Positions 1 to 64,000 of a DNA stretch of 64,000 bases are shown here, piece after piece (the first letter of the stretch is position 1; every line of letters starts with the position of its first letter). The position numbers were made by a program, and so were the translations under genes. This stretch comes from Rhodospirillaceae bacterium (lineage in GTDB: Bacteria; Pseudomonadota; Alphaproteobacteria; Bin65): NCBI GenBank assembly GCA_009840595.1, contig VXNK01000165.1:91321-155320 (forward strand). The letters are read 5' to 3'. A model generated the notes under the pieces. It was not told the origin of the DNA. It made no database searches and was given only the letters and a program-made list of their open reading frames with translations.

Positions 1-252
1 GACACGGATGAAGCCTGCGCGCTGCAGGTCCGCCGCGGCATATGCCAGTTTCACCCCGATCCGCCGGAGAACGCCGATACCCGCCTGCGCTTCAGCAGAG
101 CCTTCCTGGAATCGACCGTCACCGGCGGCGCGGACTTTCCCGCCGGCATCGCGGCCGGCGAGGTTGCCGCCGCCGGGGATACGAACGGAATCGAGGCCTT
201 CTTCGCCCTGTTCGAAACGCCGTCGCTCGAAATCCCGATCGTCGCGCGGTAG
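1..252 (+). CDS. C-terminal fragment of alkyl/aryl-sulfatase-like protein (SCP2-like C-terminal domain), truncated by window start
   Basis: Frame 1 reads without stop to TAG at 250-252: ...LRFSRAFLESTVTGGADFPAGIAAGEVAAAGDTNGIEAFFALFETPSLEIPIVAR; resembles the C-terminal domain of BDS1-type alkylsulfatases. Confidence 0.5.
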   Translation, partial: DTDEACALQVRRGICQFHPDPPENADTRLRFSRAFLESTVTGGADFPAGIAAGEVAAAGDTNGIEAFFALFETPSLEIPIVAR

Positions 253-306
253 CGGGGCGGGTCTCGCGCCCGCGCCGGCCGCTTCCGGCCGGCCCGACGG
301 CGTTCC

Positions 307-1767
307 CTACGCCAGACCCATTTCGGCGAGGATCGGCGGCTTGACGTGGTCCCAGGGGCGCGCTGCCTCGAAACAGGCCGAAGCCCGGAGCACCGTGGGA
401 TCGTCGAGATGCCGGCCGATGATCTGCAGGCCGACCGGCAATCCGCCCTCGGTGAAGCCCGCCGGGATCGACGCCGCCGGCTGCCCGGTCATGTTGATCG
501 GGAAGGTGAAGGCCAGCCACTTGAACGGCTCGACGATCCGGTTGTCGATCTTCTCCGGCCCCTGCATGTGCACCGGAAAGGCCGGCACGGCGAGGGTCGG
601 GGTCAGCAGGATGTCGTAATTCTCCATGAAGGCGGCCATCCTGTTGGTCACCGCCTTGCGGCCCATCACGGCGTCAGTGAAATCCTCGGCAGTCCACGGC
701 CGGGTGATGAAGTCCACCAGATGCGGCGTCATTTCGTGGCCGTGTTCCTCGACCATCTTGCGCAGGCCGCGCAGGTCGGATTCGAGGGCGACCAGGCCCC
801 AGAACGACAGATAGGGATCCTCGAAGCCCGGATGGGCGATCTCGACGGTGCAGCCGAGGTCGCTTTCGAACGCCTGCGCTGCGGCATCGATGAGCGCGCG
901 TACTTCCGGATCGACGGCGGCATAGCCCCAGTCCGGACTGTAGGCGACCCGCAGGCCGGAAAGGTCGCCCTCGCAGGCCTCCAGCCAGTCGAACTCCGGC
1001 CCCGGCAGGGTATGGCGGTCGCGGGCGTCCGGGCCGGAGCCGATCACGGTCATCATCAGGGCGGCGTCGCGCACCGTGCGCGCAACCGGGCCGATATGCT
1101 CGATCGATTCCCAGGAGGAGACGCCGGGATAGCGCTCGTCCTTGGTGCCGGGCCATAGCGGCACCCGGCCCATCGACGCCTTGAGGCCGTAGGTCCCGGT
1201 CAGGCAGGAGGGGATGCGGATCGAGCCGCCGCCGTCCGACGCGATGGCGTAGGGCGTCATGCCCGTGATCGTCGAGACCACCGAGCCGGCCGACGAGCCG
1301 CCGGGCGTGAGATCGGTGTTCCACGGGTTGCGCGTCGTCTCGAACACCGGGTTGTGGCCGACCCCGGAATAGCCGAATTCCGGCACGTTGGTCTTGCCGA
1401 GAATGAGCGAGCCGGCGTCCTTCAACCGCTCGACGACGACATCGTCGACGTCCGACACATAGTCCTTGTAGGCCATGGAGCCGGACACGGTCGGATAGTC
1501 CTTCATGACGACGAGGTCCTTGATCCCGACCGGCACGCCGGCCAGCGGGCCGGCGTCCTCGCCGCGTGCGATCTTGTCCTCGACCGCCCTGGCCTGGTCG
1601 CGCATCAGGTCCGGCGTCGGCGTGCAATAGGCGTGCAGCACCGGATCGAGGGCCTCCATCCGCGCGATCGAGGCTTCCGCGACTTCGGTCGGGGAAATCG
1701 CCTTGTCGCGGACGTTCTGCGCGATCTCAAGCGCCGTCATACGGCAGATGTCGTTGCCGCTGGTCAT
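307..1767 (-). CDS. Amidase (amidase signature family)
   Basis: 486 aa; GSSAGSVVSTITGMTPYAIASDGGGSIRIPS amidase signature and upstream GIKDL Lys. Confidence 0.92.
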   Translation of the reverse strand: MTSGNDICRMTALEIAQNVRDKAISPTEVAEASIARMEALDPVLHAYCTPTPDLMRDQARAVEDKIARGEDAGPLAGVPVGIKDLVVMKDYPTVSGSMAYKDYVSDVDDVVVERLKDAGSLILGKTNVPEFGYSGVGHNPVFETTRNPWNTDLTPGGSSAGSVVSTITGMTPYAIASDGGGSIRIPSCLTGTYGLKASMGRVPLWPGTKDERYPGVSSWESIEHIGPVARTVRDAALMMTVIGSGPDARDRHTLPGPEFDWLEACEGDLSGLRVAYSPDWGYAAVDPEVRALIDAAAQAFESDLGCTVEIAHPGFEDPYLSFWGLVALESDLRGLRKMVEEHGHEMTPHLVDFITRPWTAEDFTDAVMGRKAVTNRMAAFMENYDILLTPTLAVPAFPVHMQGPEKIDNRIVEPFKWLAFTFPINMTGQPAASIPAGFTEGGLPVGLQIIGRHLDDPTVLRASACFEAARPWDHVKPPILAEMGLA

Positions 1768-1830
1768 TGCTGGCTCCTGGTTGCCTGTGTGCGGTTACGG
1801 CCCCGGACAGAGACCGGAAGGCGGAAGGGA

Positions 1831-3177
1831 CTACACCGCTTCCGCCTCCGCGCCGGTACTCTCTTCGCCGAGGTCCGCACCCATGGCGGCCGGCGCCGCC
1901 TTGGCGAGGATCACATAGACGACGAAGGACGAGACCAGGCCGGTGATGCCGAACAGGAAGGTCGGATAGCGCTCGTTCACGATGTAGCCGAGCACCACGC
2001 CGACGATGATGGCGATCACCGCGGCCCAGTTGACCGGTGCGGTGCGTTCGACCCCGAAGCCCTTCTCGCCCCGGATCACATAATAGTCGGCGATGATGGC
2101 GCCGCCGATCGGCGGGACCAGCAGGCCGATGGTGAGCAGCCAGACGACAATGTCGCTGATGAAGCCGGTCGCCGCCGCGATCAGCCCGATGATCGAGCCG
2201 AAAATGGCCGCCTTGCGCCAGTTGAAGCCCGGTATCGAGTTGGTGAAGCCCATCGCCGCGTTGTAGAGGCAGGCATCGCAGGTCGACCAGTTGCTCAGAA
2301 TCGCGAGCACGACCAACGGGATCAGCACGGCCAGGGATTTCTGGTCGAAGAAATAGACCGTGCCGGGATCCGTAATCGTCGCCGAGATCAGCGCGCCGAT
2401 GACCATGAACGGGGCGTTCGAAAACATGAAGGCGACGGCCGTGACGCCGACGGCCTGGTTGCCGGTCCGCGAATAGCGCACGATGTCGCCGGTCATGGTG
2501 CCGGAGACCGCGAAGGTCGCCCAAGCCATGCCGACGCCGGTCCAGAAAGCGAGCTTGCCGCTGCCCTCGCCTTCGAACAGCGAACCGCCCGCCGGGATCA
2601 CCCGCGTGATGAGGTAGTAGGCCGCAAAGATGACCATCGCCGGGATCGCGACCTTGCGGACCAGCGCCATCTGGCGGATGCCGAAGATCACCGGAATGGC
2701 GTAGACGATGCCGGCGATCAGCGCGATGATGCCGACCACCACCGCGCCTTCCAGACCGAAGGCGACCCGGAGGATGTCGGCGGTCAGCCATGCCTGGAAC
2801 GCATACCAGCCGGTTACCAGCAGAGCCAGAATGATGATCGGAGCGACCGCGCCCGACCCGCCGAACACATAGCGGACGGCCAGCGGGAAGTTGATGCCCC
2901 ACTTGCCGCTCGGATAACCGATCAGCGCCGAATAGACGAAAAGGATGAAGTTGCCGAGCAGGATGGCGAGGATGGCATCGACGGTTCCCAGCCCCTGCTG
3001 GATCTGGCCGCCGATAACGGCGCAGATGAAAGCGATGCCGAATCCGGACCAGACCCAGGCGGGTTCGGCAAACCCCAGCCTGTTGCCCAGGGGGACCGGT
3101 TTGGAATGAAATTCCTCGTGAACGTCGTCTTGCGAACCGAAGAATCCTGAACTCTGACTGCCCGAATCCTGCGCCAT
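1831..3177 (-). CDS. NCS1-family nucleobase/cytosine permease-like transporter
   Basis: 448 aa, about 12 hydrophobic segments, N-terminal PLGNRLGFAEPAWVWSGFGIAF typical of cytosine permease-like proteins. Confidence 0.85.
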   Translation of the reverse strand: MAQDSGSQSSGFFGSQDDVHEEFHSKPVPLGNRLGFAEPAWVWSGFGIAFICAVIGGQIQQGLGTVDAILAILLGNFILFVYSALIGYPSGKWGINFPLAVRYVFGGSGAVAPIIILALLVTGWYAFQAWLTADILRVAFGLEGAVVVGIIALIAGIVYAIPVIFGIRQMALVRKVAIPAMVIFAAYYLITRVIPAGGSLFEGEGSGKLAFWTGVGMAWATFAVSGTMTGDIVRYSRTGNQAVGVTAVAFMFSNAPFMVIGALISATITDPGTVYFFDQKSLAVLIPLVVLAILSNWSTCDACLYNAAMGFTNSIPGFNWRKAAIFGSIIGLIAAATGFISDIVVWLLTIGLLVPPIGGAIIADYYVIRGEKGFGVERTAPVNWAAVIAIIVGVVLGYIVNERYPTFLFGITGLVSSFVVYVILAKAAPAAMGADLGEESTGAEAEAV

Positions 3178-3198
3178 TTTCCCATCCCCTTTGTACCC

Positions 3199-3227
3199 GC
3201 ACTAAAAAGTGCCACTACACTTAGTGC
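3199..3227. promoter_or_regulatory. Paired palindromic motifs upstream of NCS1 permease (candidate operator)
   Basis: GCACTAA (3199-3205) and TTAGTGC (3221-3227) form an inverted repeat, with internal AGTGC and CACTTAGTG submotifs, 22 nt before the permease start. Confidence 0.4.
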
Positions 3228-3503
3228 TAATGCACGTTATCATCGATCAGACTCCTGCGCAACGCAGCGCGGGGGTGCGTGACGGCGATGGAAGCGCCCG
3301 CCTTCGGGCAAACCGTTGCAGGTCGGGCGATTGGGGGAACGGGGCGTCCTGTGGAAAACCGCGATGCCCGGCGGGGCCGTGGCAGGACAACGGCGGGGCG
3401 CCGGCGGGCATCGGCCCGCGCAGGCCGGACACGCAATAAACCGCGCGCAGCGGTGCGCTTTCGTATAGGCTGCGACAGCCGATCTCCAGACCGGGAGGTT
3501 CCG

Positions 3504-4481
3504 ATGGACGGCGCGATCCTTTCCCATGACGACCTGCGCGATGCGCCCGATCTCGACAGCCTGACCGCGCGCGCCGCCGAGCGCGGCCTGACGCCCGGCT
3601 GGATCGACCGCGACGTGCCGATCCTCTATCGCGAGCCGCATACCGCTTTCCTGCCGGCGCACTGGCGATACGAGGAGGCGAAAGCGGCGATGGACGGCGC
3701 GGCGCGGCTGATCGGCACCGATCTGGCCGAGCGGCGCAATCTGATCATGCGCAACCCGGCCCCCGGCAACGACATCGCGACCGCGCGCACCCTGATCTGC
3801 GCCTACCAGACCATCCTGCCCGGCGAGGAGGCCGCGAGCCACCGGCACGCGCCCCACGCGCTCCGCGTGATCCTGGACAGCGACGGCGCGTGGTCCATCG
3901 TCGACGGCGAGAAACATCCGATGCTGACCGGCGATATCGTGCTGACGCCGGGCGGCTCCTGGCACGGCCACGGCCACGACGGGACCGGGCAGGCCTACTG
4001 GTTTGACGGGCTGGACGTGCCGCTGGTTCACCTGCTCGAGCCGATGTATGTCGAGGGCCATCCCGACGGCATGGAACCGGTGAAGCGGGTCGTCACCGAC
4101 TCGCCTTACCGCTTCCCCATGGAGCGCACGCTGCGGGAGCTGGACGCGGCGGCGCCCGACCCGGACGGGCATTTCGGCCGGCGCATCCGCTACGAGGCGC
4201 CGCAAATGCCGACCCTGGCGATCGCCATGCACCGCATGGACGGCGGTTTCCGCGGCCGGCCCTACCGCTGCACGGCGAACAGCGTGTTCGTCGTCATGCA
4301 GGGCAGCGGCCGGTCGGTCATCGACGGCACGGCGATCGACTGGACCTACGGCGATACCTTCGTCTCACCGTCATGGAAGACGGCCGTACACAATGCGGCC
4401 GAGGATGCCGTGCTGTTCCAGATGTCGGACGAGGAACTGATGCGCTGGGCGCGCTACTGGCGTTTCGAGGCGGTGGACTGA
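3504..4481 (+). CDS. Cupin-domain ring-cleavage dioxygenase, gentisate 1,2-dioxygenase-like
   Basis: 325 aa bicupin; ASHRHAPHALRVILDSDGAW and GDIVLTPGGSWHGHGHDG motifs. Confidence 0.8.
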   Translation: MDGAILSHDDLRDAPDLDSLTARAAERGLTPGWIDRDVPILYREPHTAFLPAHWRYEEAKAAMDGAARLIGTDLAERRNLIMRNPAPGNDIATARTLICAYQTILPGEEAASHRHAPHALRVILDSDGAWSIVDGEKHPMLTGDIVLTPGGSWHGHGHDGTGQAYWFDGLDVPLVHLLEPMYVEGHPDGMEPVKRVVTDSPYRFPMERTLRELDAAAPDPDGHFGRRIRYEAPQMPTLAIAMHRMDGGFRGRPYRCTANSVFVVMQGSGRSVIDGTAIDWTYGDTFVSPSWKTAVHNAAEDAVLFQMSDEELMRWARYWRFEAVD

Positions 4482-4488
4482 GCCCGGT

Positions 4489-5451
4489 CTAATCGGCGCC
4501 GCCGGGTCGGCCCCGGCGCAGCCGGCCGAACACGCGCCCGTCGACCGCGGCGAGGCCGAGCAGGATCAGCGCCATGCCGCCCAGGGTCGCCGGCGTCAGC
4601 GCCTCGCCGAGGAACAGCGCGCCGGTACCGGCGGCGCCGACCGGCACGAGCAGGGTGACCAGCAGCAGGTTGGTCGGCCCGGCCCGCGCGAGCAGCCGGA
4701 AATAGAGAATGTAGCCGAAGGACGTGCCGAACACCGCCAGCGCGAGCAGGGCGGCCCACACGCCGGCGCTTATGGAAAAATTCCAGAAGCGGTCGGTGAC
4801 GGCGGCGACCGGCAGGACGATCAGGCTGGCGCAGGTCAGCTGGCCGGCGGCCAGGACCAGCGGCGGGACCTGCCGGAACCGGCGGCCGTAGATCGCCGCC
4901 ACGGTGTAGGACAGTGCGGCGCCCAGGGTCAGAAGCTGGCCCGTGAAGCCCAGCGTGAAACCGCCGAGCGCCTGCGGCCCGACCAGAACGACTAGCCCGG
5001 CGAGCCCGATCGACACGCCCGCAACCCGCCCGGCCGTCATGTGCTCGCCGCCCATCAGGTGGGACAGCACAACGCTGATCATCGGCGTGGTGCCGATCAG
5101 GATCGCCGTCATGCCGGTGTCGATCCATTGCTGGCCGGCGATAATCAGCGAAAAGGGCACGACGTTGTTGAGCATCGCCAAGGCGAAAAACCCCGCCCAC
5201 AGGCCCGGCTCCCGCGGCAGGCGTTGCCCGATCGCCGCCAGGAAGATCAGCAGCGCGATCGCCGCGAAACCGACCCGTGCCAGCACGACGGAAAAGACCG
5301 GCAGCTCGGACAGGCCGATTTTCTGGAACAGGTAGGACAGGCTCCACAGGCCGGACAGGCCGAGCAGCAGGCCCCAGTCGCCGGCATTCATGCGGTGCGC
5401 GCTACGCGGCGGCGGGGCATCCGGGCTTGTCGCCCCGGCAGGGTCGGTCAT
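4489..5451 (-). CDS. EamA/DMT-family transporter
   Basis: Repeated hydrophobic segments; WGLLLGLSGLWSLSYLFQKIGL start and two EamA-like halves; ATG at 5451. Confidence 0.85.
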   Translation of the reverse strand: MTDPAGATSPDAPPPRSAHRMNAGDWGLLLGLSGLWSLSYLFQKIGLSELPVFSVVLARVGFAAIALLIFLAAIGQRLPREPGLWAGFFALAMLNNVVPFSLIIAGQQWIDTGMTAILIGTTPMISVVLSHLMGGEHMTAGRVAGVSIGLAGLVVLVGPQALGGFTLGFTGQLLTLGAALSYTVAAIYGRRFRQVPPLVLAAGQLTCASLIVLPVAAVTDRFWNFSISAGVWAALLALAVFGTSFGYILYFRLLARAGPTNLLLVTLLVPVGAAGTGALFLGEALTPATLGGMALILLGLAAVDGRVFGRLRRGRPGGAD

Positions 5452-5677
5452 GTCGGCTCCTTGCAAACGGGTGCCGTTTAGCCGCGCCGGCCGGCCTGCG
5501 CCATCCGGAAACTGCGCAAGCCGGCCATGTCCGGCGCGCCCTGCCGTCGCCGCACCGGGCGCAAACGCCGTTGCCCCGCGCCCGGCTTTTCGCTTTGCTC
5601 GGCACGGCCCGTCGAATATCGTCCGGCGGATACCGCCCCGCCGATGGGCGTTCGGCAATATCGAGAGGTTCGGCCCC

Positions 5678-6616
5678 TTGCCCGTCACCCTGCGCCAGCT
5701 CCGCTACTTCCAGGCGCTTGTCGAGCACGGCTCCTTCAGCCGGGCGGCCGAGAGCGTGTTCGTCTCGCAGCCGGCGCTTTCGCTGCAGATCCGCGAACTC
5801 GAGGCTGCGCTGGGCGGGCCGCTCGTCGAACGCGAGAGCCGCGGCGTGCTTTTGACCCGGCTCGGCAAGGAGGTGCACGAGCAGACGCTGCGGGTTCTGG
5901 ACGAGACCCTGCTGCTCGAAACGATGGGAAAGCAGTATGAAGAGGGGTCGATCCGGGTCTCGGTCGGAGTCGTCTCCTCGCTCGCCCCCTATCTCCTGCC
6001 GGGCCTGCTGAAGCGCCTGAATGCCGGATCGCCCCGGCTCGAGCCCGATGTCATCGAGGCGTCCGGCCAGGATCTGGTCGCCGGTCTTCTCGCCGGGCGG
6101 CTGGACGCGGCGATCGTCTCGCTGCCGTTGGGCATGATGGAGCTTCCCGAGCAGGAGCTGTTCGAGGACCGCTTCCTGATCGCGGGCCGTGCCGACCGGC
6201 TCGATGCCCTGCGCTCGCAGGGATACGAGCCGGTCCCCGAAGACATGTCGCGCACCGATATCGGCCCGCTGCTGACGCTCGCCGACGGACATTGCATGGC
6301 CGACCAGGTCCTCGGCGCCTGTTCGATGTGGCGCCTGCAGGAAGTCCGCCGGGGTGCCGAATCCCTCGCGACGCTCGCGCGCCTCGTGGCGGCTGACGCC
6401 GGCCTCACCCTTCTTCCGGAAACCGCGGTCCTGTGCGAAGGCGCGGCGACGCCGGGCCTGAGCTTCCTCCGCTTTGCGGAGCCGGAACCGTCCCGGCGGA
6501 TCGGCCTCGCTCACCGCATCGCAGCCGACGGCCAGCGCTGGATCGATATGCTCGCCGAAGCCGCGAAGGAAGCGGGCGAGGAACTTACCCGGAAAGCCCG
6601 GGCGGAGATTAGCTGA
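5678..6616 (+). CDS. LysR-family transcriptional regulator (OxyR-like)
   Basis: TTG start; LRQLRYFQALVEHGSFSRAAESVFVSQPALSLQIRELEAALGGPLVER winged-HTH. Confidence 0.9.
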   Translation: MPVTLRQLRYFQALVEHGSFSRAAESVFVSQPALSLQIRELEAALGGPLVERESRGVLLTRLGKEVHEQTLRVLDETLLLETMGKQYEEGSIRVSVGVVSSLAPYLLPGLLKRLNAGSPRLEPDVIEASGQDLVAGLLAGRLDAAIVSLPLGMMELPEQELFEDRFLIAGRADRLDALRSQGYEPVPEDMSRTDIGPLLTLADGHCMADQVLGACSMWRLQEVRRGAESLATLARLVAADAGLTLLPETAVLCEGAATPGLSFLRFAEPEPSRRIGLAHRIAADGQRWIDMLAEAAKEAGEELTRKARAEIS

Positions 6617-6693
6617 AACGACGGCGCCGGCCGGCTGCGCCCCCGCCGCGCGCGGCCGGGCGCCGGCGCCGCGCGGAACGGGGGAACAATGCC

Positions 6694-8439
6694 ATGGCCG
6701 AAGATGCGACGGGAGGGAACGCGCGCGTCCGCTACGAACCCGATGAAACCCCGCCGGTTTCGCTGTCGCTCGGCCTCGGCGCCCAACTCGCCATGCTCAC
6801 CCTTGCCGGCGTCGTGTTGACGCCGGTGATCGTGATCCGGGCGGCCGGCGGCGCGGCGGAATTCCTGTCCTGGGCCGTCTTCGCCGCCGTCATCGTCAGC
6901 GGCGTGACGACCGTATTGCAGGCGGTGCGGCTGGGCCGCATCGGCGCCGGCTATGTCCTGCTGATGGGGACCTCGGGCGCCTTCATTTCGGTCTGTATCA
7001 CCGCGATCGCCCAGGGCGGGCCCGCCATGCTCGCGACCCTGGTCGTGATCTCGTCCCTGTTCCAGTTCGCGCTCGCGTCGCGCCTGTCCCTGTTCCGGCG
7101 CATCTTCACGCCGACCGTCGCCGGAACCGTGATCATGCTGATTCCGGTCACGGTCATGCCGATCATCTTCAAGATGCTGGGCGACGTGCCGGAGGGCGCG
7201 CCGGCCGCCGCCGCGCCGTTGTGCGCCCTCGCCGCCGTCGCCGTCATCGTCGGGATCGCCCTGAAGGCGAGAGGCCCGCTGCGGCTGTGGGCGCCGGTGA
7301 TCGGGATCGCGGTCGCCTGCGGCGTCGCCGGCACTTTCGGCATCTACGATACGGCGCGGGTCGCCGACGCGGCCTGGATCGGGCTTCCCGCCGGCGCCTG
7401 GCCGGGCTTCGATCTCGGTTTCGGCCCGGTTTTCTGGTCGCTGCTGCCGGCCTTCGTCTTCGTCACCCTGGTCGGCGCGCTCGAGACGATCGGCGATTCC
7501 GTCGGCATCCAGCATGTCTCGTGGCGCAAGCCCCGGGCGGCGGATTTCCGTGCCGTACAGGGCGCGGTGACGGCCGACGGCGTCGGCAACCTGCTGTCCG
7601 GCCTGGCCGGCACGGTCCCCAACACGACCTATTCGACCAGCATTGCGGTCACCGAACTGACGGGGGTCGGCGCCCGTTCCGTCGGCATGGCGGCTGGCGC
7701 GATCTTCATCGTCCTCGCCTTCTCTCCCAAGGCGCTCGCCGTCGTCCTGGCGATCCCGAACCCCGTCGCCGCGGCCTATGTCACCGTTCTTCTGGCCATG
7801 CTGTTCGTCCTGGGCATGAAGATCGTCGTCCAGGACGGCCTCGACTACCGCAAGGGGCTGATCGCGGGGGTGTCCTTCTGGGCCGGCGTCGGCTTCCAGA
7901 ATGGCGTGATCTTCCCGGAAATTTTCGCGGAGTTCGCCGGCGGCATCCTGCAGAACGGCATGACGGCGGGCGGCCTGGTCGCCCTTCTCCTCACCCTGTT
8001 CGTGGAGGCCGCCAAGCCGCGGCCGAAGCGGATCGAACTGCCGTTCGCCGCAGCCGGCCTGCCCAAGTTGCGCGAATTCCTCGCCGATTTCGCCGCGCGC
8101 AGCGGCTGGGACGACAGGATGGTCGACCGGCTCGACACGGCCGGGGAGGAAACGGTACTCACGCTGCTGGAACGCGAGGAAGGACGGGCAAATGAAACGC
8201 CGCGGCGCCTGTTCCTCGTTGCCCACAAGGAGGAAGGAGAGGCCGTTCTCGAATTCCTCGCCGGGACGGGCGACGAAAACCTGCAGGACCGGATCGCGCT
8301 GCTCGGCGAGCAGGCTGCCGGGCCGCCGCCGGAACAGGAGTTCTCGCTACGCCTCCTGCGCCACGTCGCGTCGTCGGTCCATCACCAGCAATATCACGAT
8401 ACCGACATCCTGACCGTACGGGTCAGGGCGCCGGGGTGA
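6694..8439 (+). CDS. NCS2-family (xanthine/uracil permease) transporter with C-terminal cytoplasmic extension
   Basis: 581 aa; SVGIQHVSWRKPRAADFRAVQGAVTADGVGNLLSGLAGTVPNTTYSTSIAVTELTGV signature. Confidence 0.88.
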   Translation: MAEDATGGNARVRYEPDETPPVSLSLGLGAQLAMLTLAGVVLTPVIVIRAAGGAAEFLSWAVFAAVIVSGVTTVLQAVRLGRIGAGYVLLMGTSGAFISVCITAIAQGGPAMLATLVVISSLFQFALASRLSLFRRIFTPTVAGTVIMLIPVTVMPIIFKMLGDVPEGAPAAAAPLCALAAVAVIVGIALKARGPLRLWAPVIGIAVACGVAGTFGIYDTARVADAAWIGLPAGAWPGFDLGFGPVFWSLLPAFVFVTLVGALETIGDSVGIQHVSWRKPRAADFRAVQGAVTADGVGNLLSGLAGTVPNTTYSTSIAVTELTGVGARSVGMAAGAIFIVLAFSPKALAVVLAIPNPVAAAYVTVLLAMLFVLGMKIVVQDGLDYRKGLIAGVSFWAGVGFQNGVIFPEIFAEFAGGILQNGMTAGGLVALLLTLFVEAAKPRPKRIELPFAAAGLPKLREFLADFAARSGWDDRMVDRLDTAGEETVLTLLEREEGRANETPRRLFLVAHKEEGEAVLEFLAGTGDENLQDRIALLGEQAAGPPPEQEFSLRLLRHVASSVHHQQYHDTDILTVRVRAPG

Positions 8440-8525
8440 GGGGCGAGCCGGCGAATCGCGTGACCTCATGTCGATGCCAAGGTTGGGAATGATCGGCCGA
8501 TTATGTTCGGAGGCAGGACCGAAAT

Positions 8526-9296
8526 ATGAAGATCGCAAATGTAACCCTGAACGGCATGAATAAGTATGGGTCGAGGCTCTCCTGTTGGCTGTCGGATAGA
8601 TGTCGGGACCGGCGCAGGCGTCCGGACATCGTCACGCTCCAGAAAATCGGTTCGAAAAAGCGATTCCCGAAAGAAACTTTCTGCGACATCGGCTACGAGT
8701 GCTGGCTTCGCGACCACGAAAAACATTACCGCGGTGTCGCCGTATTGGCTCACCGCGACTTCTTGAGCCGTCCTGGCCTGCCGCCGCCGGAGGAACTGCA
8801 CTGCAAGTTGCCGGGTGCCGCCCAAAATGAAGCGCGGTTTCTCACCGTTCGCATCGGCAACGTCTTGATCTCTTCGATCTATGCCCCGGTTTGCAAACCT
8901 ACAATCGCGCCGACGGTCGATTGGCTGGACTGTCTGCGGGACCATGTCGAAAAAGAAGGCTATGCCAAGCGCGCCAGTCTCCTGTGCGGCGACTTCAACG
9001 TGCCGAAAATCGACGACAAATCGAACGGAAAGCTAAAGCGTGCGCTGAAAGAGTTGAAGGGCCTCGGGTTTTGCGATCTCTACCGCAAAGCGCATCCTTG
9101 TGTAACCGGCAATCCAGGTTGCACTTGGGGATACCGCGAGGGAGATGGAACGAAAGGCGCCAGCCGGCTCCACCTAATCCTTGCGAGCGAGAGCTTGGCT
9201 CGGCGTTGCCGGAAAATATGGTTGGATGGCAGCCCGAATCTGTGGCCCCGTCCGGACGCCCCGCCCCTCGTCGCGGAATTGGACGTCGAAGTGTGA
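8526..9296 (+). CDS. Endonuclease/exonuclease/phosphatase-fold protein with altered catalytic motifs
   Basis: 256 aa; GVAVLAHRD and LLCGDFNVPKID EEP motifs, but LQK instead of LQE and no terminal SDH. Confidence 0.65.
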   Translation: MKIANVTLNGMNKYGSRLSCWLSDRCRDRRRRPDIVTLQKIGSKKRFPKETFCDIGYECWLRDHEKHYRGVAVLAHRDFLSRPGLPPPEELHCKLPGAAQNEARFLTVRIGNVLISSIYAPVCKPTIAPTVDWLDCLRDHVEKEGYAKRASLLCGDFNVPKIDDKSNGKLKRALKELKGLGFCDLYRKAHPCVTGNPGCTWGYREGDGTKGASRLHLILASESLARRCRKIWLDGSPNLWPRPDAPPLVAELDVEV

Positions 9297-9339
9297 ACGC
9301 TGCGGCTCGGTAGACCGGCCGCGGGGCGGTCGGCGCCGG

Positions 9340-11184
9340 TCAATCCACGATGTGGTAGACCGGCGCCTTTTCCATCTCCCACGAGTCGCTCTCGCGGTCG
9401 TAGCGGGACAGCGTGAAGCAGTGCCAGTTGTCGTCGTCCAGCTTGGGATGGTCGGCGCGGTAGTAGTAGCCGGGCCAGCGGGTTTCCTCGCGGAACAGCG
9501 TGTGCTGGGTCACGCTCTCCGAGGCCAGCACCCGGTGGTGCAGTTCCCAGGCGCGCTGAAGCTGGTGCAGGTCTTCGGCGCCGATATGGTTCATGTCTTC
9601 CTTCAGCATGCCGAGCAGTTCGATGCCGCGGTCGAGCAAGGGCGTGTTGGTCGTGTAGTGGGCGCTGATGCCGCCGACATACTCGTCCATGATCTTCTCG
9701 AGGCGCTGGAGCCCGTGGATCGGCAGCAGGTAGCTCGGCGAGACCGTGCCGGCGACGATCTCGTTCCGGCCGACGGCATAATTCTCCATCGGCTGGAACA
9801 CCGTCTTTTCGAGCGCCCGGTATTCCTTCTCGTCGACCTGCGGCCCCTCGGTGCCCAGATCGTTGATGTAGTTGACCGCCGCCTTGCCGGCGATCCGCCC
9901 TTCGGTGAACGAGCCGGAGGAGAATTTGTGCGCCGTGCCGCCGATCGTGTCGCCGGCGCCGAACAGGCCGTCGACCGTCATCATCCGGTTGTAGCCCCAC
10001 TGGTATTCGTCGGGCGCATAGTCTTCCGGCCCGCTCGCCCAGGCGCCGGAACAGGTCGCGTGGGAGCCCATGACGTAGGGTTCCGAGGTCGTCAACTCCG
10101 GGTTGATGTGCTTGGGGTCGATATTCTGCGACGCCCAGACGACGGCCTGGCCGATCGTCATGCCGAGGAAATTCTCCCAGCCGACCGTTTCCTTGTGCGG
10201 GTCCTGGAAGGCTTCCTTGGTCACCATCCGGATCGGGCCGCGGCCGGCCTTGACCTCTTCGAGCAGGGCGTGGTTGCGCAGGCAGGTCGGCACGGGATGC
10301 CGGTCGACATAGTCGCCGACCAGTTGCTTGGTGTGCTCGTACCAGGTCGATTCGTATTCCTCGCCGTAGGCGTTCTGGGTGTAGGTCTTGAGGTGCAGGA
10401 AATAGGCGCCGACCGGGCCGTAGCCGTCCTTGAAGCGGGTCAGGACGATGCGGTTCTCCATCTGGGTCATCTTGGCGCCGACCAGGATCGGCAGGGCGTA
10501 GGCCGAGGCGCTGCTCCACGGCGCGTACCAAGTCCGCCCCATGCCTTCGCCGACCGCGCGCGGCTTGAAGATGTGCGAGGCGCCGCCCGCCGACACGATC
10601 ACCGCCTTGGCCTTGAAGACGTAGAAATCCCCGGTGCGCACGTTGAAGCCGACAGCGCCGGCGACCCGGTTGGGGTTCGTCTTGTCCGTCAGGAGGTGGG
10701 TGACCATGATCCGGTTGTAGACCTCGGTCGCGGCCTTGCGGGCCGCCTCCGCGACGATCGGCTTGTAGCTCTCGCCGTGGATCATGATCTGCCACTTGCC
10801 CTCCCGCAGATAGCGCCCGGTTTCCGGGTCCTTCATGATCGGGAGGCCCCATTCCTCGAACTTGTGCACCGTGCCGTCGACATGGCGGGCAATGTCGTAG
10901 CCGAGATCCTCGCGCACCAGGCCCATCAGGTCGTTGCGGGCGTAGCGGACATGGTCCTCCGGCTGGTTCTCGTCCCACTGCATGCCCATGTAGCAGTTGA
11001 TGGCGTAGAGACCCTGGGCGACCGCACCGCTGCGCTCGATGTTGGCCTTCTCGACGCACACGACCTTCAGGTCGCGGCCCCAGTAGCGGGACTCGTAGAC
11101 GGCCCCGCAGCCGGCCATGCCGCCGCCGATGACGAGAACGTCGGAATCGACGAAGACGGTTTTTCTGCGCGAGAACAGGCCCAC
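9340..11184 (-). CDS. aprA: Adenylylsulfate reductase subunit alpha
   Basis: 614 aa FAD flavoprotein; VLVIGGGMAGCGAVYESRYWG..KANIERSGAVAQGLYAINCYMG typical AprA; GTG start overlaps aprB stop. Confidence 0.95.
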   Translation of the reverse strand: MGLFSRRKTVFVDSDVLVIGGGMAGCGAVYESRYWGRDLKVVCVEKANIERSGAVAQGLYAINCYMGMQWDENQPEDHVRYARNDLMGLVREDLGYDIARHVDGTVHKFEEWGLPIMKDPETGRYLREGKWQIMIHGESYKPIVAEAARKAATEVYNRIMVTHLLTDKTNPNRVAGAVGFNVRTGDFYVFKAKAVIVSAGGASHIFKPRAVGEGMGRTWYAPWSSASAYALPILVGAKMTQMENRIVLTRFKDGYGPVGAYFLHLKTYTQNAYGEEYESTWYEHTKQLVGDYVDRHPVPTCLRNHALLEEVKAGRGPIRMVTKEAFQDPHKETVGWENFLGMTIGQAVVWASQNIDPKHINPELTTSEPYVMGSHATCSGAWASGPEDYAPDEYQWGYNRMMTVDGLFGAGDTIGGTAHKFSSGSFTEGRIAGKAAVNYINDLGTEGPQVDEKEYRALEKTVFQPMENYAVGRNEIVAGTVSPSYLLPIHGLQRLEKIMDEYVGGISAHYTTNTPLLDRGIELLGMLKEDMNHIGAEDLHQLQRAWELHHRVLASESVTQHTLFREETRWPGYYYRADHPKLDDDNWHCFTLSRYDRESDSWEMEKAPVYHIVD

Positions 11185-11648
11185 TAGACTACTCCCTGCT
11201 TGAGCTGATCCGGCGCGAGCGCGGGCAGCCCTCCCTCGATGTTCAGGGCATCCGGCTCGTGCGCCAGTTCCTGGTTCCGGTATTCGTCGGCGCTAGGCGC
11301 GGTATAGTCGGCGGGACCCTGGATCGTGCCCCATTTGGTCGTCCGGATCGGCGAGACGAAATCCTTCTCGTTGCCGTCGCGGAATTTGATCTTCCAGGAA
11401 ATCGTGCCCTTCGCTTCTTCGCGCAGCGCCCGGACGCTGTGGCCGAGCGGCGCGAAATCGGCATAGCCGCGGCAGTCGATCGCATTCTGCGGGCAGGCCT
11501 TCACGCAGGAATAGCATTCCCAGCACATGTTGGGCTCGATGTTGTAGGCCCGCCGGTAGGTCGTATCGATGTGCATGATGTCGGACGGGCAGATATCGAC
11601 GCAGTGCCCGCAGCCGTCGCAGCTTGTCATGTAGACGAAAGTCGGCAT
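11184..11648 (-). CDS. aprB: Adenylylsulfate reductase subunit beta (ferredoxin-type)
   Basis: 154 aa; MPTFVYMTSCDGCGHCVDICPSDIMHID and CWECYSCVKACPQNAIDCRGYADFAPLGHSV. Confidence 0.95.
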   Translation of the reverse strand: MPTFVYMTSCDGCGHCVDICPSDIMHIDTTYRRAYNIEPNMCWECYSCVKACPQNAIDCRGYADFAPLGHSVRALREEAKGTISWKIKFRDGNEKDFVSPIRTTKWGTIQGPADYTAPSADEYRNQELAHEPDALNIEGGLPALAPDQLKQGVV

Positions 11649-11691
11649 GGGTTTCGCTTTCTCCTTGGGTGCAGCGCGCTGACGGACGGCG

Positions 11692-12477
11692 TCAATAGTG
11701 GTTGGACTGACGCGGGACGCTGCCCAGCGTTTCCGGCAGGTCGGCCGGCGCCGGCAGGTTGCGGCGGGTTCCGTTCGCTTCGTTGACGCGCTTCTGGAGC
11801 GCCGCGGCCGGCTTGAAGAACATGTGCGAGAATTTCGACCAGGGGATCGAGCCGAACAGCACCGTCGTCGCGATCAGGTAGAGCGCCAGGAACAGGTCGG
11901 CCCAGAAACCGCCGCTCGGCTGCACGAAGAACCAGACCAGGCCGAGGGTCGTACTGGCGAGCAGGGACAGGATGAACAGGTCGGCCCGGATGATCCGGAA
12001 CGGCGAATGGCCCTCCGCCGAAACGTCGGCCCGGATGAAGAACCAGAACCAGTAGCCGCCGACGCAGACCATCGCCGCGCCGATCGCCCACAGCACCGGC
12101 AGGAATTCCGGCGTCGCCGCCGCCTTCGTCGGATAGCCGAACACCATGACGACCGTCGTGACGACGTAAAGCAGGAAGCCGTACATGGTGAGCAGGTGGG
12201 CGGCGCGCCGCCGCGCGTTGCAGAACTCGGACGAGGTCAGCACCTCCGATGCCGCGGTCCGGGCGGCGAGCGACACCACCGTCCCGCCGCCGACCGTGCC
12301 CGTCCCCCGTTCCTGGGCGCTGCGCCAGTCGCGGAAGAAATAGCGCGCGCTCTGCTTGTGCAGGATGTCGAACAGCGTGCCGCCGGCAACGAACAGGACC
12401 ATCACGATCACATACACCTGCATGACGATCGGCGACACGCTTTCCCCGAGAATGGCGAATGAATTTTCGATGGCCAT
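11692..12477 (-). CDS. aprM: Adenylylsulfate reductase membrane anchor (AprM-like)
   Basis: Multi-TM protein directly upstream of aprBA; respiratory membrane-anchor-like sequence; ATG at 12477. Confidence 0.75.
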   Translation of the reverse strand: MAIENSFAILGESVSPIVMQVYVIVMVLFVAGGTLFDILHKQSARYFFRDWRSAQERGTGTVGGGTVVSLAARTAASEVLTSSEFCNARRRAAHLLTMYGFLLYVVTTVVMVFGYPTKAAATPEFLPVLWAIGAAMVCVGGYWFWFFIRADVSAEGHSPFRIIRADLFILSLLASTTLGLVWFFVQPSGGFWADLFLALYLIATTVLFGSIPWSKFSHMFFKPAAALQKRVNEANGTRRNLPAPADLPETLGSVPRQSNHY

Positions 12478-12726
12478 CAAGCCCCCCTTGCGCGGCCCTG
12501 CCGGTTGGAGACGGGCGCGATTCGGCATCTTTCCCGGCAAGGACGCGGCATCATATTCAAACTTTCGAATTTAACAAGTCCGGCTGGGATTGCCGACCGC
12601 CTTCGGGGCTCCGGTATGCCACATATCGGTTGAAGGCAATGCCTTTTTCCGCGAAATGAAGCCGCGCCGAAAGGCCCTGAACCGTCGCTGGCAATCCGCA
12701 CCGGCCGCAATTCCGGAGGCAACCGC

Positions 12727-13920
12727 ATGTCGAACCCGATTCCGCCGCATGGCGCAACCCGATTGAAGCCGCTCTTCGTGGAAGATGCGGACGAGCGCCG
12801 GGCGCTGTTGCGGGAGGCCGAAACCCTGCCCGCCGTTACGGTCGCATCGGCAGCAGCGAGCAACGCCGTCATGCTGGGCGGCGGCTATTTCACGCCGCTC
12901 GACGGCTTCATGGACAAGGCCGACGCGCTCTCGGTCGGCCGGTCGATGCACACCGCCGGCGGCCTGTTCTGGCCGACGCCGGTGCTCAACCTGGTTCATG
13001 ACGCCGGCGCCGCGGAGGCGGGCGCGCGGATCGCGCTCAGGGATCCCAACGTCGATGGCGCGCCGGTCCTCGCCATTCAGGAGGTGACGGGCGTCGAGAC
13101 CTTTTCCGAGGCGGAGCTCGACGGACTGACGGCGCAGGTCTACGGCACGACCGATCCGGCGCATCCCGGCGTCGCCGATTTCCGGGCCCAGGGCCGGGTC
13201 GCGCTGGCCGGGCCGGTCCGGGTGCTGAATTTCAGCTATTTCGAAACGGACTTCCCCGAGACCTTCCGCACCGCGGTGTCGATCCGGCAGGAGATCGCCG
13301 AGCGCGGCTGGCGCCGGGTCGTCGCCTTCCAGACCCGCAACCCGATGCACCGCGCCCACGAGGAGCTGTGCCGCATGGCGATGGAGCGGCTGGAGGCGGA
13401 CGGCGTCGTCATCCACATGCTGCTCGGCAAGCTCAAGCCCGGCGACATTCCCGCGCCGGTGCGCGACGCCACCATCCGCAAGATGGTCGAACTCTATTTC
13501 CCGCCGAACTCGGCGATGATCACCGGCTACGGCTTCGACATGCTCTACGCCGGCCCGCGGGAAGCCGTCCTGCACGCCATCTTCCGCCAGAACATGGGGG
13601 CGTCGCACTTCATCGTCGGGCGCGACCATGCCGGGGTCGGCGACTATTACGAGCCCTTCGAGGCCCAGGAAATCTTTGACGAAATCCCCGGCGATGCACT
13701 GCGAATCGAGTTGTTCAAGGCCGACCACACCGCCTGGTCGAAGAAGCTGAACAAGGTGGTGATGATGCGCGAGGCGCCGGGCCACACGAAGGAGGATTTC
13801 GTCCTGCTCTCCGGCACCGCGGTGCGCGAGATGCTCGGCAAGGGCATCGCCCCGCCGCCGGAATTCTCCCGCCCGGAGGTCGCGCAAATCCTGATCGACC
13901 ACTATCGCGGGCGGGACTGA
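12727..13920 (+). CDS. sat: Sulfate adenylyltransferase (ATP sulfurylase)
   Basis: 397 aa; VVAFQTRNPMHRAHEEL, HFIVGRDHAGVGDYYEPFEAQEIFDE ATP-sulfurylase motifs; divergent from aprMBA. Confidence 0.95.
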   Translation: MSNPIPPHGATRLKPLFVEDADERRALLREAETLPAVTVASAAASNAVMLGGGYFTPLDGFMDKADALSVGRSMHTAGGLFWPTPVLNLVHDAGAAEAGARIALRDPNVDGAPVLAIQEVTGVETFSEAELDGLTAQVYGTTDPAHPGVADFRAQGRVALAGPVRVLNFSYFETDFPETFRTAVSIRQEIAERGWRRVVAFQTRNPMHRAHEELCRMAMERLEADGVVIHMLLGKLKPGDIPAPVRDATIRKMVELYFPPNSAMITGYGFDMLYAGPREAVLHAIFRQNMGASHFIVGRDHAGVGDYYEPFEAQEIFDEIPGDALRIELFKADHTAWSKKLNKVVMMREAPGHTKEDFVLLSGTAVREMLGKGIAPPPEFSRPEVAQILIDHYRGRD

Positions 13921-13951
13921 ACGGCCGGCCGGCGGCTGGCCCGTCTGCCGG

Positions 13952-14758
13952 TCAATCGGCGCGGCCGGCGCGGCCTCGGACGGGGATGAGCAGGCTCAGG
14001 GCGAAAATCGCGCTGGCGACGAGCACGATGGCCGGGCCGGCAGGAATATCCCATTCCAGCGATCCGAACAGGCCGGCGACAATGGAGGCAATTCCGATCG
14101 CCGTGGACGCCACGGCCATCTGCTCGGGCGTCGTCGCCATGCGCCGCGCGGCGGCGGCCGGAACGATCACGAGCGCCACCACGAGCAGCATGCCGACGAT
14201 TTTCATGCCCACGGCGATCACCGCCGCGAGCAGGAACAGCAGCAGGAGACGCACCCGTTCCACCGGCACGCCTTCCACGGCCGCGAGATCTCTGTTCACG
14301 GTAATGGAAAGGAGGTTGCGCCATTGCCAGGCCAGGGCGGCGATGACGATCGCGGCCGTTGCAAAGATCAGCCACAGGTCGAAGATGCCGACGGCGAGAA
14401 TGTCGCCGAACAGGTAGCCGATCAGATCGACCCGCAACCGTTCCATGAAGGCGACGACGACGAGCCCCGCCGCAAACACGGCATGGGCCAGCACGCCGAG
14501 CAGGGCATCGACGGAAATGTAGCGCTGGCGCTCGAGCAGAACCAGGCAGAGCGCCAGCAGCAGGCAAATCGCGAAGACCGCCAGGATCGGTGCGATATCG
14601 AGCAGGAAACCGAGCGCGACTCCCAGCAGCACGGCATGGGCGAGCGCGGTGCCGAAATAGGCCAGGTTCCGCCACACCACGAAGCAGCCGACCGGGCCGG
14701 CGGCGAATGCCGCGCCGATGCCGCCGGCGAGAGCGCGCAGGAAGAAATCCTCTATCAC
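13952..14758 (-). CDS. znuB: Zinc/manganese ABC transporter permease
   Basis: ABC-3 family permease with EGVPVERVRLLLLFLLAAVIAVGMKIVGMLLVVALVIVPAAAAR; GTG start overlaps znuC stop (TCAC). Confidence 0.85.
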   Translation of the reverse strand: MIEDFFLRALAGGIGAAFAAGPVGCFVVWRNLAYFGTALAHAVLLGVALGFLLDIAPILAVFAICLLLALCLVLLERQRYISVDALLGVLAHAVFAAGLVVVAFMERLRVDLIGYLFGDILAVGIFDLWLIFATAAIVIAALAWQWRNLLSITVNRDLAAVEGVPVERVRLLLLFLLAAVIAVGMKIVGMLLVVALVIVPAAAARRMATTPEQMAVASTAIGIASIVAGLFGSLEWDIPAGPAIVLVASAIFALSLLIPVRGRAGRAD

Positions 14759-15570
14759 GGGTGCCGGCCGGCGCGACGAACGTCCTGCGCTGCGCCGGAA
14801 TCGGCAGGCACCGGCTCGCCGAGCGCGTCGTGGCGGTGATCGTGCATATGCTGATAGACGGCGAGCGTGTCGGACAGTTGCGGGCCGAACAGCGAGATGA
14901 ATTCCGGGTGCCGGACGACGGACTGCGGCCGGCCGCTGCAACAGACATGCCGGTTAAGGCACACGACGGTGTCCGTCGCCGCCATGACAAGGTGCAGATC
15001 GTGCGAGACCAGGATCACCGCGCACCCGTAGCGGTCGCGGATCGAGGCAATCAGATTGTAGAGGTCGCCCTGGCTGGTGACGTCGACTCCCGCCAGCGGT
15101 TCATCGAGCACCAGCAGGCCGGGCTCGCGCAGCAGCGCCCGTGCGAGCAGCACGCGCTGCAGTTCGCCCCCCGAAATTTCCGCCAGCGGGAAATCGACGA
15201 TCGAATCGGCGCCGACCTCGTCGAGCACAGTCGCGAGTTTTGCCGGCGGCGCCGGCGCGCCGAGGGTCAGGAAACGCCGCACCGTCATGGGCAGGATCTG
15301 ATCGCGGTGCAGGTGCTGGGGCGAATAGCCGATGCGCAGGCCGGGCGCGCGCCTGACTTCGCCGGAATCCGGCTTGACGATGCCCAGAATGACGCGGATC
15401 AGCGTCGATTTGCCGGCGCCGTTGAGGCCGATGAGGGTCATGATCTCTCCGGCGCGAACGACGATGTCCACATTGTCGAGAACGTTCAGCCGGCCGAAGC
15501 GAACGCATACCCCCCGCGCCTCGACCAGAGGCGGCGTCCGTGCGGACTCGCTCGAAGACGGCGGGGACAT
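14755..15570 (-). CDS. znuC: Zinc ABC transporter ATP-binding protein
   Basis: GLNGAGKSTLIR Walker A, EISGGELQRVLLARALLREPGLLVLDEPLAGVD signature/Walker B; ATG at 15570. Confidence 0.88.
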   Translation of the reverse strand: MSPPSSSESARTPPLVEARGVCVRFGRLNVLDNVDIVVRAGEIMTLIGLNGAGKSTLIRVILGIVKPDSGEVRRAPGLRIGYSPQHLHRDQILPMTVRRFLTLGAPAPPAKLATVLDEVGADSIVDFPLAEISGGELQRVLLARALLREPGLLVLDEPLAGVDVTSQGDLYNLIASIRDRYGCAVILVSHDLHLVMAATDTVVCLNRHVCCSGRPQSVVRHPEFISLFGPQLSDTLAVYQHMHDHRHDALGEPVPADSGAAQDVRRAGRHP

Positions 15571-15710
15571 GGCGAAGCGATACAGGCTCGCCCTATTCGA
15601 AGCAAGGACGGGCGATTCCACCGGAGCGGTTCGCTCCGTCGGGATGGCGAGCCGGGGCGGAGTGCCGCTACACGCGGCGGCGGACGGTATTCGCGGGCCG
15701 CCCTGCCGGG

Positions 15711-16076
15711 TTAAAACTCGGTGTATTTCGCGGCGCGGCCCCGGACCCTGTCGGCGGGGTATTTGGCGTCGTTGGCCCCGATCTTGTCGGCCGCGGCCGA
15801 GGGCAGGTCGATGCCGGTGCGCTCGGCGATCAGCAGCAGGTAGATGAAAACGTCGGCGCATTCCTCGGCGAGCCGGCGGCGCATGTCGGCGCCCTCGGCT
15901 TCCCGATCGAAGTCCCCGGCGGATTTCCACTGGGTCAATTCGAGGAGTTCGGCGGCTTCGAGGTTGAGGGAGACGATCAGGTCCTTCAGCGAATGGAACT
16001 GGCGCCAGTTGCGCGCATCCCGGAAAGCGATGAGCCGCCGGGTCAGTTCTTCGAGCGTTGGCGTTTCGCCGGCCAT
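15711..16076 (-). CDS. MazG-like/dCTP pyrophosphatase-like nucleotide pyrophosphohydrolase
   Basis: DLIVSLNLEAAELLELTQW and RLAEECADVFIYLLLIAERTGIDL MazG-type metal-binding helices. Confidence 0.85.
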   Translation of the reverse strand: MAGETPTLEELTRRLIAFRDARNWRQFHSLKDLIVSLNLEAAELLELTQWKSAGDFDREAEGADMRRRLAEECADVFIYLLLIAERTGIDLPSAAADKIGANDAKYPADRVRGRAAKYTEF

Positions 16077-16220
16077 GATCCCTCGCTCCCTTCGCGCCGC
16101 AGCGATCTGACGCACTGCCGCGCCGCCGCCGGTACTGCTAGCCCATCGGCCGCCGGCCACCCCTCCGACCTGGCGCCGGCCACCGCTTACGAACCAACAC
16201 GGGCCGACCCGACGCAGGCC

Positions 16221-16943
16221 ATGCGGATCGTCCACCTTTCCGACACCCACCTCGCCGCGGACCGGCCGGACCGGGCGGCCGCCCTCGAAGCCTGCGTCGA
16301 CCATATCGAGCGGCTGCGCCCCGACGCCGTCGTCCATACCGGCGACATCGCGCACAACGGGCGCGCGGAGGAATACCGGACGGCGCGAACGCTGCTCGAC
16401 AGGCTGTCGATGCCGTATTTCGTGCTGCCCGGCAACCGGGACGACCGGCGCAATCTGGCCCGGGCTTTCGCCGACGGGCGCCATATCCGGCCGGACATGC
16501 CCTTCGTGCAATATGCGGTCGAGGATTTTCCGGCGCGGCTGATCGTCGTCGATTCGGTCAACGCCGGCATGAGCAAGGGCCGGCTGTGCGCCGAACGGCT
16601 GGACGGTATCCGGCGGATGCTGGCGGCAGACCCGTCGCGGCCGGCCTGCCTGTTCCTCCACCATCCGCCCTTCGAGGTCGCCGTCGGCCCCTATCCGCGC
16701 CATTTCGATCCCTGGACGGATGCCGGCGCATTGAGCGCCGAATTGCAGCGCCACGATCATGTCGCCGGCATCTTCTGCGGCCACGTCCACCGGGCCTTCG
16801 AAACGACCCTGGGCGGGGTCTCGGCGAACGTCGTTTCCTGCCTCGCCGACGATCTGCGCTGGGACCGGCCCGATACTGCGCAGCGGGGCCTGCCGGTGAT
16901 CGGCGTCCATACGCTCTCCCCGGACGTGCCCGCGGCGGCGTAG
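16221..16943 (+). CDS. Metallophosphoesterase (CpdA-like)
   Basis: MRIVHLSDTHLA, VVHTGDIAHNG, LPGNRDD, FCGHVHR motifs. Confidence 0.88.
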   Translation: MRIVHLSDTHLAADRPDRAAALEACVDHIERLRPDAVVHTGDIAHNGRAEEYRTARTLLDRLSMPYFVLPGNRDDRRNLARAFADGRHIRPDMPFVQYAVEDFPARLIVVDSVNAGMSKGRLCAERLDGIRRMLAADPSRPACLFLHHPPFEVAVGPYPRHFDPWTDAGALSAELQRHDHVAGIFCGHVHRAFETTLGGVSANVVSCLADDLRWDRPDTAQRGLPVIGVHTLSPDVPAAA

Positions 16944-16999
16944 AGGCGGTACCGGAAACAGACGCAATCCCGGACCCAGGTGCGGGCGGCGGGCCGGCC

Positions 17000-17992
17000 C
17001 TAAAGGCTGAACGCCTCCAGCGTCGCCGGGTGGAACAACTCCTCGACCGCGACCCGGCGCGGCGACAGGCCCTGGGCGTGGTGGTAGCCGAGGAAGGCGT
17101 CGAGGGTCTTCTCGTTGCCGGCCACGCCGTAGCTCCAGAAGTCCGCGCCCATCAGCGTCCGGGCACGCTCCAGGCTGTCCTCCAGGAACGGCAGGGTCGC
17201 CTTGGCCGCCGAGGTGTCGCCGAGCGCCGCCTGCGCCATGTCCTTCGCCCGGGCGAACGCCTTGAGCAGCGCGCCGGGCAGCCAGGGATGGGCATCGGCG
17301 AGCGGCCGCCGCAACGCCAGCACATGCATGATCGGAAACACGCCATGGCGCCGGTAGTATGCCTCGGCGGCGCCGAAGGAATCGCCGAACAGGCGGCCGA
17401 CCTTCGGGTGGCCCTCGTCGAAGCAGCGGATCGCGCGCGGGCCGATGAAGCCGTCGATCTCGCCGTCCGCCAGCAGGCCGTTCAGCGTCGCGCCTTCCGG
17501 CGCCGGCTCGACGATCACATCCGCCGGCAGGTCGAGCGCGATCTTCTCCGGCCGGCCCGGCGTGTCCATGCCGCCGCGCACCCAGATAATGTCCGAGGGC
17601 CGGACGCCGTGGTCCTGCTCCAGGATGCCGCGCGCCCAGACGTTGGCGGTGAGCTGGTATTCGGCGATGCCGATGCGCCGGCCGCGCAGGTCCTCCGGTT
17701 GCTCGATGCCCTTGTCGGTGCGGATGTAGATCGAGGTGTGGCGGAAGGCGCGGGACAGGTAGACCGGCACGGCGACGTAGTGCGGGTCGCCGCGCGCCAC
17801 GGAGATGACATAGGAGGACAGCGACAATTCGCAGATGTCGAAGGCCCGGTGGCGCATGGCGCGGAAGAACATCTCCTCGGGCGTCAGCAGCATGACCGCC
17901 GGGTCGACGCCGTCGATCTTCACCCGGCCGTCGGCGATCGGCCGGGTGCGGTCGTAGTCGCCCATGGCGATGGACAGGCGCAGATCGCTCAC
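17000..17992 (-). CDS. 4,5-dihydroxyphthalate decarboxylase-like protein
   Basis: AMGDYDRTRPIADGRVKIDGVD..TPEEMFFRAMRHRAFDICELSLSSYV; no signal peptide; GTG start in TCAC overlap. Confidence 0.8.
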   Translation of the reverse strand: MSDLRLSIAMGDYDRTRPIADGRVKIDGVDPAVMLLTPEEMFFRAMRHRAFDICELSLSSYVISVARGDPHYVAVPVYLSRAFRHTSIYIRTDKGIEQPEDLRGRRIGIAEYQLTANVWARGILEQDHGVRPSDIIWVRGGMDTPGRPEKIALDLPADVIVEPAPEGATLNGLLADGEIDGFIGPRAIRCFDEGHPKVGRLFGDSFGAAEAYYRRHGVFPIMHVLALRRPLADAHPWLPGALLKAFARAKDMAQAALGDTSAAKATLPFLEDSLERARTLMGADFWSYGVAGNEKTLDAFLGYHHAQGLSPRRVAVEELFHPATLEAFSL

Positions 17993-19179
17993 CGTGAAGC
18001 CTCCCCGGTTGGTACGGCCACCTGCCGCGTGAGTTCTACGGGCGCGCCGCTGCGGGCCGATTGCAGGATGGCGTGGCACACCTCCAGGCTGGCCAGGCCC
18101 CAGCGGCCGGTCTGGACCGGCTCAATACCATCCCGGATCGCCCTGACCAATGCGTCGAACACCGGCGTGCGCGGATCGGCGAGTCGGGACGCCGGCTCGA
18201 AGCGCCGCTCGTCGCCATAGACCCAGATTCCCTCCGGTGTCAGCCGCACGTCGCCGCGCTCGCAGCAGACGATCACCGGGCCGAAATGCTCGTGATGCGG
18301 GGCGGCCGGCGGGGCGTCCGACGATCCGAAGGTGCGGGCGCGTTTCAGGGCCGATTCCGCGTCCGGAGTCGGTGCGGCGACCAGCGCCCGGCGCGCCCGG
18401 CCATAGTCGTCCGGATCCTTCTCGTGCCCCAGTTCGCCGACCCAGCCCATCCATTCGTCGCTGTCGAATCTCGCGTAACCGGAATAGGTCAGGCTGGCGA
18501 AGGCCCCGCCCGCGAACGCCAGCAGCGCGCTGTAGGCGCCTTCGGTCGGCCGCGCCGGGTCCCAGGCGCCTGTCTGGGCGTTCACTTGCGTCGCCAGCCC
18601 GCCGGCGAGCAGGCGCACGACATCGACCTGGTGCACCGCCTGGCTGAACAGCACGCCGCCGCCCTCCTCCGTGCGCAGTTCCTCCGGCCGGCGCGGGCGG
18701 TAGAGGAAATCGGTGTAGTTGAAGGCGTGGATCATACGCACGCGACCGAGCGTGCCGCTTTCGATCGCCTGCCGCGCCTGCGCGACCGGCGCGTCGAAAC
18801 TGTGGGACGGCCCGACAATCAGGGCGACGCCGGCCTTCTCGCACGCGTCGACCATCGCTTCGCCGTCCGCAATCGAGACGGCGAGCGGCTTTTCGACCAG
18901 CACATGCTTTCCGGCCGCCGCCGCCGCAAGGGTCTGTTCGGCGTGCAGTCCGTGCGGCGTGGCGATGTAGACAGCCTCCAGGCCGGGATGGGCCAGGAGC
19001 CCGCCCAGATCGGCATGGCCCCGGCCGCCGAATTCCGCTTCGAAGGCGGCGCGCGATTCCGCGCGCGGCGCGCACGCGGCCACGGGAGCGATCCGGCGGT
19101 CGGCGCGCAGGGCCGGCGCGGTGAGCGCAAAGGCCCGGCCGAGGCCGACGATCCCGAGGCGCACCGGCTCAGAGGTCAA
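17989..19179 (-). CDS. Gfo/Idh/MocA-family oxidoreductase, candidate dihydrodiol dehydrogenase
   Basis: RLGIVGLGRAFALTAPAL Rossmann motif; VLVEKPLAVSIADGEAMV (EKP motif). Confidence 0.88.
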   Translation of the reverse strand: MTSEPVRLGIVGLGRAFALTAPALRADRRIAPVAACAPRAESRAAFEAEFGGRGHADLGGLLAHPGLEAVYIATPHGLHAEQTLAAAAAGKHVLVEKPLAVSIADGEAMVDACEKAGVALIVGPSHSFDAPVAQARQAIESGTLGRVRMIHAFNYTDFLYRPRRPEELRTEEGGGVLFSQAVHQVDVVRLLAGGLATQVNAQTGAWDPARPTEGAYSALLAFAGGAFASLTYSGYARFDSDEWMGWVGELGHEKDPDDYGRARRALVAAPTPDAESALKRARTFGSSDAPPAAPHHEHFGPVIVCCERGDVRLTPEGIWVYGDERRFEPASRLADPRTPVFDALVRAIRDGIEPVQTGRWGLASLEVCHAILQSARSGAPVELTRQVAVPTGEASR

Positions 19180-20119
19180 GGGTCAGCACTCCGCCTTGGG
19201 CGCGCGAGACGCACAGCATGATGAAATCGGCGCGCTCCTCCGGCATCAGCACCTTGTCGCGATGGTCGGCCTCGCCGGCGAGCAGCCGCGTCTTGCAGGT
19301 GCCGCAGACGCCGCTCTCGCAGGAGCTCGGCACGCGAATCCCGGCCCCGCGCAACGCCTCCAGGATCGGCAGATCGGCCGGCACCGCGACGGTCCGGCCG
19401 GAGCGGCGCAGCACGACCTCGAACGGGCGGTCGTCGGGCCGCACGGCCTCGACCGGCTTGAAATCCTCGAACTGCACCCGGCCTTCGGGCCAGTGGCCGG
19501 AGACCGCCCGGACCTCCTCCATCAAGGCTTTCGGACCGCAGCAGTAAACCCGGATGTCCGCCGGTTCGGCGAACGCGTCCCAGAAATCGTAGAAGGCGTC
19601 GGGCTCCCCGCCGTCGTGATGCACGATCAGCCGGCTGCCGAACCGGTCCTGCATCTCGTCGAGATAGGCGCTCTCGCCCGCGCTGCGGGTGCAGTAGATC
19701 AGGCGGAAGGGCCGGCGCTCTGCGTCCAGCCGGTTGGCCATGGCCAGAATCGGCGCGATGCCGATGCCGCCGGCGATCAGCAGGTAGCCGGGCGCCTCGG
19801 CCAGCGCAAAGCTGTTGGCCGGCGCGTCGGCGCGGAGCGTCCCACCGACCGCCGCATCTTCGACCATCGACCGCGAGCCGCCGCGCGAGTCCGGTTCGCG
19901 CTTCAACGCGATGACGTAGCGCTCCGGCGCGCGGCCGTCGTTGACCAGCGAATACTGGCGCATGGCGCCCGAAGGCGTCTCGATGCCGATATGCGCGCCC
20001 GGTTCGAAGGGCTGCAGCGCCGCCCTGTCCGCCGGCTCCAGGGTGAATTCCCAGATATCCGGCGTCAGCCTGCGCTTGCCGGCGACGGTCAGGCGGGTCA
20101 GGGCGGTCGGTTCGGCCAT
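19169..20119 (-). CDS. Class IA-type dioxygenase reductase (FMN/NAD and plant-type 2Fe-2S)
   Basis: ferredoxin-reductase half followed by C-terminal SSCESGVCGTCKTRLLAGEADHRDKVL 2Fe-2S motif. Confidence 0.9.
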   Translation of the reverse strand: MAEPTALTRLTVAGKRRLTPDIWEFTLEPADRAALQPFEPGAHIGIETPSGAMRQYSLVNDGRAPERYVIALKREPDSRGGSRSMVEDAAVGGTLRADAPANSFALAEAPGYLLIAGGIGIAPILAMANRLDAERRPFRLIYCTRSAGESAYLDEMQDRFGSRLIVHHDGGEPDAFYDFWDAFAEPADIRVYCCGPKALMEEVRAVSGHWPEGRVQFEDFKPVEAVRPDDRPFEVVLRRSGRTVAVPADLPILEALRGAGIRVPSSCESGVCGTCKTRLLAGEADHRDKVLMPEERADFIMLCVSRAQGGVLTLDL

Positions 20120-20236
20120 CTCGGATCGTGCGTGAGCTTCGGCGGCGCCGTCGAACTGGACGGCGACTGCCCTCCGACCTAGCATATCGCCGGAATTTCA
20201 ATCCACTTGTCCAAACGGAGCCATGCTGACTGTCCC

Positions 20237-21523
20237 ATGCTGACCAAGGAGGAAAACGACCTGCTGACCCGCGTCGAGGGCGACGCGCCGATGGGCCGGC
20301 TGATGCGCCGGCACTGGACGCCGGTCTGCCTGGTCGAGGAGGTCGCCGAGCCGGACGGCACGCCGGTGCTTGTCGAGGCCTTGGGCCAGCGGATGGTCGC
20401 CTTCCGCGACAGCGACGGGCGGCTCGGCCTGCTCGACGAGCGATGCCCGCACCGCGGAGCCTCCCTGCTGCTCGGCCGCAACGAGGAGTGCGGCCTGCGC
20501 TGCCTCTATCACGGCTGGAAATACGCCGTGGACGGCAAGTGCGTTGCCATGGCCTCGGAGCCCGAGAGCGGCGCCCTGATGGACAAGGTTCGGGCCCGCG
20601 CCTGGCCGGTCGTCGAATGGGGCGGCTTCGTCTGGGCCTGGCTCGGCGAACGCGACGACGCGCCGCCCTTCGATCCGCCGGCCTTCGCGCCGCGCGACGA
20701 TATCGACATCGCGATCCTGAAGATCCGCGTGCCGTGCAACTGGGCGCAGATCCACGAGGGCCAGATCGACAGCGCCCATTCCTCCAGCCTGCATTCGTCC
20801 GACATGGTGCCGGCCCGGGTGACGCGCGCCTCGGCCGACGACAAGTCCTGGTACCGGCCGTCGACCGACAAGTCGCCGCGCATGCAGATCGAGCGCACGC
20901 GCTACGGCTTCCACTATGTCGCCATCCGGCGGCCGGTGAAGAACGCGGCGACCCACAACTATCTGCGGGTGACCGAGTATGTCGCGCCCTACTACTCGCT
21001 GATCCCGCCGAACGACCGGCACCGGGTCGCCAGCGTGATCGTGCCGGTCGACGATGTGAACAGCGTCTTCTACTTCATCGCGTGGGGCGGGCCGGACGTG
21101 CCGACGACGGAGGAATGGCGGGAGTTCCACCGCACCCGGCGCGGCATCGACCTGACCGACGACTGGGCGCCGCGGGGCACGCTGGACAACCGGTTCCTGC
21201 AAGACCGCGCGGCGATGAAGGCCGGCAGCTTCACCGGCATCGAGGGCATCCCGAACCAGGACGTCGCCATGTGGGTCTCGCCCGGCCCGATCGTCGACCG
21301 GACGAAGGACTTCCTCGGCGCGTCCGACCTCGCCGTGGTCGAGTTCCGCAGGATGATGGTCGAGGCGGCGCGCGCCGTCGCCCGCGGCGAACCGGCCATC
21401 GGGACCGCCGAGCCGCGCATTCCCCAGGCCTCGATCAGCTCCCTCGAAGGCATCTACCCGAAGGAGGAGGACTGGCGCACCCTCAGCGCCGCCGGCTCGC
21501 CGGCGCGCCAGGCAGCGGCGTAG
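20237..21523 (+). CDS. Rieske aromatic ring-hydroxylating oxygenase, phthalate 4,5-dioxygenase-like oxygenase component
   Basis: CPHRGASLLLGRNEECGLRCLYHGWKY Rieske motif; IHEGQIDSAHSSSLHSSD non-heme iron region. Confidence 0.9.
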   Translation: MLTKEENDLLTRVEGDAPMGRLMRRHWTPVCLVEEVAEPDGTPVLVEALGQRMVAFRDSDGRLGLLDERCPHRGASLLLGRNEECGLRCLYHGWKYAVDGKCVAMASEPESGALMDKVRARAWPVVEWGGFVWAWLGERDDAPPFDPPAFAPRDDIDIAILKIRVPCNWAQIHEGQIDSAHSSSLHSSDMVPARVTRASADDKSWYRPSTDKSPRMQIERTRYGFHYVAIRRPVKNAATHNYLRVTEYVAPYYSLIPPNDRHRVASVIVPVDDVNSVFYFIAWGGPDVPTTEEWREFHRTRRGIDLTDDWAPRGTLDNRFLQDRAAMKAGSFTGIEGIPNQDVAMWVSPGPIVDRTKDFLGASDLAVVEFRRMMVEAARAVARGEPAIGTAEPRIPQASISSLEGIYPKEEDWRTLSAAGSPARQAAA

Positions 21524-21528
21524 GCGCC

Positions 21529-21996
21529 CTACGACACCAGGCTGCGCAGCATCCAGGCGGTTTTCTCGTGGACCTGCATGCGCTGGGTCAGCAGGTCGGC
21601 GGTCGGCTCGTCGCTCGCCGCCTCGGCCGCCGGGAAGACCGAGCGGGCGGTGCGGACGACGGCCTCCTGGTCCGCCACGAGCTGCCGGATCATGTCCTCC
21701 GCCGACGGCACGCCGGTCTCCTCGCCGATCGAACTCAGCGCGGCATATTGCGAATAGCTGCCCGGCGCCGGCTCGCCCAACGCCCGGATGCGTTCGGCGA
21801 TCTCGTCCACCGCGGTCGCGAGCTCGGTGTATTGCTGCTCGAACATCAGGTGCAGCGTGTTGAACATCGGGCCCGTCACGTTCCAGTGGAAGTTGTGGGT
21901 CTTCAGATAGAGCGTGTAGGTGTCGGCCAGCAGCCGGGACAGGCCGCCGGCGATCTCCTTGCGCGCTTCGTCGTCGATGCCGATGTCGATCTTCAT
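21529..21996 (-). CDS. dps: Dps-family DNA starvation/ferritin-like protein
   Basis: [59 protein letters not shown] at 21996. Confidence 0.92.
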
Positions 21997-22013
21997 GCGG
22001 GGATGCTCCAAAG

Positions 22014-22028
22014 TTAGAATAATTCTAA
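22014..22028. promoter_or_regulatory. Perfect inverted repeat TTAGAAT-A-ATTCTAA upstream of dps (candidate Irr/PerR/Fur-superfamily operator)
   Basis: 7-bp arms with single central base, 18 nt upstream of the dps ATG. Confidence 0.65.
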
Positions 22029-22190
22029 GATAATGGATATATGGGTATCGCCGTTGCCGTTTCAAGCCCTTCGCGGCGGAAAATTCGGGGCCGGAGTCGC
22101 CCGGGATGGCCCTGCTCTCCCCTCACGGCCGAATTCTTGCGCGGGGAGACCAACTATCGCGAATTAAAAGTTCGTTAAAGTAGTAAATTC

Positions 22191-22242
22191 TTGACGATTC
22201 GCAACATATCTCTACTTTCTTGATCCTAAAAGTCGAGAAAGT
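22191..22242 (+). promoter_or_regulatory. Putative promoter (TTGACG at 22191, TACTTT at 22213) with overlapping inverted repeat ACTTTCTTGATC-N5-AGTCGAGAAAGT
   Basis: Arms 22214-22225 and 22231-22242 match at 9/12 positions, 5 nt before the HipA-like ATG. Confidence 0.5.
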
Positions 22243-22247
22243 CGGAA

Positions 22248-24047
22248 ATGCTGCATCTCGTCGGCGAGACCATTGATAAGCACCGCGCCCGATATGGCGT
22301 CGAGACCGGCAGGCTCGTCCAGATCATGCGGGGCATCTATGTCGCAGCAGAGGACGATGCCGACGCCGTCCTGTTCGATCACGCGCTCCGGATTGCCGGC
22401 TATCTCTACCCGAACACCTATCTCTGCGGGGCGAGCGCCCAGCGGCTCGCGCCTGCGCCGGACGGGCGTCTCTTCCTGAGCGGCAGACGCAATGCGCGCA
22501 CATGGCTGCGCAATCTGGAAATCGTCCAGACGCGCGCGCCCGACGCTCCCGAAACGGAGAGCGCTCGAACCGCCGACCCGATGGGCGGCCTGACGGTCTG
22601 GCGCTCGACGCTGCGTTTCCGGTATCTGGAATCGTTCCGGCGGCGCAACGAGGCCGGCGCGGCAATGCCGATCGGGATGCAAGCCGATATCGCCGCGCGT
22701 CTCGTCGAGGCCGCCGGCGGCGAGAAGGCGGCCATCGTCGCGTGCTGGCAATTGGCCGAGGCCAACGGATGGCGAACGGAGGCGGGGCGCGCGGAGGCGT
22801 TTATCGCCACGCCGCTGCGAGAGGCGCCGCCGCCTAGGACGGCGCTTCATGTCGGATGGCACGGAGAGAAGATCGGCGTTCTGTCTCATGACGGATCGGG
22901 CTGGCGCTGGGAGCCGGCCGGTATCGAAGGCCCGACGCCGGTTCGGACCGGGGCGCCGGGCCGCCTGCCGTCCTTCATCGAAAGCCTGCTGCCGGAAGGC
23001 TGGCTTGAGCGCGTGCTGAAGCCGAAGTCGGAGCAGGAGCGGATATCCGCCGGAAAGCGCTACATGTCGAATATTGTCGTCTCCGGGGACGCAGACGATC
23101 TTCAGGCCCTTCCCGCGGACGTGCTGGAGGGACGGCTCGACGCGTACACGAAAGAGGGCGCTTTCGCCGGTGGCTACGCCGGACCCGCGCCGTCATTCGA
23201 CGAGACGCTGGAAGACCGCATAGCCGCATTATTCGCGTCGGCGGCGACACCGCGCCTGTCGGGCGTCCAGATCAAGGCGCCGATGAATCTTTCGCATGAC
23301 GGCATGTTGCGGCCGGCCGGGGAGCTGGCCTTCACGCACATTCTCAAACCGTCGCCGGGGGCCGGTTTCGAGGACCTTCCCCTCGTCGAAGCGGAATGTC
23401 TGGCGGCCGCCCGGGCGTGCGGGATCGAGACGGCCGCTCACGCGACGGTCTCGATGCCGGGCGACCTGCCCGATGCGCTGCTGGTCGAGCGCTTCGATAT
23501 CCGGCGGGATCGCAACGACCGTCGGAGGATTGCAATGGAAGACATGGCGTCCGTCCGCGGCGTCGCGCCTTCCGAAAAATACGAAGGCTCCATCGAGCAG
23601 GTCGCGCGGGCGCTGCGGGCTGTTTCCAGCGACGCCGAAGCGGACGTCGCGGCGCTGCTTGGCCGCGCCGTGCTCGCCTGGCTCATGGCCGATGGCGATT
23701 TTCACCTGAAGAATATGGCCGTCCTGAAGGTCGCGCCCGACGGCGCGGAAAACTTCACGTCCGTCCGGTTCGCGCCGGCCTACGACGCCGTGACGACACG
23801 GGTCTTTCCAGGCCTTGAGAACGATCGTCTGGCGCTCTCGCTGGCGGGCAAGCGGAACCGGTTGTCGTCCAACGACTTTGTCAGGGCGGGCGCGACGATG
23901 GGCATCGATGCCGGGACGGTTCGCGATATCGTCGAGTCCCTGTGCGACCGCCTGAGTGCGCATCTCGAAGACCTCGAACCCGCCTCCGACCGCGTCAAAC
24001 GTGCAATCGAGATCTGGAAACAGAGAATCGAAACCGCCGCAAATTGA
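22248..24047 (+). CDS. HipA-like kinase/toxin with extra N-terminal AbiEi-like region
   Basis: C-terminal HipA motifs (LSGVQIKAPM, ALLVERFDIRRD, GRAVLAWLMADGDFHLKNMAVL, APAYDAVTTRVFPGLENDRLALSLAGK); N-terminal ~110 aa VETGRLVQIMRGIYV..ALRIAGYLYPNTYLCGASAQRL. Confidence 0.82.
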   Translation: MLHLVGETIDKHRARYGVETGRLVQIMRGIYVAAEDDADAVLFDHALRIAGYLYPNTYLCGASAQRLAPAPDGRLFLSGRRNARTWLRNLEIVQTRAPDAPETESARTADPMGGLTVWRSTLRFRYLESFRRRNEAGAAMPIGMQADIAARLVEAAGGEKAAIVACWQLAEANGWRTEAGRAEAFIATPLREAPPPRTALHVGWHGEKIGVLSHDGSGWRWEPAGIEGPTPVRTGAPGRLPSFIESLLPEGWLERVLKPKSEQERISAGKRYMSNIVVSGDADDLQALPADVLEGRLDAYTKEGAFAGGYAGPAPSFDETLEDRIAALFASAATPRLSGVQIKAPMNLSHDGMLRPAGELAFTHILKPSPGAGFEDLPLVEAECLAAARACGIETAAHATVSMPGDLPDALLVERFDIRRDRNDRRRIAMEDMASVRGVAPSEKYEGSIEQVARALRAVSSDAEADVAALLGRAVLAWLMADGDFHLKNMAVLKVAPDGAENFTSVRFAPAYDAVTTRVFPGLENDRLALSLAGKRNRLSSNDFVRAGATMGIDAGTVRDIVESLCDRLSAHLEDLEPASDRVKRAIEIWKQRIETAAN

Positions 24048-24115
24048 CGCCAATTTCCGAGCGAAGCGGCGGCCGTGCTCTGCGCATAGCGGCCGAAGGC
24101 TGCCGAGCCGGCCCC

Positions 24116-25471
24116 TCACCCCCCGTCGATCAGCTCCCGCGTCAGGCGGCGGTGCTCGGCGAGCGCCCGGGCCATGTCGACCGTGGCGATCCGGCCTTCG
24201 CGGACCACCGGCTTGCCGGCGATGACGGTCCAGGCGGCGCGCGGGGGGCGGCAGAAGACCAGGGCGGCCAGCGGATCCCACTCCGCGCCCGCCAGCGCCG
24301 GCTGGTTCAGGTCGTAGGCCGCAAAATCCGCCGCCCGGCCCGGCTCCAGGCTGCCGATGTCGTCGCGGCCCAGCACCGAGGCACCGCCCCTTGTCGCGAC
24401 GCGCAGGGCTTCGCGCGCGGTGAGTTCCGCAGCATTCCCCTTGACCCGCTGCAGCAGCATGGCCTGCCGGGCCTCGCCGAGCAGATGGGCGTCGTCGTTG
24501 GAGGCCGAGCCGTCGACGCCGAGGCCGACCTTCACCCCGGCGTCGAGCCAGGCGCGCAGCGGCGCGATCCCGCTCGCCAAGCGCATGTTGGAGCCGGGGC
24601 AATGGGCGATGCCGGTGCCGGTCCGGGCGAACAGTTCGGTTTCGCTCTCGTCGAGCCGGACGCAATGGGCGTGCCAGACATCCTCGCCGGCCCAGCCGAC
24701 ATCCTCGATATACTCCCCCGGCCGCATGCCGAAGCGTTCGAGGGAATAGTCGATATCCTCGACGTTTTCCGCGAGATGGGTGTGCAGGCGGACGCCGTAT
24801 TGCCGGGCGAGGACGGCCGATTGGCGCATCAGGTCCTGGCTGACGGTGAAGGGCGAGCAGGGCGCGACGGCGACGCGCACCATCGCCATCGGGTCCGGGT
24901 CGTGGAAAGTCTCGATGACCCGGATGCTGTCCTCCAGGATGAAATCCTCGTCTTCGGTCAGGCTGTCCGGCGGCAGGCCGCCCTCGCTCTCGCCGATGCT
25001 CATGGCGCCGCGGGTGGCGTGGAAGCGGAAGCCGAGCGCGACGGCCGCTTCGATCTGGTCGTCCAGCCGCGCGCCGTTGGGAAAGAGATAGAGATGGTCC
25101 GACGAGGTCGTGCAGCCGGACAGCGCCAGCTCCGCCAGGCCGACCAGGGCGGAGATCCGGATATGGTCCGGCCCCATGCGCTGCCAGATCGGATAGAGGG
25201 TCTGGAGCCAGCCGAACAGCGGCGCGTTCTGCGCGGCCGGCACCGCCCGGGTCAGATTCTGGCACAGATGATGGTGGGTGTTGACCAGGCCGGGGATGAC
25301 GACATGGTCGCTCAGGTCGACGATTTCGTCCGCGCTCCGCGGCAGCGCCGCGCTCGGCCCGACCTGCTCTATGACGCCGTCGCGGCAGAACAGGCCGCCG
25401 TCCGGAATTTCCGTTCCCGCGTCGTCCATGACCGCCAGGACACGCGCGTTGCGGGCCAGCAGGGTCGGCAT
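24116..25471 (-). CDS. 8-oxoguanine deaminase-like amidohydrolase
   Basis: VIPGLVNTHHHLCQNLTRAVP, HTHLAENVEDIDY, HAHCVRLDE, GLGVDGSASNDDAHLLGEARQAMLLQR. Confidence 0.85.
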   Translation of the reverse strand: MPTLLARNARVLAVMDDAGTEIPDGGLFCRDGVIEQVGPSAALPRSADEIVDLSDHVVIPGLVNTHHHLCQNLTRAVPAAQNAPLFGWLQTLYPIWQRMGPDHIRISALVGLAELALSGCTTSSDHLYLFPNGARLDDQIEAAVALGFRFHATRGAMSIGESEGGLPPDSLTEDEDFILEDSIRVIETFHDPDPMAMVRVAVAPCSPFTVSQDLMRQSAVLARQYGVRLHTHLAENVEDIDYSLERFGMRPGEYIEDVGWAGEDVWHAHCVRLDESETELFARTGTGIAHCPGSNMRLASGIAPLRAWLDAGVKVGLGVDGSASNDDAHLLGEARQAMLLQRVKGNAAELTAREALRVATRGGASVLGRDDIGSLEPGRAADFAAYDLNQPALAGAEWDPLAALVFCRPPRAAWTVIAGKPVVREGRIATVDMARALAEHRRLTRELIDGG

Positions 25472-25472
25472 G

Positions 25473-27344
25473 TCACGCCGCCCGGCGCCGCCCGTGGATC
25501 TGTGGGCGCATCGGCGGGGCGGAATCCTCCTCGAACAGGGCGGTCAGCTCGTCCATGATCGTGCCGCCGAGCTGTTCGGCGTCCACCAGCGTCACCGCCC
25601 TGCGGTAGTAACGGGTGACGTCGTGGCCGATGCCGATGGCGAGCAGCTGCACCGGCGACATCGCCTCGATCCACTGGATCGTGTCGCGCAGATGCTTCTC
25701 CAGATAGTTGCCGGGATTGACCGACAGGGTGGAATCGTCGACCGGCGCACCGTCCGAGATCACCATCAGGATCTTGCGCCGCTCGGGCCGGCCGATCATC
25801 CGGTTGTGCGCCCACAGCAGGGCCTCGCCGTCGATATTCTCCTTGAGAATGCCCTCGCGCAGCATCAGGCCGAGATTCTTGCGCGCCCGCCGCCACGGCG
25901 CGTCGGCCGCCTTGTAGACGATGTGGCGCAGATCGTTCAGGCGCCCGGGATTGGCCGGTTTGCCGGCGGCGAGCCACGCCTCGCGCGCCTGGCCGCCCTT
26001 CCACGCCCGGGTCGTGAAGCCGAGGATTTCCACCTTGACCGCGCAGCGCTCCAGGGTGCGTGCCAGAATGTCGGCGCTGACCGCCGCCACGGAGATCGGC
26101 CGGCCGCGCATCGAGCCGGAATTGTCGATCAGCAGGGTGACAATGGTGTCGCGGAACTCGATATCGGTCTCCTGCTTGTAGGACAGCGGATCCATCGGGT
26201 TGATGACAACCCGGTCGAGCCGCGCCGTATCCAGGATTCCCTCCTCGAGGTCGAACTCCCACGACCGGTTCTGCTTGGCGAGCAGCTTGCGTTGCAGCCG
26301 GTTGGCCAGCTTGGCGATGACGGTCTGGAGATGCTGGAGCTGCTGATCCAGATTCTGCCGCAGGCGGGCCAGCTCTTCCGGGTCGCACAGCTCCTCGGCG
26401 GCGATGACCTCGTCATGCGCCGTCGACCACACCCGGTAGGCGTTGCGGTCGTCCGGGTTGAGATTGTGGTCGTGGCGCGGAATCTGGCTCGGGCCCGCCG
26501 GCTCGTCGTCGCCCTCGTCCGCCATGTATTCGGCGTCGGCGCCGTCGGACGTGCCGTCGGCGTCGTCGGTCTCGTCCGACTCCATCGCCTCTGTCGGGAT
26601 GCTGGCGTCGGCCGAATCGTCGCCGTCGTCGGCGCCCTGGCTGTCGCTCTCGCCGCCGCCCTGTTCCTGTTCGTCCTCCTCGTCGCTGTCCTGCTCCCGG
26701 TCCGCCGGTTGCGCATCGTCTTCCAGATGCAGGTCGCTGATCAGCTTGCGAACCAGCCTGGCAAATTCCTCCTGGTCCTCGACAAGATCGGAAAGGCGGT
26801 CGAGGTTCCGGCCGATCTGCCGTTCCAGCGAGGCGCGCGCGAGATCGACCATGGTGCGTGCGGCCGGCGGCGGCGGCTGGCCGGTGAAGGCCTCGCGCGC
26901 GAGATAGCCGAGCACTTCCGGCAGATCCTCTTCGCTGCGCTCGGTGACCCGGTCGAAGCCTTCCTCCCGGCAGCGCTGCTGGTGAGCCGCGGCCAGATTC
27001 TCCCGCAGGCCGATCATCCGGCGCGCGCCGATCGCCTCGCAACGGGCGCGTTCCACCGAATCGTAGACCTGCCGGGCCAACTCCGTCCGCGGCATGCGGC
27101 GGACATGGGTTTCTTCGTTGTGATGGCGCAGGCGCAGGGCGATCGAGTCGCTGTGGCCGCGCATTTCCGAGACGTCGAGATAGTTCAGGTCGCGCCCCGG
27201 CGGCGCCAGGCGCACCTGATGGCCCGATGCCTGCGGCCCGTCCTGCGCGAAGGTGACGTTCAGTTCCGGCTCGCGGGAAATGGCGCGCATGGCCGCGCCG
27301 GTGACCTGGAGCAGAACGTCAAGCGGCTCGTTCGGATCTTGCAC
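25473..27344 (-). CDS. cobT: Aerobic cobaltochelatase subunit CobT
   Basis: 623 aa; acidic linker, C-terminal VWA with [33 protein letters not shown]. Confidence 0.93.
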
Positions 27345-27383
27345 GGCGCCCGGCCCATTTCCCGATCGATTGGTCCCGGCTGT

Positions 27384-28400
27384 CTAGGCCAGCCCGGCCT
27401 TGACGGCGCTTTCCGGCAGTTCGGAACCGAAACAGCGCTGGTAGTATTCCGCGATGATCGGCCGCTCGACCTCGTCGCACTTGTTGAGGAAGGTCACCCG
27501 GAAGGCATAGCCCAGGTCGCCGAAGATGGTGGCGTTCTGCGCCCACATGATGACCGTCCGCGGCGACATCACGGTGGAGATATCCCCGGCCATGAAGCCG
27601 GAGCGGCTGAGGTCGGCGACCGCCACCATCGCGCCGATCTTCTCCCTGCCCTCCTTGGTGTCGTATTCCGGCGCCTTGGCGAGGACGATCTTCACCTCCG
27701 CCTCGTGCTCCAGATAGTTGAGCGTGCCGACGATCGACCAGCGGTCCATCTGGCCCTGGTTGATCTGCTGGGTGCCGTGATACAGGCCGGTCGTGTCGCC
27801 GAGGCCGACCGTATTGGCGGTCGAGAACAGGCGGAACGAGCGGTGCGGGCGGATCACCCGGCTCTGGTCGAGCAGGGTCAGCTTGCCCTCGACCTCCAGC
27901 ACCCGCTGGATCACGAACATGACGTCCGGCCGGCCGGCGTCGTATTCATCGAACACCAAGGCGGTCGGCCGCTGGATCGCCCAGGGCAGGATGCCCTCGC
28001 GGAACTCGGTGATCTGCTTGCCGTCGCGCAGCACGATGGCGTCCTTGCCGACGAGGTCGATCCGGCTGATGTGGCTGTCCAGGTTGATCCGGATGCACGG
28101 CCAGTTCAGCCGCGCCGCGACCTGCTCGATATGGGTCGACTTGCCGGTGCCGTGATAGCCCTGGATCATGACCCGGCGGTTGTGGGCGAAGCCGGCGAGG
28201 ATCGCCAGCGTGGTTTCGAAATCGAAATAGTAGGCAGGATCGATGTCCGGGACGTGGGAGTCCTGCTGGCTGAACGCCGGCACCTCCCAATCGATTTCGA
28301 GTCCGAATGTCTGCCGGACATCCACCTTGATGTCCGGGTCGGAAACGACGATCTCGCTCATCGGCGCGGCGTCTGCCGTGCTGGCGGGGGCGTTGCTCAC
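27384..28400 (-). CDS. cobS: Aerobic cobaltochelatase subunit CobS (AAA+)
   Basis: [72 protein letters not shown]. Confidence 0.93.
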
Positions 28401-28454
28401 TGTGTCGCCTTTCGTTGGTGGGGCGTCGGCGCCGATCGGGGCGCAGCCGGTTTC

Positions 28455-29066
28455 CTATCGGCCGCGCGGCGCGCCCAGGCTGTTCTTGAGAACCGTATAG
28501 GCCTCGTTGATGGCTTTCAGCCGGTTCTCCGCGGCCGCGTCGCCATCGTTCGCATCGGGATGGTATTTCTTGGCGAGCGCCTTGTAGCGCGCCTTCACGT
28601 CAGTCATATCGGCAGCGCCGTTCAACTGCAAGGTCTCCAGCGCGCGCTGTTCTGCCGTACCGGCGCCGTGCCGGATGCCGGCGGCGTTCCCACCGTTGCG
28701 GCCGTTGCGCCCGAAACGGCCGGCCGCTTCGGCAAGGGTGTCGTCGACGCCGGCGAACCGGCCCGCCATACTGCCGACGCGCATGCCGAGCGGCCAGGTC
28801 GGCCGGCGGCCCAGGGTATCACGCTGGATTTCGCGCTCGATCTGCTCTTCGCTCAGGCCTTTGTAATAGTTCCATGCCTTGTTGTATTCGGCGGCGTGGT
28901 GGAAGCAGAACCAGAAATAGTCGTTCAGCGCCGCCGGCGATTTCGGCGCCCGGTGTTCGGCGGCCTCGGCGCAGGTCGGGTGGTCGCAGATCTTGCCCTC
29001 GGCCGGCTTTCGCAAGCCGAGCGATTCGCCGAGATCGTCGAAGGTTTCGAGCGGGACTTTGCGCAT
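28455..29066 (-). CDS. J-domain (DnaJ-like) protein next to cobS
   Basis: C-terminal J domain KARYKALAKKYHPDANDGD. Confidence 0.88.
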   Translation of the reverse strand: MRKVPLETFDDLGESLGLRKPAEGKICDHPTCAEAAEHRAPKSPAALNDYFWFCFHHAAEYNKAWNYYKGLSEEQIEREIQRDTLGRRPTWPLGMRVGSMAGRFAGVDDTLAEAAGRFGRNGRNGGNAAGIRHGAGTAEQRALETLQLNGAADMTDVKARYKALAKKYHPDANDGDAAAENRLKAINEAYTVLKNSLGAPRGR

Positions 29067-29122
29067 GCTGCACTATGGCGCGCAGGCCGGGACAGCACAA
29101 GGAAGGGAAGGACGCGGCGCGG

Positions 29123-30067
29123 TCAGGCTGCTGTCGGCGGCATCCGTTTCCGGTCGTCGAAAGCGACGATGGCGATGCCCGCCACGATGAGAAACAGGCC
29201 CAGCAGCAGCGATAAGGTGAGCGCTTCGCCCAGGATCAGGGCGCTGAGGAACAGGCCGCCGGCCGGCACGCCGAGCATGGCGAGCGAGGTCGTGACGGCC
29301 GGGAGCGCGCGATTGATCGAGATGACGGCCCAGACTGCAAGCGCCGTGGCCAGCGAGCCGTTGTAGAGCAGGATCAGGATCGACGGCGTGTTCCAGACGA
29401 CCGGCCGGCCGGAATCGACGGCAATGGCCAGCACGAACGCGATTGCCGCGGCGATCGTGAGCTGCCACGGCACGGCGTCGAGCGGCGTGCAGCGCCAGAC
29501 ATGGCGTTTGACGAAGACGATTCCCGTCGCCCAGCACAGGGCGCCGGCCAGCAGGATCAGGTTGCCCTTGACGAACTGGCCGTCCGACCAGTCGAAAGAC
29601 AGCGGGTTGAACAGGGCGGCGATGCCGGCCAGCCCGGCCAGCAGGCCCAGCGCGCGCAGGCCGGTCAACCGCTCTCCGAGGAACAGCATCGCGCCGGGCA
29701 CCACCCAGATCGGCGTCGTGTAGGCGAGGATGGAAGCCCGGCCCGCCGGAACGTATTGCAGGCCCCAGTGCACCAGGCCCATGTAGAGGCCGATCTGGAC
29801 CGTGCCGACGATCGCGATCATCGGCCAGTCGTGGCGCGGCGGCAGCCTGAGGCGCCCCGCGACGCCCAGAATCAGGCACAGCGTCAGCGCGCCCAGCGCG
29901 AGACGCAAAAAGTTGAACCAGAAGGGCGGCAGCCATTCGAGGCCCATTTTCATGAACGGCCAGTTGACGCCCCAGATGCACACGACGGCAGCCAGCAGGC
30001 CGTAGGCGGCCGCCGCCGAGTGCGGCGCCGGCGGCCCGGACGGGGGGATGGCGGCGGAATCGGTCAT
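29123..30067 (-). CDS. EamA/DMT-family transporter
   Basis: 10-TM pattern; WGVNWPFMKMGLEWLPPFWFNFLRLALGAL. Confidence 0.87.
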   Translation of the reverse strand: MTDSAAIPPSGPPAPHSAAAAYGLLAAVVCIWGVNWPFMKMGLEWLPPFWFNFLRLALGALTLCLILGVAGRLRLPPRHDWPMIAIVGTVQIGLYMGLVHWGLQYVPAGRASILAYTTPIWVVPGAMLFLGERLTGLRALGLLAGLAGIAALFNPLSFDWSDGQFVKGNLILLAGALCWATGIVFVKRHVWRCTPLDAVPWQLTIAAAIAFVLAIAVDSGRPVVWNTPSILILLYNGSLATALAVWAVISINRALPAVTTSLAMLGVPAGGLFLSALILGEALTLSLLLGLFLIVAGIAIVAFDDRKRMPPTAA

Positions 30068-30231
30068 GCTGCGGATCGGAAAATCGGCGCAAGGCTGCGC
30101 GCGGGTGCCCGGAGGGGCGAACAGACGGGGCGAACGGGATGTCTTGACCGGACGGCCGGTCGGACGCCACTTGTGCCGGTGAGACGGTGCCGCCGTCCAT
30201 ATCCTGTTTGTCTCAAGGGGAGGAAGCGCCG

Positions 30232-30519
30232 ATGAGCGTCGCCGAGAGGATCCGCGCCAAACTGGACGAAGCCTTTGCGCCCTCCGCGCTCGATGTGGTC
30301 GACGAATCGCATATGCACAAAGGCCATGTCGGGGCCCGCCCGGGCGGCGAGACCCATTTCCGCGTGTCGATGACCGCCGCGGCCTTCGAGGGCCTGAGCC
30401 GGGTCGAACGCCAGCGGCGGGTCTACGATACGCTCGCCGAGGAACTGGACGGGCCGGTCCATGCGCTGGCGCTCAGACTGAACGCGCCGGAGCCGCCCGA
30501 ATCCCGAAGCGGCGCCTGA
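30232..30519 (+). CDS. BolA-family protein
   Basis: IRAKLDEAFAPSALDVVDESHMHKGHVGARPGGETHFRVSMTAAAFEGLSRVERQRRVYDTL. Confidence 0.93.
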   Translation: MSVAERIRAKLDEAFAPSALDVVDESHMHKGHVGARPGGETHFRVSMTAAAFEGLSRVERQRRVYDTLAEELDGPVHALALRLNAPEPPESRSGA

Positions 30520-30537
30520 CCTCCCCCGCAGCCGTTC

Positions 30538-30564
30538 AAAAAAGAGGGCGGCCGCTGGCCGCCC
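30538..30564 (-). terminator. Rho-independent terminator (minus strand)
   Basis: Perfect 8-bp stem GGGCGGCC-GCT-GGCCGCCC followed (minus strand) by CTCTTTTTT. Confidence 0.8.
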
Positions 30565-30664
30565 CTGAAGTCGCTGATGAGGAGTGACGGAAAAAACGCC
30601 CTGTGGGCATTGTTTCCAAATGGCGATCTGTCAAAGACAAAATCACCCAACCAATGAGGCTGAA

Positions 30665-30678
30665 TGAGTGTTCACTCA
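30665..30678. promoter_or_regulatory. Palindromic operator-like site TGAGTG-TT-CACTCA (TetR-operator-like)
   Basis: 6-bp perfect arms just downstream of the predicted minus-strand -10. Confidence 0.5.
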
Positions 30679-30800
30679 GTCTCGAAAGTCAATTAATGCA
30701 GAAAATAAAAATGTTGTCAAACAAAAATAAGTAATTCCTGAATATGAAGATCTAAACTTTTGAGAAAAAACAATTTTTCCTTACCACGTCTTTACCGGAA

Positions 30801-30825
30801 AACGGAAAAGCCGGACAGTGCCGGC
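30801..30825 (-). terminator. Putative terminator of lysyl-tRNA synthetase gene
   Basis: minus strand GCCGG-CACTGT-CCGGC followed by TTTTCCGTTTT. Confidence 0.55.
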
Positions 30826-30903
30826 GGCAAACGCAGACCGGACCCACAGATTGCGGGCCCGACCGGCGGGCCGCCCGAAGCGGATTGTATCGAAACGGGC
30901 CGG

Positions 30904-32571
30904 TCAGGCCGCGCGCAGGCCGCCTTCGTCCAGCGCCTTGCGCACCAGCGCAACGAAGTCCGGCAGGCCGTAGAGCGCCACGAAGGAGCCCATGCGCGGG
31001 CCCTGGCTCTGGCCGAGCAGGATTTCGTAGAGCGCCCGGAACCAGTCGCGCAGGTTCTCGAAGCTGTGGCGCTTGCCGACCTCGTAAATCTGCGTCTGGA
31101 TGTCCTCGCCCGAGGCGCCGGCCGGCAGCGCCGCCAGAACCGCCGCCAGGTCCTCGAGCGCCGCGCGTTCTCCCTCCGTCGGCGCCCGGTAGGATTTCGC
31201 CGGTTTGACGAAGTCCTGATAGTAGGCGACCGCATAGTCGGCCAGCCGGTCGAGCATGGGATGGGTGGCCGGCGACGCCTCGGGCGCGTAGCGCGAGACG
31301 AAGCCCCACAGCACGCCTTTTTCCTCGGCATTCACCACGCTCGCCAGGTTGAGCAGCAGGGAGAAGGAGAGCGGCGTCGCCCCGGCCGGCGGTTGGCCTT
31401 CATGGATGTGCCAGACCGGGTTTTCCGCCAGGTCCGCCGGCTCTTGTCCGCCGGCCTTGCCGAGGAAGGTCAGATATTCGTCGGTTGCCTTCGGGATCGC
31501 ATCGAAGAACAGGCGCTTGGCGCGCTTCGGCTGCTGGTACATGAACAGCGCCAGGCTCTCGTGCGGCGCGTAGCGCAGCCATTCCTCGACCGCCAGGCCG
31601 TTGCCCTTCGACTTGGAGATTTTCTCGCCCTTGTCGTCGAGGAACAGCTCGTAGGTGAAGCCCGCCGGCGGGGTACCGCCGATGGTCCGGCAGATGCGCC
31701 CGCCGAGGCGCACCGAATCGATCAGGTCCTTACCCGACATTTCGTAGTCGACGTCGAGCGCCGTCCAGCGCAATGCCCAATCGACCCGCCATTGCATCTT
31801 GCAGCCGCCGTCCAGAACCGGGTGCTCGAACGGATCGCCCGTCGGCGCGCCGGCATCGTCGACGCACTGAAAGACCGCCGTCCCGTCGGCCGGCCGGCCC
31901 TCGACGACGACGGCGTTGTGGATCACCTGGCGGCGCTCCGCACCGACGGCGTCGTCCCAGGCGGTAACGACCGGGAACAGGGGCGAATAGCTCTTGCGCC
32001 GCGCCGCGCCCAGTTCGGGCAGGACGATATTGCGCACCGGCTCGTACTTCTCCAGCACGCGCAGGATGGTCTCGTTGAACCGGCCCGAACCGTAGGCGTC
32101 CGTCGCGCTCAGGAATTCGTAGTCGAAGCCGAAGCGGTCGAGGAACTGGCGCAGCCGCCCGTTGTTCGCCGCGGCGAAGCTCTCGCTCTCGCCGAACGGG
32201 TCCGGCGTCGAGGTCAGCGGCGAGCCGTGGCGGACGACCCGCCCTTCGGCGTCCTTCGCTTCGGCATAGGGCGTCAGCCAGTCCCGGTTCGGCACGTTGT
32301 CCGGCACCTTGCGCAGCCCGTCCATGTCGTCGGAGAAGGCGATCAGCCGGGTCGGCATGCCGGTCAGCGCCTCGAAGGCGCGGCGCACCATGGTGGTCCG
32401 CACGACCTCGCCGAAAGTGCCGATATGCGGCAGGCCGGAGGGGCCGTAGCCGGTCTCGAACAGGACATGGCCCTTGTCCGGCAGCCGGCCGTTCAGCCGC
32501 TTGGCGAGCGCCCGCGCTTCCTGGAACGGCCAGGCCTTGGCATGTTCGGCGATGTCCGGCCCGATCTGCAT
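30904..32571 (-). CDS. lysK: Class I lysyl-tRNA synthetase
   Basis: 555 aa; FETGYGPSGLPHIGTF (HIGH-like), DDKGEKISKSKGNG (KMSKS-like). Confidence 0.93.
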   Translation of the reverse strand: MQIGPDIAEHAKAWPFQEARALAKRLNGRLPDKGHVLFETGYGPSGLPHIGTFGEVVRTTMVRRAFEALTGMPTRLIAFSDDMDGLRKVPDNVPNRDWLTPYAEAKDAEGRVVRHGSPLTSTPDPFGESESFAAANNGRLRQFLDRFGFDYEFLSATDAYGSGRFNETILRVLEKYEPVRNIVLPELGAARRKSYSPLFPVVTAWDDAVGAERRQVIHNAVVVEGRPADGTAVFQCVDDAGAPTGDPFEHPVLDGGCKMQWRVDWALRWTALDVDYEMSGKDLIDSVRLGGRICRTIGGTPPAGFTYELFLDDKGEKISKSKGNGLAVEEWLRYAPHESLALFMYQQPKRAKRLFFDAIPKATDEYLTFLGKAGGQEPADLAENPVWHIHEGQPPAGATPLSFSLLLNLASVVNAEEKGVLWGFVSRYAPEASPATHPMLDRLADYAVAYYQDFVKPAKSYRAPTEGERAALEDLAAVLAALPAGASGEDIQTQIYEVGKRHSFENLRDWFRALYEILLGQSQGPRMGSFVALYGLPDFVALVRKALDEGGLRAA

Positions 32572-32686
32572 GAGCGCTACCTATGCCGCACCGCACAACC
32601 CGTCAACGCGCGTCCCGCGACACGGGAGGGCGAAATGAAGCGGAAACGCTGTGGCCATTGACGACGGGGAAGCGGCACAATCCGGC

Positions 32687-35533
32687 ATGACCGAAATCGG
32701 AGAATTTGCGGCCGATGGGGCCGGGCCGAAGGGCCGGGACGGCCTGTCCGCCGGCGCCGTTCTGGTCGTCGGGTCGCGCCGGGCGCTGTGGCGGCGGCCG
32801 GAGGGCGCGGACGAGGACCTGTCGTTGCCCGCGCTGGCCGACCGGCTGGCGACGCCGACGATCGTGGGAGCGGAGCGGTCACCGCCGCTGCATTGCTACG
32901 GCGCCGGGATCGCGCGGCGGCTCGGCATCCGGCGCTTTCCGGGCCGGGATATCCTCGACCTGTTCGCCTTCGCCCGGCCCGGCGTCTTCTGCCTGCCGAC
33001 GCCGGCCGGGATTGCGGCCGCGCTGAGCCTGGCCAAACCGCACACGCCCGCCGAAGAAGCCGATACGCTCACCGCCGCAGCCGCATTGCTGCTGGAGGAG
33101 ATCGCCGATCTCGCCGACGACCCGGCCGGGCAGGCCTTGTCGGGCGCCCGCCCGATCGCCCGCGCCATGGCGGCCGGCGGCTGGAGCTGGGCCGGCCCGG
33201 TGCTGGCCGCCCTGAAAATTCCTGCGGCCGAGGCCGGACGCCCCGGCGCGATGGCCGGGCTGGAAGCGTGGCGCGACCTGCCGGAATGGGCCGAGCGGGC
33301 GCCGGAGCCGCCGCCGGGCGACCGCCCCGTGTCGGCGGAGGAAGCGCGCGCCCGGCTGGCCGCCCTGGTGCCGGAGGAGGCCGAAGAGCGCCCGGAACAG
33401 GCGGACTACGCCGCGGCGGCGGCGGGCGCCTTCGTGCCGCGCCTCGCCGAGGACGAGCCGAATGTCGTGCTCGCCGAAGCGGGCACCGGCGTGGGCAAGA
33501 CCATCGGCTATGTCGCGCCCGCCAGCCTGTGGGCGGAGAAGAACAGCGGCGCGGTCTGGCTCTCGACCTTCACGCGCAACCTGCAGAACCAGATCGACGG
33601 TGAGCTCGACCGGCTCTATCCGGACCCGGCCGAGAAGGCGCGCAAGGCCGTGCTGCGCAAGGGCCGCGAGAACTACCTCTGCCTGCTCAACCTCGACGAC
33701 GCGGTCGCCGTCGCCCGCACGCGCCGCGAGGACGCCGTCGCTCTCGGCCTCGTGGCGCGCTGGCTGACGGCGACGCGCGACGGCGCGCTGGTCGCCGGCG
33801 ACCTGCCGGGCTGGCTCGCCGACCGGATCGGCCGCGCCCGGATCGACGCGCTCACCGACCACCGGGGCGAGTGCGTCTACGCCGCCTGCCGCCACTACAG
33901 CCGCTGCTTCGTCGAACACAGCGCGCGCCGCGCCCGGCGTGCCCGCATCGTCATCGCCAACCACGCCCTGGTCATGGCGCAGACGGCGATGGCGGCGATC
34001 CATCCCCGCGATAATTTGGGCGATCCGCACGCCCCGGCCCGGCTGGTCTTCGACGAGGGCCACCACCTGTTCGGCGCGGCCGATTCGGCCTTCGCGGCCC
34101 ATCTGAGCGGGCAGGAGACCGCCGACCTGCGACGCTGGCTCCGCGGCGCCGAAGCGGCGGCCGGCCGCCGGTCGCGGGTGCGCGGCCTGAACAACCGGAT
34201 CGGCGACCTGATCGTCGAGGACGAGGCGGCGGCGGAGGCGCTGGACCGGGTGCTGCGCCACGCCGCACAACTGCCGGCGCAGGGCTGGCTGCAGCGGCTG
34301 GATGCGGGCAACCCGCAGGGCGCGGCGGAACGGTTCCTCGCCGCCGTCCGCGAGCAGGTCTATGCCCGCAGCCCGGAGCGCGACAGCCTCTATGGCCTCG
34401 AAGCCGATATCCGGCCGGTTCCGGAGTTGCTGCTCGACAGCGCGGGCGAGCTGGACGCGGTCCTGCGCGGGCTGGCCGAACCGCTGAAGCGCCTCCGGCT
34501 GGCTCTCGAAGACATGCTCGATACGGAGGCCGAGACGCTCGATACCGCGACCCGGCAGCGGCTCGACGGTGCGGCGCGCAGCATCCTGCGCCGCGCCCTG
34601 ATGCCGGTCGCCGCCTGGCGCGCCATGCTGGAAACGCTGAAGTCCGATCCGCCAGACGAGTTCGTCGACTGGTTCGCCGTCGACCGCCGGGCCGGACGCG
34701 ACATCGACATCGGGATGCACCGGCGCTGGATCGATCCGATGGAACCGCTGGCGGCCGTGCTGTCGCGCCAGGCCCACGGCCTGCTCATGACATCGGCGAC
34801 CATGAAGGACCGGACCCGCGCCGACGACAAGGGGGAAGGCGACGAGGGCTGGGCGTCCGCCGACCTGCGCTTCGGCGTGCGCCATCTGGACGGGCCGACC
34901 GCGCGTTTCGCCGTCGCCTCGCCCTTCGACTATCCGGCCCAGACCCGGATCTTCGTCGTGCGCGACGTGAACGGCGGCAATGCCGACCAGGTCGCCGCGG
35001 CCTACCGGGAACTGTTCGTCGCGGCCGGCGGCGGCGCGCTCGGCCTGTTCACCGCCATCGCCCGCCTGCGCGCCGCCCACGAACGCCTCGCCGAACCGCT
35101 CGACGACGCCGGCCTGCCGCTGCTCGCCCAGCATGTCGACGGCTTCGACGTCGCGACCCTGGTCGACCTGTTCCGCGCCGAGCGCAACGCCTGCCTGCTC
35201 GGCACCGACGCGGTGCGCGACGGCATCGACGTGCCGGGCGACGCGCTGCGCCTGATCGTCTTCGACCGGGTGCCCTGGCCCCGGCCCGACCGGCTGCACC
35301 GGGCGCGGCGCGAACGCTTCGGCGGCGCGGCGTGGGACGACATGCAGACCCGGCTCAGGCTGAAGCAGGCCTTCGGCCGGCTGATCCGGCGCAGGGACGA
35401 CCGCGGCGTGTTCGTCCTGCTCGATTCGCGCCTGCCGACGCGGCTGACGACGGCGTTCCCGGACGGCGTCGACGTGCGGCGCACCGGCCTCGCCGAAGCC
35501 GTGCGGGAAACGCGTGCGTTTCTGGCCGGTTGA
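32687..35533 (+). CDS. DinG/XPD-like superfamily 2 ATP-dependent DNA helicase with Fe-S cysteine region (GTG at 32651 is an alternative start)
   Basis: LAEAGTGVGKTIGYVAPA Walker A; RLVFDEGHHLF DEAH-type box; GECVYAACRHYSRC cysteine cluster; C-terminal FDRVPWPRPDRLHRARRE. Confidence 0.88.
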   Translation: MTEIGEFAADGAGPKGRDGLSAGAVLVVGSRRALWRRPEGADEDLSLPALADRLATPTIVGAERSPPLHCYGAGIARRLGIRRFPGRDILDLFAFARPGVFCLPTPAGIAAALSLAKPHTPAEEADTLTAAAALLLEEIADLADDPAGQALSGARPIARAMAAGGWSWAGPVLAALKIPAAEAGRPGAMAGLEAWRDLPEWAERAPEPPPGDRPVSAEEARARLAALVPEEAEERPEQADYAAAAAGAFVPRLAEDEPNVVLAEAGTGVGKTIGYVAPASLWAEKNSGAVWLSTFTRNLQNQIDGELDRLYPDPAEKARKAVLRKGRENYLCLLNLDDAVAVARTRREDAVALGLVARWLTATRDGALVAGDLPGWLADRIGRARIDALTDHRGECVYAACRHYSRCFVEHSARRARRARIVIANHALVMAQTAMAAIHPRDNLGDPHAPARLVFDEGHHLFGAADSAFAAHLSGQETADLRRWLRGAEAAAGRRSRVRGLNNRIGDLIVEDEAAAEALDRVLRHAAQLPAQGWLQRLDAGNPQGAAERFLAAVREQVYARSPERDSLYGLEADIRPVPELLLDSAGELDAVLRGLAEPLKRLRLALEDMLDTEAETLDTATRQRLDGAARSILRRALMPVAAWRAMLETLKSDPPDEFVDWFAVDRRAGRDIDIGMHRRWIDPMEPLAAVLSRQAHGLLMTSATMKDRTRADDKGEGDEGWASADLRFGVRHLDGPTARFAVASPFDYPAQTRIFVVRDVNGGNADQVAAAYRELFVAAGGGALGLFTAIARLRAAHERLAEPLDDAGLPLLAQHVDGFDVATLVDLFRAERNACLLGTDAVRDGIDVPGDALRLIVFDRVPWPRPDRLHRARRERFGGAAWDDMQTRLRLKQAFGRLIRRRDDRGVFVLLDSRLPTRLTTAFPDGVDVRRTGLAEAVRETRAFLAG

Positions 35534-35606
35534 TTCCGCCCTGCCGGCCCCCTAAGTGCCGGTCCACCGCGCGATCCGCGCCGACGTCACGGCGGAGCCC
35601 ACCGGC

Positions 35607-36011
35607 ATGAGCCAGCATCACAACGCCCTGATCTACACCATGGTCATCGTCTCGGCGGCGGACCGGGAGATGACCGACGCCGAACTGCGCCGCATGGGCC
35701 AGCTCGTGACGATCCTGCCGGTATTCCGGGATTTTCCCGTCGACGATCTGCCGGCCGCGGCGCGGGACTGCGCGGCGCTGCTGGCCGACGAGGACGGGCT
35801 GGAGAAGACCCTGGGCCTGATCGCCGAGGGCACGCCGGCGAAGCTGCGCGAGACCGTCTACGCCGTCGCCTGCGACATCGCCGCCGCCGACGGCAAGGTG
35901 GAGGAGGAGGAAGCCTATATTCTCCAGATGCTGCGCCATGCCCTGGGCGTGGACCGCCTCGCCGCCGCCGCGATCGAACGCGCCGCAAGGGCGCGGCATA
36001 CGACGTTGTAG
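35607..36011 (+). CDS. TerB-like tellurite-resistance family protein
   Basis: 134 aa; VIVSAADREMTDAELRRMGQLV..VACDIAAADGKVEEEEAYILQMLRHALGVD. Confidence 0.8.
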   Translation: MSQHHNALIYTMVIVSAADREMTDAELRRMGQLVTILPVFRDFPVDDLPAAARDCAALLADEDGLEKTLGLIAEGTPAKLRETVYAVACDIAAADGKVEEEEAYILQMLRHALGVDRLAAAAIERAARARHTTL

Positions 36012-36135
36012 GCCGCGGTGCCGGCCGGGCGGGCTCCCGCACCGGCGGCAGGCGACAGGATAGTCCGGCCGAAACCGCCAGGACTTCGATAGACTGCCGG
36101 GCGACATCCCGGTTGTCTTTCCGAACGGAGCGCAG

Positions 36136-36987
36136 ATGCGCGATCCCGACCCCGATCTCGACGCCGCCTACGACATCGAAGCCTCGGTGCCGGACCTGCC
36201 GGCGATCCAGGCGCGCTACGCCGCGGCAAGCGCGGCGCTGACCGGCCTCGACAGCGCCGCGCTCGACCTCGCCTACGGCCCGGACCCGCGGCACCGGCTG
36301 GACATTCTGGCGCCGCCGGAGGGCGCGCGCGCCGCCATCCTGTATTTCCACGGCGGCTACTGGAAAGGCGGCGACAAGGAAGGAAGGCGCTTTCCCGGCC
36401 CGGCCTGGAACGAACGCGGCGTCGCCTGGGTGCCGGTGGAATACCGCCTGGCCCCGGCCGCGACGGTCGACGGGATCGTCGACGACGCCCGCCGCGCCGT
36501 CGCCTGGTTCCACGCCCATGCGACCGAATACGGCTGCGACCCGGCGGCGATCCATATCGCGGGCAATTCGGCCGGCGGGCATCTGACCGCCATGCTGGCC
36601 GCCGAAGGCTGGCAGGCCGACCTGGGCCTGCCGGCGGACGTTATCGCCTCGGTCGCGCCGGTGAGCGGCCTGTTCGACCTGGCGCCCCTGCGCCGCACCT
36701 TCGCCAACGACTGGCTCGCGCTCGACGCGGCGGGCGCGCAACGCAACAGCCCCGTGCACCGGCCGCCGCGCGCCGGCATGCCGGTGGTCGTCGCCTGGGG
36801 CGGCGCGGAACCGGCGGCGTTCCGCGGCCAGTCCGAAGTCTATGCGGACGCCTGCCGGCAGGCCGGGGCCGACGTAACGGCGCTCGAATGCGCCGGCGCC
36901 GACCATTTCTCGATCATGGCCGACTGGGCCGACCCGGCGAGTGCGCTGTTCGCGGCGCTGGAGGGGAATATCGATGGTAGTGGGTAG
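36136..36987 (+). CDS. Alpha/beta hydrolase (esterase/kynurenine-formamidase-like)
   Basis: AAILYFHGGYWKGGDK HGG oxyanion motif; IAGNSAGGHLTAML nucleophile elbow. Confidence 0.88.
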   Translation: MRDPDPDLDAAYDIEASVPDLPAIQARYAAASAALTGLDSAALDLAYGPDPRHRLDILAPPEGARAAILYFHGGYWKGGDKEGRRFPGPAWNERGVAWVPVEYRLAPAATVDGIVDDARRAVAWFHAHATEYGCDPAAIHIAGNSAGGHLTAMLAAEGWQADLGLPADVIASVAPVSGLFDLAPLRRTFANDWLALDAAGAQRNSPVHRPPRAGMPVVVAWGGAEPAAFRGQSEVYADACRQAGADVTALECAGADHFSIMADWADPASALFAALEGNIDGSG

Positions 36988-37138
36988 GCGAACTGTTCCA
37001 ATCCGGGCCGCCAAGTCGGCCAGCCTGAGGGTGATCATCGTTCGCCCGACAACCCCGCGCCCGAAAGTTTCGCCTTTACCGTCAATCGGCTCGGAGCGCC
37101 CGAAGCACCACGATTGCAATATTCTCGATTGGTAATAA

Positions 37139-37828
37139 TCATTCCGCTCTGGAAATTTGAATAATTAAGCTCCATGCTTGCCAATTCCCATACTCTTTTT
37201 GATAGTAATTTGGCAGAGTCCGCGCTAATTTATGGTGAATTGAAATTTTCCTTGAAGCATTATTGAATTCGTACTCGACATACTCCTTCACCTTTTTCAA
37301 ATAATTCTCGAATATTCCCTCTGGCGAATTAATCCTTCCCTCCCTTTTTGCAATCAACATCGCAAGAAACCCGTTATCGAGGTATCCTTGTTTGTTGGAA
37401 GAGTAACGATCAACAAGAGCGCAAATTCTTTGTAAGTCGAGCCAACAATTGTTATAATCCCATGATCGCTTTACTTCTATCACACAGGTTGGTTGATAAT
37501 CGCAATTAAACAATACAATATCAGCGCGGTTATTCTCATTTAGGGCGGTCGGACGGCGACCTCTCGCGATGTTGGCTGTGGAACAAGTTCTTATGTGCTT
37601 GAAGGCCACTTCCAATTCTAAGCTTTCGTCTTTGCTCTGTTTTTTGTTGATCGCTTCCGCAATTTCAGCAGTCATCAGGCCCTCGACGCCAGAATCGGTT
37701 ACCCAGCAACCCTTCGACCATTTTTCGTACTTTTCGTTCGCTGCGCATATCCCGCTATGTATCGCATTTGTTATCTGTCTTTCGCTGATTGGCATGAGAT
37801 TGCATCCTTCGATATATAGTGGTTCCAT
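37139..37828 (-). CDS. AT-rich hypothetical protein, candidate PD-(D/E)XK nuclease-like
   Basis: 229 aa; NNRADIVLFNCDYQPTCVIEVKRSWD gives D-x(n)-E-V-K; composition clearly AT-rich versus flanks; starts 6 nt after the WYL gene stop. Confidence 0.6.
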   Translation of the reverse strand: MEPLYIEGCNLMPISERQITNAIHSGICAANEKYEKWSKGCWVTDSGVEGLMTAEIAEAINKKQSKDESLELEVAFKHIRTCSTANIARGRRPTALNENNRADIVLFNCDYQPTCVIEVKRSWDYNNCWLDLQRICALVDRYSSNKQGYLDNGFLAMLIAKREGRINSPEGIFENYLKKVKEYVEYEFNNASRKISIHHKLARTLPNYYQKEYGNWQAWSLIIQISRAE

Positions 37829-37834
37829 ATAACC

Positions 37835-38824
37835 TTATCCATGATGCCCCGCCAGTCTCTCGCACATCTCCGCTAACCGCCGGCGCAGCCGAGCGGGTTT
37901 TTCGACCGTTACGCTGTCGCCCCAGGTGACGAGGTGCCAGCACATTTCGTCGAGGCCGCCGGCGGTGAAGCGCACCGTGAGCGTGCCGTCATCGTGGGCT
38001 TCGACGGTCTGGTCCGGATGGAAGAGGAAGGCGGCTGCGTCGTCCGCCGCGCGCGCGTCGAAGCGCAGGACGACGCGGACGGGCGTCTCCTGGAACGTGC
38101 CGAAGGACCGCCGGGCGTAGCGCTGGAGATCGAACGCCGGGTCGCGCTCGAAGCGCTCGCCGGACAGCCGGGCCTCGCCGACATTGGCGAGGCGCCACAG
38201 CCGCGGCCCGCCGCTCCAGCCGTCGGCCGCCCGCGCGACCAGAAAGGCCCGGTTGCCGTAGAGCAGGCCGTAGGGCTCGACGCGCTGCCGGCTTTGCCGT
38301 CCGGTCGAGCGCGCACGGTAGCGGAAGGTCACGACCCGGCGGGTCAGGATCGCCTCGCGCAGCAGGGCAAGCAGGGCGGCATCGACCGGCTGGCGCGGGC
38401 CGGGCCGCATCGCCAGGCCCTCGGCGCGCGTCAGGGTTTCAAGATCGGCGTCGAGCCGTTCCAGCGCCGCGCCGCGCTGCATCGCGCGCAGCTTGCTACC
38501 AATCTCCCGGAGCTTCGCCGCCTGCTCCTGCAAGCCCGTCCGTTCGAGCGCCGCGGCGGCAGTCGCCAAGGCCGTCAACTCTTCGGCCTCGAACCCGAGA
38601 AGATTGCGCAGGGCATTGGATTGCAGTCGCCAGTGCCGCTTGTTGTCATCGGCCGGGACAATATCCAGCGGCCCGAACGCCCAATCGACGGCATCCCGCA
38701 TCCGCTCTGCCGTCCGGCGGCTGACGGACATTTCTCGCTCTATATCGTCCAGGGTCAGGCCGCCGCGCGCGGCCTGAAGGCGGATTGCCAGGTCGATGAT
38801 GTCCTTCACGCGTTCGTATCGCAT
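37835..38824 (-). CDS. HTH + WYL-domain transcriptional regulator
   Basis: MRYERVKDIIDLAIRLQAARGGLTLDDIEREMSVSRRTAERMRDAV HTH; RRVVTFRYRARSTGRQSRQRVEPYGLLYGNRAFLVAR WYL-type region. Confidence 0.88.
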   Translation of the reverse strand: MRYERVKDIIDLAIRLQAARGGLTLDDIEREMSVSRRTAERMRDAVDWAFGPLDIVPADDNKRHWRLQSNALRNLLGFEAEELTALATAAAALERTGLQEQAAKLREIGSKLRAMQRGAALERLDADLETLTRAEGLAMRPGPRQPVDAALLALLREAILTRRVVTFRYRARSTGRQSRQRVEPYGLLYGNRAFLVARAADGWSGGPRLWRLANVGEARLSGERFERDPAFDLQRYARRSFGTFQETPVRVVLRFDARAADDAAAFLFHPDQTVEAHDDGTLTVRFTAGGLDEMCWHLVTWGDSVTVEKPARLRRRLAEMCERLAGHHG

Positions 38825-38909
38825 CCGGCCGTCCTCCCCGCATCCGGCGAGGGCGTCGCCCTCGACGATAACGGGCGACCATAGCCCGCGGCGCCGGGGC
38901 CCGGAACCG

Positions 38910-40982
38910 CTACGGCCGGAATCCGATCGCCGTGGGCCGCTCCGGCTTGGCGTCGCACTCGGCGCGCAGCATTTCGGCGAGGGCGCCCGCGTCCTGCAAC
39001 CGGCCCAGCAATCCGGCCTTGCGGCGCACGACTGCGAAATCGCCGGGGGTGAGCGCACTCAGCGCCGCCAGGGATGCCGGCGGCGGCAGCGAGAAGAATT
39101 TGCGGAACGCCGCATTAGCCTGTTCCGGCCCGAGATAGTCGAGCGCGATCTTGAATACGAAGCGCCGCAACGTCGCCGGGTCGAGATGCGTGCCGAAATT
39201 GGTCGTGCAGGCGAAGGGCAGCGGGTGGACCTCCATCCAGGTCAGCATCTCGTTGACCTGGCTGACCTCCCAGCTGCGCTGGGCGAAGCGGCGGTCGGCC
39301 AGCAGCGAATCGGCTTCGTCGAAGACCAGGAAGGCGCCGGTATCGCGCGCTTCGGCGAAAGCGCGGGCGATTTGCCGTTCGGTCTGCCCGACCCACATGG
39401 ACAGGAGGTCCGAGGCCCGCTTCTGCACGACCTCCAGGCCGAGGCGCTCGGCGAGATAGCGGACGCAGGCGCTCTTGCCAGTGCCCGGCGGCCCCTGGAG
39501 GCAGAGCGAGAACCGCCCCGCGCCGGCGGATACGAGGCGGTCGGCCAGCACACCCGGATCGGTGTCGGCCCGGATCAGGCCGGGATCGAAGCCGGCCGGC
39601 GCCGCCTGGGGCGGCCTGCCGCAGGAGAGGACGCGGGACAGGCTCTCGACGCCGCGGCGCACTGCGGCGATGTCGCCGCCCGCGAGATGGGCGGCGGCGG
39701 TCGCCCCGGCCGCGACGCCGGGTGCGGCGTCGAACTCGGCGGCGAGCGCCTGCACGTCTTCCGGCGCCGCCTCGATACCGTGGCGGTCGAGCTGGCGCGA
39801 CCAGACCCGCGCTCTAACCTTCATCGTCGGCGGGCGCAATTCGAATGCGAACATCATGCGCCGGAGAATCGCCGGGCTGACATCCCGTGCATCGTTCATG
39901 GTCCACAGGGTCGGCGCCGGCGTCTTCTCCAATAGCCGGTTCATGAATATCTTCGAGGAAGACGCACGGGTTCCGGACGAGAACATCCGACCGAAAATGC
40001 CGAAACCGCTGTCCGGGCCGCTGAGCAAGTCGTCCATTTCGTCGAACAGGAGCAGCGCCCGCCGGTTTCCGGCCAACAGACGCTGGGCCAGCGTGAGCTC
40101 CCGAAGTCGCTCTGTGCGGGTAGGTTCGTCGCCGTCCTCGTCCGCCTCGCCGATGCTGTAGAGCGTTGCGCCGAGGCGTTGGGCCAACATCTTGCAGAAT
40201 TCGGTCTTGCCGGTTCCCGGCGGCCCGTAGAGCAGGATGTTGACGCCCGGTGCGTCGCTGTCGAGTGCGCCCTTCACCAAAGTCTCGACATGATCGCGGT
40301 CGTCGGCGACATGATCGAAATCCAGCCGTTCGAGATCGCCCGGTGAGGCGGCATCCAGCAGCAGGCTCGTCACATCGGCATTTTCGTCGCCTGACGCAGC
40401 GACCAAGCGAAGCAGCCGCCCGGCTATCTGGATTTCGCCATCGTAATCGACGGAAACCGCCCCCGACCGGACCAACGGACAATCATCCTGCAAACGCGAT
40501 TGGATTCTGTTCGGAGACAGCCCGAGAAGGAGAGGCAGTGCCCGGCACCTGACGTTGAGCGGCGCTCCGTGCCTCGAGTAATCGTCGAAGATATCGTCGA
40601 TAACCGACTCGAATGCCGAATGCGTCTTGTACCGCAATGCGAATTCCAGGATTCGGACGTCGGTCGGGTCGAGTCGCATCGCTTCGCCGAAGCGCAGGAG
40701 CCGCAACGCGGTCCGGTCAGGTTCGGCCTCCTTCGCCGAATTATCGTTCCGCAGAGTTCGCACGATGCAGCGCAGAGCCGCGTCCGATGGCTGCGATACG
40801 TCGATCTCGGGAAGGTTCAGGTCGACCCAGTCCTTTCTTTTGCGGCGGGCAAACGAGTCGCGGTTATCGGGATCGACGATCCATTCGACCAGATTCCGCG
40901 CCAACCCTTCGCGCGAGTTGAGGCGGGAGGCGGCGTTCGCCAGATAGTCTGTGAGCAGATACCGCTCGTAGTCGGTCAGCAT
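38910..40982 (-). CDS. AAA+ ATPase with two nucleotide-binding sites and a unique N-terminal region
   Basis: 690 aa; LLYGPPGTGKTEFCKMLAQRLG..ALLLFDEMDDLL and LQGPPGTGKSACVRYLAERLG..AFLVFDEADSLLADRRFAQRSWEVSQVNEMLTWME. Confidence 0.9.
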   Translation of the reverse strand: MLTDYERYLLTDYLANAASRLNSREGLARNLVEWIVDPDNRDSFARRKRKDWVDLNLPEIDVSQPSDAALRCIVRTLRNDNSAKEAEPDRTALRLLRFGEAMRLDPTDVRILEFALRYKTHSAFESVIDDIFDDYSRHGAPLNVRCRALPLLLGLSPNRIQSRLQDDCPLVRSGAVSVDYDGEIQIAGRLLRLVAASGDENADVTSLLLDAASPGDLERLDFDHVADDRDHVETLVKGALDSDAPGVNILLYGPPGTGKTEFCKMLAQRLGATLYSIGEADEDGDEPTRTERLRELTLAQRLLAGNRRALLLFDEMDDLLSGPDSGFGIFGRMFSSGTRASSSKIFMNRLLEKTPAPTLWTMNDARDVSPAILRRMMFAFELRPPTMKVRARVWSRQLDRHGIEAAPEDVQALAAEFDAAPGVAAGATAAAHLAGGDIAAVRRGVESLSRVLSCGRPPQAAPAGFDPGLIRADTDPGVLADRLVSAGAGRFSLCLQGPPGTGKSACVRYLAERLGLEVVQKRASDLLSMWVGQTERQIARAFAEARDTGAFLVFDEADSLLADRRFAQRSWEVSQVNEMLTWMEVHPLPFACTTNFGTHLDPATLRRFVFKIALDYLGPEQANAAFRKFFSLPPPASLAALSALTPGDFAVVRRKAGLLGRLQDAGALAEMLRAECDAKPERPTAIGFRP

Positions 40983-41210
40983 GGGTCTCTCCTGTTCAGC
41001 CGAAGGAAGAGAGACTATCGGGACGCTACGTCAGATTCGGTCGTATATGTCGGGCGTCGAGCGAATAATTCCCGGAACCTGCGATACGCGCCCGCTTCGA
41101 CCGGAACCGCCGACCCGGCCGGAAGCGCGGACGGAGGCTTGATATTCGTGTCCAGAACATTAAATGAACAAACCCGAGAGCGGCGCGCCGCGACAGCGGA
41201 TGCGCCGGAG

Positions 41211-41250
41211 CATGACAGATCGTATCGGAACATGACATTTCATGACACGG
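41211..41250. repeat. 10-bp phased repeat array, left block
   Basis: catgacagat|cgtatcggaa|catgacattt|catgacacgg. Confidence 0.85.
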
Positions 41251-41293
41251 GCCATCCCCTCTTCTGTCATCCCGACCGGTCGCAACCCCCGTC

Positions 41294-41440
41294 GTCATTC
41301 CGACCGAGCGAAGCGCGCGGAGGAATCTCGACTCGATCGCGGACATGCAAATCCCGGAAGCCGGCGACGAGATTCCTCCCCTTCGACTTCGCTCAGGGCA
41401 GGCTACTTCGCGGACTGGCGGCCGCTCCGGTCGGAATGAC
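41294..41440. repeat. 147-bp element with 13-bp inverted termini GTCATTCCGACCG...CGGTCGGAATGAC (MITE/dispersed-repeat-like)
   Basis: Perfect terminal inverted repeat; internal GAGGAATCTC/GAGATTCCTC inverted motif and CCCTTCG..CTCAGGGCAGGCT. Confidence 0.8.
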
Positions 41441-41473
41441 GGGTGGGGTTGGAGCGAACACCGAAAGCCGGAA

Positions 41474-41503
41474 CATGACAAATCATGACATTTCCTGACG
41501 CCT
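41474..41503. repeat. 10-bp phased repeat array, middle block
   Basis: catgacaaat|catgacattt|cctgacgcct. Confidence 0.85.
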
Positions 41504-41566
41504 CGGGAGAGTCCGGCCGCCACCTCTGCCGCGGCGGGCTCGACCCGATATCCGGAAGCGGCCGGA

Positions 41567-41676
41567 CATGACGGAACCTGACATTTCCCGACACATCCTG
41601 ACGGAGCACGACATTCCCCGATGCAACCCGACCGAACCTGACATTTCCTGACACACCATGACATTCCGCGATTCCT
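41567..41676. repeat. 10-bp phased repeat array, right block (11 units)
   Basis: catgacggaa|cctgacattt|cccgacacat|cctgacggag|cacgacattc|cccgatgcaa|cccgaccgaa|cctgacattt|cctgacacac|catgacattc|cgcgattcct. Confidence 0.9.
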
Positions 41677-41754
41677 GCTCCGGCTCTGGCCGCGGCGCCC
41701 GACAGGTCGGCGGACGGCGGATTTGCCGACGCGTCGACCGGGCCGGGGCGGGTC

Positions 41755-42327
41755 TCAGCGCTGGGGTTCGATCAGAATCCCGTCGACCGCGGAGATTGTG
41801 CCGCCGGGCCCGACCCTGAGCAGCAAGACCTCGCCCGAGGCGACGGCCCGGCCCGTGAGCGCCGCGATGTTCACATAATGGGTGACCAGAACGACGGTTT
41901 CTCCCGGCGGCAGGCCGAACAGGAAGCGCCGCAGTGCGGCGGTCTGCCGGCCGGCCCGGGCCCGATTGCGGAAGAAGGAGTTGAGCGCGGGCAGGTCCTC
42001 GACCGGGCCCAGGCTGAGGAGCCGGGCCGTGTCCCGGCAGCGGCACCATTGACTCGTGAGGACCCGGTCGACGGACACGCCGGCGGCGCGGATCGCCGCC
42101 CCGATCTCCCGCGCCTGATCCCTGCCCCGCGCGTCGAGATTGCGCTGGGTGGTGCAGTCGTCGAGCGCGAAGTCCGCCGGATCTCCCGATCCCGGCGCAT
42201 AGGCGTGGCGCACGATGGCAACGATGCCGGGCTCGGAAAGGCGGGCAAAACGGGTATCGGCGGCTGTCGGCGCCGGGGGGAGAATGAAGGCCGCCATCAG
42301 GGCGGCGGCGAGAAGCAGGCGTGTCAT
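41755..42327 (-). CDS. Histidine phosphatase family protein with signal peptide
   Basis: MTRLLLAAALMAAFILPPAPTAA signal; GIVAIVRHAYAPG (RHG-like), TVVLVTHYVNIAALTG. Confidence 0.85.
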   Translation of the reverse strand: MTRLLLAAALMAAFILPPAPTAADTRFARLSEPGIVAIVRHAYAPGSGDPADFALDDCTTQRNLDARGRDQAREIGAAIRAAGVSVDRVLTSQWCRCRDTARLLSLGPVEDLPALNSFFRNRARAGRQTAALRRFLFGLPPGETVVLVTHYVNIAALTGRAVASGEVLLLRVGPGGTISAVDGILIEPQR

Positions 42328-42377
42328 CGGCACGTTCCCGAGGCCAGGCGATAGACGGGTCAAGTGCACAATACCGC

Positions 42378-43472
42378 CTATCCGCCGAACGGCGCCCTGC
42401 CCGTCAGGACCGCGCGCAGGAAGCGGCCGACTTCGCGGTTGGAAATTTGCCTGGCCCGGTCGTCGCGGCCGATCAGGTAGGGCGGCCCGCCGACGCACAG
42501 GCCGAGGATGGTCATGCGCAATAGTGGCGAAACCATGATGAGGTCGGTGTTGAGGTCGCGGATCCGGCCGTCCGGCTCGACGCGCATCCGGCAGCCGTGC
42601 ATCTGCCGGCCGATGCGGAACCGGGACCAGCCGCCGTCCCACTGGTGCGGCGCGTCCTTTATGGCGATCAGCCGGCCGGCGCTGCCGCCGCGCCGCATGT
42701 CGTCCAGATAGGCCCGGCAGCGTAGCGGGTCGATCAGCTCGTCGGCGGTGCCGTACAGCATCAGCAGCGGCGCGCCGGTCGTCCGCGGCTGCGCGAAGCG
42801 GGCGATGCACGGCGCATAGAAGGCGATGTGGCCGGCGAAACGCAGACCGCGGCCCAGCTTGCGGGTAATCCGCCGGTCCAGCATGTAGGCCGCCGCCATG
42901 CCGCCGTAGGAAAAGCCCATGACGAAGGCGCGGCGCGGATCGACGACGGGATGCTTGCGGGCGACCCAGCGCAGCGCCGCGAAGGCGTCGGCGATCGTCA
43001 TGGTTTCGGTCACGTCGATCAGCCGGCGCACGAACCCGCCGCTGCCGCCGCTGCGCGCCGCAAAGACGTCAATTGCGACGGCGGCCAGCCCCATAGCGGC
43101 GAATTGGCGGCCGTAGACATGCTCGCGGGCATAGCGGACCCCGCTTGCGCCATGCAGCAGGATAACGATCGGCACGCTGCGCGCCGGCCGGCGGCCTGCG
43201 GGCAGGGGTTGCGGAAGGTAGAGCGTGCCGATTCCCGTCGTTTCTTCGGCATCGTCCGCGTCGGTCGGCGCGAAGGGGCTAGTCGTCGGGAAGCGGATGT
43301 CCCGGCCGGCGTAGCCTTCGAGGCCCGCTTCGCCGGGCCACGGGCGGATGAGTTGCGGCCAGTCGCCCGCCTTTACGTCCTTTCCGGCCAGGACGACAAG
43401 ACCGAGGCAACCGAACAACAGGCCAAAGCGCGCCGTTCCGCGGCGGCCCACCCTACGGTATATCCCGGCCAT
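42378..43472 (-). CDS. Alpha/beta hydrolase / dienelactone-hydrolase-like, exported
   Basis: VPIVILLHGASGVRYAREHVYGRQFA..AFVMGFSYGGMAAAYM; N-terminal signal-like segment; ATG at 43472. Confidence 0.8.
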   Translation of the reverse strand: MAGIYRRVGRRGTARFGLLFGCLGLVVLAGKDVKAGDWPQLIRPWPGEAGLEGYAGRDIRFPTTSPFAPTDADDAEETTGIGTLYLPQPLPAGRRPARSVPIVILLHGASGVRYAREHVYGRQFAAMGLAAVAIDVFAARSGGSGGFVRRLIDVTETMTIADAFAALRWVARKHPVVDPRRAFVMGFSYGGMAAAYMLDRRITRKLGRGLRFAGHIAFYAPCIARFAQPRTTGAPLLMLYGTADELIDPLRCRAYLDDMRRGGSAGRLIAIKDAPHQWDGGWSRFRIGRQMHGCRMRVEPDGRIRDLNTDLIMVSPLLRMTILGLCVGGPPYLIGRDDRARQISNREVGRFLRAVLTGRAPFGG

Positions 43473-44628
43473 GACCCTTCTTACCGATCCGGCGCAGGTC
43501 GCCGCCCTGTGCGCCCGTCTGGCGGCCGAAGACTTCGTCACCGTCGATACCGAATTCATCCGCGAAAAAACCTACTGGCCCGTGCTGTGCCTGATTCAGC
43601 TCGCCGGCGAGGACGAGGCGGCTGCCGTCGATCCGCTGGCGCCGGGCATGGACCTTACGCCGGTCTGGGACCTGATGCAGAATCCCGATGTCGTGAAAGT
43701 CTTCCACGCCGCCCGGCAGGATATCGAGATTTTCGTGCATCTGACCGGCCGGACGCCGACGCCGGTCTACGATACCCAGATTGCCGCGATGGTGTGCGGC
43801 TTCGGCGACCAGGTCGGCTACGAGCAGCTGGTGCGCAAGCTGGCGAAGGCGCAGATCGACAAGGGCGCTCGCTTTGCCGACTGGGCGGCCCGGCCGCTGA
43901 CCGGGAAGCAGCTCGCCTACGCCCTCTCCGACGTAACCCATCTGCGTACGGCCTACCGGAAATTGCGGGAGCGCATCCGCTCGGCAGGGCGCGAAGACTG
44001 GATCGCGGGGGACATGGCGGCGCTCGAAGACGCCGCCACCTACATTACGGAGCCGGAAGATGCCTGGAAGCGGGTCAAGTCACGCTCCCTCAAGCCCCGG
44101 TATCTCGGCGTCCTGAAACAGGTCGCGGCGTGGCGCGAGAGCTTTGCGCAACAGAAGAATATTCCGCGGAACCGGGTGTTCCGCGACGAGGCCCTGGTGG
44201 ACATCGCCGCCAATGCGCCGCGGACCGTGGCGGCGCTGATGCGCACGCGCGGCGTCTCGAAAGGGCTGGCGGAAGGCCCGGCCGGCGCGGCGATCCTCAA
44301 GGCGGTCGAGCGCGGTCTGAACGAGCCGGCGCCCGAACCGCAACCCGGCGCGATCCGGGAAGAGCTGCCGGCCGGCGCCGCGCCGGTGGTCGAGTTTCTC
44401 AAGGTGCTGCTGAAGGAACGGTGCGAGACGGGCCGCGTCGCCCAGAAACTCGTCGCGTCGGCCGCCGACCTGGAGCGGATCGCCGTGGACGACGAGGCCG
44501 ACGTGCCGGCGCTTGCCGGCTGGCGCCGCACCCTGTTCGGCGAGGACGCCCTCGCCCTCAAGCACGGCCGGCTCGCCCTGGCGGTGCGCAACGGCGGCAT
44601 CGAGACCATCCGCCTGAACGATGGGTAA
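43471..44628 (+). CDS. rnd: Ribonuclease D
   Basis: DFVTVDTEFIREKTYWPVLCLIQLA DEDD exonuclease motif; HRDC-like C-terminus. Confidence 0.93.
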   Translation: MTLLTDPAQVAALCARLAAEDFVTVDTEFIREKTYWPVLCLIQLAGEDEAAAVDPLAPGMDLTPVWDLMQNPDVVKVFHAARQDIEIFVHLTGRTPTPVYDTQIAAMVCGFGDQVGYEQLVRKLAKAQIDKGARFADWAARPLTGKQLAYALSDVTHLRTAYRKLRERIRSAGREDWIAGDMAALEDAATYITEPEDAWKRVKSRSLKPRYLGVLKQVAAWRESFAQQKNIPRNRVFRDEALVDIAANAPRTVAALMRTRGVSKGLAEGPAGAAILKAVERGLNEPAPEPQPGAIREELPAGAAPVVEFLKVLLKERCETGRVAQKLVASAADLERIAVDDEADVPALAGWRRTLFGEDALALKHGRLALAVRNGGIETIRLNDG

Positions 44629-44708
44629 CTCCGGCCATCGCCTTTTGACTTGGCCCCCGCCGGCCCTATTGTCCGGTTGACGCCCCCAACAGCGCGAACG
44701 GATCGGTC

Positions 44709-45413
44709 ATGACCCGGAAAATCACCGTCGATATCGTCTCCGATACGGTCTGTCCGTGGTGTTATGTCGGCAAGCGGCGCTTCGAGGAGGCGCTGGCCCG
44801 AAGGCCGCCGGACCTCGAAATCTATGTCGGCTGGCGGCCGTTCCAGCTCAATCCCGAGATGCCGGCCGAAGGCATGGACCGGAAGGCCTATCTCGCCGCC
44901 AAGTTCGGCGGCGACGAGCGGGCCGAACACATCTATTCCGCGATCCGCGAGGCCGGCGCGTCGACCGGCCTCGACTTCGATTTCTCCCGCATGGCGCGCC
45001 AGCCCAACACCCTCGATTCGCACCGGCTGATCGACCGGGCCGGCCGGGCGGCAGAGGACTCCGGAGGCCGGCCCGGCCTGCAGGACGCGGTCGTGGAACG
45101 GCTGTTCCGGGCTTGTTTCATGGAAGGCAGGGACATCGGCGACCGGGAAACCCTGGTCGAACTCGCCGCCGATGCCGGCATGGACGCCGCCGAAACCCGG
45201 GCCTACCTCGACAGCGACGAGGATGCCGAACGCATCCGGCAGGAAGACGACATGGCCCGGCAAATGGGCATCCAGGGCGTGCCCTGTTTCATCGTCAACC
45301 GACAATATGCCGTCTCCGGCGCCCAGGAACCTGCGGTGTTCCTGAAAGCCTTCGAGGAGGTGCTGGCAGCCGAAGACGCAGCGGCGGAAGACGCCGAACC
45401 CGCGCCGGCCTGA
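44709..45413 (+). CDS. DsbA/FrnE-family oxidoreductase
   Basis: ITVDIVSDTVCPWCYVGKRRFEEAL CxxC motif; MGIQGVPCFIVNRQYAVSGAQ. Confidence 0.92.
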   Translation: MTRKITVDIVSDTVCPWCYVGKRRFEEALARRPPDLEIYVGWRPFQLNPEMPAEGMDRKAYLAAKFGGDERAEHIYSAIREAGASTGLDFDFSRMARQPNTLDSHRLIDRAGRAAEDSGGRPGLQDAVVERLFRACFMEGRDIGDRETLVELAADAGMDAAETRAYLDSDEDAERIRQEDDMARQMGIQGVPCFIVNRQYAVSGAQEPAVFLKAFEEVLAAEDAAAEDAEPAPA

Positions 45414-45433
45414 GCCGGCCTGAGCCGGCCTGA
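45404..45433. repeat. Three tandem copies of GCCGGCCTGA covering the frnE-like stop codon
   Basis: Exact 10-bp triplication; TGA at 45411, 45421, 45431. Confidence 0.9.
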
Positions 45434-45521
45434 GCCGGGCCGTCACGACTTTTTGACGGCCCGCCGGCGCAAATGCGGCTATACCCTGCGCCCGAATTTC
45501 CGGTTCCGGAGCGCGCGCATC

Positions 45522-46349
45522 ATGTCCAACCCGTCGATCGCCGACAGCACCTTCCGCCACAGCGAGAATGAGTGGGCGACGCGCGTCGAACTGGCCGCCC
45601 TCTACCGGGTCGCCGACCGCTACGGCATGACCGATATCGCCAACCAGGAGATCGGCGCCCGGGTCCGCGGCGAGCCCGACCGCTTCCTCATTCATCCCTA
45701 CGGGCTGCTTTTCGAGGAGGTCCGCGCCTCGGACTTCGTCAAGGTGGGCCTGGACGGCGCGGTCGCCGACGGGCGCGGCATCTGGAACGGCAGCGGGCAG
45801 GAGAATTTCGCCGAGCGCAGCGGCGAGCGCTGGGTCAGCGACGGCGGCGTCAATCTCGGCCGGTGGATTTTCGGCGCGCGCCCGGACTGCAATTTCTTCA
45901 TCCACGCGCACTGCGAGGATGTGATGGCGGTATCGGCGACCGAGGGCGGCCTGCGGCCGGTCAGCCAGGCCTTCATCTATCTGCGCGCCCACATCGCCTA
46001 TCTCGATTACGACTTCGCCGAGGACGACGAGTATGCAGCCGGATTCCTCAAGGCGATCGCAGACCGCGATATCCTGATTTCGCACAATCACGGCTACTAC
46101 GCACTCGGCCGCTCGGCGGCGGAGGCCTTCTTCCGCGCCTTCTATCTGCGCCAGGCCTGTGCGGTGCAGGTCAAGGCGGCGGCGACCGCGGCCGGCATGG
46201 GCGAAGGAATGCGCGAGATCGATCCGCAGCGCGTCGCCATGATCGAAGACCAGATGCTCGAGTCGGCCCATTACCATTACGACGGCAGCACCGAATGGGC
46301 GGCGCTGCTGCGCAAGCTCGAGCGCGAGTGCCCCGACTACCGGACGTAA
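45522..46349 (+). CDS. Class II aldolase/adducin-family protein
   Basis: MTDIANQEIGARV..FLIHPYGLLFEEVRASDFVKV..NFFIHAHCEDVMAVSA. Confidence 0.87.
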   Translation: MSNPSIADSTFRHSENEWATRVELAALYRVADRYGMTDIANQEIGARVRGEPDRFLIHPYGLLFEEVRASDFVKVGLDGAVADGRGIWNGSGQENFAERSGERWVSDGGVNLGRWIFGARPDCNFFIHAHCEDVMAVSATEGGLRPVSQAFIYLRAHIAYLDYDFAEDDEYAAGFLKAIADRDILISHNHGYYALGRSAAEAFFRAFYLRQACAVQVKAAATAAGMGEGMREIDPQRVAMIEDQMLESAHYHYDGSTEWAALLRKLERECPDYRT

Positions 46350-46408
46350 GCGCCCGTTCTTTTGTCCACCGGCTGTAGCGGCGCCGATGCCTTGAACCGC
46401 AGGAGGTG

Positions 46409-47047
46409 TCAGCCGCTCTGCGGCGGACTGCGCATCAGCCCGGCGAGCCGGCCGGTTTCCATTCCGTCGCCGTCTTTTTCAAGATGGCGCGCCGCGTTCA
46501 GCCGGGCCTCGTCGGTCCGGTTCTGGTTCAGCTTCCAGGTTCCGTCCACCGATTCCACGTCCAGTTCGACCGGCAGGATCGCGCGCATCATCGCCTGCAA
46601 ATGCCGGTCGGGCACCTTCGACGTCCGCCATGGCGGCTTGGGCAGGAGCCGATGCTCGAATTGCGCCGCGAGCGCATCCAGATGGGGGCGCAGGGTCTCC
46701 TCCGGACGAAGCCGCAGCCGGCCCCTCAGGTGAACGGCCACATAGTTCCACGTCGGGACCAGGTCGGCGCCCGCTTCGTACCAGTCGGGCGAAACGTAAC
46801 CGTCGGGCCCGCTGACCGCCAGGACCGCCGGCCTCTCTCCTTTCGCCAGGCAGCGTGCGATCGGGTTCGACCGCACGATATGGGCATGGACGACCCGGCC
46901 GTCCCCGGCCAGCAGGAAGGGAATGTGGCTGAGCAAGGGCCCGGCCGCGTCGCCTGCGTCCACTGCCAGCACGCCGAACGACCGCTCTGTTGCGAGTGCC
47001 AGGCTCGCTTCGCGGGAAACCTGCCGGAATACGGGATTAGGGTGCAT
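46409..47047 (-). CDS. PaiB-like FMN-binding protein
   Basis: LLSHIPFLL..VHAHIVRSNPIAR..VSPDWYEAGADLVPTWNYVAVHLRG. Confidence 0.9.
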   Translation of the reverse strand: MHPNPVFRQVSREASLALATERSFGVLAVDAGDAAGPLLSHIPFLLAGDGRVVHAHIVRSNPIARCLAKGERPAVLAVSGPDGYVSPDWYEAGADLVPTWNYVAVHLRGRLRLRPEETLRPHLDALAAQFEHRLLPKPPWRTSKVPDRHLQAMMRAILPVELDVESVDGTWKLNQNRTDEARLNAARHLEKDGDGMETGRLAGLMRSPPQSG

Positions 47048-47118
47048 GAAACAGTCGCTTCGGGTTTTGTCCTGGAGGGTGCCGGCCGTCCTCTCGATCG
47101 TCCGGTGAATACTGCCGG

Positions 47119-47580
47119 CTAAATCGGCAGGGCGGTCGTCTCCTTGATGTCTTCCATCACGAAACTGGCCGAAATGTCCGAGATCGGGACCTTGGCGATC
47201 AGGCGCTTGTAGAACCGGTCGTAGCCCTTGACGTCCGGAACCCGCAGCCGGAGCACATAGTCGATGTCGCCGGTCATCCGGTGAGCGCCCTGGATCTCCG
47301 GCAGCGTCCGGACGGCCTCTTCGAACTTGGCGAGCCAGTCTTTCTCGTGCGCGCTGGTGCGGATGATGACGAAGACCGAGAGGCCGAGACCGACCGCATC
47401 CGGATCGATCAGGGCGACCCGCCCGTGAATGACCTGCCGCTCCTCCAGCAGCTTGACGCGGCGCCAGCAGGCGTTGCGCGACAGGTTCGTCCGGGTGGCC
47501 AGTTCGTCCATGCTGACCGACGCGTCCTGTTGCAGGCAGCGCAGGATTCTGAGGTCGGTTTCGTCAAGAACCAGGCTCAT
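47119..47580 (-). CDS. Lrp/AsnC-family transcriptional regulator
   Basis: LDETDLRILRCLQQDASVSMDELATRTNLSRNACWRRVKLLEE. Confidence 0.93.
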   Translation of the reverse strand: MSLVLDETDLRILRCLQQDASVSMDELATRTNLSRNACWRRVKLLEERQVIHGRVALIDPDAVGLGLSVFVIIRTSAHEKDWLAKFEEAVRTLPEIQGAHRMTGDIDYVLRLRVPDVKGYDRFYKRLIAKVPISDISASFVMEDIKETTALPI

Positions 47581-47587
47581 TTTGGGA

Positions 47588-47605
47588 CGATATCCGAAAA
47601 TATCG
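47588..47605. promoter_or_regulatory. Inverted repeat CGATAT-N6-ATATCG at Lrp gene start (candidate autoregulatory site)
   Basis: Perfect 6-bp arms in an AT-rich patch 8 nt upstream of the start codon. Confidence 0.4.
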
Positions 47606-47693
47606 AAAATTTGTAGAAAAATTGGGACACTTGTTCCGGGCCGTTCGGGTATCGTGAGCGGCAGGCGAATCGGCGAGCGGCGGAGCGCGAACC

Positions 47694-47942
47694 ATGAACC
47701 AGCGGCAAGCGAGCATCCCGGCAGGGACATTCCTGAGCGCCTTCCGCGATCATCCGGCCAGCGTCGGCGAAACCTATCCCGAGCATATGGGGTTCGCGCT
47801 GCGCTTCGGCGCCCGGTTGCTCTGCGCCGGCGTAGCGGCCTGCATCCACGCCCTCGTCCCGGCGTTGTTCGAGACCACGGCGAGCGATACGGTCAAGGCA
47901 ATGCACGCTGAAATCGAGGGCCGCGGCCGGACAACGGGCTGA
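47694..47942 (+). CDS. Small conserved protein (DUF6356-like)
   Basis: FRDHPASVGETYPEHMGFALRFGARLLCAGVAACIHALVPALFETTASDTV. Confidence 0.7.
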   Translation: MNQRQASIPAGTFLSAFRDHPASVGETYPEHMGFALRFGARLLCAGVAACIHALVPALFETTASDTVKAMHAEIEGRGRTTG

Positions 47943-47967
47943 AACGCCGGCCGGGCGCCTCGCGCAC

Positions 47968-48603
47968 TCAGCGAAGCCGGGCGGCCGCCCCCTCGATTTT
48001 CCGGTCGATTTTCCGGCCGAACGCTTCGAGGCGCGTCCTGTCGAGCGCCGCCACGCCGTAAAGGCTCAGCATTTCGAAATCTGCCTGGGGCGCGCAGCTT
48101 CCGAGGATGGCGCCCTTCAGCACCCGCTTGACCGGCTGCCGCAGGATCAGGCGGTCGATCTTCCACGGCGAGGTCAGCGTCGTAATCGCAAGGCAGTATC
48201 TGAGCCCGGAAAGCGCCGGTGTGATCGCGCCGGTTTCGGGCGCGTTGTCGAAGGCGACGCCCGGCGCCCACACCCGGTCGAACCAGCCCTTGAGCAGTGC
48301 GGGCAACCCGAACCACCAGGTCGGAAAGACGAGGATCAGCGTCTCCGCCCGCTTCAGCTGCGCCGTCTCCGCGCGGGTTGCGGCGCCGTCGAAGGCGCCG
48401 AAATAGCTCGCGCGCTCCGCCGCGGTGAGGGCCGCCTCGAAGCCGCGATCATAAAGGTCCAGATGCTCGTAGGCGACGCCGTTGGCCTCGAGGCCGGCTG
48501 CGACCCGGCCGACAAGATGGTGGCACAGGCTGTCTTTCAGCGGATGGCAGGAAACGATCAGGCAGTTCGGTTCGGCGTTTCGCAGCGTCGTGGCTTCGGC
48601 CAA
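47968..48603 (-). CDS. NAD(P)H quinone oxidoreductase / flavodoxin-fold protein
   Basis: CLIVSCHPLKDSLCHHLVGRVAAGL; LILVFPTWWFGLPALLKGWFDRV. Confidence 0.88.
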   Translation of the reverse strand: MAEATTLRNAEPNCLIVSCHPLKDSLCHHLVGRVAAGLEANGVAYEHLDLYDRGFEAALTAAERASYFGAFDGAATRAETAQLKRAETLILVFPTWWFGLPALLKGWFDRVWAPGVAFDNAPETGAITPALSGLRYCLAITTLTSPWKIDRLILRQPVKRVLKGAILGSCAPQADFEMLSLYGVAALDRTRLEAFGRKIDRKIEGAAARLR

Positions 48604-48628
48604 TTTTGCCGCCTCCGCTCTCGCCGTA

Positions 48629-49270
48629 TCAGGCCGGGGCCAGGACGAAATCGAACCGCGCCCGCCAGGCCCCGCCGGCCCGGCCGAGCCGCATCGCCAG
48701 GCCTTGGCGGTAGATGAAATCCCGGCGGTTGGCCTCGTCCAGGTCCGGAAAATACAGCTGGGTGGTCAGCAGGCGGGTGCGCGCACCCTGAACCTTGACG
48801 TGAAAGTGCGGCGTCCGCCCGGTGTAGTGGCCGGGCCGGATCGTCTCGAACCGGAAGGCGCCGGCGCTGTCGGCAAACTGGTGGCCGCGATAGCGGAAGC
48901 CGCTGTTGTCGTAGCGCCCCCGTTCGTCGCAATGCCACAAGTCGACAACCGCGCCCGGCACGGGGCGGCAGTCGGGCGTCAGGACCAGCCCCTGGAGCAC
49001 CAGTGGTTCGCCGCCGCTGCCCGGCTCGCGCAGGTCGGCGCGGCGCGGCGTCGACGGCGTGTAATACGGCCCTTCGGTCTGCCCGATCGTGCCGGGCGTG
49101 CAGTTCGACGGCGGAGCAAGGCCGAGGCCCCGGTCTGCCGCCGGACCGCGGAAGTCGTATCCCAGGGGCGTCGAGCGGGCGCCGGCCAGGAACAGCGTCG
49201 CCGCCGTTCCGGCAACGCCGACCGCCAGGCCCGCCGCGACCGATCTCCGGGTTATGCCGCCTTTCGACAT
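48629..49270 (-). CDS. Intradiol ring-cleavage dioxygenase-like protein with Tat-like signal
   Basis: MSKGGITRRSVAAGLAVGVAGTAATLFLAGA; QTEGPYYTPS, VVDLWHCDERGRYDN, TPHFHVKV ligand regions. Confidence 0.85.
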   Translation of the reverse strand: MSKGGITRRSVAAGLAVGVAGTAATLFLAGARSTPLGYDFRGPAADRGLGLAPPSNCTPGTIGQTEGPYYTPSTPRRADLREPGSGGEPLVLQGLVLTPDCRPVPGAVVDLWHCDERGRYDNSGFRYRGHQFADSAGAFRFETIRPGHYTGRTPHFHVKVQGARTRLLTTQLYFPDLDEANRRDFIYRQGLAMRLGRAGGAWRARFDFVLAPA

Positions 49271-49512
49271 GAACCCAGCCTACCATATCCCGCGCCGGAG
49301 GACGAAGCGCGTTCCACCGACCAGGGACGCAGCGAAGCCGCCGAACGCTTCGGGCGGCATGGCGAGCGAACCCGATAACAATTCTTGACGCCTTCCACAG
49401 GCCTTACTACGGTTTGCGTTTTTTCGCGGTGGCCGATTCCGGGTGCAGGAAGGGGGAACCCGGCATCCGGAAGAATACACGCCTTGCCGATGCCTGAAGG
49501 GAGCGTGGCAGC

Positions 49513-50877
49513 ATGATCGGAGAAAGCGCATTGTCTGCGCAGCCTGACATCGCAGCGGGCCGGCTTTCGCAGGCGGAATACGCGCGTAACTTCGACGACA
49601 TCAAGCGGCCGCTGACCCCGCAGCAGGCGCCGATCGACGCCAGCCGCTGCTATTTCTGCTACGACGCGCCCTGCATCGAGGCCTGCCCGACCGGCATCGA
49701 TATTCCGAGCTTCATCCGCAAGATCGCCACCGACAATGTCCGGGGCGCCGCGATGGACATCCTGCAGGCCAACATTTTCGGCGGCGCCTGCGCCCGGGTC
49801 TGCCCGGTCGAGGAACTGTGCGAGGAAGCCTGCGTGCGCACGGCGCAGGAAGGCAAGCCGGTGAATATCGGCCTGCTCCAGCGCTACGCCACCGACCGGT
49901 TCTTCAAGCGCGGCGAGCAGCCCTTCGAGCGCGCCGCGCCGACCGGCAAACGGATCGCCGTGGCCGGCGGCGGGCCGGCGGGCATGAGCTGCGCCCACGG
50001 CCTCGCCCGTCTCGGCCACGAGGTGACGGTCTACGAAGCGCGCGCCAAGGCCGGCGGGCTCAACGAATACGGCATCGCCGCCTACAAGGTGATCGACGAT
50101 TTCGCCCAGCGCGAGCTGGATTTCATCCTTTCCGTCGGCGGCATCACGCTGGAGTTCAACAAGGCGCTCGGCGCGGACATCTCCCTCGCCGGGTTGCGGC
50201 GGGACTACGACGCGGTGTTCCTGGCGACCGGCCAGGCCGGCGTGAAGGCGCTGGAGGTCGAGGGACAGGCGCTCGAGGGCGTCCGGCCGGCGATCGACTA
50301 TATTGCCGAACTGCGCCAGGCCGGCGACCTGGCGGCACTGCCCGTCGGGCGCAGGGTCGTCGTGATCGGCGGCGGCAACACGGCCATCGATATCGCCGTC
50401 CAGACGAAACGGCTGGGCGCCGAGGACGTGACCATCTGCTACCGCCGCGGCCCGGAGGAGATGGGCGCGACCTGGCACGAACAGGAGGTCGCCCAGACCA
50501 GCGGCGTCAGGATCAAGCACTGGGTCCGCCCGGTGCGGCTGCACGGCGCGAACGGCCATGTCGGCAGCATCGAACTGGAATACACGAAGCTCGGCGACGA
50601 CGGCCGGCTGGCCGGCACCGGCGATACGACAACCCTGCCGGCGGACAGCGTGTTCACCGCGATCGGCCAGATCCTGATCGCCGATCCGGTGGCGGACGGC
50701 GCCGGCGAGCCGCTCGACATCCAAGGCGGCCGGATCGTCGTGAACGAGGAACTCCAGACGTCGCTGCCCGGCGTGTTTGCCGGCGGCGACTGTATCGCGG
50801 GACTCGACCTGACCGTGCAGGCGGTGGAAGACGGCAAGATCGCCGCGCGGTCGATCCACCGCTACCTGACCCGATGA
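49513..50877 (+). CDS. preT: NAD(P)-dependent dihydropyrimidine dehydrogenase, flavoprotein subunit
   Basis: 454 aa; CYDAPCIEACPTGIDIPSFIRKI; two Rossmann motifs (VAGGGPAGMSCA, VIGGGNTAIDIA). Confidence 0.9.
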   Translation: MIGESALSAQPDIAAGRLSQAEYARNFDDIKRPLTPQQAPIDASRCYFCYDAPCIEACPTGIDIPSFIRKIATDNVRGAAMDILQANIFGGACARVCPVEELCEEACVRTAQEGKPVNIGLLQRYATDRFFKRGEQPFERAAPTGKRIAVAGGGPAGMSCAHGLARLGHEVTVYEARAKAGGLNEYGIAAYKVIDDFAQRELDFILSVGGITLEFNKALGADISLAGLRRDYDAVFLATGQAGVKALEVEGQALEGVRPAIDYIAELRQAGDLAALPVGRRVVVIGGGNTAIDIAVQTKRLGAEDVTICYRRGPEEMGATWHEQEVAQTSGVRIKHWVRPVRLHGANGHVGSIELEYTKLGDDGRLAGTGDTTTLPADSVFTAIGQILIADPVADGAGEPLDIQGGRIVVNEELQTSLPGVFAGGDCIAGLDLTVQAVEDGKIAARSIHRYLTR

Positions 50878-50893
50878 GCGGGAGGCAAAGACC

Positions 50894-52168
50894 ATGGCCG
50901 ACCTGAGAACCGATTTCGTCGGAATCAAATCGCCCAACCCGTTCTGGCTGGCCTCCGCCCCGCCGACGGACAAGTACTACAATGTCGAGCGCGCCTTCAG
51001 GGCCGGCTGGGGCGGCGTGGTCTGGAAGACCGTCGGCGAGCCGATCGTCAACGTCACGTCGCGCTACGGTGCCGTGGAGCACAACGGCTCCCGCATGGCC
51101 GGCTTCACCAACATCGAGCTGATCTCCGACCGGCCGATCGACGTCAACCTGCGCGAGGTCAAGCAGATCAAGCGCGAATGGCCGGACCGGGCGCTGGTCG
51201 TCTCCCTGATGGTGCCGTGCGACGAGGAAAGCTGGAAGACCATCCTCGCCGACGTCGAAGACACCGGAGCCGACGGGATCGAGCTCAATTTCGGCTGCCC
51301 CCACGGCATGTCCGAGCGCGGCATGGGCTCGGCGGTCGGCCAGGTGCCGGACTATGTCGAGATGGTCACGGCCTGGTGCAAGAAGCACACCAGGATGCCG
51401 GTCATCGTCAAGCTCACGCCCAATATCACCGACATCCGCTACCCGGCCCGCGCCGCGCGCAAGGGCAACGCCGATGCCGTGTCGCTGATCAACACGTTGG
51501 CCTCCGTGATCGGCGTCGACCTCGACACGATGGCGCCGCTGCCGCTGGTCAACGGCAAGGGGACGCACGGCGGCTATTGCGGCCCGGCGGTCAAGCCGGT
51601 CGCGTTGCGCATGGTCGGCGATCTGGCGCGCGACCCCGAATGCCGCGGCATGGGGATCTCGGGGATCGGCGGCATCTCGACCTGGCGCGACGCGGCGGAA
51701 TACCTCTCCATCGGCGCCGACAACGTCCAGGTCTGCACGGCAGCCATGCATCGCGGCTTCAAGATCGTCGAGGACATGATCGACGGCCTGTCGAACTGGA
51801 TGGACGAAAAGGGCTACCGCGCCCTGTCGGATTTCCAGGGCGCGGCGGTGCGCAACTATGTCGAATGGGGCGAGCTCGACATGAACTACGAGATCGTCGC
51901 CCGCATCGACCAGGACCTGTGCATCAAGTGCGGCCTGTGCCACGTCACCTGCGAGGACACCTCCCACCAGTCGATCGCGGCGCTCAGGGTCGACGGCGAA
52001 CGGCGCTACGAGGTGATCGACGAGGAATGCGTCGGCTGCAACCTGTGCATGTATGTCTGCCCGGTCGACGGCTGCATCACCATGGAGCCGGTCGACAACG
52101 GCAAGCCCTACGTCGTCTGGGCCGACGACCCGCGGAACCCGGCCAATCGGGCCCAGGCGGCCGAATAG
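50894..52168 (+). CDS. preA: NAD(P)-dependent dihydropyrimidine dehydrogenase subunit PreA
   Basis: 424 aa; DHOD-like barrel ..GIELNFGCPHGMSERGMG..; C-terminal CIKCGLCHVTCEDTSHQS and CVGCNLCMYVCPVDGC ferredoxin motifs. Confidence 0.95.
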   Translation: MADLRTDFVGIKSPNPFWLASAPPTDKYYNVERAFRAGWGGVVWKTVGEPIVNVTSRYGAVEHNGSRMAGFTNIELISDRPIDVNLREVKQIKREWPDRALVVSLMVPCDEESWKTILADVEDTGADGIELNFGCPHGMSERGMGSAVGQVPDYVEMVTAWCKKHTRMPVIVKLTPNITDIRYPARAARKGNADAVSLINTLASVIGVDLDTMAPLPLVNGKGTHGGYCGPAVKPVALRMVGDLARDPECRGMGISGIGGISTWRDAAEYLSIGADNVQVCTAAMHRGFKIVEDMIDGLSNWMDEKGYRALSDFQGAAVRNYVEWGELDMNYEIVARIDQDLCIKCGLCHVTCEDTSHQSIAALRVDGERRYEVIDEECVGCNLCMYVCPVDGCITMEPVDNGKPYVVWADDPRNPANRAQAAE

Positions 52169-52295
52169 ACTTGTCGCCGCCAAAGGGTTCCGCAGCGGTA
52201 TTTAGGTCAAAATTCCCACATTTTTATTTGATCGCTCAACTTTCCCTTTCTGTCTAACTCCTTGGAATTGCACCGTTTTCCAGCCAATCGAAATT

Positions 52296-52315
52296 TAGAC
52301 AGACCGGTCTATCTA
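52296..52315. promoter_or_regulatory. 20-bp near-perfect palindrome TAGACAGACCGGTCTATCTA (TetR-family operator-like)
   Basis: Dyad centred on CCGG; only one mismatched base pair between arms. Confidence 0.6.
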
Positions 52316-52383
52316 TAGTGTTTTTTTGCATCCGGCCTTTCCGCTGGGCTTGCTTCCGCCTGCCTCCGCCGCGCCTGCGTTAT

Positions 52384-52398
52384 GTTCATATAATGTTC
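52384..52398 (+). promoter_or_regulatory. GTTC-N7-GTTC site, matches the alphaproteobacterial LexA/SOS-box consensus, overlapping a TATAAT
   Basis: GTTCATATAATGTTC. Confidence 0.5.
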
Positions 52399-52481
52399 CA
52401 AAAGCCGATGTCAACACCATTGGGCGCAGGGTAGTGAGTCGGTTTGAATTTCAGGTCCGGGCGGAACCCGAAGTCCTGTCC

Positions 52482-52683
52482 GTCACCCCGATGTGTCACC
52501 CCGATGTGTCACCCCGGCCGCCTGCCCCGGACCCGATCCGGGGACCGAAGGGAGAGCCGGGGACCAGAGCCTGCCCCTTCGGCAAGCTCAGGGCAGGCTC
52601 TGAGCCTGCCGAAGGGCCGACCCGACAGGCTTCAGCCCGTGGCTCTGGACCCCGGATCGTCGCTCCGCTCCGTCCGGGGTGAC
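52482..52683. repeat. About 200-bp dispersed-repeat/MITE-like element GTCACCCCG...CCGGGGTGAC with internal long hairpin and 13-bp tandem left end
   Basis: GTCACCCCGATGT at 52482 and 52495, then GTCACCCCGG at 52508; CCGGGGTGAC at 52674-52683; internal CCCTTCGGCAAGCTCAG (52575-52591) / CTGAGCCTGCCGAAGGG (52600-52616). Confidence 0.8.
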
Positions 52684-52831
52684 AAGAAAGGGATGCCGGG
52701 CGTTGCGGCGCGACGGATAATTTCAAACGGAATCGCTACCCGGCGCAGCGTGCCGGACGAAGGTTGCGGCGACGGTGGCAGATCCGGCCCGGCCGGCAGT
52801 CTGGCCCGCCCGGCGGCCGGAGCGCTTCGCC

Positions 52832-54370
<1,539 letters not shown>

Positions 54371-54598
54371 TCAGCGCCAGTCCGGGCGCGCCGCGTCGCG
54401 GCTCGATGGCACGATTTCGAGCCATCGCGAGACGGCGTTCGGTCAAAGGGTATCGATGATGAGGACGACGTTCTCGCAGCGCGCCCGGGTCCCGCGCCGG
54501 CCCCGCCCGGAACATTGGCGCCGCGGCGAACCTCATCCGGAAATCCCCATCCGGAAATCCTATGACCGCCGGTTCCGGGAAGAAGTTATACTGTCGGT

Positions 54599-54835
54599 AT
54601 GAAAACAGCCGTATCGATCCCCGACGACATTTTCGAACGCGCCGAACGGCTGGCGTCGCAAGGACGGCGGTCCCGAAGCGAAGTGTACGCCGCCGCGCTC
54701 GACGAATATCTCGCGCGCCATGCGCAGGACGAGGTTACCGACGCAATGAACCGGGCATGCGGCGAGGTCGGAGGAAACGATGACGCCTTCCTCGCCGCCG
54801 CCGGCAGACGGGTGCTCGCTGACTCCGAATGGTGA
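54599..54835 (+). CDS. CopG/RHH-type antitoxin-like protein
   Basis: 78 aa; MKTAVSIPDDIFERAERLASQGRRSRSEVYAAALDEYLARH ribbon-helix-helix. Confidence 0.85.
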   Translation: MKTAVSIPDDIFERAERLASQGRRSRSEVYAAALDEYLARHAQDEVTDAMNRACGEVGGNDDAFLAAAGRRVLADSEW

Positions 54836-55014
54836 TCTCCCAGGGCAATGTGTGCCGGCCGGACCCGCCCTTGCCGTTCGGCGATTACCGGTCGGACGGG
54901 ACGGTTGGCGATCGTTTTCTGGCGGAAAGACGGCCTGTTGGGCTAAATTCGACCTTTGCGCGCTTCGCCCGGAACCGGCGAAGGCCGCAGCATCCCGAAG
55001 GAGGCAGGACATGA
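54829..55014 (+). pseudogene. MazF/PemK-like toxin remnant (N-terminus only)
   Basis: MVISQGNVCRPDPPLPFGDYR resembles the MazF-type MVISQGDVWWADLPDPxGS start, overlaps antitoxin stop by 7 nt, then no further recognisable domain. Confidence 0.6.
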
Positions 55015-55880
55015 CCACAGTCAGGGCCGGTCTGATCCAGTTCGCGCTCAACACCAGCACCGACGAAAGCCCCGAGACGATCAAGGCCAACATGATCGAG
55101 GCGCATCTGCCGCTGATCGACGAGGCGGGCGAAAACGGGGTCCAGGTCCTGTGCCTGCAGGAGGTGTTCAACCAGCCCTATTTCTGCCCGAGCCAGGACG
55201 TGAAGTGGTACGCCGCGGTCGAGAAGATCCCCGACGGGCCGACGACCCGGCTGATGCAGGACTATGCGAAAAAGCATTCCATGGTCATCGTGGTGCCGAT
55301 CTACGAGGAAGAGCAGACCGGCGTCTATTACAACACCGCAGCGGTCATCGACGCCGACGGCAGCTATCTCGGCAAGTACCGCAAGACGCACATCCCCCAG
55401 GTCGCCGGCTTCTACGAGAAGTTCTTCTTCAAGCCCGGCACGTCCGGCTGGCCGGTTTTCGAGACCGCCTATTGCAAGCTCGGCGTCTATATCTGCTACG
55501 ACCGGCATTTCCCGGAAGGCTGGCGCGCGCTCGCGCTCAACGGCGCGGAATATATCGTCAACCCGTCGGCCACCGTCGCCGGGCTCAGCCAGTATCTCTG
55601 GAGGCTCGAACAGCCGGCCTCCGCCGTCGCCAACGGGGTCTATATCGGCGCCTGCAACCGGGTCGGCACCGAAGGCCCTTGGAATATCGGGCGCTTCTAC
55701 GGCTCGTCCTACATCGTCGATCCGCGCGGCGAATTCCTGTGCGAGGCCAGCGAGGACAGGAACGAGCTGGTCTGGGCCGACATGGACATGGAAAAGGTGC
55801 GCGAGGTGCGCAACCTCTGGCAGTTCTTCCGCGACCGCCGGCCCGAAACCTACGGCGCGATATCGAGCGGGGACTACTGA
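55011..55880 (+). CDS. Nitrilase-family N-carbamoyl amidohydrolase, likely beta-ureidopropionase
   Basis: 290 aa; CLQEVFNQPYFC (Glu), GKYRKTHIP (Lys), GVYICYDRHFPEGWR (Cys). Confidence 0.9.
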   Translation: MTTVRAGLIQFALNTSTDESPETIKANMIEAHLPLIDEAGENGVQVLCLQEVFNQPYFCPSQDVKWYAAVEKIPDGPTTRLMQDYAKKHSMVIVVPIYEEEQTGVYYNTAAVIDADGSYLGKYRKTHIPQVAGFYEKFFFKPGTSGWPVFETAYCKLGVYICYDRHFPEGWRALALNGAEYIVNPSATVAGLSQYLWRLEQPASAVANGVYIGACNRVGTEGPWNIGRFYGSSYIVDPRGEFLCEASEDRNELVWADMDMEKVREVRNLWQFFRDRRPETYGAISSGDY

Positions 55881-55941
55881 GCGGAAGCCGGAGCCGCGAT
55901 GCCCGCGACGCGCAGCGGGCCGTCATTTCCGGGCTTCGGCT

Positions 55942-57270
55942 TCAAATTTCCCGGGCGATGACGTGGAAAAAGGTGCCGGTGACATGGCCGCGCCGCCCGC
56001 CGCCGGCGCCGAGCGGCCGTTCCTCCCCGTCGAAGACCGTCAGGAAGGCGTCGTCTACGCCTTCGTCCCGAATCGTCGCATAGTGGAATTCGTGGCCGCG
56101 CACCGCCGTGCCGGGCCTGCCCAGGGCGCAGTCCCGCGTCACCATCGCCCGCCGGTAGCCGAGATGCAGCTTGCGTTCCCGGAAACTCGTGCGGTGACCG
56201 AGCAGGCCGGCCATGGCGTGGACCGCGCCCTCCGAATCTTCCAGAGTCTGCCCGAGGACCATGTAGCCGCCGCACTCGCCATGGACCGGACGCGATTCGG
56301 CAAACGCCCGCAGTCCGCCGAGAAACCGGCCGGCCGCCGCGATCCGCCCGGCATGGAGTTCCGGATAGCCGCCGGGCAGCCAGCAGGAATCGCATTCGTC
56401 CGGCGGCGCTTCGTCGGCAAGCGGCGAGAAGCGCACGATTTCTGCACCCTGCCGGCGCCAGGCCGCCGTCATGTGCGGATAGATGAAGGAGAATGCGTCG
56501 TCGTCGGCGAGCGCAATCCGCCGGCCGGGCGGCTCGGGCGCGCCGGTCGCGCGCTGCCCCGCAACGGGACCGGTCCCGCGCGGCGGTCTGGCCAGGGCTT
56601 CGATTCTGTCGAGATCGACGGACGTCGCGACCTGGGCGGCAAGGGCGGCGATCTCCTCATTCAGATCGGGCCGTTCGCGCGCCTGCACAAGGCCGAGATG
56701 CCGGTCGTGGAAGGCGAATTTATCGCGGCGCGGCAGCCAGCCGAGCCGCGCAATGCCGGCGGCGGCCAGGCCCTCTGTAGCGGTCCGCAGATGGCGTTCG
56801 CCGACAATCCCGTTCAGGATCGCACCGCCGATCTCGAGAGCCGGATTGTATTCGGCGAAGCCCTTGGCGACGGCGCCGGCCGACTGGGCCTGTCCGGCGA
56901 CGTCGACCGCCAGCACGACCGGGATCCCGAAACGGACCGCGATATCGGCCGCGGCGCCGGATCGTCCCGTTTGCCCGGCAACGCCGTCGAACAGACCCAT
57001 GGCGGATTCGAGGATTATCAGGCCGTCCGGTTCGCCCGCGGAACTGAAGATTTCCGCCATATGGCCGGGCGACATGGCCCAACTGTCGATATTGGCGCAC
57101 TCGGCGCCGCTGGCGGCGCTGTGAAACGCGGCGTCGATATAGTCCGGCCCGCATTTCAGCGCGCGCACCCGCCGGCCCTGCGCGGTGAGCGCCGCAATCA
57201 GCCCGACGGTGAGCGTCGTCTTTCCCGCTCCCGACCGCGGCGCGCCGACCATAATCGCCCTGGCGGTCAA
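55942..57270 (-). CDS. cobB: Cobyrinate a,c-diamide synthase (or hydrogenobyrinate)
   Basis: IMVGAPRSGAGKTTLTVGLIAAL..KCGPDYIDAAFH; C-terminal GATase GYPELHAGRIA..VHGECGGYMVLGQTLED; TTG at 57270 overlaps cobA stop. Confidence 0.9.
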   Translation of the reverse strand: MTARAIMVGAPRSGAGKTTLTVGLIAALTAQGRRVRALKCGPDYIDAAFHSAASGAECANIDSWAMSPGHMAEIFSSAGEPDGLIILESAMGLFDGVAGQTGRSGAAADIAVRFGIPVVLAVDVAGQAQSAGAVAKGFAEYNPALEIGGAILNGIVGERHLRTATEGLAAAGIARLGWLPRRDKFAFHDRHLGLVQARERPDLNEEIAALAAQVATSVDLDRIEALARPPRGTGPVAGQRATGAPEPPGRRIALADDDAFSFIYPHMTAAWRRQGAEIVRFSPLADEAPPDECDSCWLPGGYPELHAGRIAAAGRFLGGLRAFAESRPVHGECGGYMVLGQTLEDSEGAVHAMAGLLGHRTSFRERKLHLGYRRAMVTRDCALGRPGTAVRGHEFHYATIRDEGVDDAFLTVFDGEERPLGAGGGRRGHVTGTFFHVIAREI

Positions 57271-58076
57271 ACAAGGGCTCCGGCAAGGGCCGGCGCAACA
57301 TGCAGCAGCCTTTCGCGGGTTTTCACGATCTCGCCGATCACGACAATGGCCGGCGGCTCGATGGCGCGGCGGCGACGGTCTTCGGCGACCGCGCCCAGGG
57401 TCGATATCAGAATTTCCTCGTCCGACCGGGTCGCCGAGGAAATGACCGCGAGCGGCGTCTCCGGCGGCATGCCGCCGGCGATCAGCCGGTGGGCGATGCC
57501 GTTCAGCCGGCGCAGCGCCATGTAGAGGACCAGCGGCTGGCCCAGCGCGGCGAGCGCCGCCCAGTCGGTCTCCCCGGTATCCGCCGCCTCGTGGCCTGTG
57601 GCGAACACCACGGCGCGGTTGACGTCGCGCAGGGTGGCGGGGATCGACGCCACCGCCATCGCCGCCAGGCCGGCCGTGACGCCGGGGATGATCCGAAAGG
57701 GAATTTCGGCCTCGGCGAGCCGGAGCATTTCCTCGCCGCCCCGGCCGAAGACCATCGGATCGCCCCCCTTGAGGCGCAGCACGCGCTGGCCGGACCGGGC
57801 GAGGCCGATCATCCGGGCGCACAGGGCGGCCTGATCGATGGAATGGACCCCGGCCCGCTTGCCGGAAAAGATCCGGTGCGCCTCGGGCCGCGCGAGATCG
57901 AGAATCCGGTCGTCGATCAGCGCGTCGTGCAGGATCGTATCGGCCTGGTGCAAGGCGCGGATCGCGTTGACGGTAAGGTATCCCGGATCGCCCGGCCCGG
58001 CGCCGACCAGCCACACGGAACCGGGCTCGAAGACCGGGCCGCCGTCCAGCATGCCTTCCAACCGGGCGCCGATCAT
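57267..58076 (-). CDS. cobA: Uroporphyrinogen-III C-methyltransferase
   Basis: VWLVGAGPGDPGYLTVNAIRALHQADTILHDALI; LRLKGGDPMVFGRGGEE. Confidence 0.93.
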   Translation of the reverse strand: MIGARLEGMLDGGPVFEPGSVWLVGAGPGDPGYLTVNAIRALHQADTILHDALIDDRILDLARPEAHRIFSGKRAGVHSIDQAALCARMIGLARSGQRVLRLKGGDPMVFGRGGEEMLRLAEAEIPFRIIPGVTAGLAAMAVASIPATLRDVNRAVVFATGHEAADTGETDWAALAALGQPLVLYMALRRLNGIAHRLIAGGMPPETPLAVISSATRSDEEILISTLGAVAEDRRRRAIEPPAIVVIGEIVKTRERLLHVAPALAGALV

Positions 58077-58129
58077 CGGCCGCCCTCCCCCGGATGACAG
58101 CAGTGCAGCCGGCGCCTATTTCTCTCGCC

Positions 58130-59233
58130 ATGAAACCCGACCGACCGCTCAAGCGCGGCTGGACCACCGGCGCCTGCGCCGCCGCCGCCGCCAAATCGGC
58201 CTATACCGCGCTGATCACGGGCGCTTTCGAAGATCCCGCGACGATTTCTCTGCCGCGCGGCGAGCGGGTCGCCTTCGCCCTGGCGCGCCAGGAGCTGGCC
58301 CCGGGGTCGGCAATGGCGGCTATCGTCAAGGATGCCGGGGACGACCCCGACGTGACCCATGGCGCGCTGATCGAAGCCACGATCCGCAGGTCGGACGGCG
58401 GCCTCCGCTTCCGGGCCGGGCCGGGCGTCGGCACGGTAACCAAACCGGGCCTGCCGGTCGCGCCGGGCGAACCGGCGATCAATCCTGTGCCGAGGCAGAT
58501 GATCTCGGCAGCCATCGCCGAGGTCGCGAAGGTCCACGCCGCGGCCGGCGACGTCGAGGTCGAGATTTCGATACCCGGCGGCGAGCGCCTCGCCGAAAAG
58601 ACGATGAACGGCCGGCTCGGCATCGTCGGCGGCCTGTCGATCCTCGGCACGACCGGGATCGTCGTGCCCTATTCCTGCGCCGCGTGGATCCACTCGATCT
58701 ACAGCGGTATCGACGTCGCGCGGGCGACCGGGCTGACCCATGTTGCCGGCGCCACCGGCTCGACCTCCGAAGCCGCCGTCCAGCGCCATTACGGTTTGCC
58801 CGAAAGCGCGCTCATCGACATGGGCGATTTCGTCGGCGGCATGCTGAAACACCTGCGCAAACATCCCGTGCCGCGGGTCACCATCGCAGGCGGCGTCGCA
58901 AAGATAACCAAGCTGGCCCAGGGAATGCTCGACCTGCATTCCGGCAAGGGCACAGTCGACCGGGCCGCCCTTGCCCGCGTCGCCGAAGGCGTCGGCGCGA
59001 GCGAGGCCGCCGTTGCCGCCATCGGCGAAGCCAACACGACGGCGCTCGCCTTCCGGATCGCCGGGTCCGAAGGGCTGGCCCTGGGCGACGCCATCGCCGC
59101 CGCGGCGCGCCGGGAGGCGGAGGCCGTCGTCGCCGGGGCGGACATCGCGATCGACGTGCTGATCTTCGATCGCGACGGCAGTCTCGTCGGAAAATCTCCT
59201 AATCAGGCGCATTCCGGCGGACCTCCCCGGTAG
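58130..59233 (+). CDS. cbiD: Cobalt-precorrin-5B (C1)-methyltransferase (upstream ATG at 58094 is an alternative start)
   Basis: [51 protein letters not shown]. Confidence 0.93.
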
Positions 59234-59973
59234 CGGCGGCGGTACTCCGGATCGTAGAGCGCGCTGTCCTGAAAGTCGTCCGACGTCAGGACCGGCCCGA
59301 CCAGAATTGTCGCCGTCCGCTCCATCGGCGCGTCTTTGGCCAGCGCCTCGATGGTGCCCAGCGTGCCCCGGACGATCCGCTCTTCCGGCCAACTCGCCCG
59401 GCAGACGATGGCCGCCGGACAGTCCGCCCCGTAGTGCGGCAGCAGCGCCGCAACGACCCGGTCGAGCACATGGACCGAGAGATGGATTGCCAGGGTCGCG
59501 CCCGTTGCCGCGAAGGCTTCGAGCGATTCGCCCTCCGGCACTTTCGAGGCCCGGCCCGAGGTTCGGGTCAGGACGAGCGACTGGGCGACGCCGGGCAGGG
59601 TCAGCTCGCGCCGGAGCGCAGCCGCAGAGGCCGCGAAGGCCGGAACGCCCGGCGTCATCGTATAGGGAATGCCAAGCCGGTCGAGCCGGCGCATCTGTTC
59701 GCCGGTCGCGCTCCAGACCGAAAGATCGCCGGAATGCAGCCGGGCCACATCCAGGCCGGCCGCGTCCGCAGCGCTGATTTCGGCGATGATTTCATCCAGG
59801 CTCATCGGCGCGGTATCGACGATTTTCCCATCCGGCGGGCAATGCGAAAGAATATCGCGGTGGACCAGAGAGCCGGCGTACAGGCACACCGGACAGCGGC
59901 CCAGCAATTCGCGGCCCCGCACCGTAATCAGGTCCGGCGCACCCGGCCCGGCGCCGATGAAATGAACGGTCAC
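59203..59973 (-). CDS. cobM: Precorrin-4 C11-methyltransferase
   Basis: [58 protein letters not shown]. Confidence 0.93.
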
Positions 59974-60353
59974 GATCCCTCTCCGCGCGCCACCGCGCAG
60001 GTCACACCGCTATGCGCAATCCGCGGGAGCAGCAGGCGCGCATTGCGCCCGGCCGCGGCCAGCGCCGCCGCTTCGGAAACCGCTGCCAGCCCGGTCGCTT
60101 CCCGCGCTGCCGCCGAAGGCGTGGCGCACAGCGGCTGGACGGCGTCGAGCGCCGAACGGCATACGAGCTTTACAGGCAGGCCCAGCTCTTCGGCTGCCCG
60201 GGCGATGCCGGGCTCGCCCGACTTGAACGCCGGAACGGCCAGCGCGTCGATCTGCCCGGGCGCGAGTCCGGCTTGCGCCAGCGCCGCGCCGACCGCGGCG
60301 CAGATCCGGGATGCCGGACTGTCGCGCCGGCATCCGATCCCGACGGCGATCAC
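59970..60353 (-). CDS. cobE: CobE / CbiG C-terminal-domain protein
   Basis: 127 aa; [45 protein letters not shown]. Confidence 0.85.
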
Positions 60354-61603
60354 GGCTTTACCGCCTGCAACTGGGTGACGGTCATCGCCGGACGAAAGCC
60401 CTGCAGGCCGCCGATCCGGTCGAGCCGCTCGACCGACAGCCGGGCGAGCGTAGCGTCATTCTCCTTTACGAAGGCGCTGAGGACCCGGTCGCTGTCCAGC
60501 GTAACGCTGTTCGCCACCAGCCGGCCGCCGGGCGGCAGCGCGTGCCAGGCCGCCTCCAGTACGCTCGCGTCGGAGATGCCGCCGCCGACGAAGACCGCAT
60601 CCGGCGTCGGCAGGCCGCTCAGCGCGCCCGGCGCCTCGCCGACGATAACTTCGAGCCGCGGCACGCCGAACGCGGCGGCGTTTTTCCGGGCGAGCGCCGC
60701 CCGGTCCGCGCGCCGCTCGATGCCGACGGCGCGGTTGGCCCGATGGGCGAGCAGCCATTCGATGGCGACCGAGCCGGAGCCGGTCCCGACGTCCCAGAGC
60801 AGTTCGCCGGCCCGCGGCGCGAGGCTGGAAAGCGTCACCGCCCGGATTTCCCGCTTGGTCAGCATGCCGTCGGTCTCGAACAGGGAGTCGGCGAGGCCCG
60901 CGCCGGCCGGGACGACCCGCGCGTCCGGCGCCGCCTCGACGGCAATCGCCATCAGGTTGAGCCGCGCGACGTCGGTCAGGTCGAAAGCGTCGGCGCGGCA
61001 TTGGCGGACCCGCTCGTTCGTTCCGCCCAGGGCTTCCAGCACGATCATCCGGCTGGCGCCGAAACCGTTTTCGGCGAGGAGGCGCGCGACGGTTTCCGGC
61101 GTCTTCCCGTCAGCGGAAAGGACGATGACCCGCCGGTTCGGTTGCAGATGCGGCAGCAGCGTTTCTGGCGGTGGGCCACACAGCGAGACGATTTCGGCAT
61201 CCTGCACTGCCCAGCCCAGCCGCCCGGCGGCCAGGGCAAGCGATGACGGCCCAGGAAAGACCGCCATCTCGGCTGCTGCAATGCTTTCGGCGAGCACCGA
61301 GCCGATGCCGTAGTGGAACGGATCGCCGGACGCGAGCACGACGACCGGGCTACCGCGCAGCGCCTCGATCTCGGGGATGGCGTCGCGGATCGGACTCGGC
61401 CACGGCACCGCCCGTCCGTGGATCAGGCTTTCGACCAGCCGAAGATGACGCCGGCCGCCATAGACGACGGCAGCCTCCGTAACCGCGTGCCGGGCGGCAG
61501 CAGACAAGCCCTCGACACCGTCCTCGCCGACTCCAATAATCGACAGCCATCGCCGCCCGGGAGGGGCGATTTTCGACGGTTCGGGAGACGATAAGGGTGT
61601 CAC
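60350..61603 (-). CDS. cobL: Precorrin-6Y C5,15-methyltransferase (decarboxylating)
   Basis: 417 aa; WLSIIGVGEDGVEGLSAAARHAV; LASGDPFHYGIGSVL; C-terminal LLWDVGTGSGSVAIEWLL methyltransferase. Confidence 0.93.
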   Translation of the reverse strand: MTPLSSPEPSKIAPPGRRWLSIIGVGEDGVEGLSAAARHAVTEAAVVYGGRRHLRLVESLIHGRAVPWPSPIRDAIPEIEALRGSPVVVLASGDPFHYGIGSVLAESIAAAEMAVFPGPSSLALAAGRLGWAVQDAEIVSLCGPPPETLLPHLQPNRRVIVLSADGKTPETVARLLAENGFGASRMIVLEALGGTNERVRQCRADAFDLTDVARLNLMAIAVEAAPDARVVPAGAGLADSLFETDGMLTKREIRAVTLSSLAPRAGELLWDVGTGSGSVAIEWLLAHRANRAVGIERRADRAALARKNAAAFGVPRLEVIVGEAPGALSGLPTPDAVFVGGGISDASVLEAAWHALPPGGRLVANSVTLDSDRVLSAFVKENDATLARLSVERLDRIGGLQGFRPAMTVTQLQAVKP

Positions 61604-62370
61604 GGCTGAAAGTCCTTCTGCTCGGCGGTACTGCCGAGGCGAGCGCCCTTGCGGAGCGGATCGCAGAGGACGAGCGGTTCGAAGGCACCCTGTCGCTTGC
61701 CGGTGTCACCCGGTCGCCCAGGGCATCGCCGCTGGCTATGCGAACGGGCGGCTTCGGCGGCGCGGACGGGCTCGCGGCCTGGCTCTGGCAGCACGATATC
61801 GACGCGCTGATCGACGCCACCCATCCCTTTGCCGCCGCCATGTCCGCCAACGCCGCGGCCGCGGCGGCAGCGGCGTCCGTGCCCGCCATCGCCCTGCTCC
61901 GGCCGGCCTGGCAGGAACAGCCGGGCGACCGCTGGATCCGCGTGCCGGACATGCCGTCCGCTGCCGCCGCGCTGGGAATTGCGGCCCGCACCGTGTTCCT
62001 GACGATCGGCCGCAAGGACCTGGTGCCGTTCCGCGCCGCGCCGCAACATCGCTACATCGTCCGCAGCGTCGATCCGCCGCCGCCGGACCTGCTGCCCGAA
62101 GGCGCAATCTTCATCGCGGCGCGCGGCCCCTTTGCGCTGGAAGACGAAGAACGGCTGCTGCGCGAATACCGGATCGAGACCGTCGTCACCAAGAATTCCG
62201 GCGGCACGGCGACCGCCGCCAAGCTGGCCGCAGCGCGGCGCGCCGGCCTGCCCGTCGTGATGGTGGAACGGCCGCCGGTGGCCGGACCGACCGTACCGAC
62301 GGTCGAGGAGGCCTGGCAGTGGCTGGTTGCGCGTCATCGGGAAGCCGCCCCGGCCCGGCGCGGCGTGTAG
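61597..62370 (+). CDS. cobK: Precorrin-6A reductase
   Basis: LKVLLLGGTAEASALAERI; IDALIDATHPFAAAMSANAAAAA; VVTKNSGGTATAAKLAAAR. Confidence 0.92.
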   Translation: MSRLKVLLLGGTAEASALAERIAEDERFEGTLSLAGVTRSPRASPLAMRTGGFGGADGLAAWLWQHDIDALIDATHPFAAAMSANAAAAAAAASVPAIALLRPAWQEQPGDRWIRVPDMPSAAAALGIAARTVFLTIGRKDLVPFRAAPQHRYIVRSVDPPPPDLLPEGAIFIAARGPFALEDEERLLREYRIETVVTKNSGGTATAAKLAAARRAGLPVVMVERPPVAGPTVPTVEEAWQWLVARHREAAPARRGV

Positions 62371-63092
62371 ACCCAAGCGCCCTCCCCGGCCCGCGGAATG
62401 CTGCGCGTCGCGCTCGATCCGACGATCACCAGGGTGCGCATGTCCGCCATCTCCGGCGCCGCCTCGGCGAGCGTTGTGACGACGATCTCCTCGTCCGGCC
62501 GACTGACCGCCGTGGCGAAAACGACCGGCGTCTCGGGCGCGCGCAACTCGCGCAGCAGGGCCAACACCTTGCCGAACTGCCAGGGCCGCGCCTTCGAGAC
62601 CGGGTTGTAGAAGGCCATCACGAAATCGGCCCCGGCCGCGGCGCGAATCCGGTGCAGGATCGTCTCCCACGGTTTCAGATTGTCGGACAGCGAAATGGCG
62701 CAGAAATCGTGACCGAGCGGCGCGCCGGCCCGGGCCGCCGCCGCGGTCATCGCCGTCACGCCGGGCACGACCGAAATCCCGCAATCCGGGCCGCCTTCGG
62801 CCTCGACCGCCTCGAACAGGGTCGCCGCCATGGCGAAGACGCCGGCGTCTCCCGACGACACGATGGCGACCGTCTCCCCCTCCGCCGCGAGCCGGAGCGC
62901 CGTGCGGGCGCGGTCCAGTTCTTCGCGGTTGTCCGAGGCGTGGACGATCTGGCCGTCGCGCACCGGGATGCGCGCCAGATAAGGCCCGTAGCCGACCAGG
63001 TGGCGCGCATGCTCAAGCGCGTCGCCCGCAGCCGGCGTGCGATGGCAGGCGTCGCCCGGCCCCAGCCCGACGACATAGATATGCCCGCTCAC
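62334..63092 (-). CDS. cobJ: Precorrin-3B C17-methyltransferase
   Basis: GHIYVVGLGPGDACHRTPAAGDALEHARHLVGYGPYL; VAIVSSGDAGVFAMAATLFE. Confidence 0.93.
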   Translation of the reverse strand: MSGHIYVVGLGPGDACHRTPAAGDALEHARHLVGYGPYLARIPVRDGQIVHASDNREELDRARTALRLAAEGETVAIVSSGDAGVFAMAATLFEAVEAEGGPDCGISVVPGVTAMTAAAARAGAPLGHDFCAISLSDNLKPWETILHRIRAAAGADFVMAFYNPVSKARPWQFGKVLALLRELRAPETPVVFATAVSRPDEEIVVTTLAEAAPEMADMRTLVIVGSSATRSIPRAGEGAWVYTPRRAGAASR

Positions 63093-63820
63093 GAGGTCGC
63101 CCGCCCGCTCGGCACCAGCACCAGCGAGAAATAGGGCGCGTCGTCGGTCGGCATGTCGGAGAGCCGGACGATGCGTTCGTCGGGCGTCGACCCGTTTTCG
63201 ACATAGATCGCGCGCTCGCTCAGCCCGGCCCGGTCCAGCGCCCGCCGGACCTTCCCGAGATGCCGGCCGACCTTCATGACGACCGCTGCGTCCGCCGCCT
63301 TCAGGCGCGCGGCAAGCGTATCCTCGTCCAGGGTGCCGGCGAGCACCGAAAGGCAATCGTCGCCGCGCGTCATCGGCGCGCCGGCCCGGCTCCAGCAGGC
63401 CGCCATTGCCGTCACGCCGGGCACGATCTCGGTCTCGTACCGCGCCGCCAGCCGGTCGTGCATATACATGAAGGAACCGTAGAACAGCGGATCGCCCTCG
63501 CACAGCAGCGCAACATCGCGGCCGTCGTCGAGCGTTGCCGAGAGCCGCGCCGCCGCTTCGTCGTAAAACGCCTTCATCGCCTCCCTGTAGGCCGCCGAGC
63601 GCTTCGGAATCTCGGTCGTGAAGGGATAGGTGAAGCGCAACTCCTCGATATCCGGCGCAAGATAGTCATCGGCGATGCGCCGGGCGTGGCCGGTCCGGCC
63701 CGACCGGGCGAACCATGCGACGACCGGCGCGCCGCGCAGCAGGCGCGCCGCCTTGATCGTCAGCAATTCCGGATCGCCGGGCCCGACCCCGAGGCCGAGC
63801 AGTTTCCCTGCACCGTCCAT
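63089..63820 (-). CDS. cobI: Precorrin-2 C20-methyltransferase
   Basis: LLGLGVGPGDPELLTIKAARLLRGAPVVAWFA; VALLCEGDPLFYGSFMYMHDRL. Confidence 0.93.
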   Translation of the reverse strand: MDGAGKLLGLGVGPGDPELLTIKAARLLRGAPVVAWFARSGRTGHARRIADDYLAPDIEELRFTYPFTTEIPKRSAAYREAMKAFYDEAAARLSATLDDGRDVALLCEGDPLFYGSFMYMHDRLAARYETEIVPGVTAMAACWSRAGAPMTRGDDCLSVLAGTLDEDTLAARLKAADAAVVMKVGRHLGKVRRALDRAGLSERAIYVENGSTPDERIVRLSDMPTDDAPYFSLVLVPSGRATS

Positions 63821-63960
63821 ACCCAAATCGTTCAATCCGGGCCGCGCAATCCCACAGGATCGCGCTGCGAAAAGCCGTGAGTCGGATCGGAAATCCGAAG
63901 CCAAGAAGCGCCCCCCCTTCCCTTGGGGGAGGGGGTCAGGGGGAGGGGTATGCGGCTTGC

Positions 63961-63995
63961 GCCGCCGTACCGGGTTCGGACGACGGTACGGCGGC
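63961..63995. repeat. Perfect 12-bp hairpin GCCGCCGTACCG-N11-CGGTACGGCGGC
   Basis: Direct inverted repeat at window end; function unresolved because downstream sequence is not available. Confidence 0.75.
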
Positions 63996-64000
63996 AGGCG

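Follow-up and report, generated by a model that had tools for sequence, protein, structure and literature searches.

The 10-bp repeat array in the window analysed here appears to belong to a set of dozens of docking sites on the chromosome for which, judging from the sequences at these sites and the genes beside them, the likeliest binder is an orphan small terminase (TerS) of the SF6/SPP1 type; we consider this assignment probable. In our best reading, the arrays would serve as pac-like sites for TerS rings that are orphan and SOS-linked, whose binding and purpose at these sites we infer. The window is the whole 64,000-nucleotide stretch of DNA that was analysed (C16:91321-155320), part of a 4.1 Mb alphaproteobacterial draft genome in 168 contigs, hereafter the host genome (G000).

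The array consists of three blocks on the forward strand within 41211-41676, and both their coordinates and their sequence were verified. Block 1 (41211..41250; CATGACAGAT cgtatcggaa CATGACATTT CATGACACGG) has four slots at 10-bp pitch, three of them matching, block 2 (41474..41503; CATGACAAAT CATGACATTT CCTGACGCCT) is a complete three-unit core, and block 3 (41567..41676) comprises 11 consecutive 10-bp slots, or ~3.5 tandem copies of a 30-bp module, the last slot (CGCGATTCCT) being weak. The longest chain of [CT]GA[CT] words at exact 10-bp steps in the window has 11 members and is located at the array, whereas no chain exceeded 4 members when the window was simulated 60 times with a first-order Markov model; the phased array reported in the initial annotation is therefore real. 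The 466 array bases also hold 9 of the 19 TGACA words in the window. The true repeat is the 30-bp module, composed of three unlike 10-mers (CATGACRAAT-CATGACATTT-CMTGACACAT) that end in RAAT, ATTT and ACAT, as defined by a TRF period of 30 and a profile of 71 genome copies. Unit and module alike are direct repeats with no palindromic arms, and so do not form the hairpin of REP/BIME elements. A REP-like inverted repeat at about 41294..41440 (GTCATTCCGACCGAGCG ... GCTCCGGTCGGAATGAC) separates blocks 1 and 2 and is unrelated to the array; its family (GTCATTCCGACC...GGTCGGAATGAC) is very abundant, with 82 genome matches, and frequently sits between arrays.

The neighbouring genes, a double AAA+ ATPase gene (38910..40982) and a WYL/WCX regulator gene (37835..38824), both on the reverse strand, lie outside the array system. 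Together (37835-40982), with orthologues in 3 of the 7 genomes of the genus, they show a weak likeness to the anti-phage ATPase IetA and are possibly a defence-type pair. The product of the gene beside the WYL gene (37139-37828) has no Pfam match, and this gene was probably acquired recently, because its G+C is low relative to its surroundings (0.36/0.32/0.42 by codon position in the called 3' part, versus ~0.7/0.5/0.87 around it).

A genome-wide scan for the 10-mer at fixed 10-bp spacing, proposed in the initial annotation, revealed a family of such arrays. The host genome contains 85 TGACA-N5-TGACA pairs at ~40 loci, with a single match for the reversed-pattern control. Conservation in related strains, also raised there, is borne out, with arrays in all seven genomes of the genus: five of the six genus-mates have 62-112 pairs and the sixth (G006) just 7. 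In a second genus, 55 pairs were counted in one genome, and four additional MAGs have about 200-266 (under a slightly stricter pattern), while elsewhere in the class counts are at background level (0-6). Array-bearing relatives include the MAGs Rhodospirillaceae bacterium bin65, Spongia_Bin9, CO36386bin_9 and similar ones; from MAG names and prior knowledge, we take the array-bearing MAGs to come largely from marine sponges. The profile of 71 copies has a sharp ~30-bp three-unit core and little conservation outside it, and throughout the genome the unit sequence and the 10-bp pitch are kept while the flanks are not.

Small numbers of arrays were also seen further afield. In two Thalassospira species, with ~10 pairs per genome versus 1 reversed, the DNA repair gene uvrB is preceded, at a distance of ~80 bp, by a three-unit array of this motif (CCTGACATCTCCTGACATTTCCTGACA; L109:1915-1939 and L111:3461-3485). 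A Chloroflexota MAG (L112) and a Carbobacillus MAG (L119), from unrelated phyla, also hold this 10-bp motif in a few arrays, which in the former lie within a ~79-bp tandem repeat. The TerS motif was not found in the 8-kb array loci of Thalassospira, the Chloroflexota MAG and Carbobacillus.

Within clusters the blocks share a single orientation, as seen in 44 of 44 multi-block clusters. The spacers between blocks are often REP-like inverted repeats (of two kinds), a ~600-bp module with GACCGGTCTGTC, or 60-bp remnants. This ~600-bp module, in which GACCGGTCTGTC is a TetR-operator-like palindrome and which ends in an array, was seen at L006, L053, L061 and L070 and recurs upstream of unrelated genes. 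Arrays tend to come after a same-strand gene and are rarer between divergent genes (0/13 in the sister genus g3, 12/53 in g1) than in other intergenic gaps, a modest depletion measured against a small g3 background (combined Fisher p 0.006).

Comparisons between species reveal gains and losses, from which we conclude that arrays and their modules come and go. At one site an array-REP-array arrangement in the host corresponds to a single array in G001, a REP+array segment having been gained or lost; at another, the array position is common to two species and the upstream modules differ; at a third, the host has an array with its upstream module and the relative has nothing (L006 vs L150). The presence-absence pairs L006/L150, L060/L201 and L061/L148 show no clean target-site duplication or inverted ends. 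Modules upstream of arrays are common to several loci, and this sharing of sequence stops at the array end. At the window's own site the array cluster coincides with a break in gene order; in G001 arrays also lie upstream of the same AAA+ gene, and the spacers and the far-side gene differ.

Some arrays sit inside or at the end of Terminase_2 (small terminase, TerS) genes. An HMM search detected 1-7 stand-alone Terminase_2 genes per genome in 15 of the 16 genomes of the family; being repeated, the genes frequently lie at contig ends. The only family genome with no detected TerS is G006, the one with 7 array pairs. Among 24 distinct TerS genes, 16 are followed by the array of their genus, 0.3-1.8 kb past the HTH and on the gene's own strand, and none has it on the opposite strand. 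The remaining genes have an array of another motif (2/24), are cut by contig ends (4/24) or have no array (2/24); when other motifs are included, same-strand arrays accompany 18 of the 20 assessable TerS genes. This adjacency is far above the ~1% expected by chance per gene and is on the same strand in every case. The TerS stop codon is frequently within the array, also at L236, where the array has a different motif (GAAAGTAGGT), and three host TerS genes contain internal in-frame units with TTACA for TGACA (CCTTACA), which avoid a stop. TerS is the only recurrent gene seen at arrays, and this in two genera.

These TerS genes stand alone. No phage genes were among their neighbours at the loci read, and a search for the Terminase_6N large terminase (TerL) gave no match in the host genome, G001 and G053 and only weak or isolated matches elsewhere; with no such TerL in the host genome, packaging would need a helper phage. 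TerS genes are far fewer than arrays, and at most array loci, that of the window included, there is no TerS remnant; in G009 a clear array is missing at two of the three TerS genes inspected. An apparent decayed TerS copy (L135:1572-1985) is broken just past the HTH and runs directly into an array. Distant TerS matches in other alphaproteobacteria are mostly of the ordinary prophage type without 10-bp arrays, phage records gave TerS matches of < 60% identity only, and a search of plasmids at 1e-8 gave none. In G117, from another alphaproteobacterial family, we observed nine stand-alone, dispersed TerS genes (L351-L359), seven of them mostly about 88-95% identical and two 98.7%. The repeated unit there is a single gene, since homology starts ~90-120 bp before the HTH and often ends at the stop codon, and neither a transposase nor a 10-bp array was seen at these genes. 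In G082, a lone TerS-like gene is directly followed by a 15-bp direct repeat in about four copies (CCCATCTCTTATTGG; L361 ~2400-2500), a pitch other than the 10 bp of the arrays.

By profile and by the predicted fold of its DNA-binding domain, the protein matches a small terminase of the SF6/SPP1 type. It matches PF03592 (Terminase_2) with an E value of 1e-12, exceeding the cut-off in 15 of 16 genomes, and its profile matches the solved SF6 TerS structures at about 1e-12. The predicted model (pLDDT 90.8) has as its top Foldseek matches 3zqq, 4zc3 and the PaP3 and NV1 TerS proteins, with a TM-score of 0.85 for the DNA-binding domain and weak whole-chain E values (0.02-2). From homology, we infer that it would assemble into a ring of 8-11 subunits.

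Upstream of the HTH, at 65-145 bp, 13 of 39 TerS genes carry GAACN7GAAC, the alphaproteobacterial LexA site (PMC3091678), and 11 of these genes are in genomes with TGACA arrays. Chance would yield 0.03 per 320-bp window, although the count overstates the case because related TerS copies are not independent. The two halves of the motif are fixed while its seven middle bases vary, a pattern that supports a function. The motif is missing from the g3 TerS genes and from most of the G117 copies.

A second array motif in the sister genus g3 (G008, G010) separates the geometry of the arrays from their sequence. These genomes have TerS genes and no TGACA arrays, and their TerS genes end in 10-bp arrays of other sequences, with AAAGCCAA as the main motif; in G010 separate TerS paralogues end in separate array motifs. 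The dispersal of AAAGCCAA in g3 was predicted before the genome count, in which AAAGCCAANNAAAGCCAA had 72 and 44 copies in the two g3 genomes, with none for the reversed control and none in G000, G003 and G009. Two stereotyped layouts, with 8-10 units, predominate among the g3 elements. An alignment of nine elements that share one layout shows near-invariant 8-bp units at near-invariant spacing, and unconserved spacers and surroundings. Because the units are invariant while the spacers have diverged beyond recognition, we conclude that the units are under selection, in the pattern of a protein contact. The motif thus differs between genera and the 10-bp pitch stays. In the g3 TerS genes the array encodes a lysine-rich protein tail (KPRKAK repeats). 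Another g3 motif, TCAACATTCG, forms 3-4 exact triple arrays per genome, and we dropped it as a dispersed motif since its copies are too few. We also rejected a three-frame translation stop as the purpose of the arrays: AAAGCCAA has no stop codon and retains the pitch, so that such a stop is a by-product at most.

How might a TerS ring engage such an array? In the SF6-type protein the HTH domains are on the rim of the ring, with adjacent ones about one turn of B-DNA apart, and a model in which DNA wraps around the ring was proposed (PMC4737164). By analogy, the 10-bp direct-repeat array may be the DNA counterpart of the TerS rim: the ring would present HTH domains about one helical turn apart, successive domains would contact successive 10-bp units, and the ring would wrap or clamp the array in the manner of a pac site. 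That the SF6 ring is built of nine subunits (PMC9611059) and the g3 elements of 8-10 units is a suggestive coincidence, nothing further. TerS expression would rise on DNA damage. Docking could then steer the capture of chromosomal DNA by the packaging motor of an infecting or induced phage, or it could have been domesticated for a function at gene 3' ends. The binding of purified SF6 TerS to pac DNA was weak and showed no preference for sequence (PMC4737164), and the HK97 TerS threads DNA through its channel with no wrapping, while the channels of SF6 and SPP1 TerS appear too narrow for DNA (PMC11331095). In view of the poor sequence recognition by SF6 TerS and the threading seen with the HK97 protein, we rate TerS no higher than the probable cognate of the arrays and give any particular purpose a lower probability.

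Several other explanations have to be weighed. The initial annotation considered the arrays as sites for a regulator, a replication initiator or a transposase. A platform from which the adjacent WYL regulator controls the AAA+/WYL operon would fit the position of the array upstream of the AAA+ gene in the host and in G001. However, ~40 further host arrays adjoin unrelated genes, the AAA+ orthologue is present in only three of the seven array-bearing genomes of the genus, and the orthologue in G006 has no array upstream. The expectation that arrays always precede AAA+/WYL genes therefore fails, a general operator role is refuted, and as an explanation of the array the WYL platform is extremely unlikely. 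Transposase binding at the ends of insertion sequences is scarcely better placed and very improbable: the arrays are dispersed and polymorphic between species, and one g3 array (L266) abuts an IS3-like element, but all 20 tested neighbours of host arrays are housekeeping genes (NUDIX, Lgt, Hsp33, FtsJ, ZnuA, IlvH, PyrD etc.), none is a transposase, and no opposed array pair enclosing a transposase was seen. We rejected the initiator reading because ~40 loci per genome are far too many. What stands of the proposed cooperative platform is its phased form on one face of the DNA, to which the conserved units and pitch and the free spacers of g3 point; the WYL, initiator and transposase candidates for its binder do not stand.

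The arrays could instead be a selfish dispersed repeat, similar to REP or MITE elements, with no cognate protein in use and with TerS genes as passengers to which the array supplies a 3' end and stop codons. Such a repeat would account for the upstream modules common to loci up to the array end, for the REP+array segments gained or lost between species (among them the array and module absent in the relative at L006 vs L150), for copy numbers ranging from 7 to over 200, and for the three-frame stops, since three TGAs at 10-bp steps follow from the pitch. We consider it unlikely, as it does not account for the selection needed to hold the g3 units invariant while their spacers diverged, for a pitch shared by motifs of different stop-codon content (AAAGCCAA having none), or for a same-strand adjacency of TerS and array so far over chance. 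Yet another host protein might bind the arrays in chromosome architecture, segregation, transcription termination or insulation, with TerS genes merely nearby. The excess of arrays over TerS genes, the avoidance of divergent promoters (p 0.006), the tendency to trail a same-strand gene and the unidirectional clusters all agree with this; the recurrence of TerS, and of no other gene, at arrays of two genera and the different array motifs at the ends of the G010 TerS paralogues argue against it, and we judge it quite improbable.

The preferred reading, in which orphan TerS rings dock at the arrays, has relatives among known systems. One of the closest is phage TerS with its pac site (SPP1/SF6, Terminase_2 PF03592). 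As in the present case, the protein has a helical fold with an HTH domain, its gene contains or adjoins repeated recognition elements, and its ring geometry would set neighbouring HTHs roughly a helical turn from each other (PMC4737164). Unlike the phage genes, the TerS here is a lone, multi-copy chromosomal gene for which the Terminase_6N search found no TerL, and its putative sites are scattered over the chromosome in dozens to over 200 copies. The pac boxes of SPP1 and SF6 differ from the arrays in having no 10-bp phasing, and purified SF6 TerS has little sequence preference. Phage-inducible chromosomal islands are satellites that encode TerS outside a phage, under LexA/SOS-type control and in dependence on a helper phage. 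The TerS genes described here are likewise outside phages, with putative LexA/SOS-type control and possibly helper dependence; however, they appear to come with no integrase and no island of linked genes, only as single genes and bare arrays.

Other likenesses are to the arrays themselves. Like REP/BIME and MITE elements they are intergenic, numerous, variable between species and often mixed with REP-like palindromes, but they are non-palindromic, with a fixed 10-bp pitch and conserved units among free spacers, and their motif is genus-specific while their geometry is constant. As with ParB-parS and FtsK-KOPS, many oriented copies of a short motif are present per chromosome and the cognate motif shifts with lineage; here the candidate binder is instead TerS, and the sites are phased arrays of several units, grouped in variable clusters. 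Integron cassettes (attC) also form chains of variable segments that end in the same element in one orientation, whereas the array is non-palindromic and most of the segments are REP-like and non-coding. Our search of the open-access literature yielded no description of a lone TerS with genus-specific, chromosome-wide phased arrays. Each ingredient (TerS, pac sites, REP elements and chromosome-wide motifs) has relatives, and the pairing of TerS with arrays would be new if real; if TerS is only a passenger, the arrays would be a new dispersed repeat family.

How TerS recognises DNA, whether by wrapping it around the rim or threading it through the channel, and whether sequence plays any part in this, is debated (PMC11331095, PMC9611059, PMC4737164). 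Scores of natural phased arrays with an adjacent candidate TerS supply what this debate lacks, and the two versions of the motif, together with changed recognition helices, make a specificity swap and a pitch-change experiment possible. We speculate, with more doubt than confidence, that a phage recognition module of TerS and pac-like arrays left phages and, under SOS control, came to be spread over host chromosomes, such that on DNA damage or prophage induction a lone TerS would mark dozens of oriented sites for the packaging motor of a helper phage, as a genome-wide transduction system or as a decoy that spoils packaging. If the pairing is true, these bacteria would carry an undescribed class of host-borne element that ties phage packaging proteins to chromosome-wide sites.
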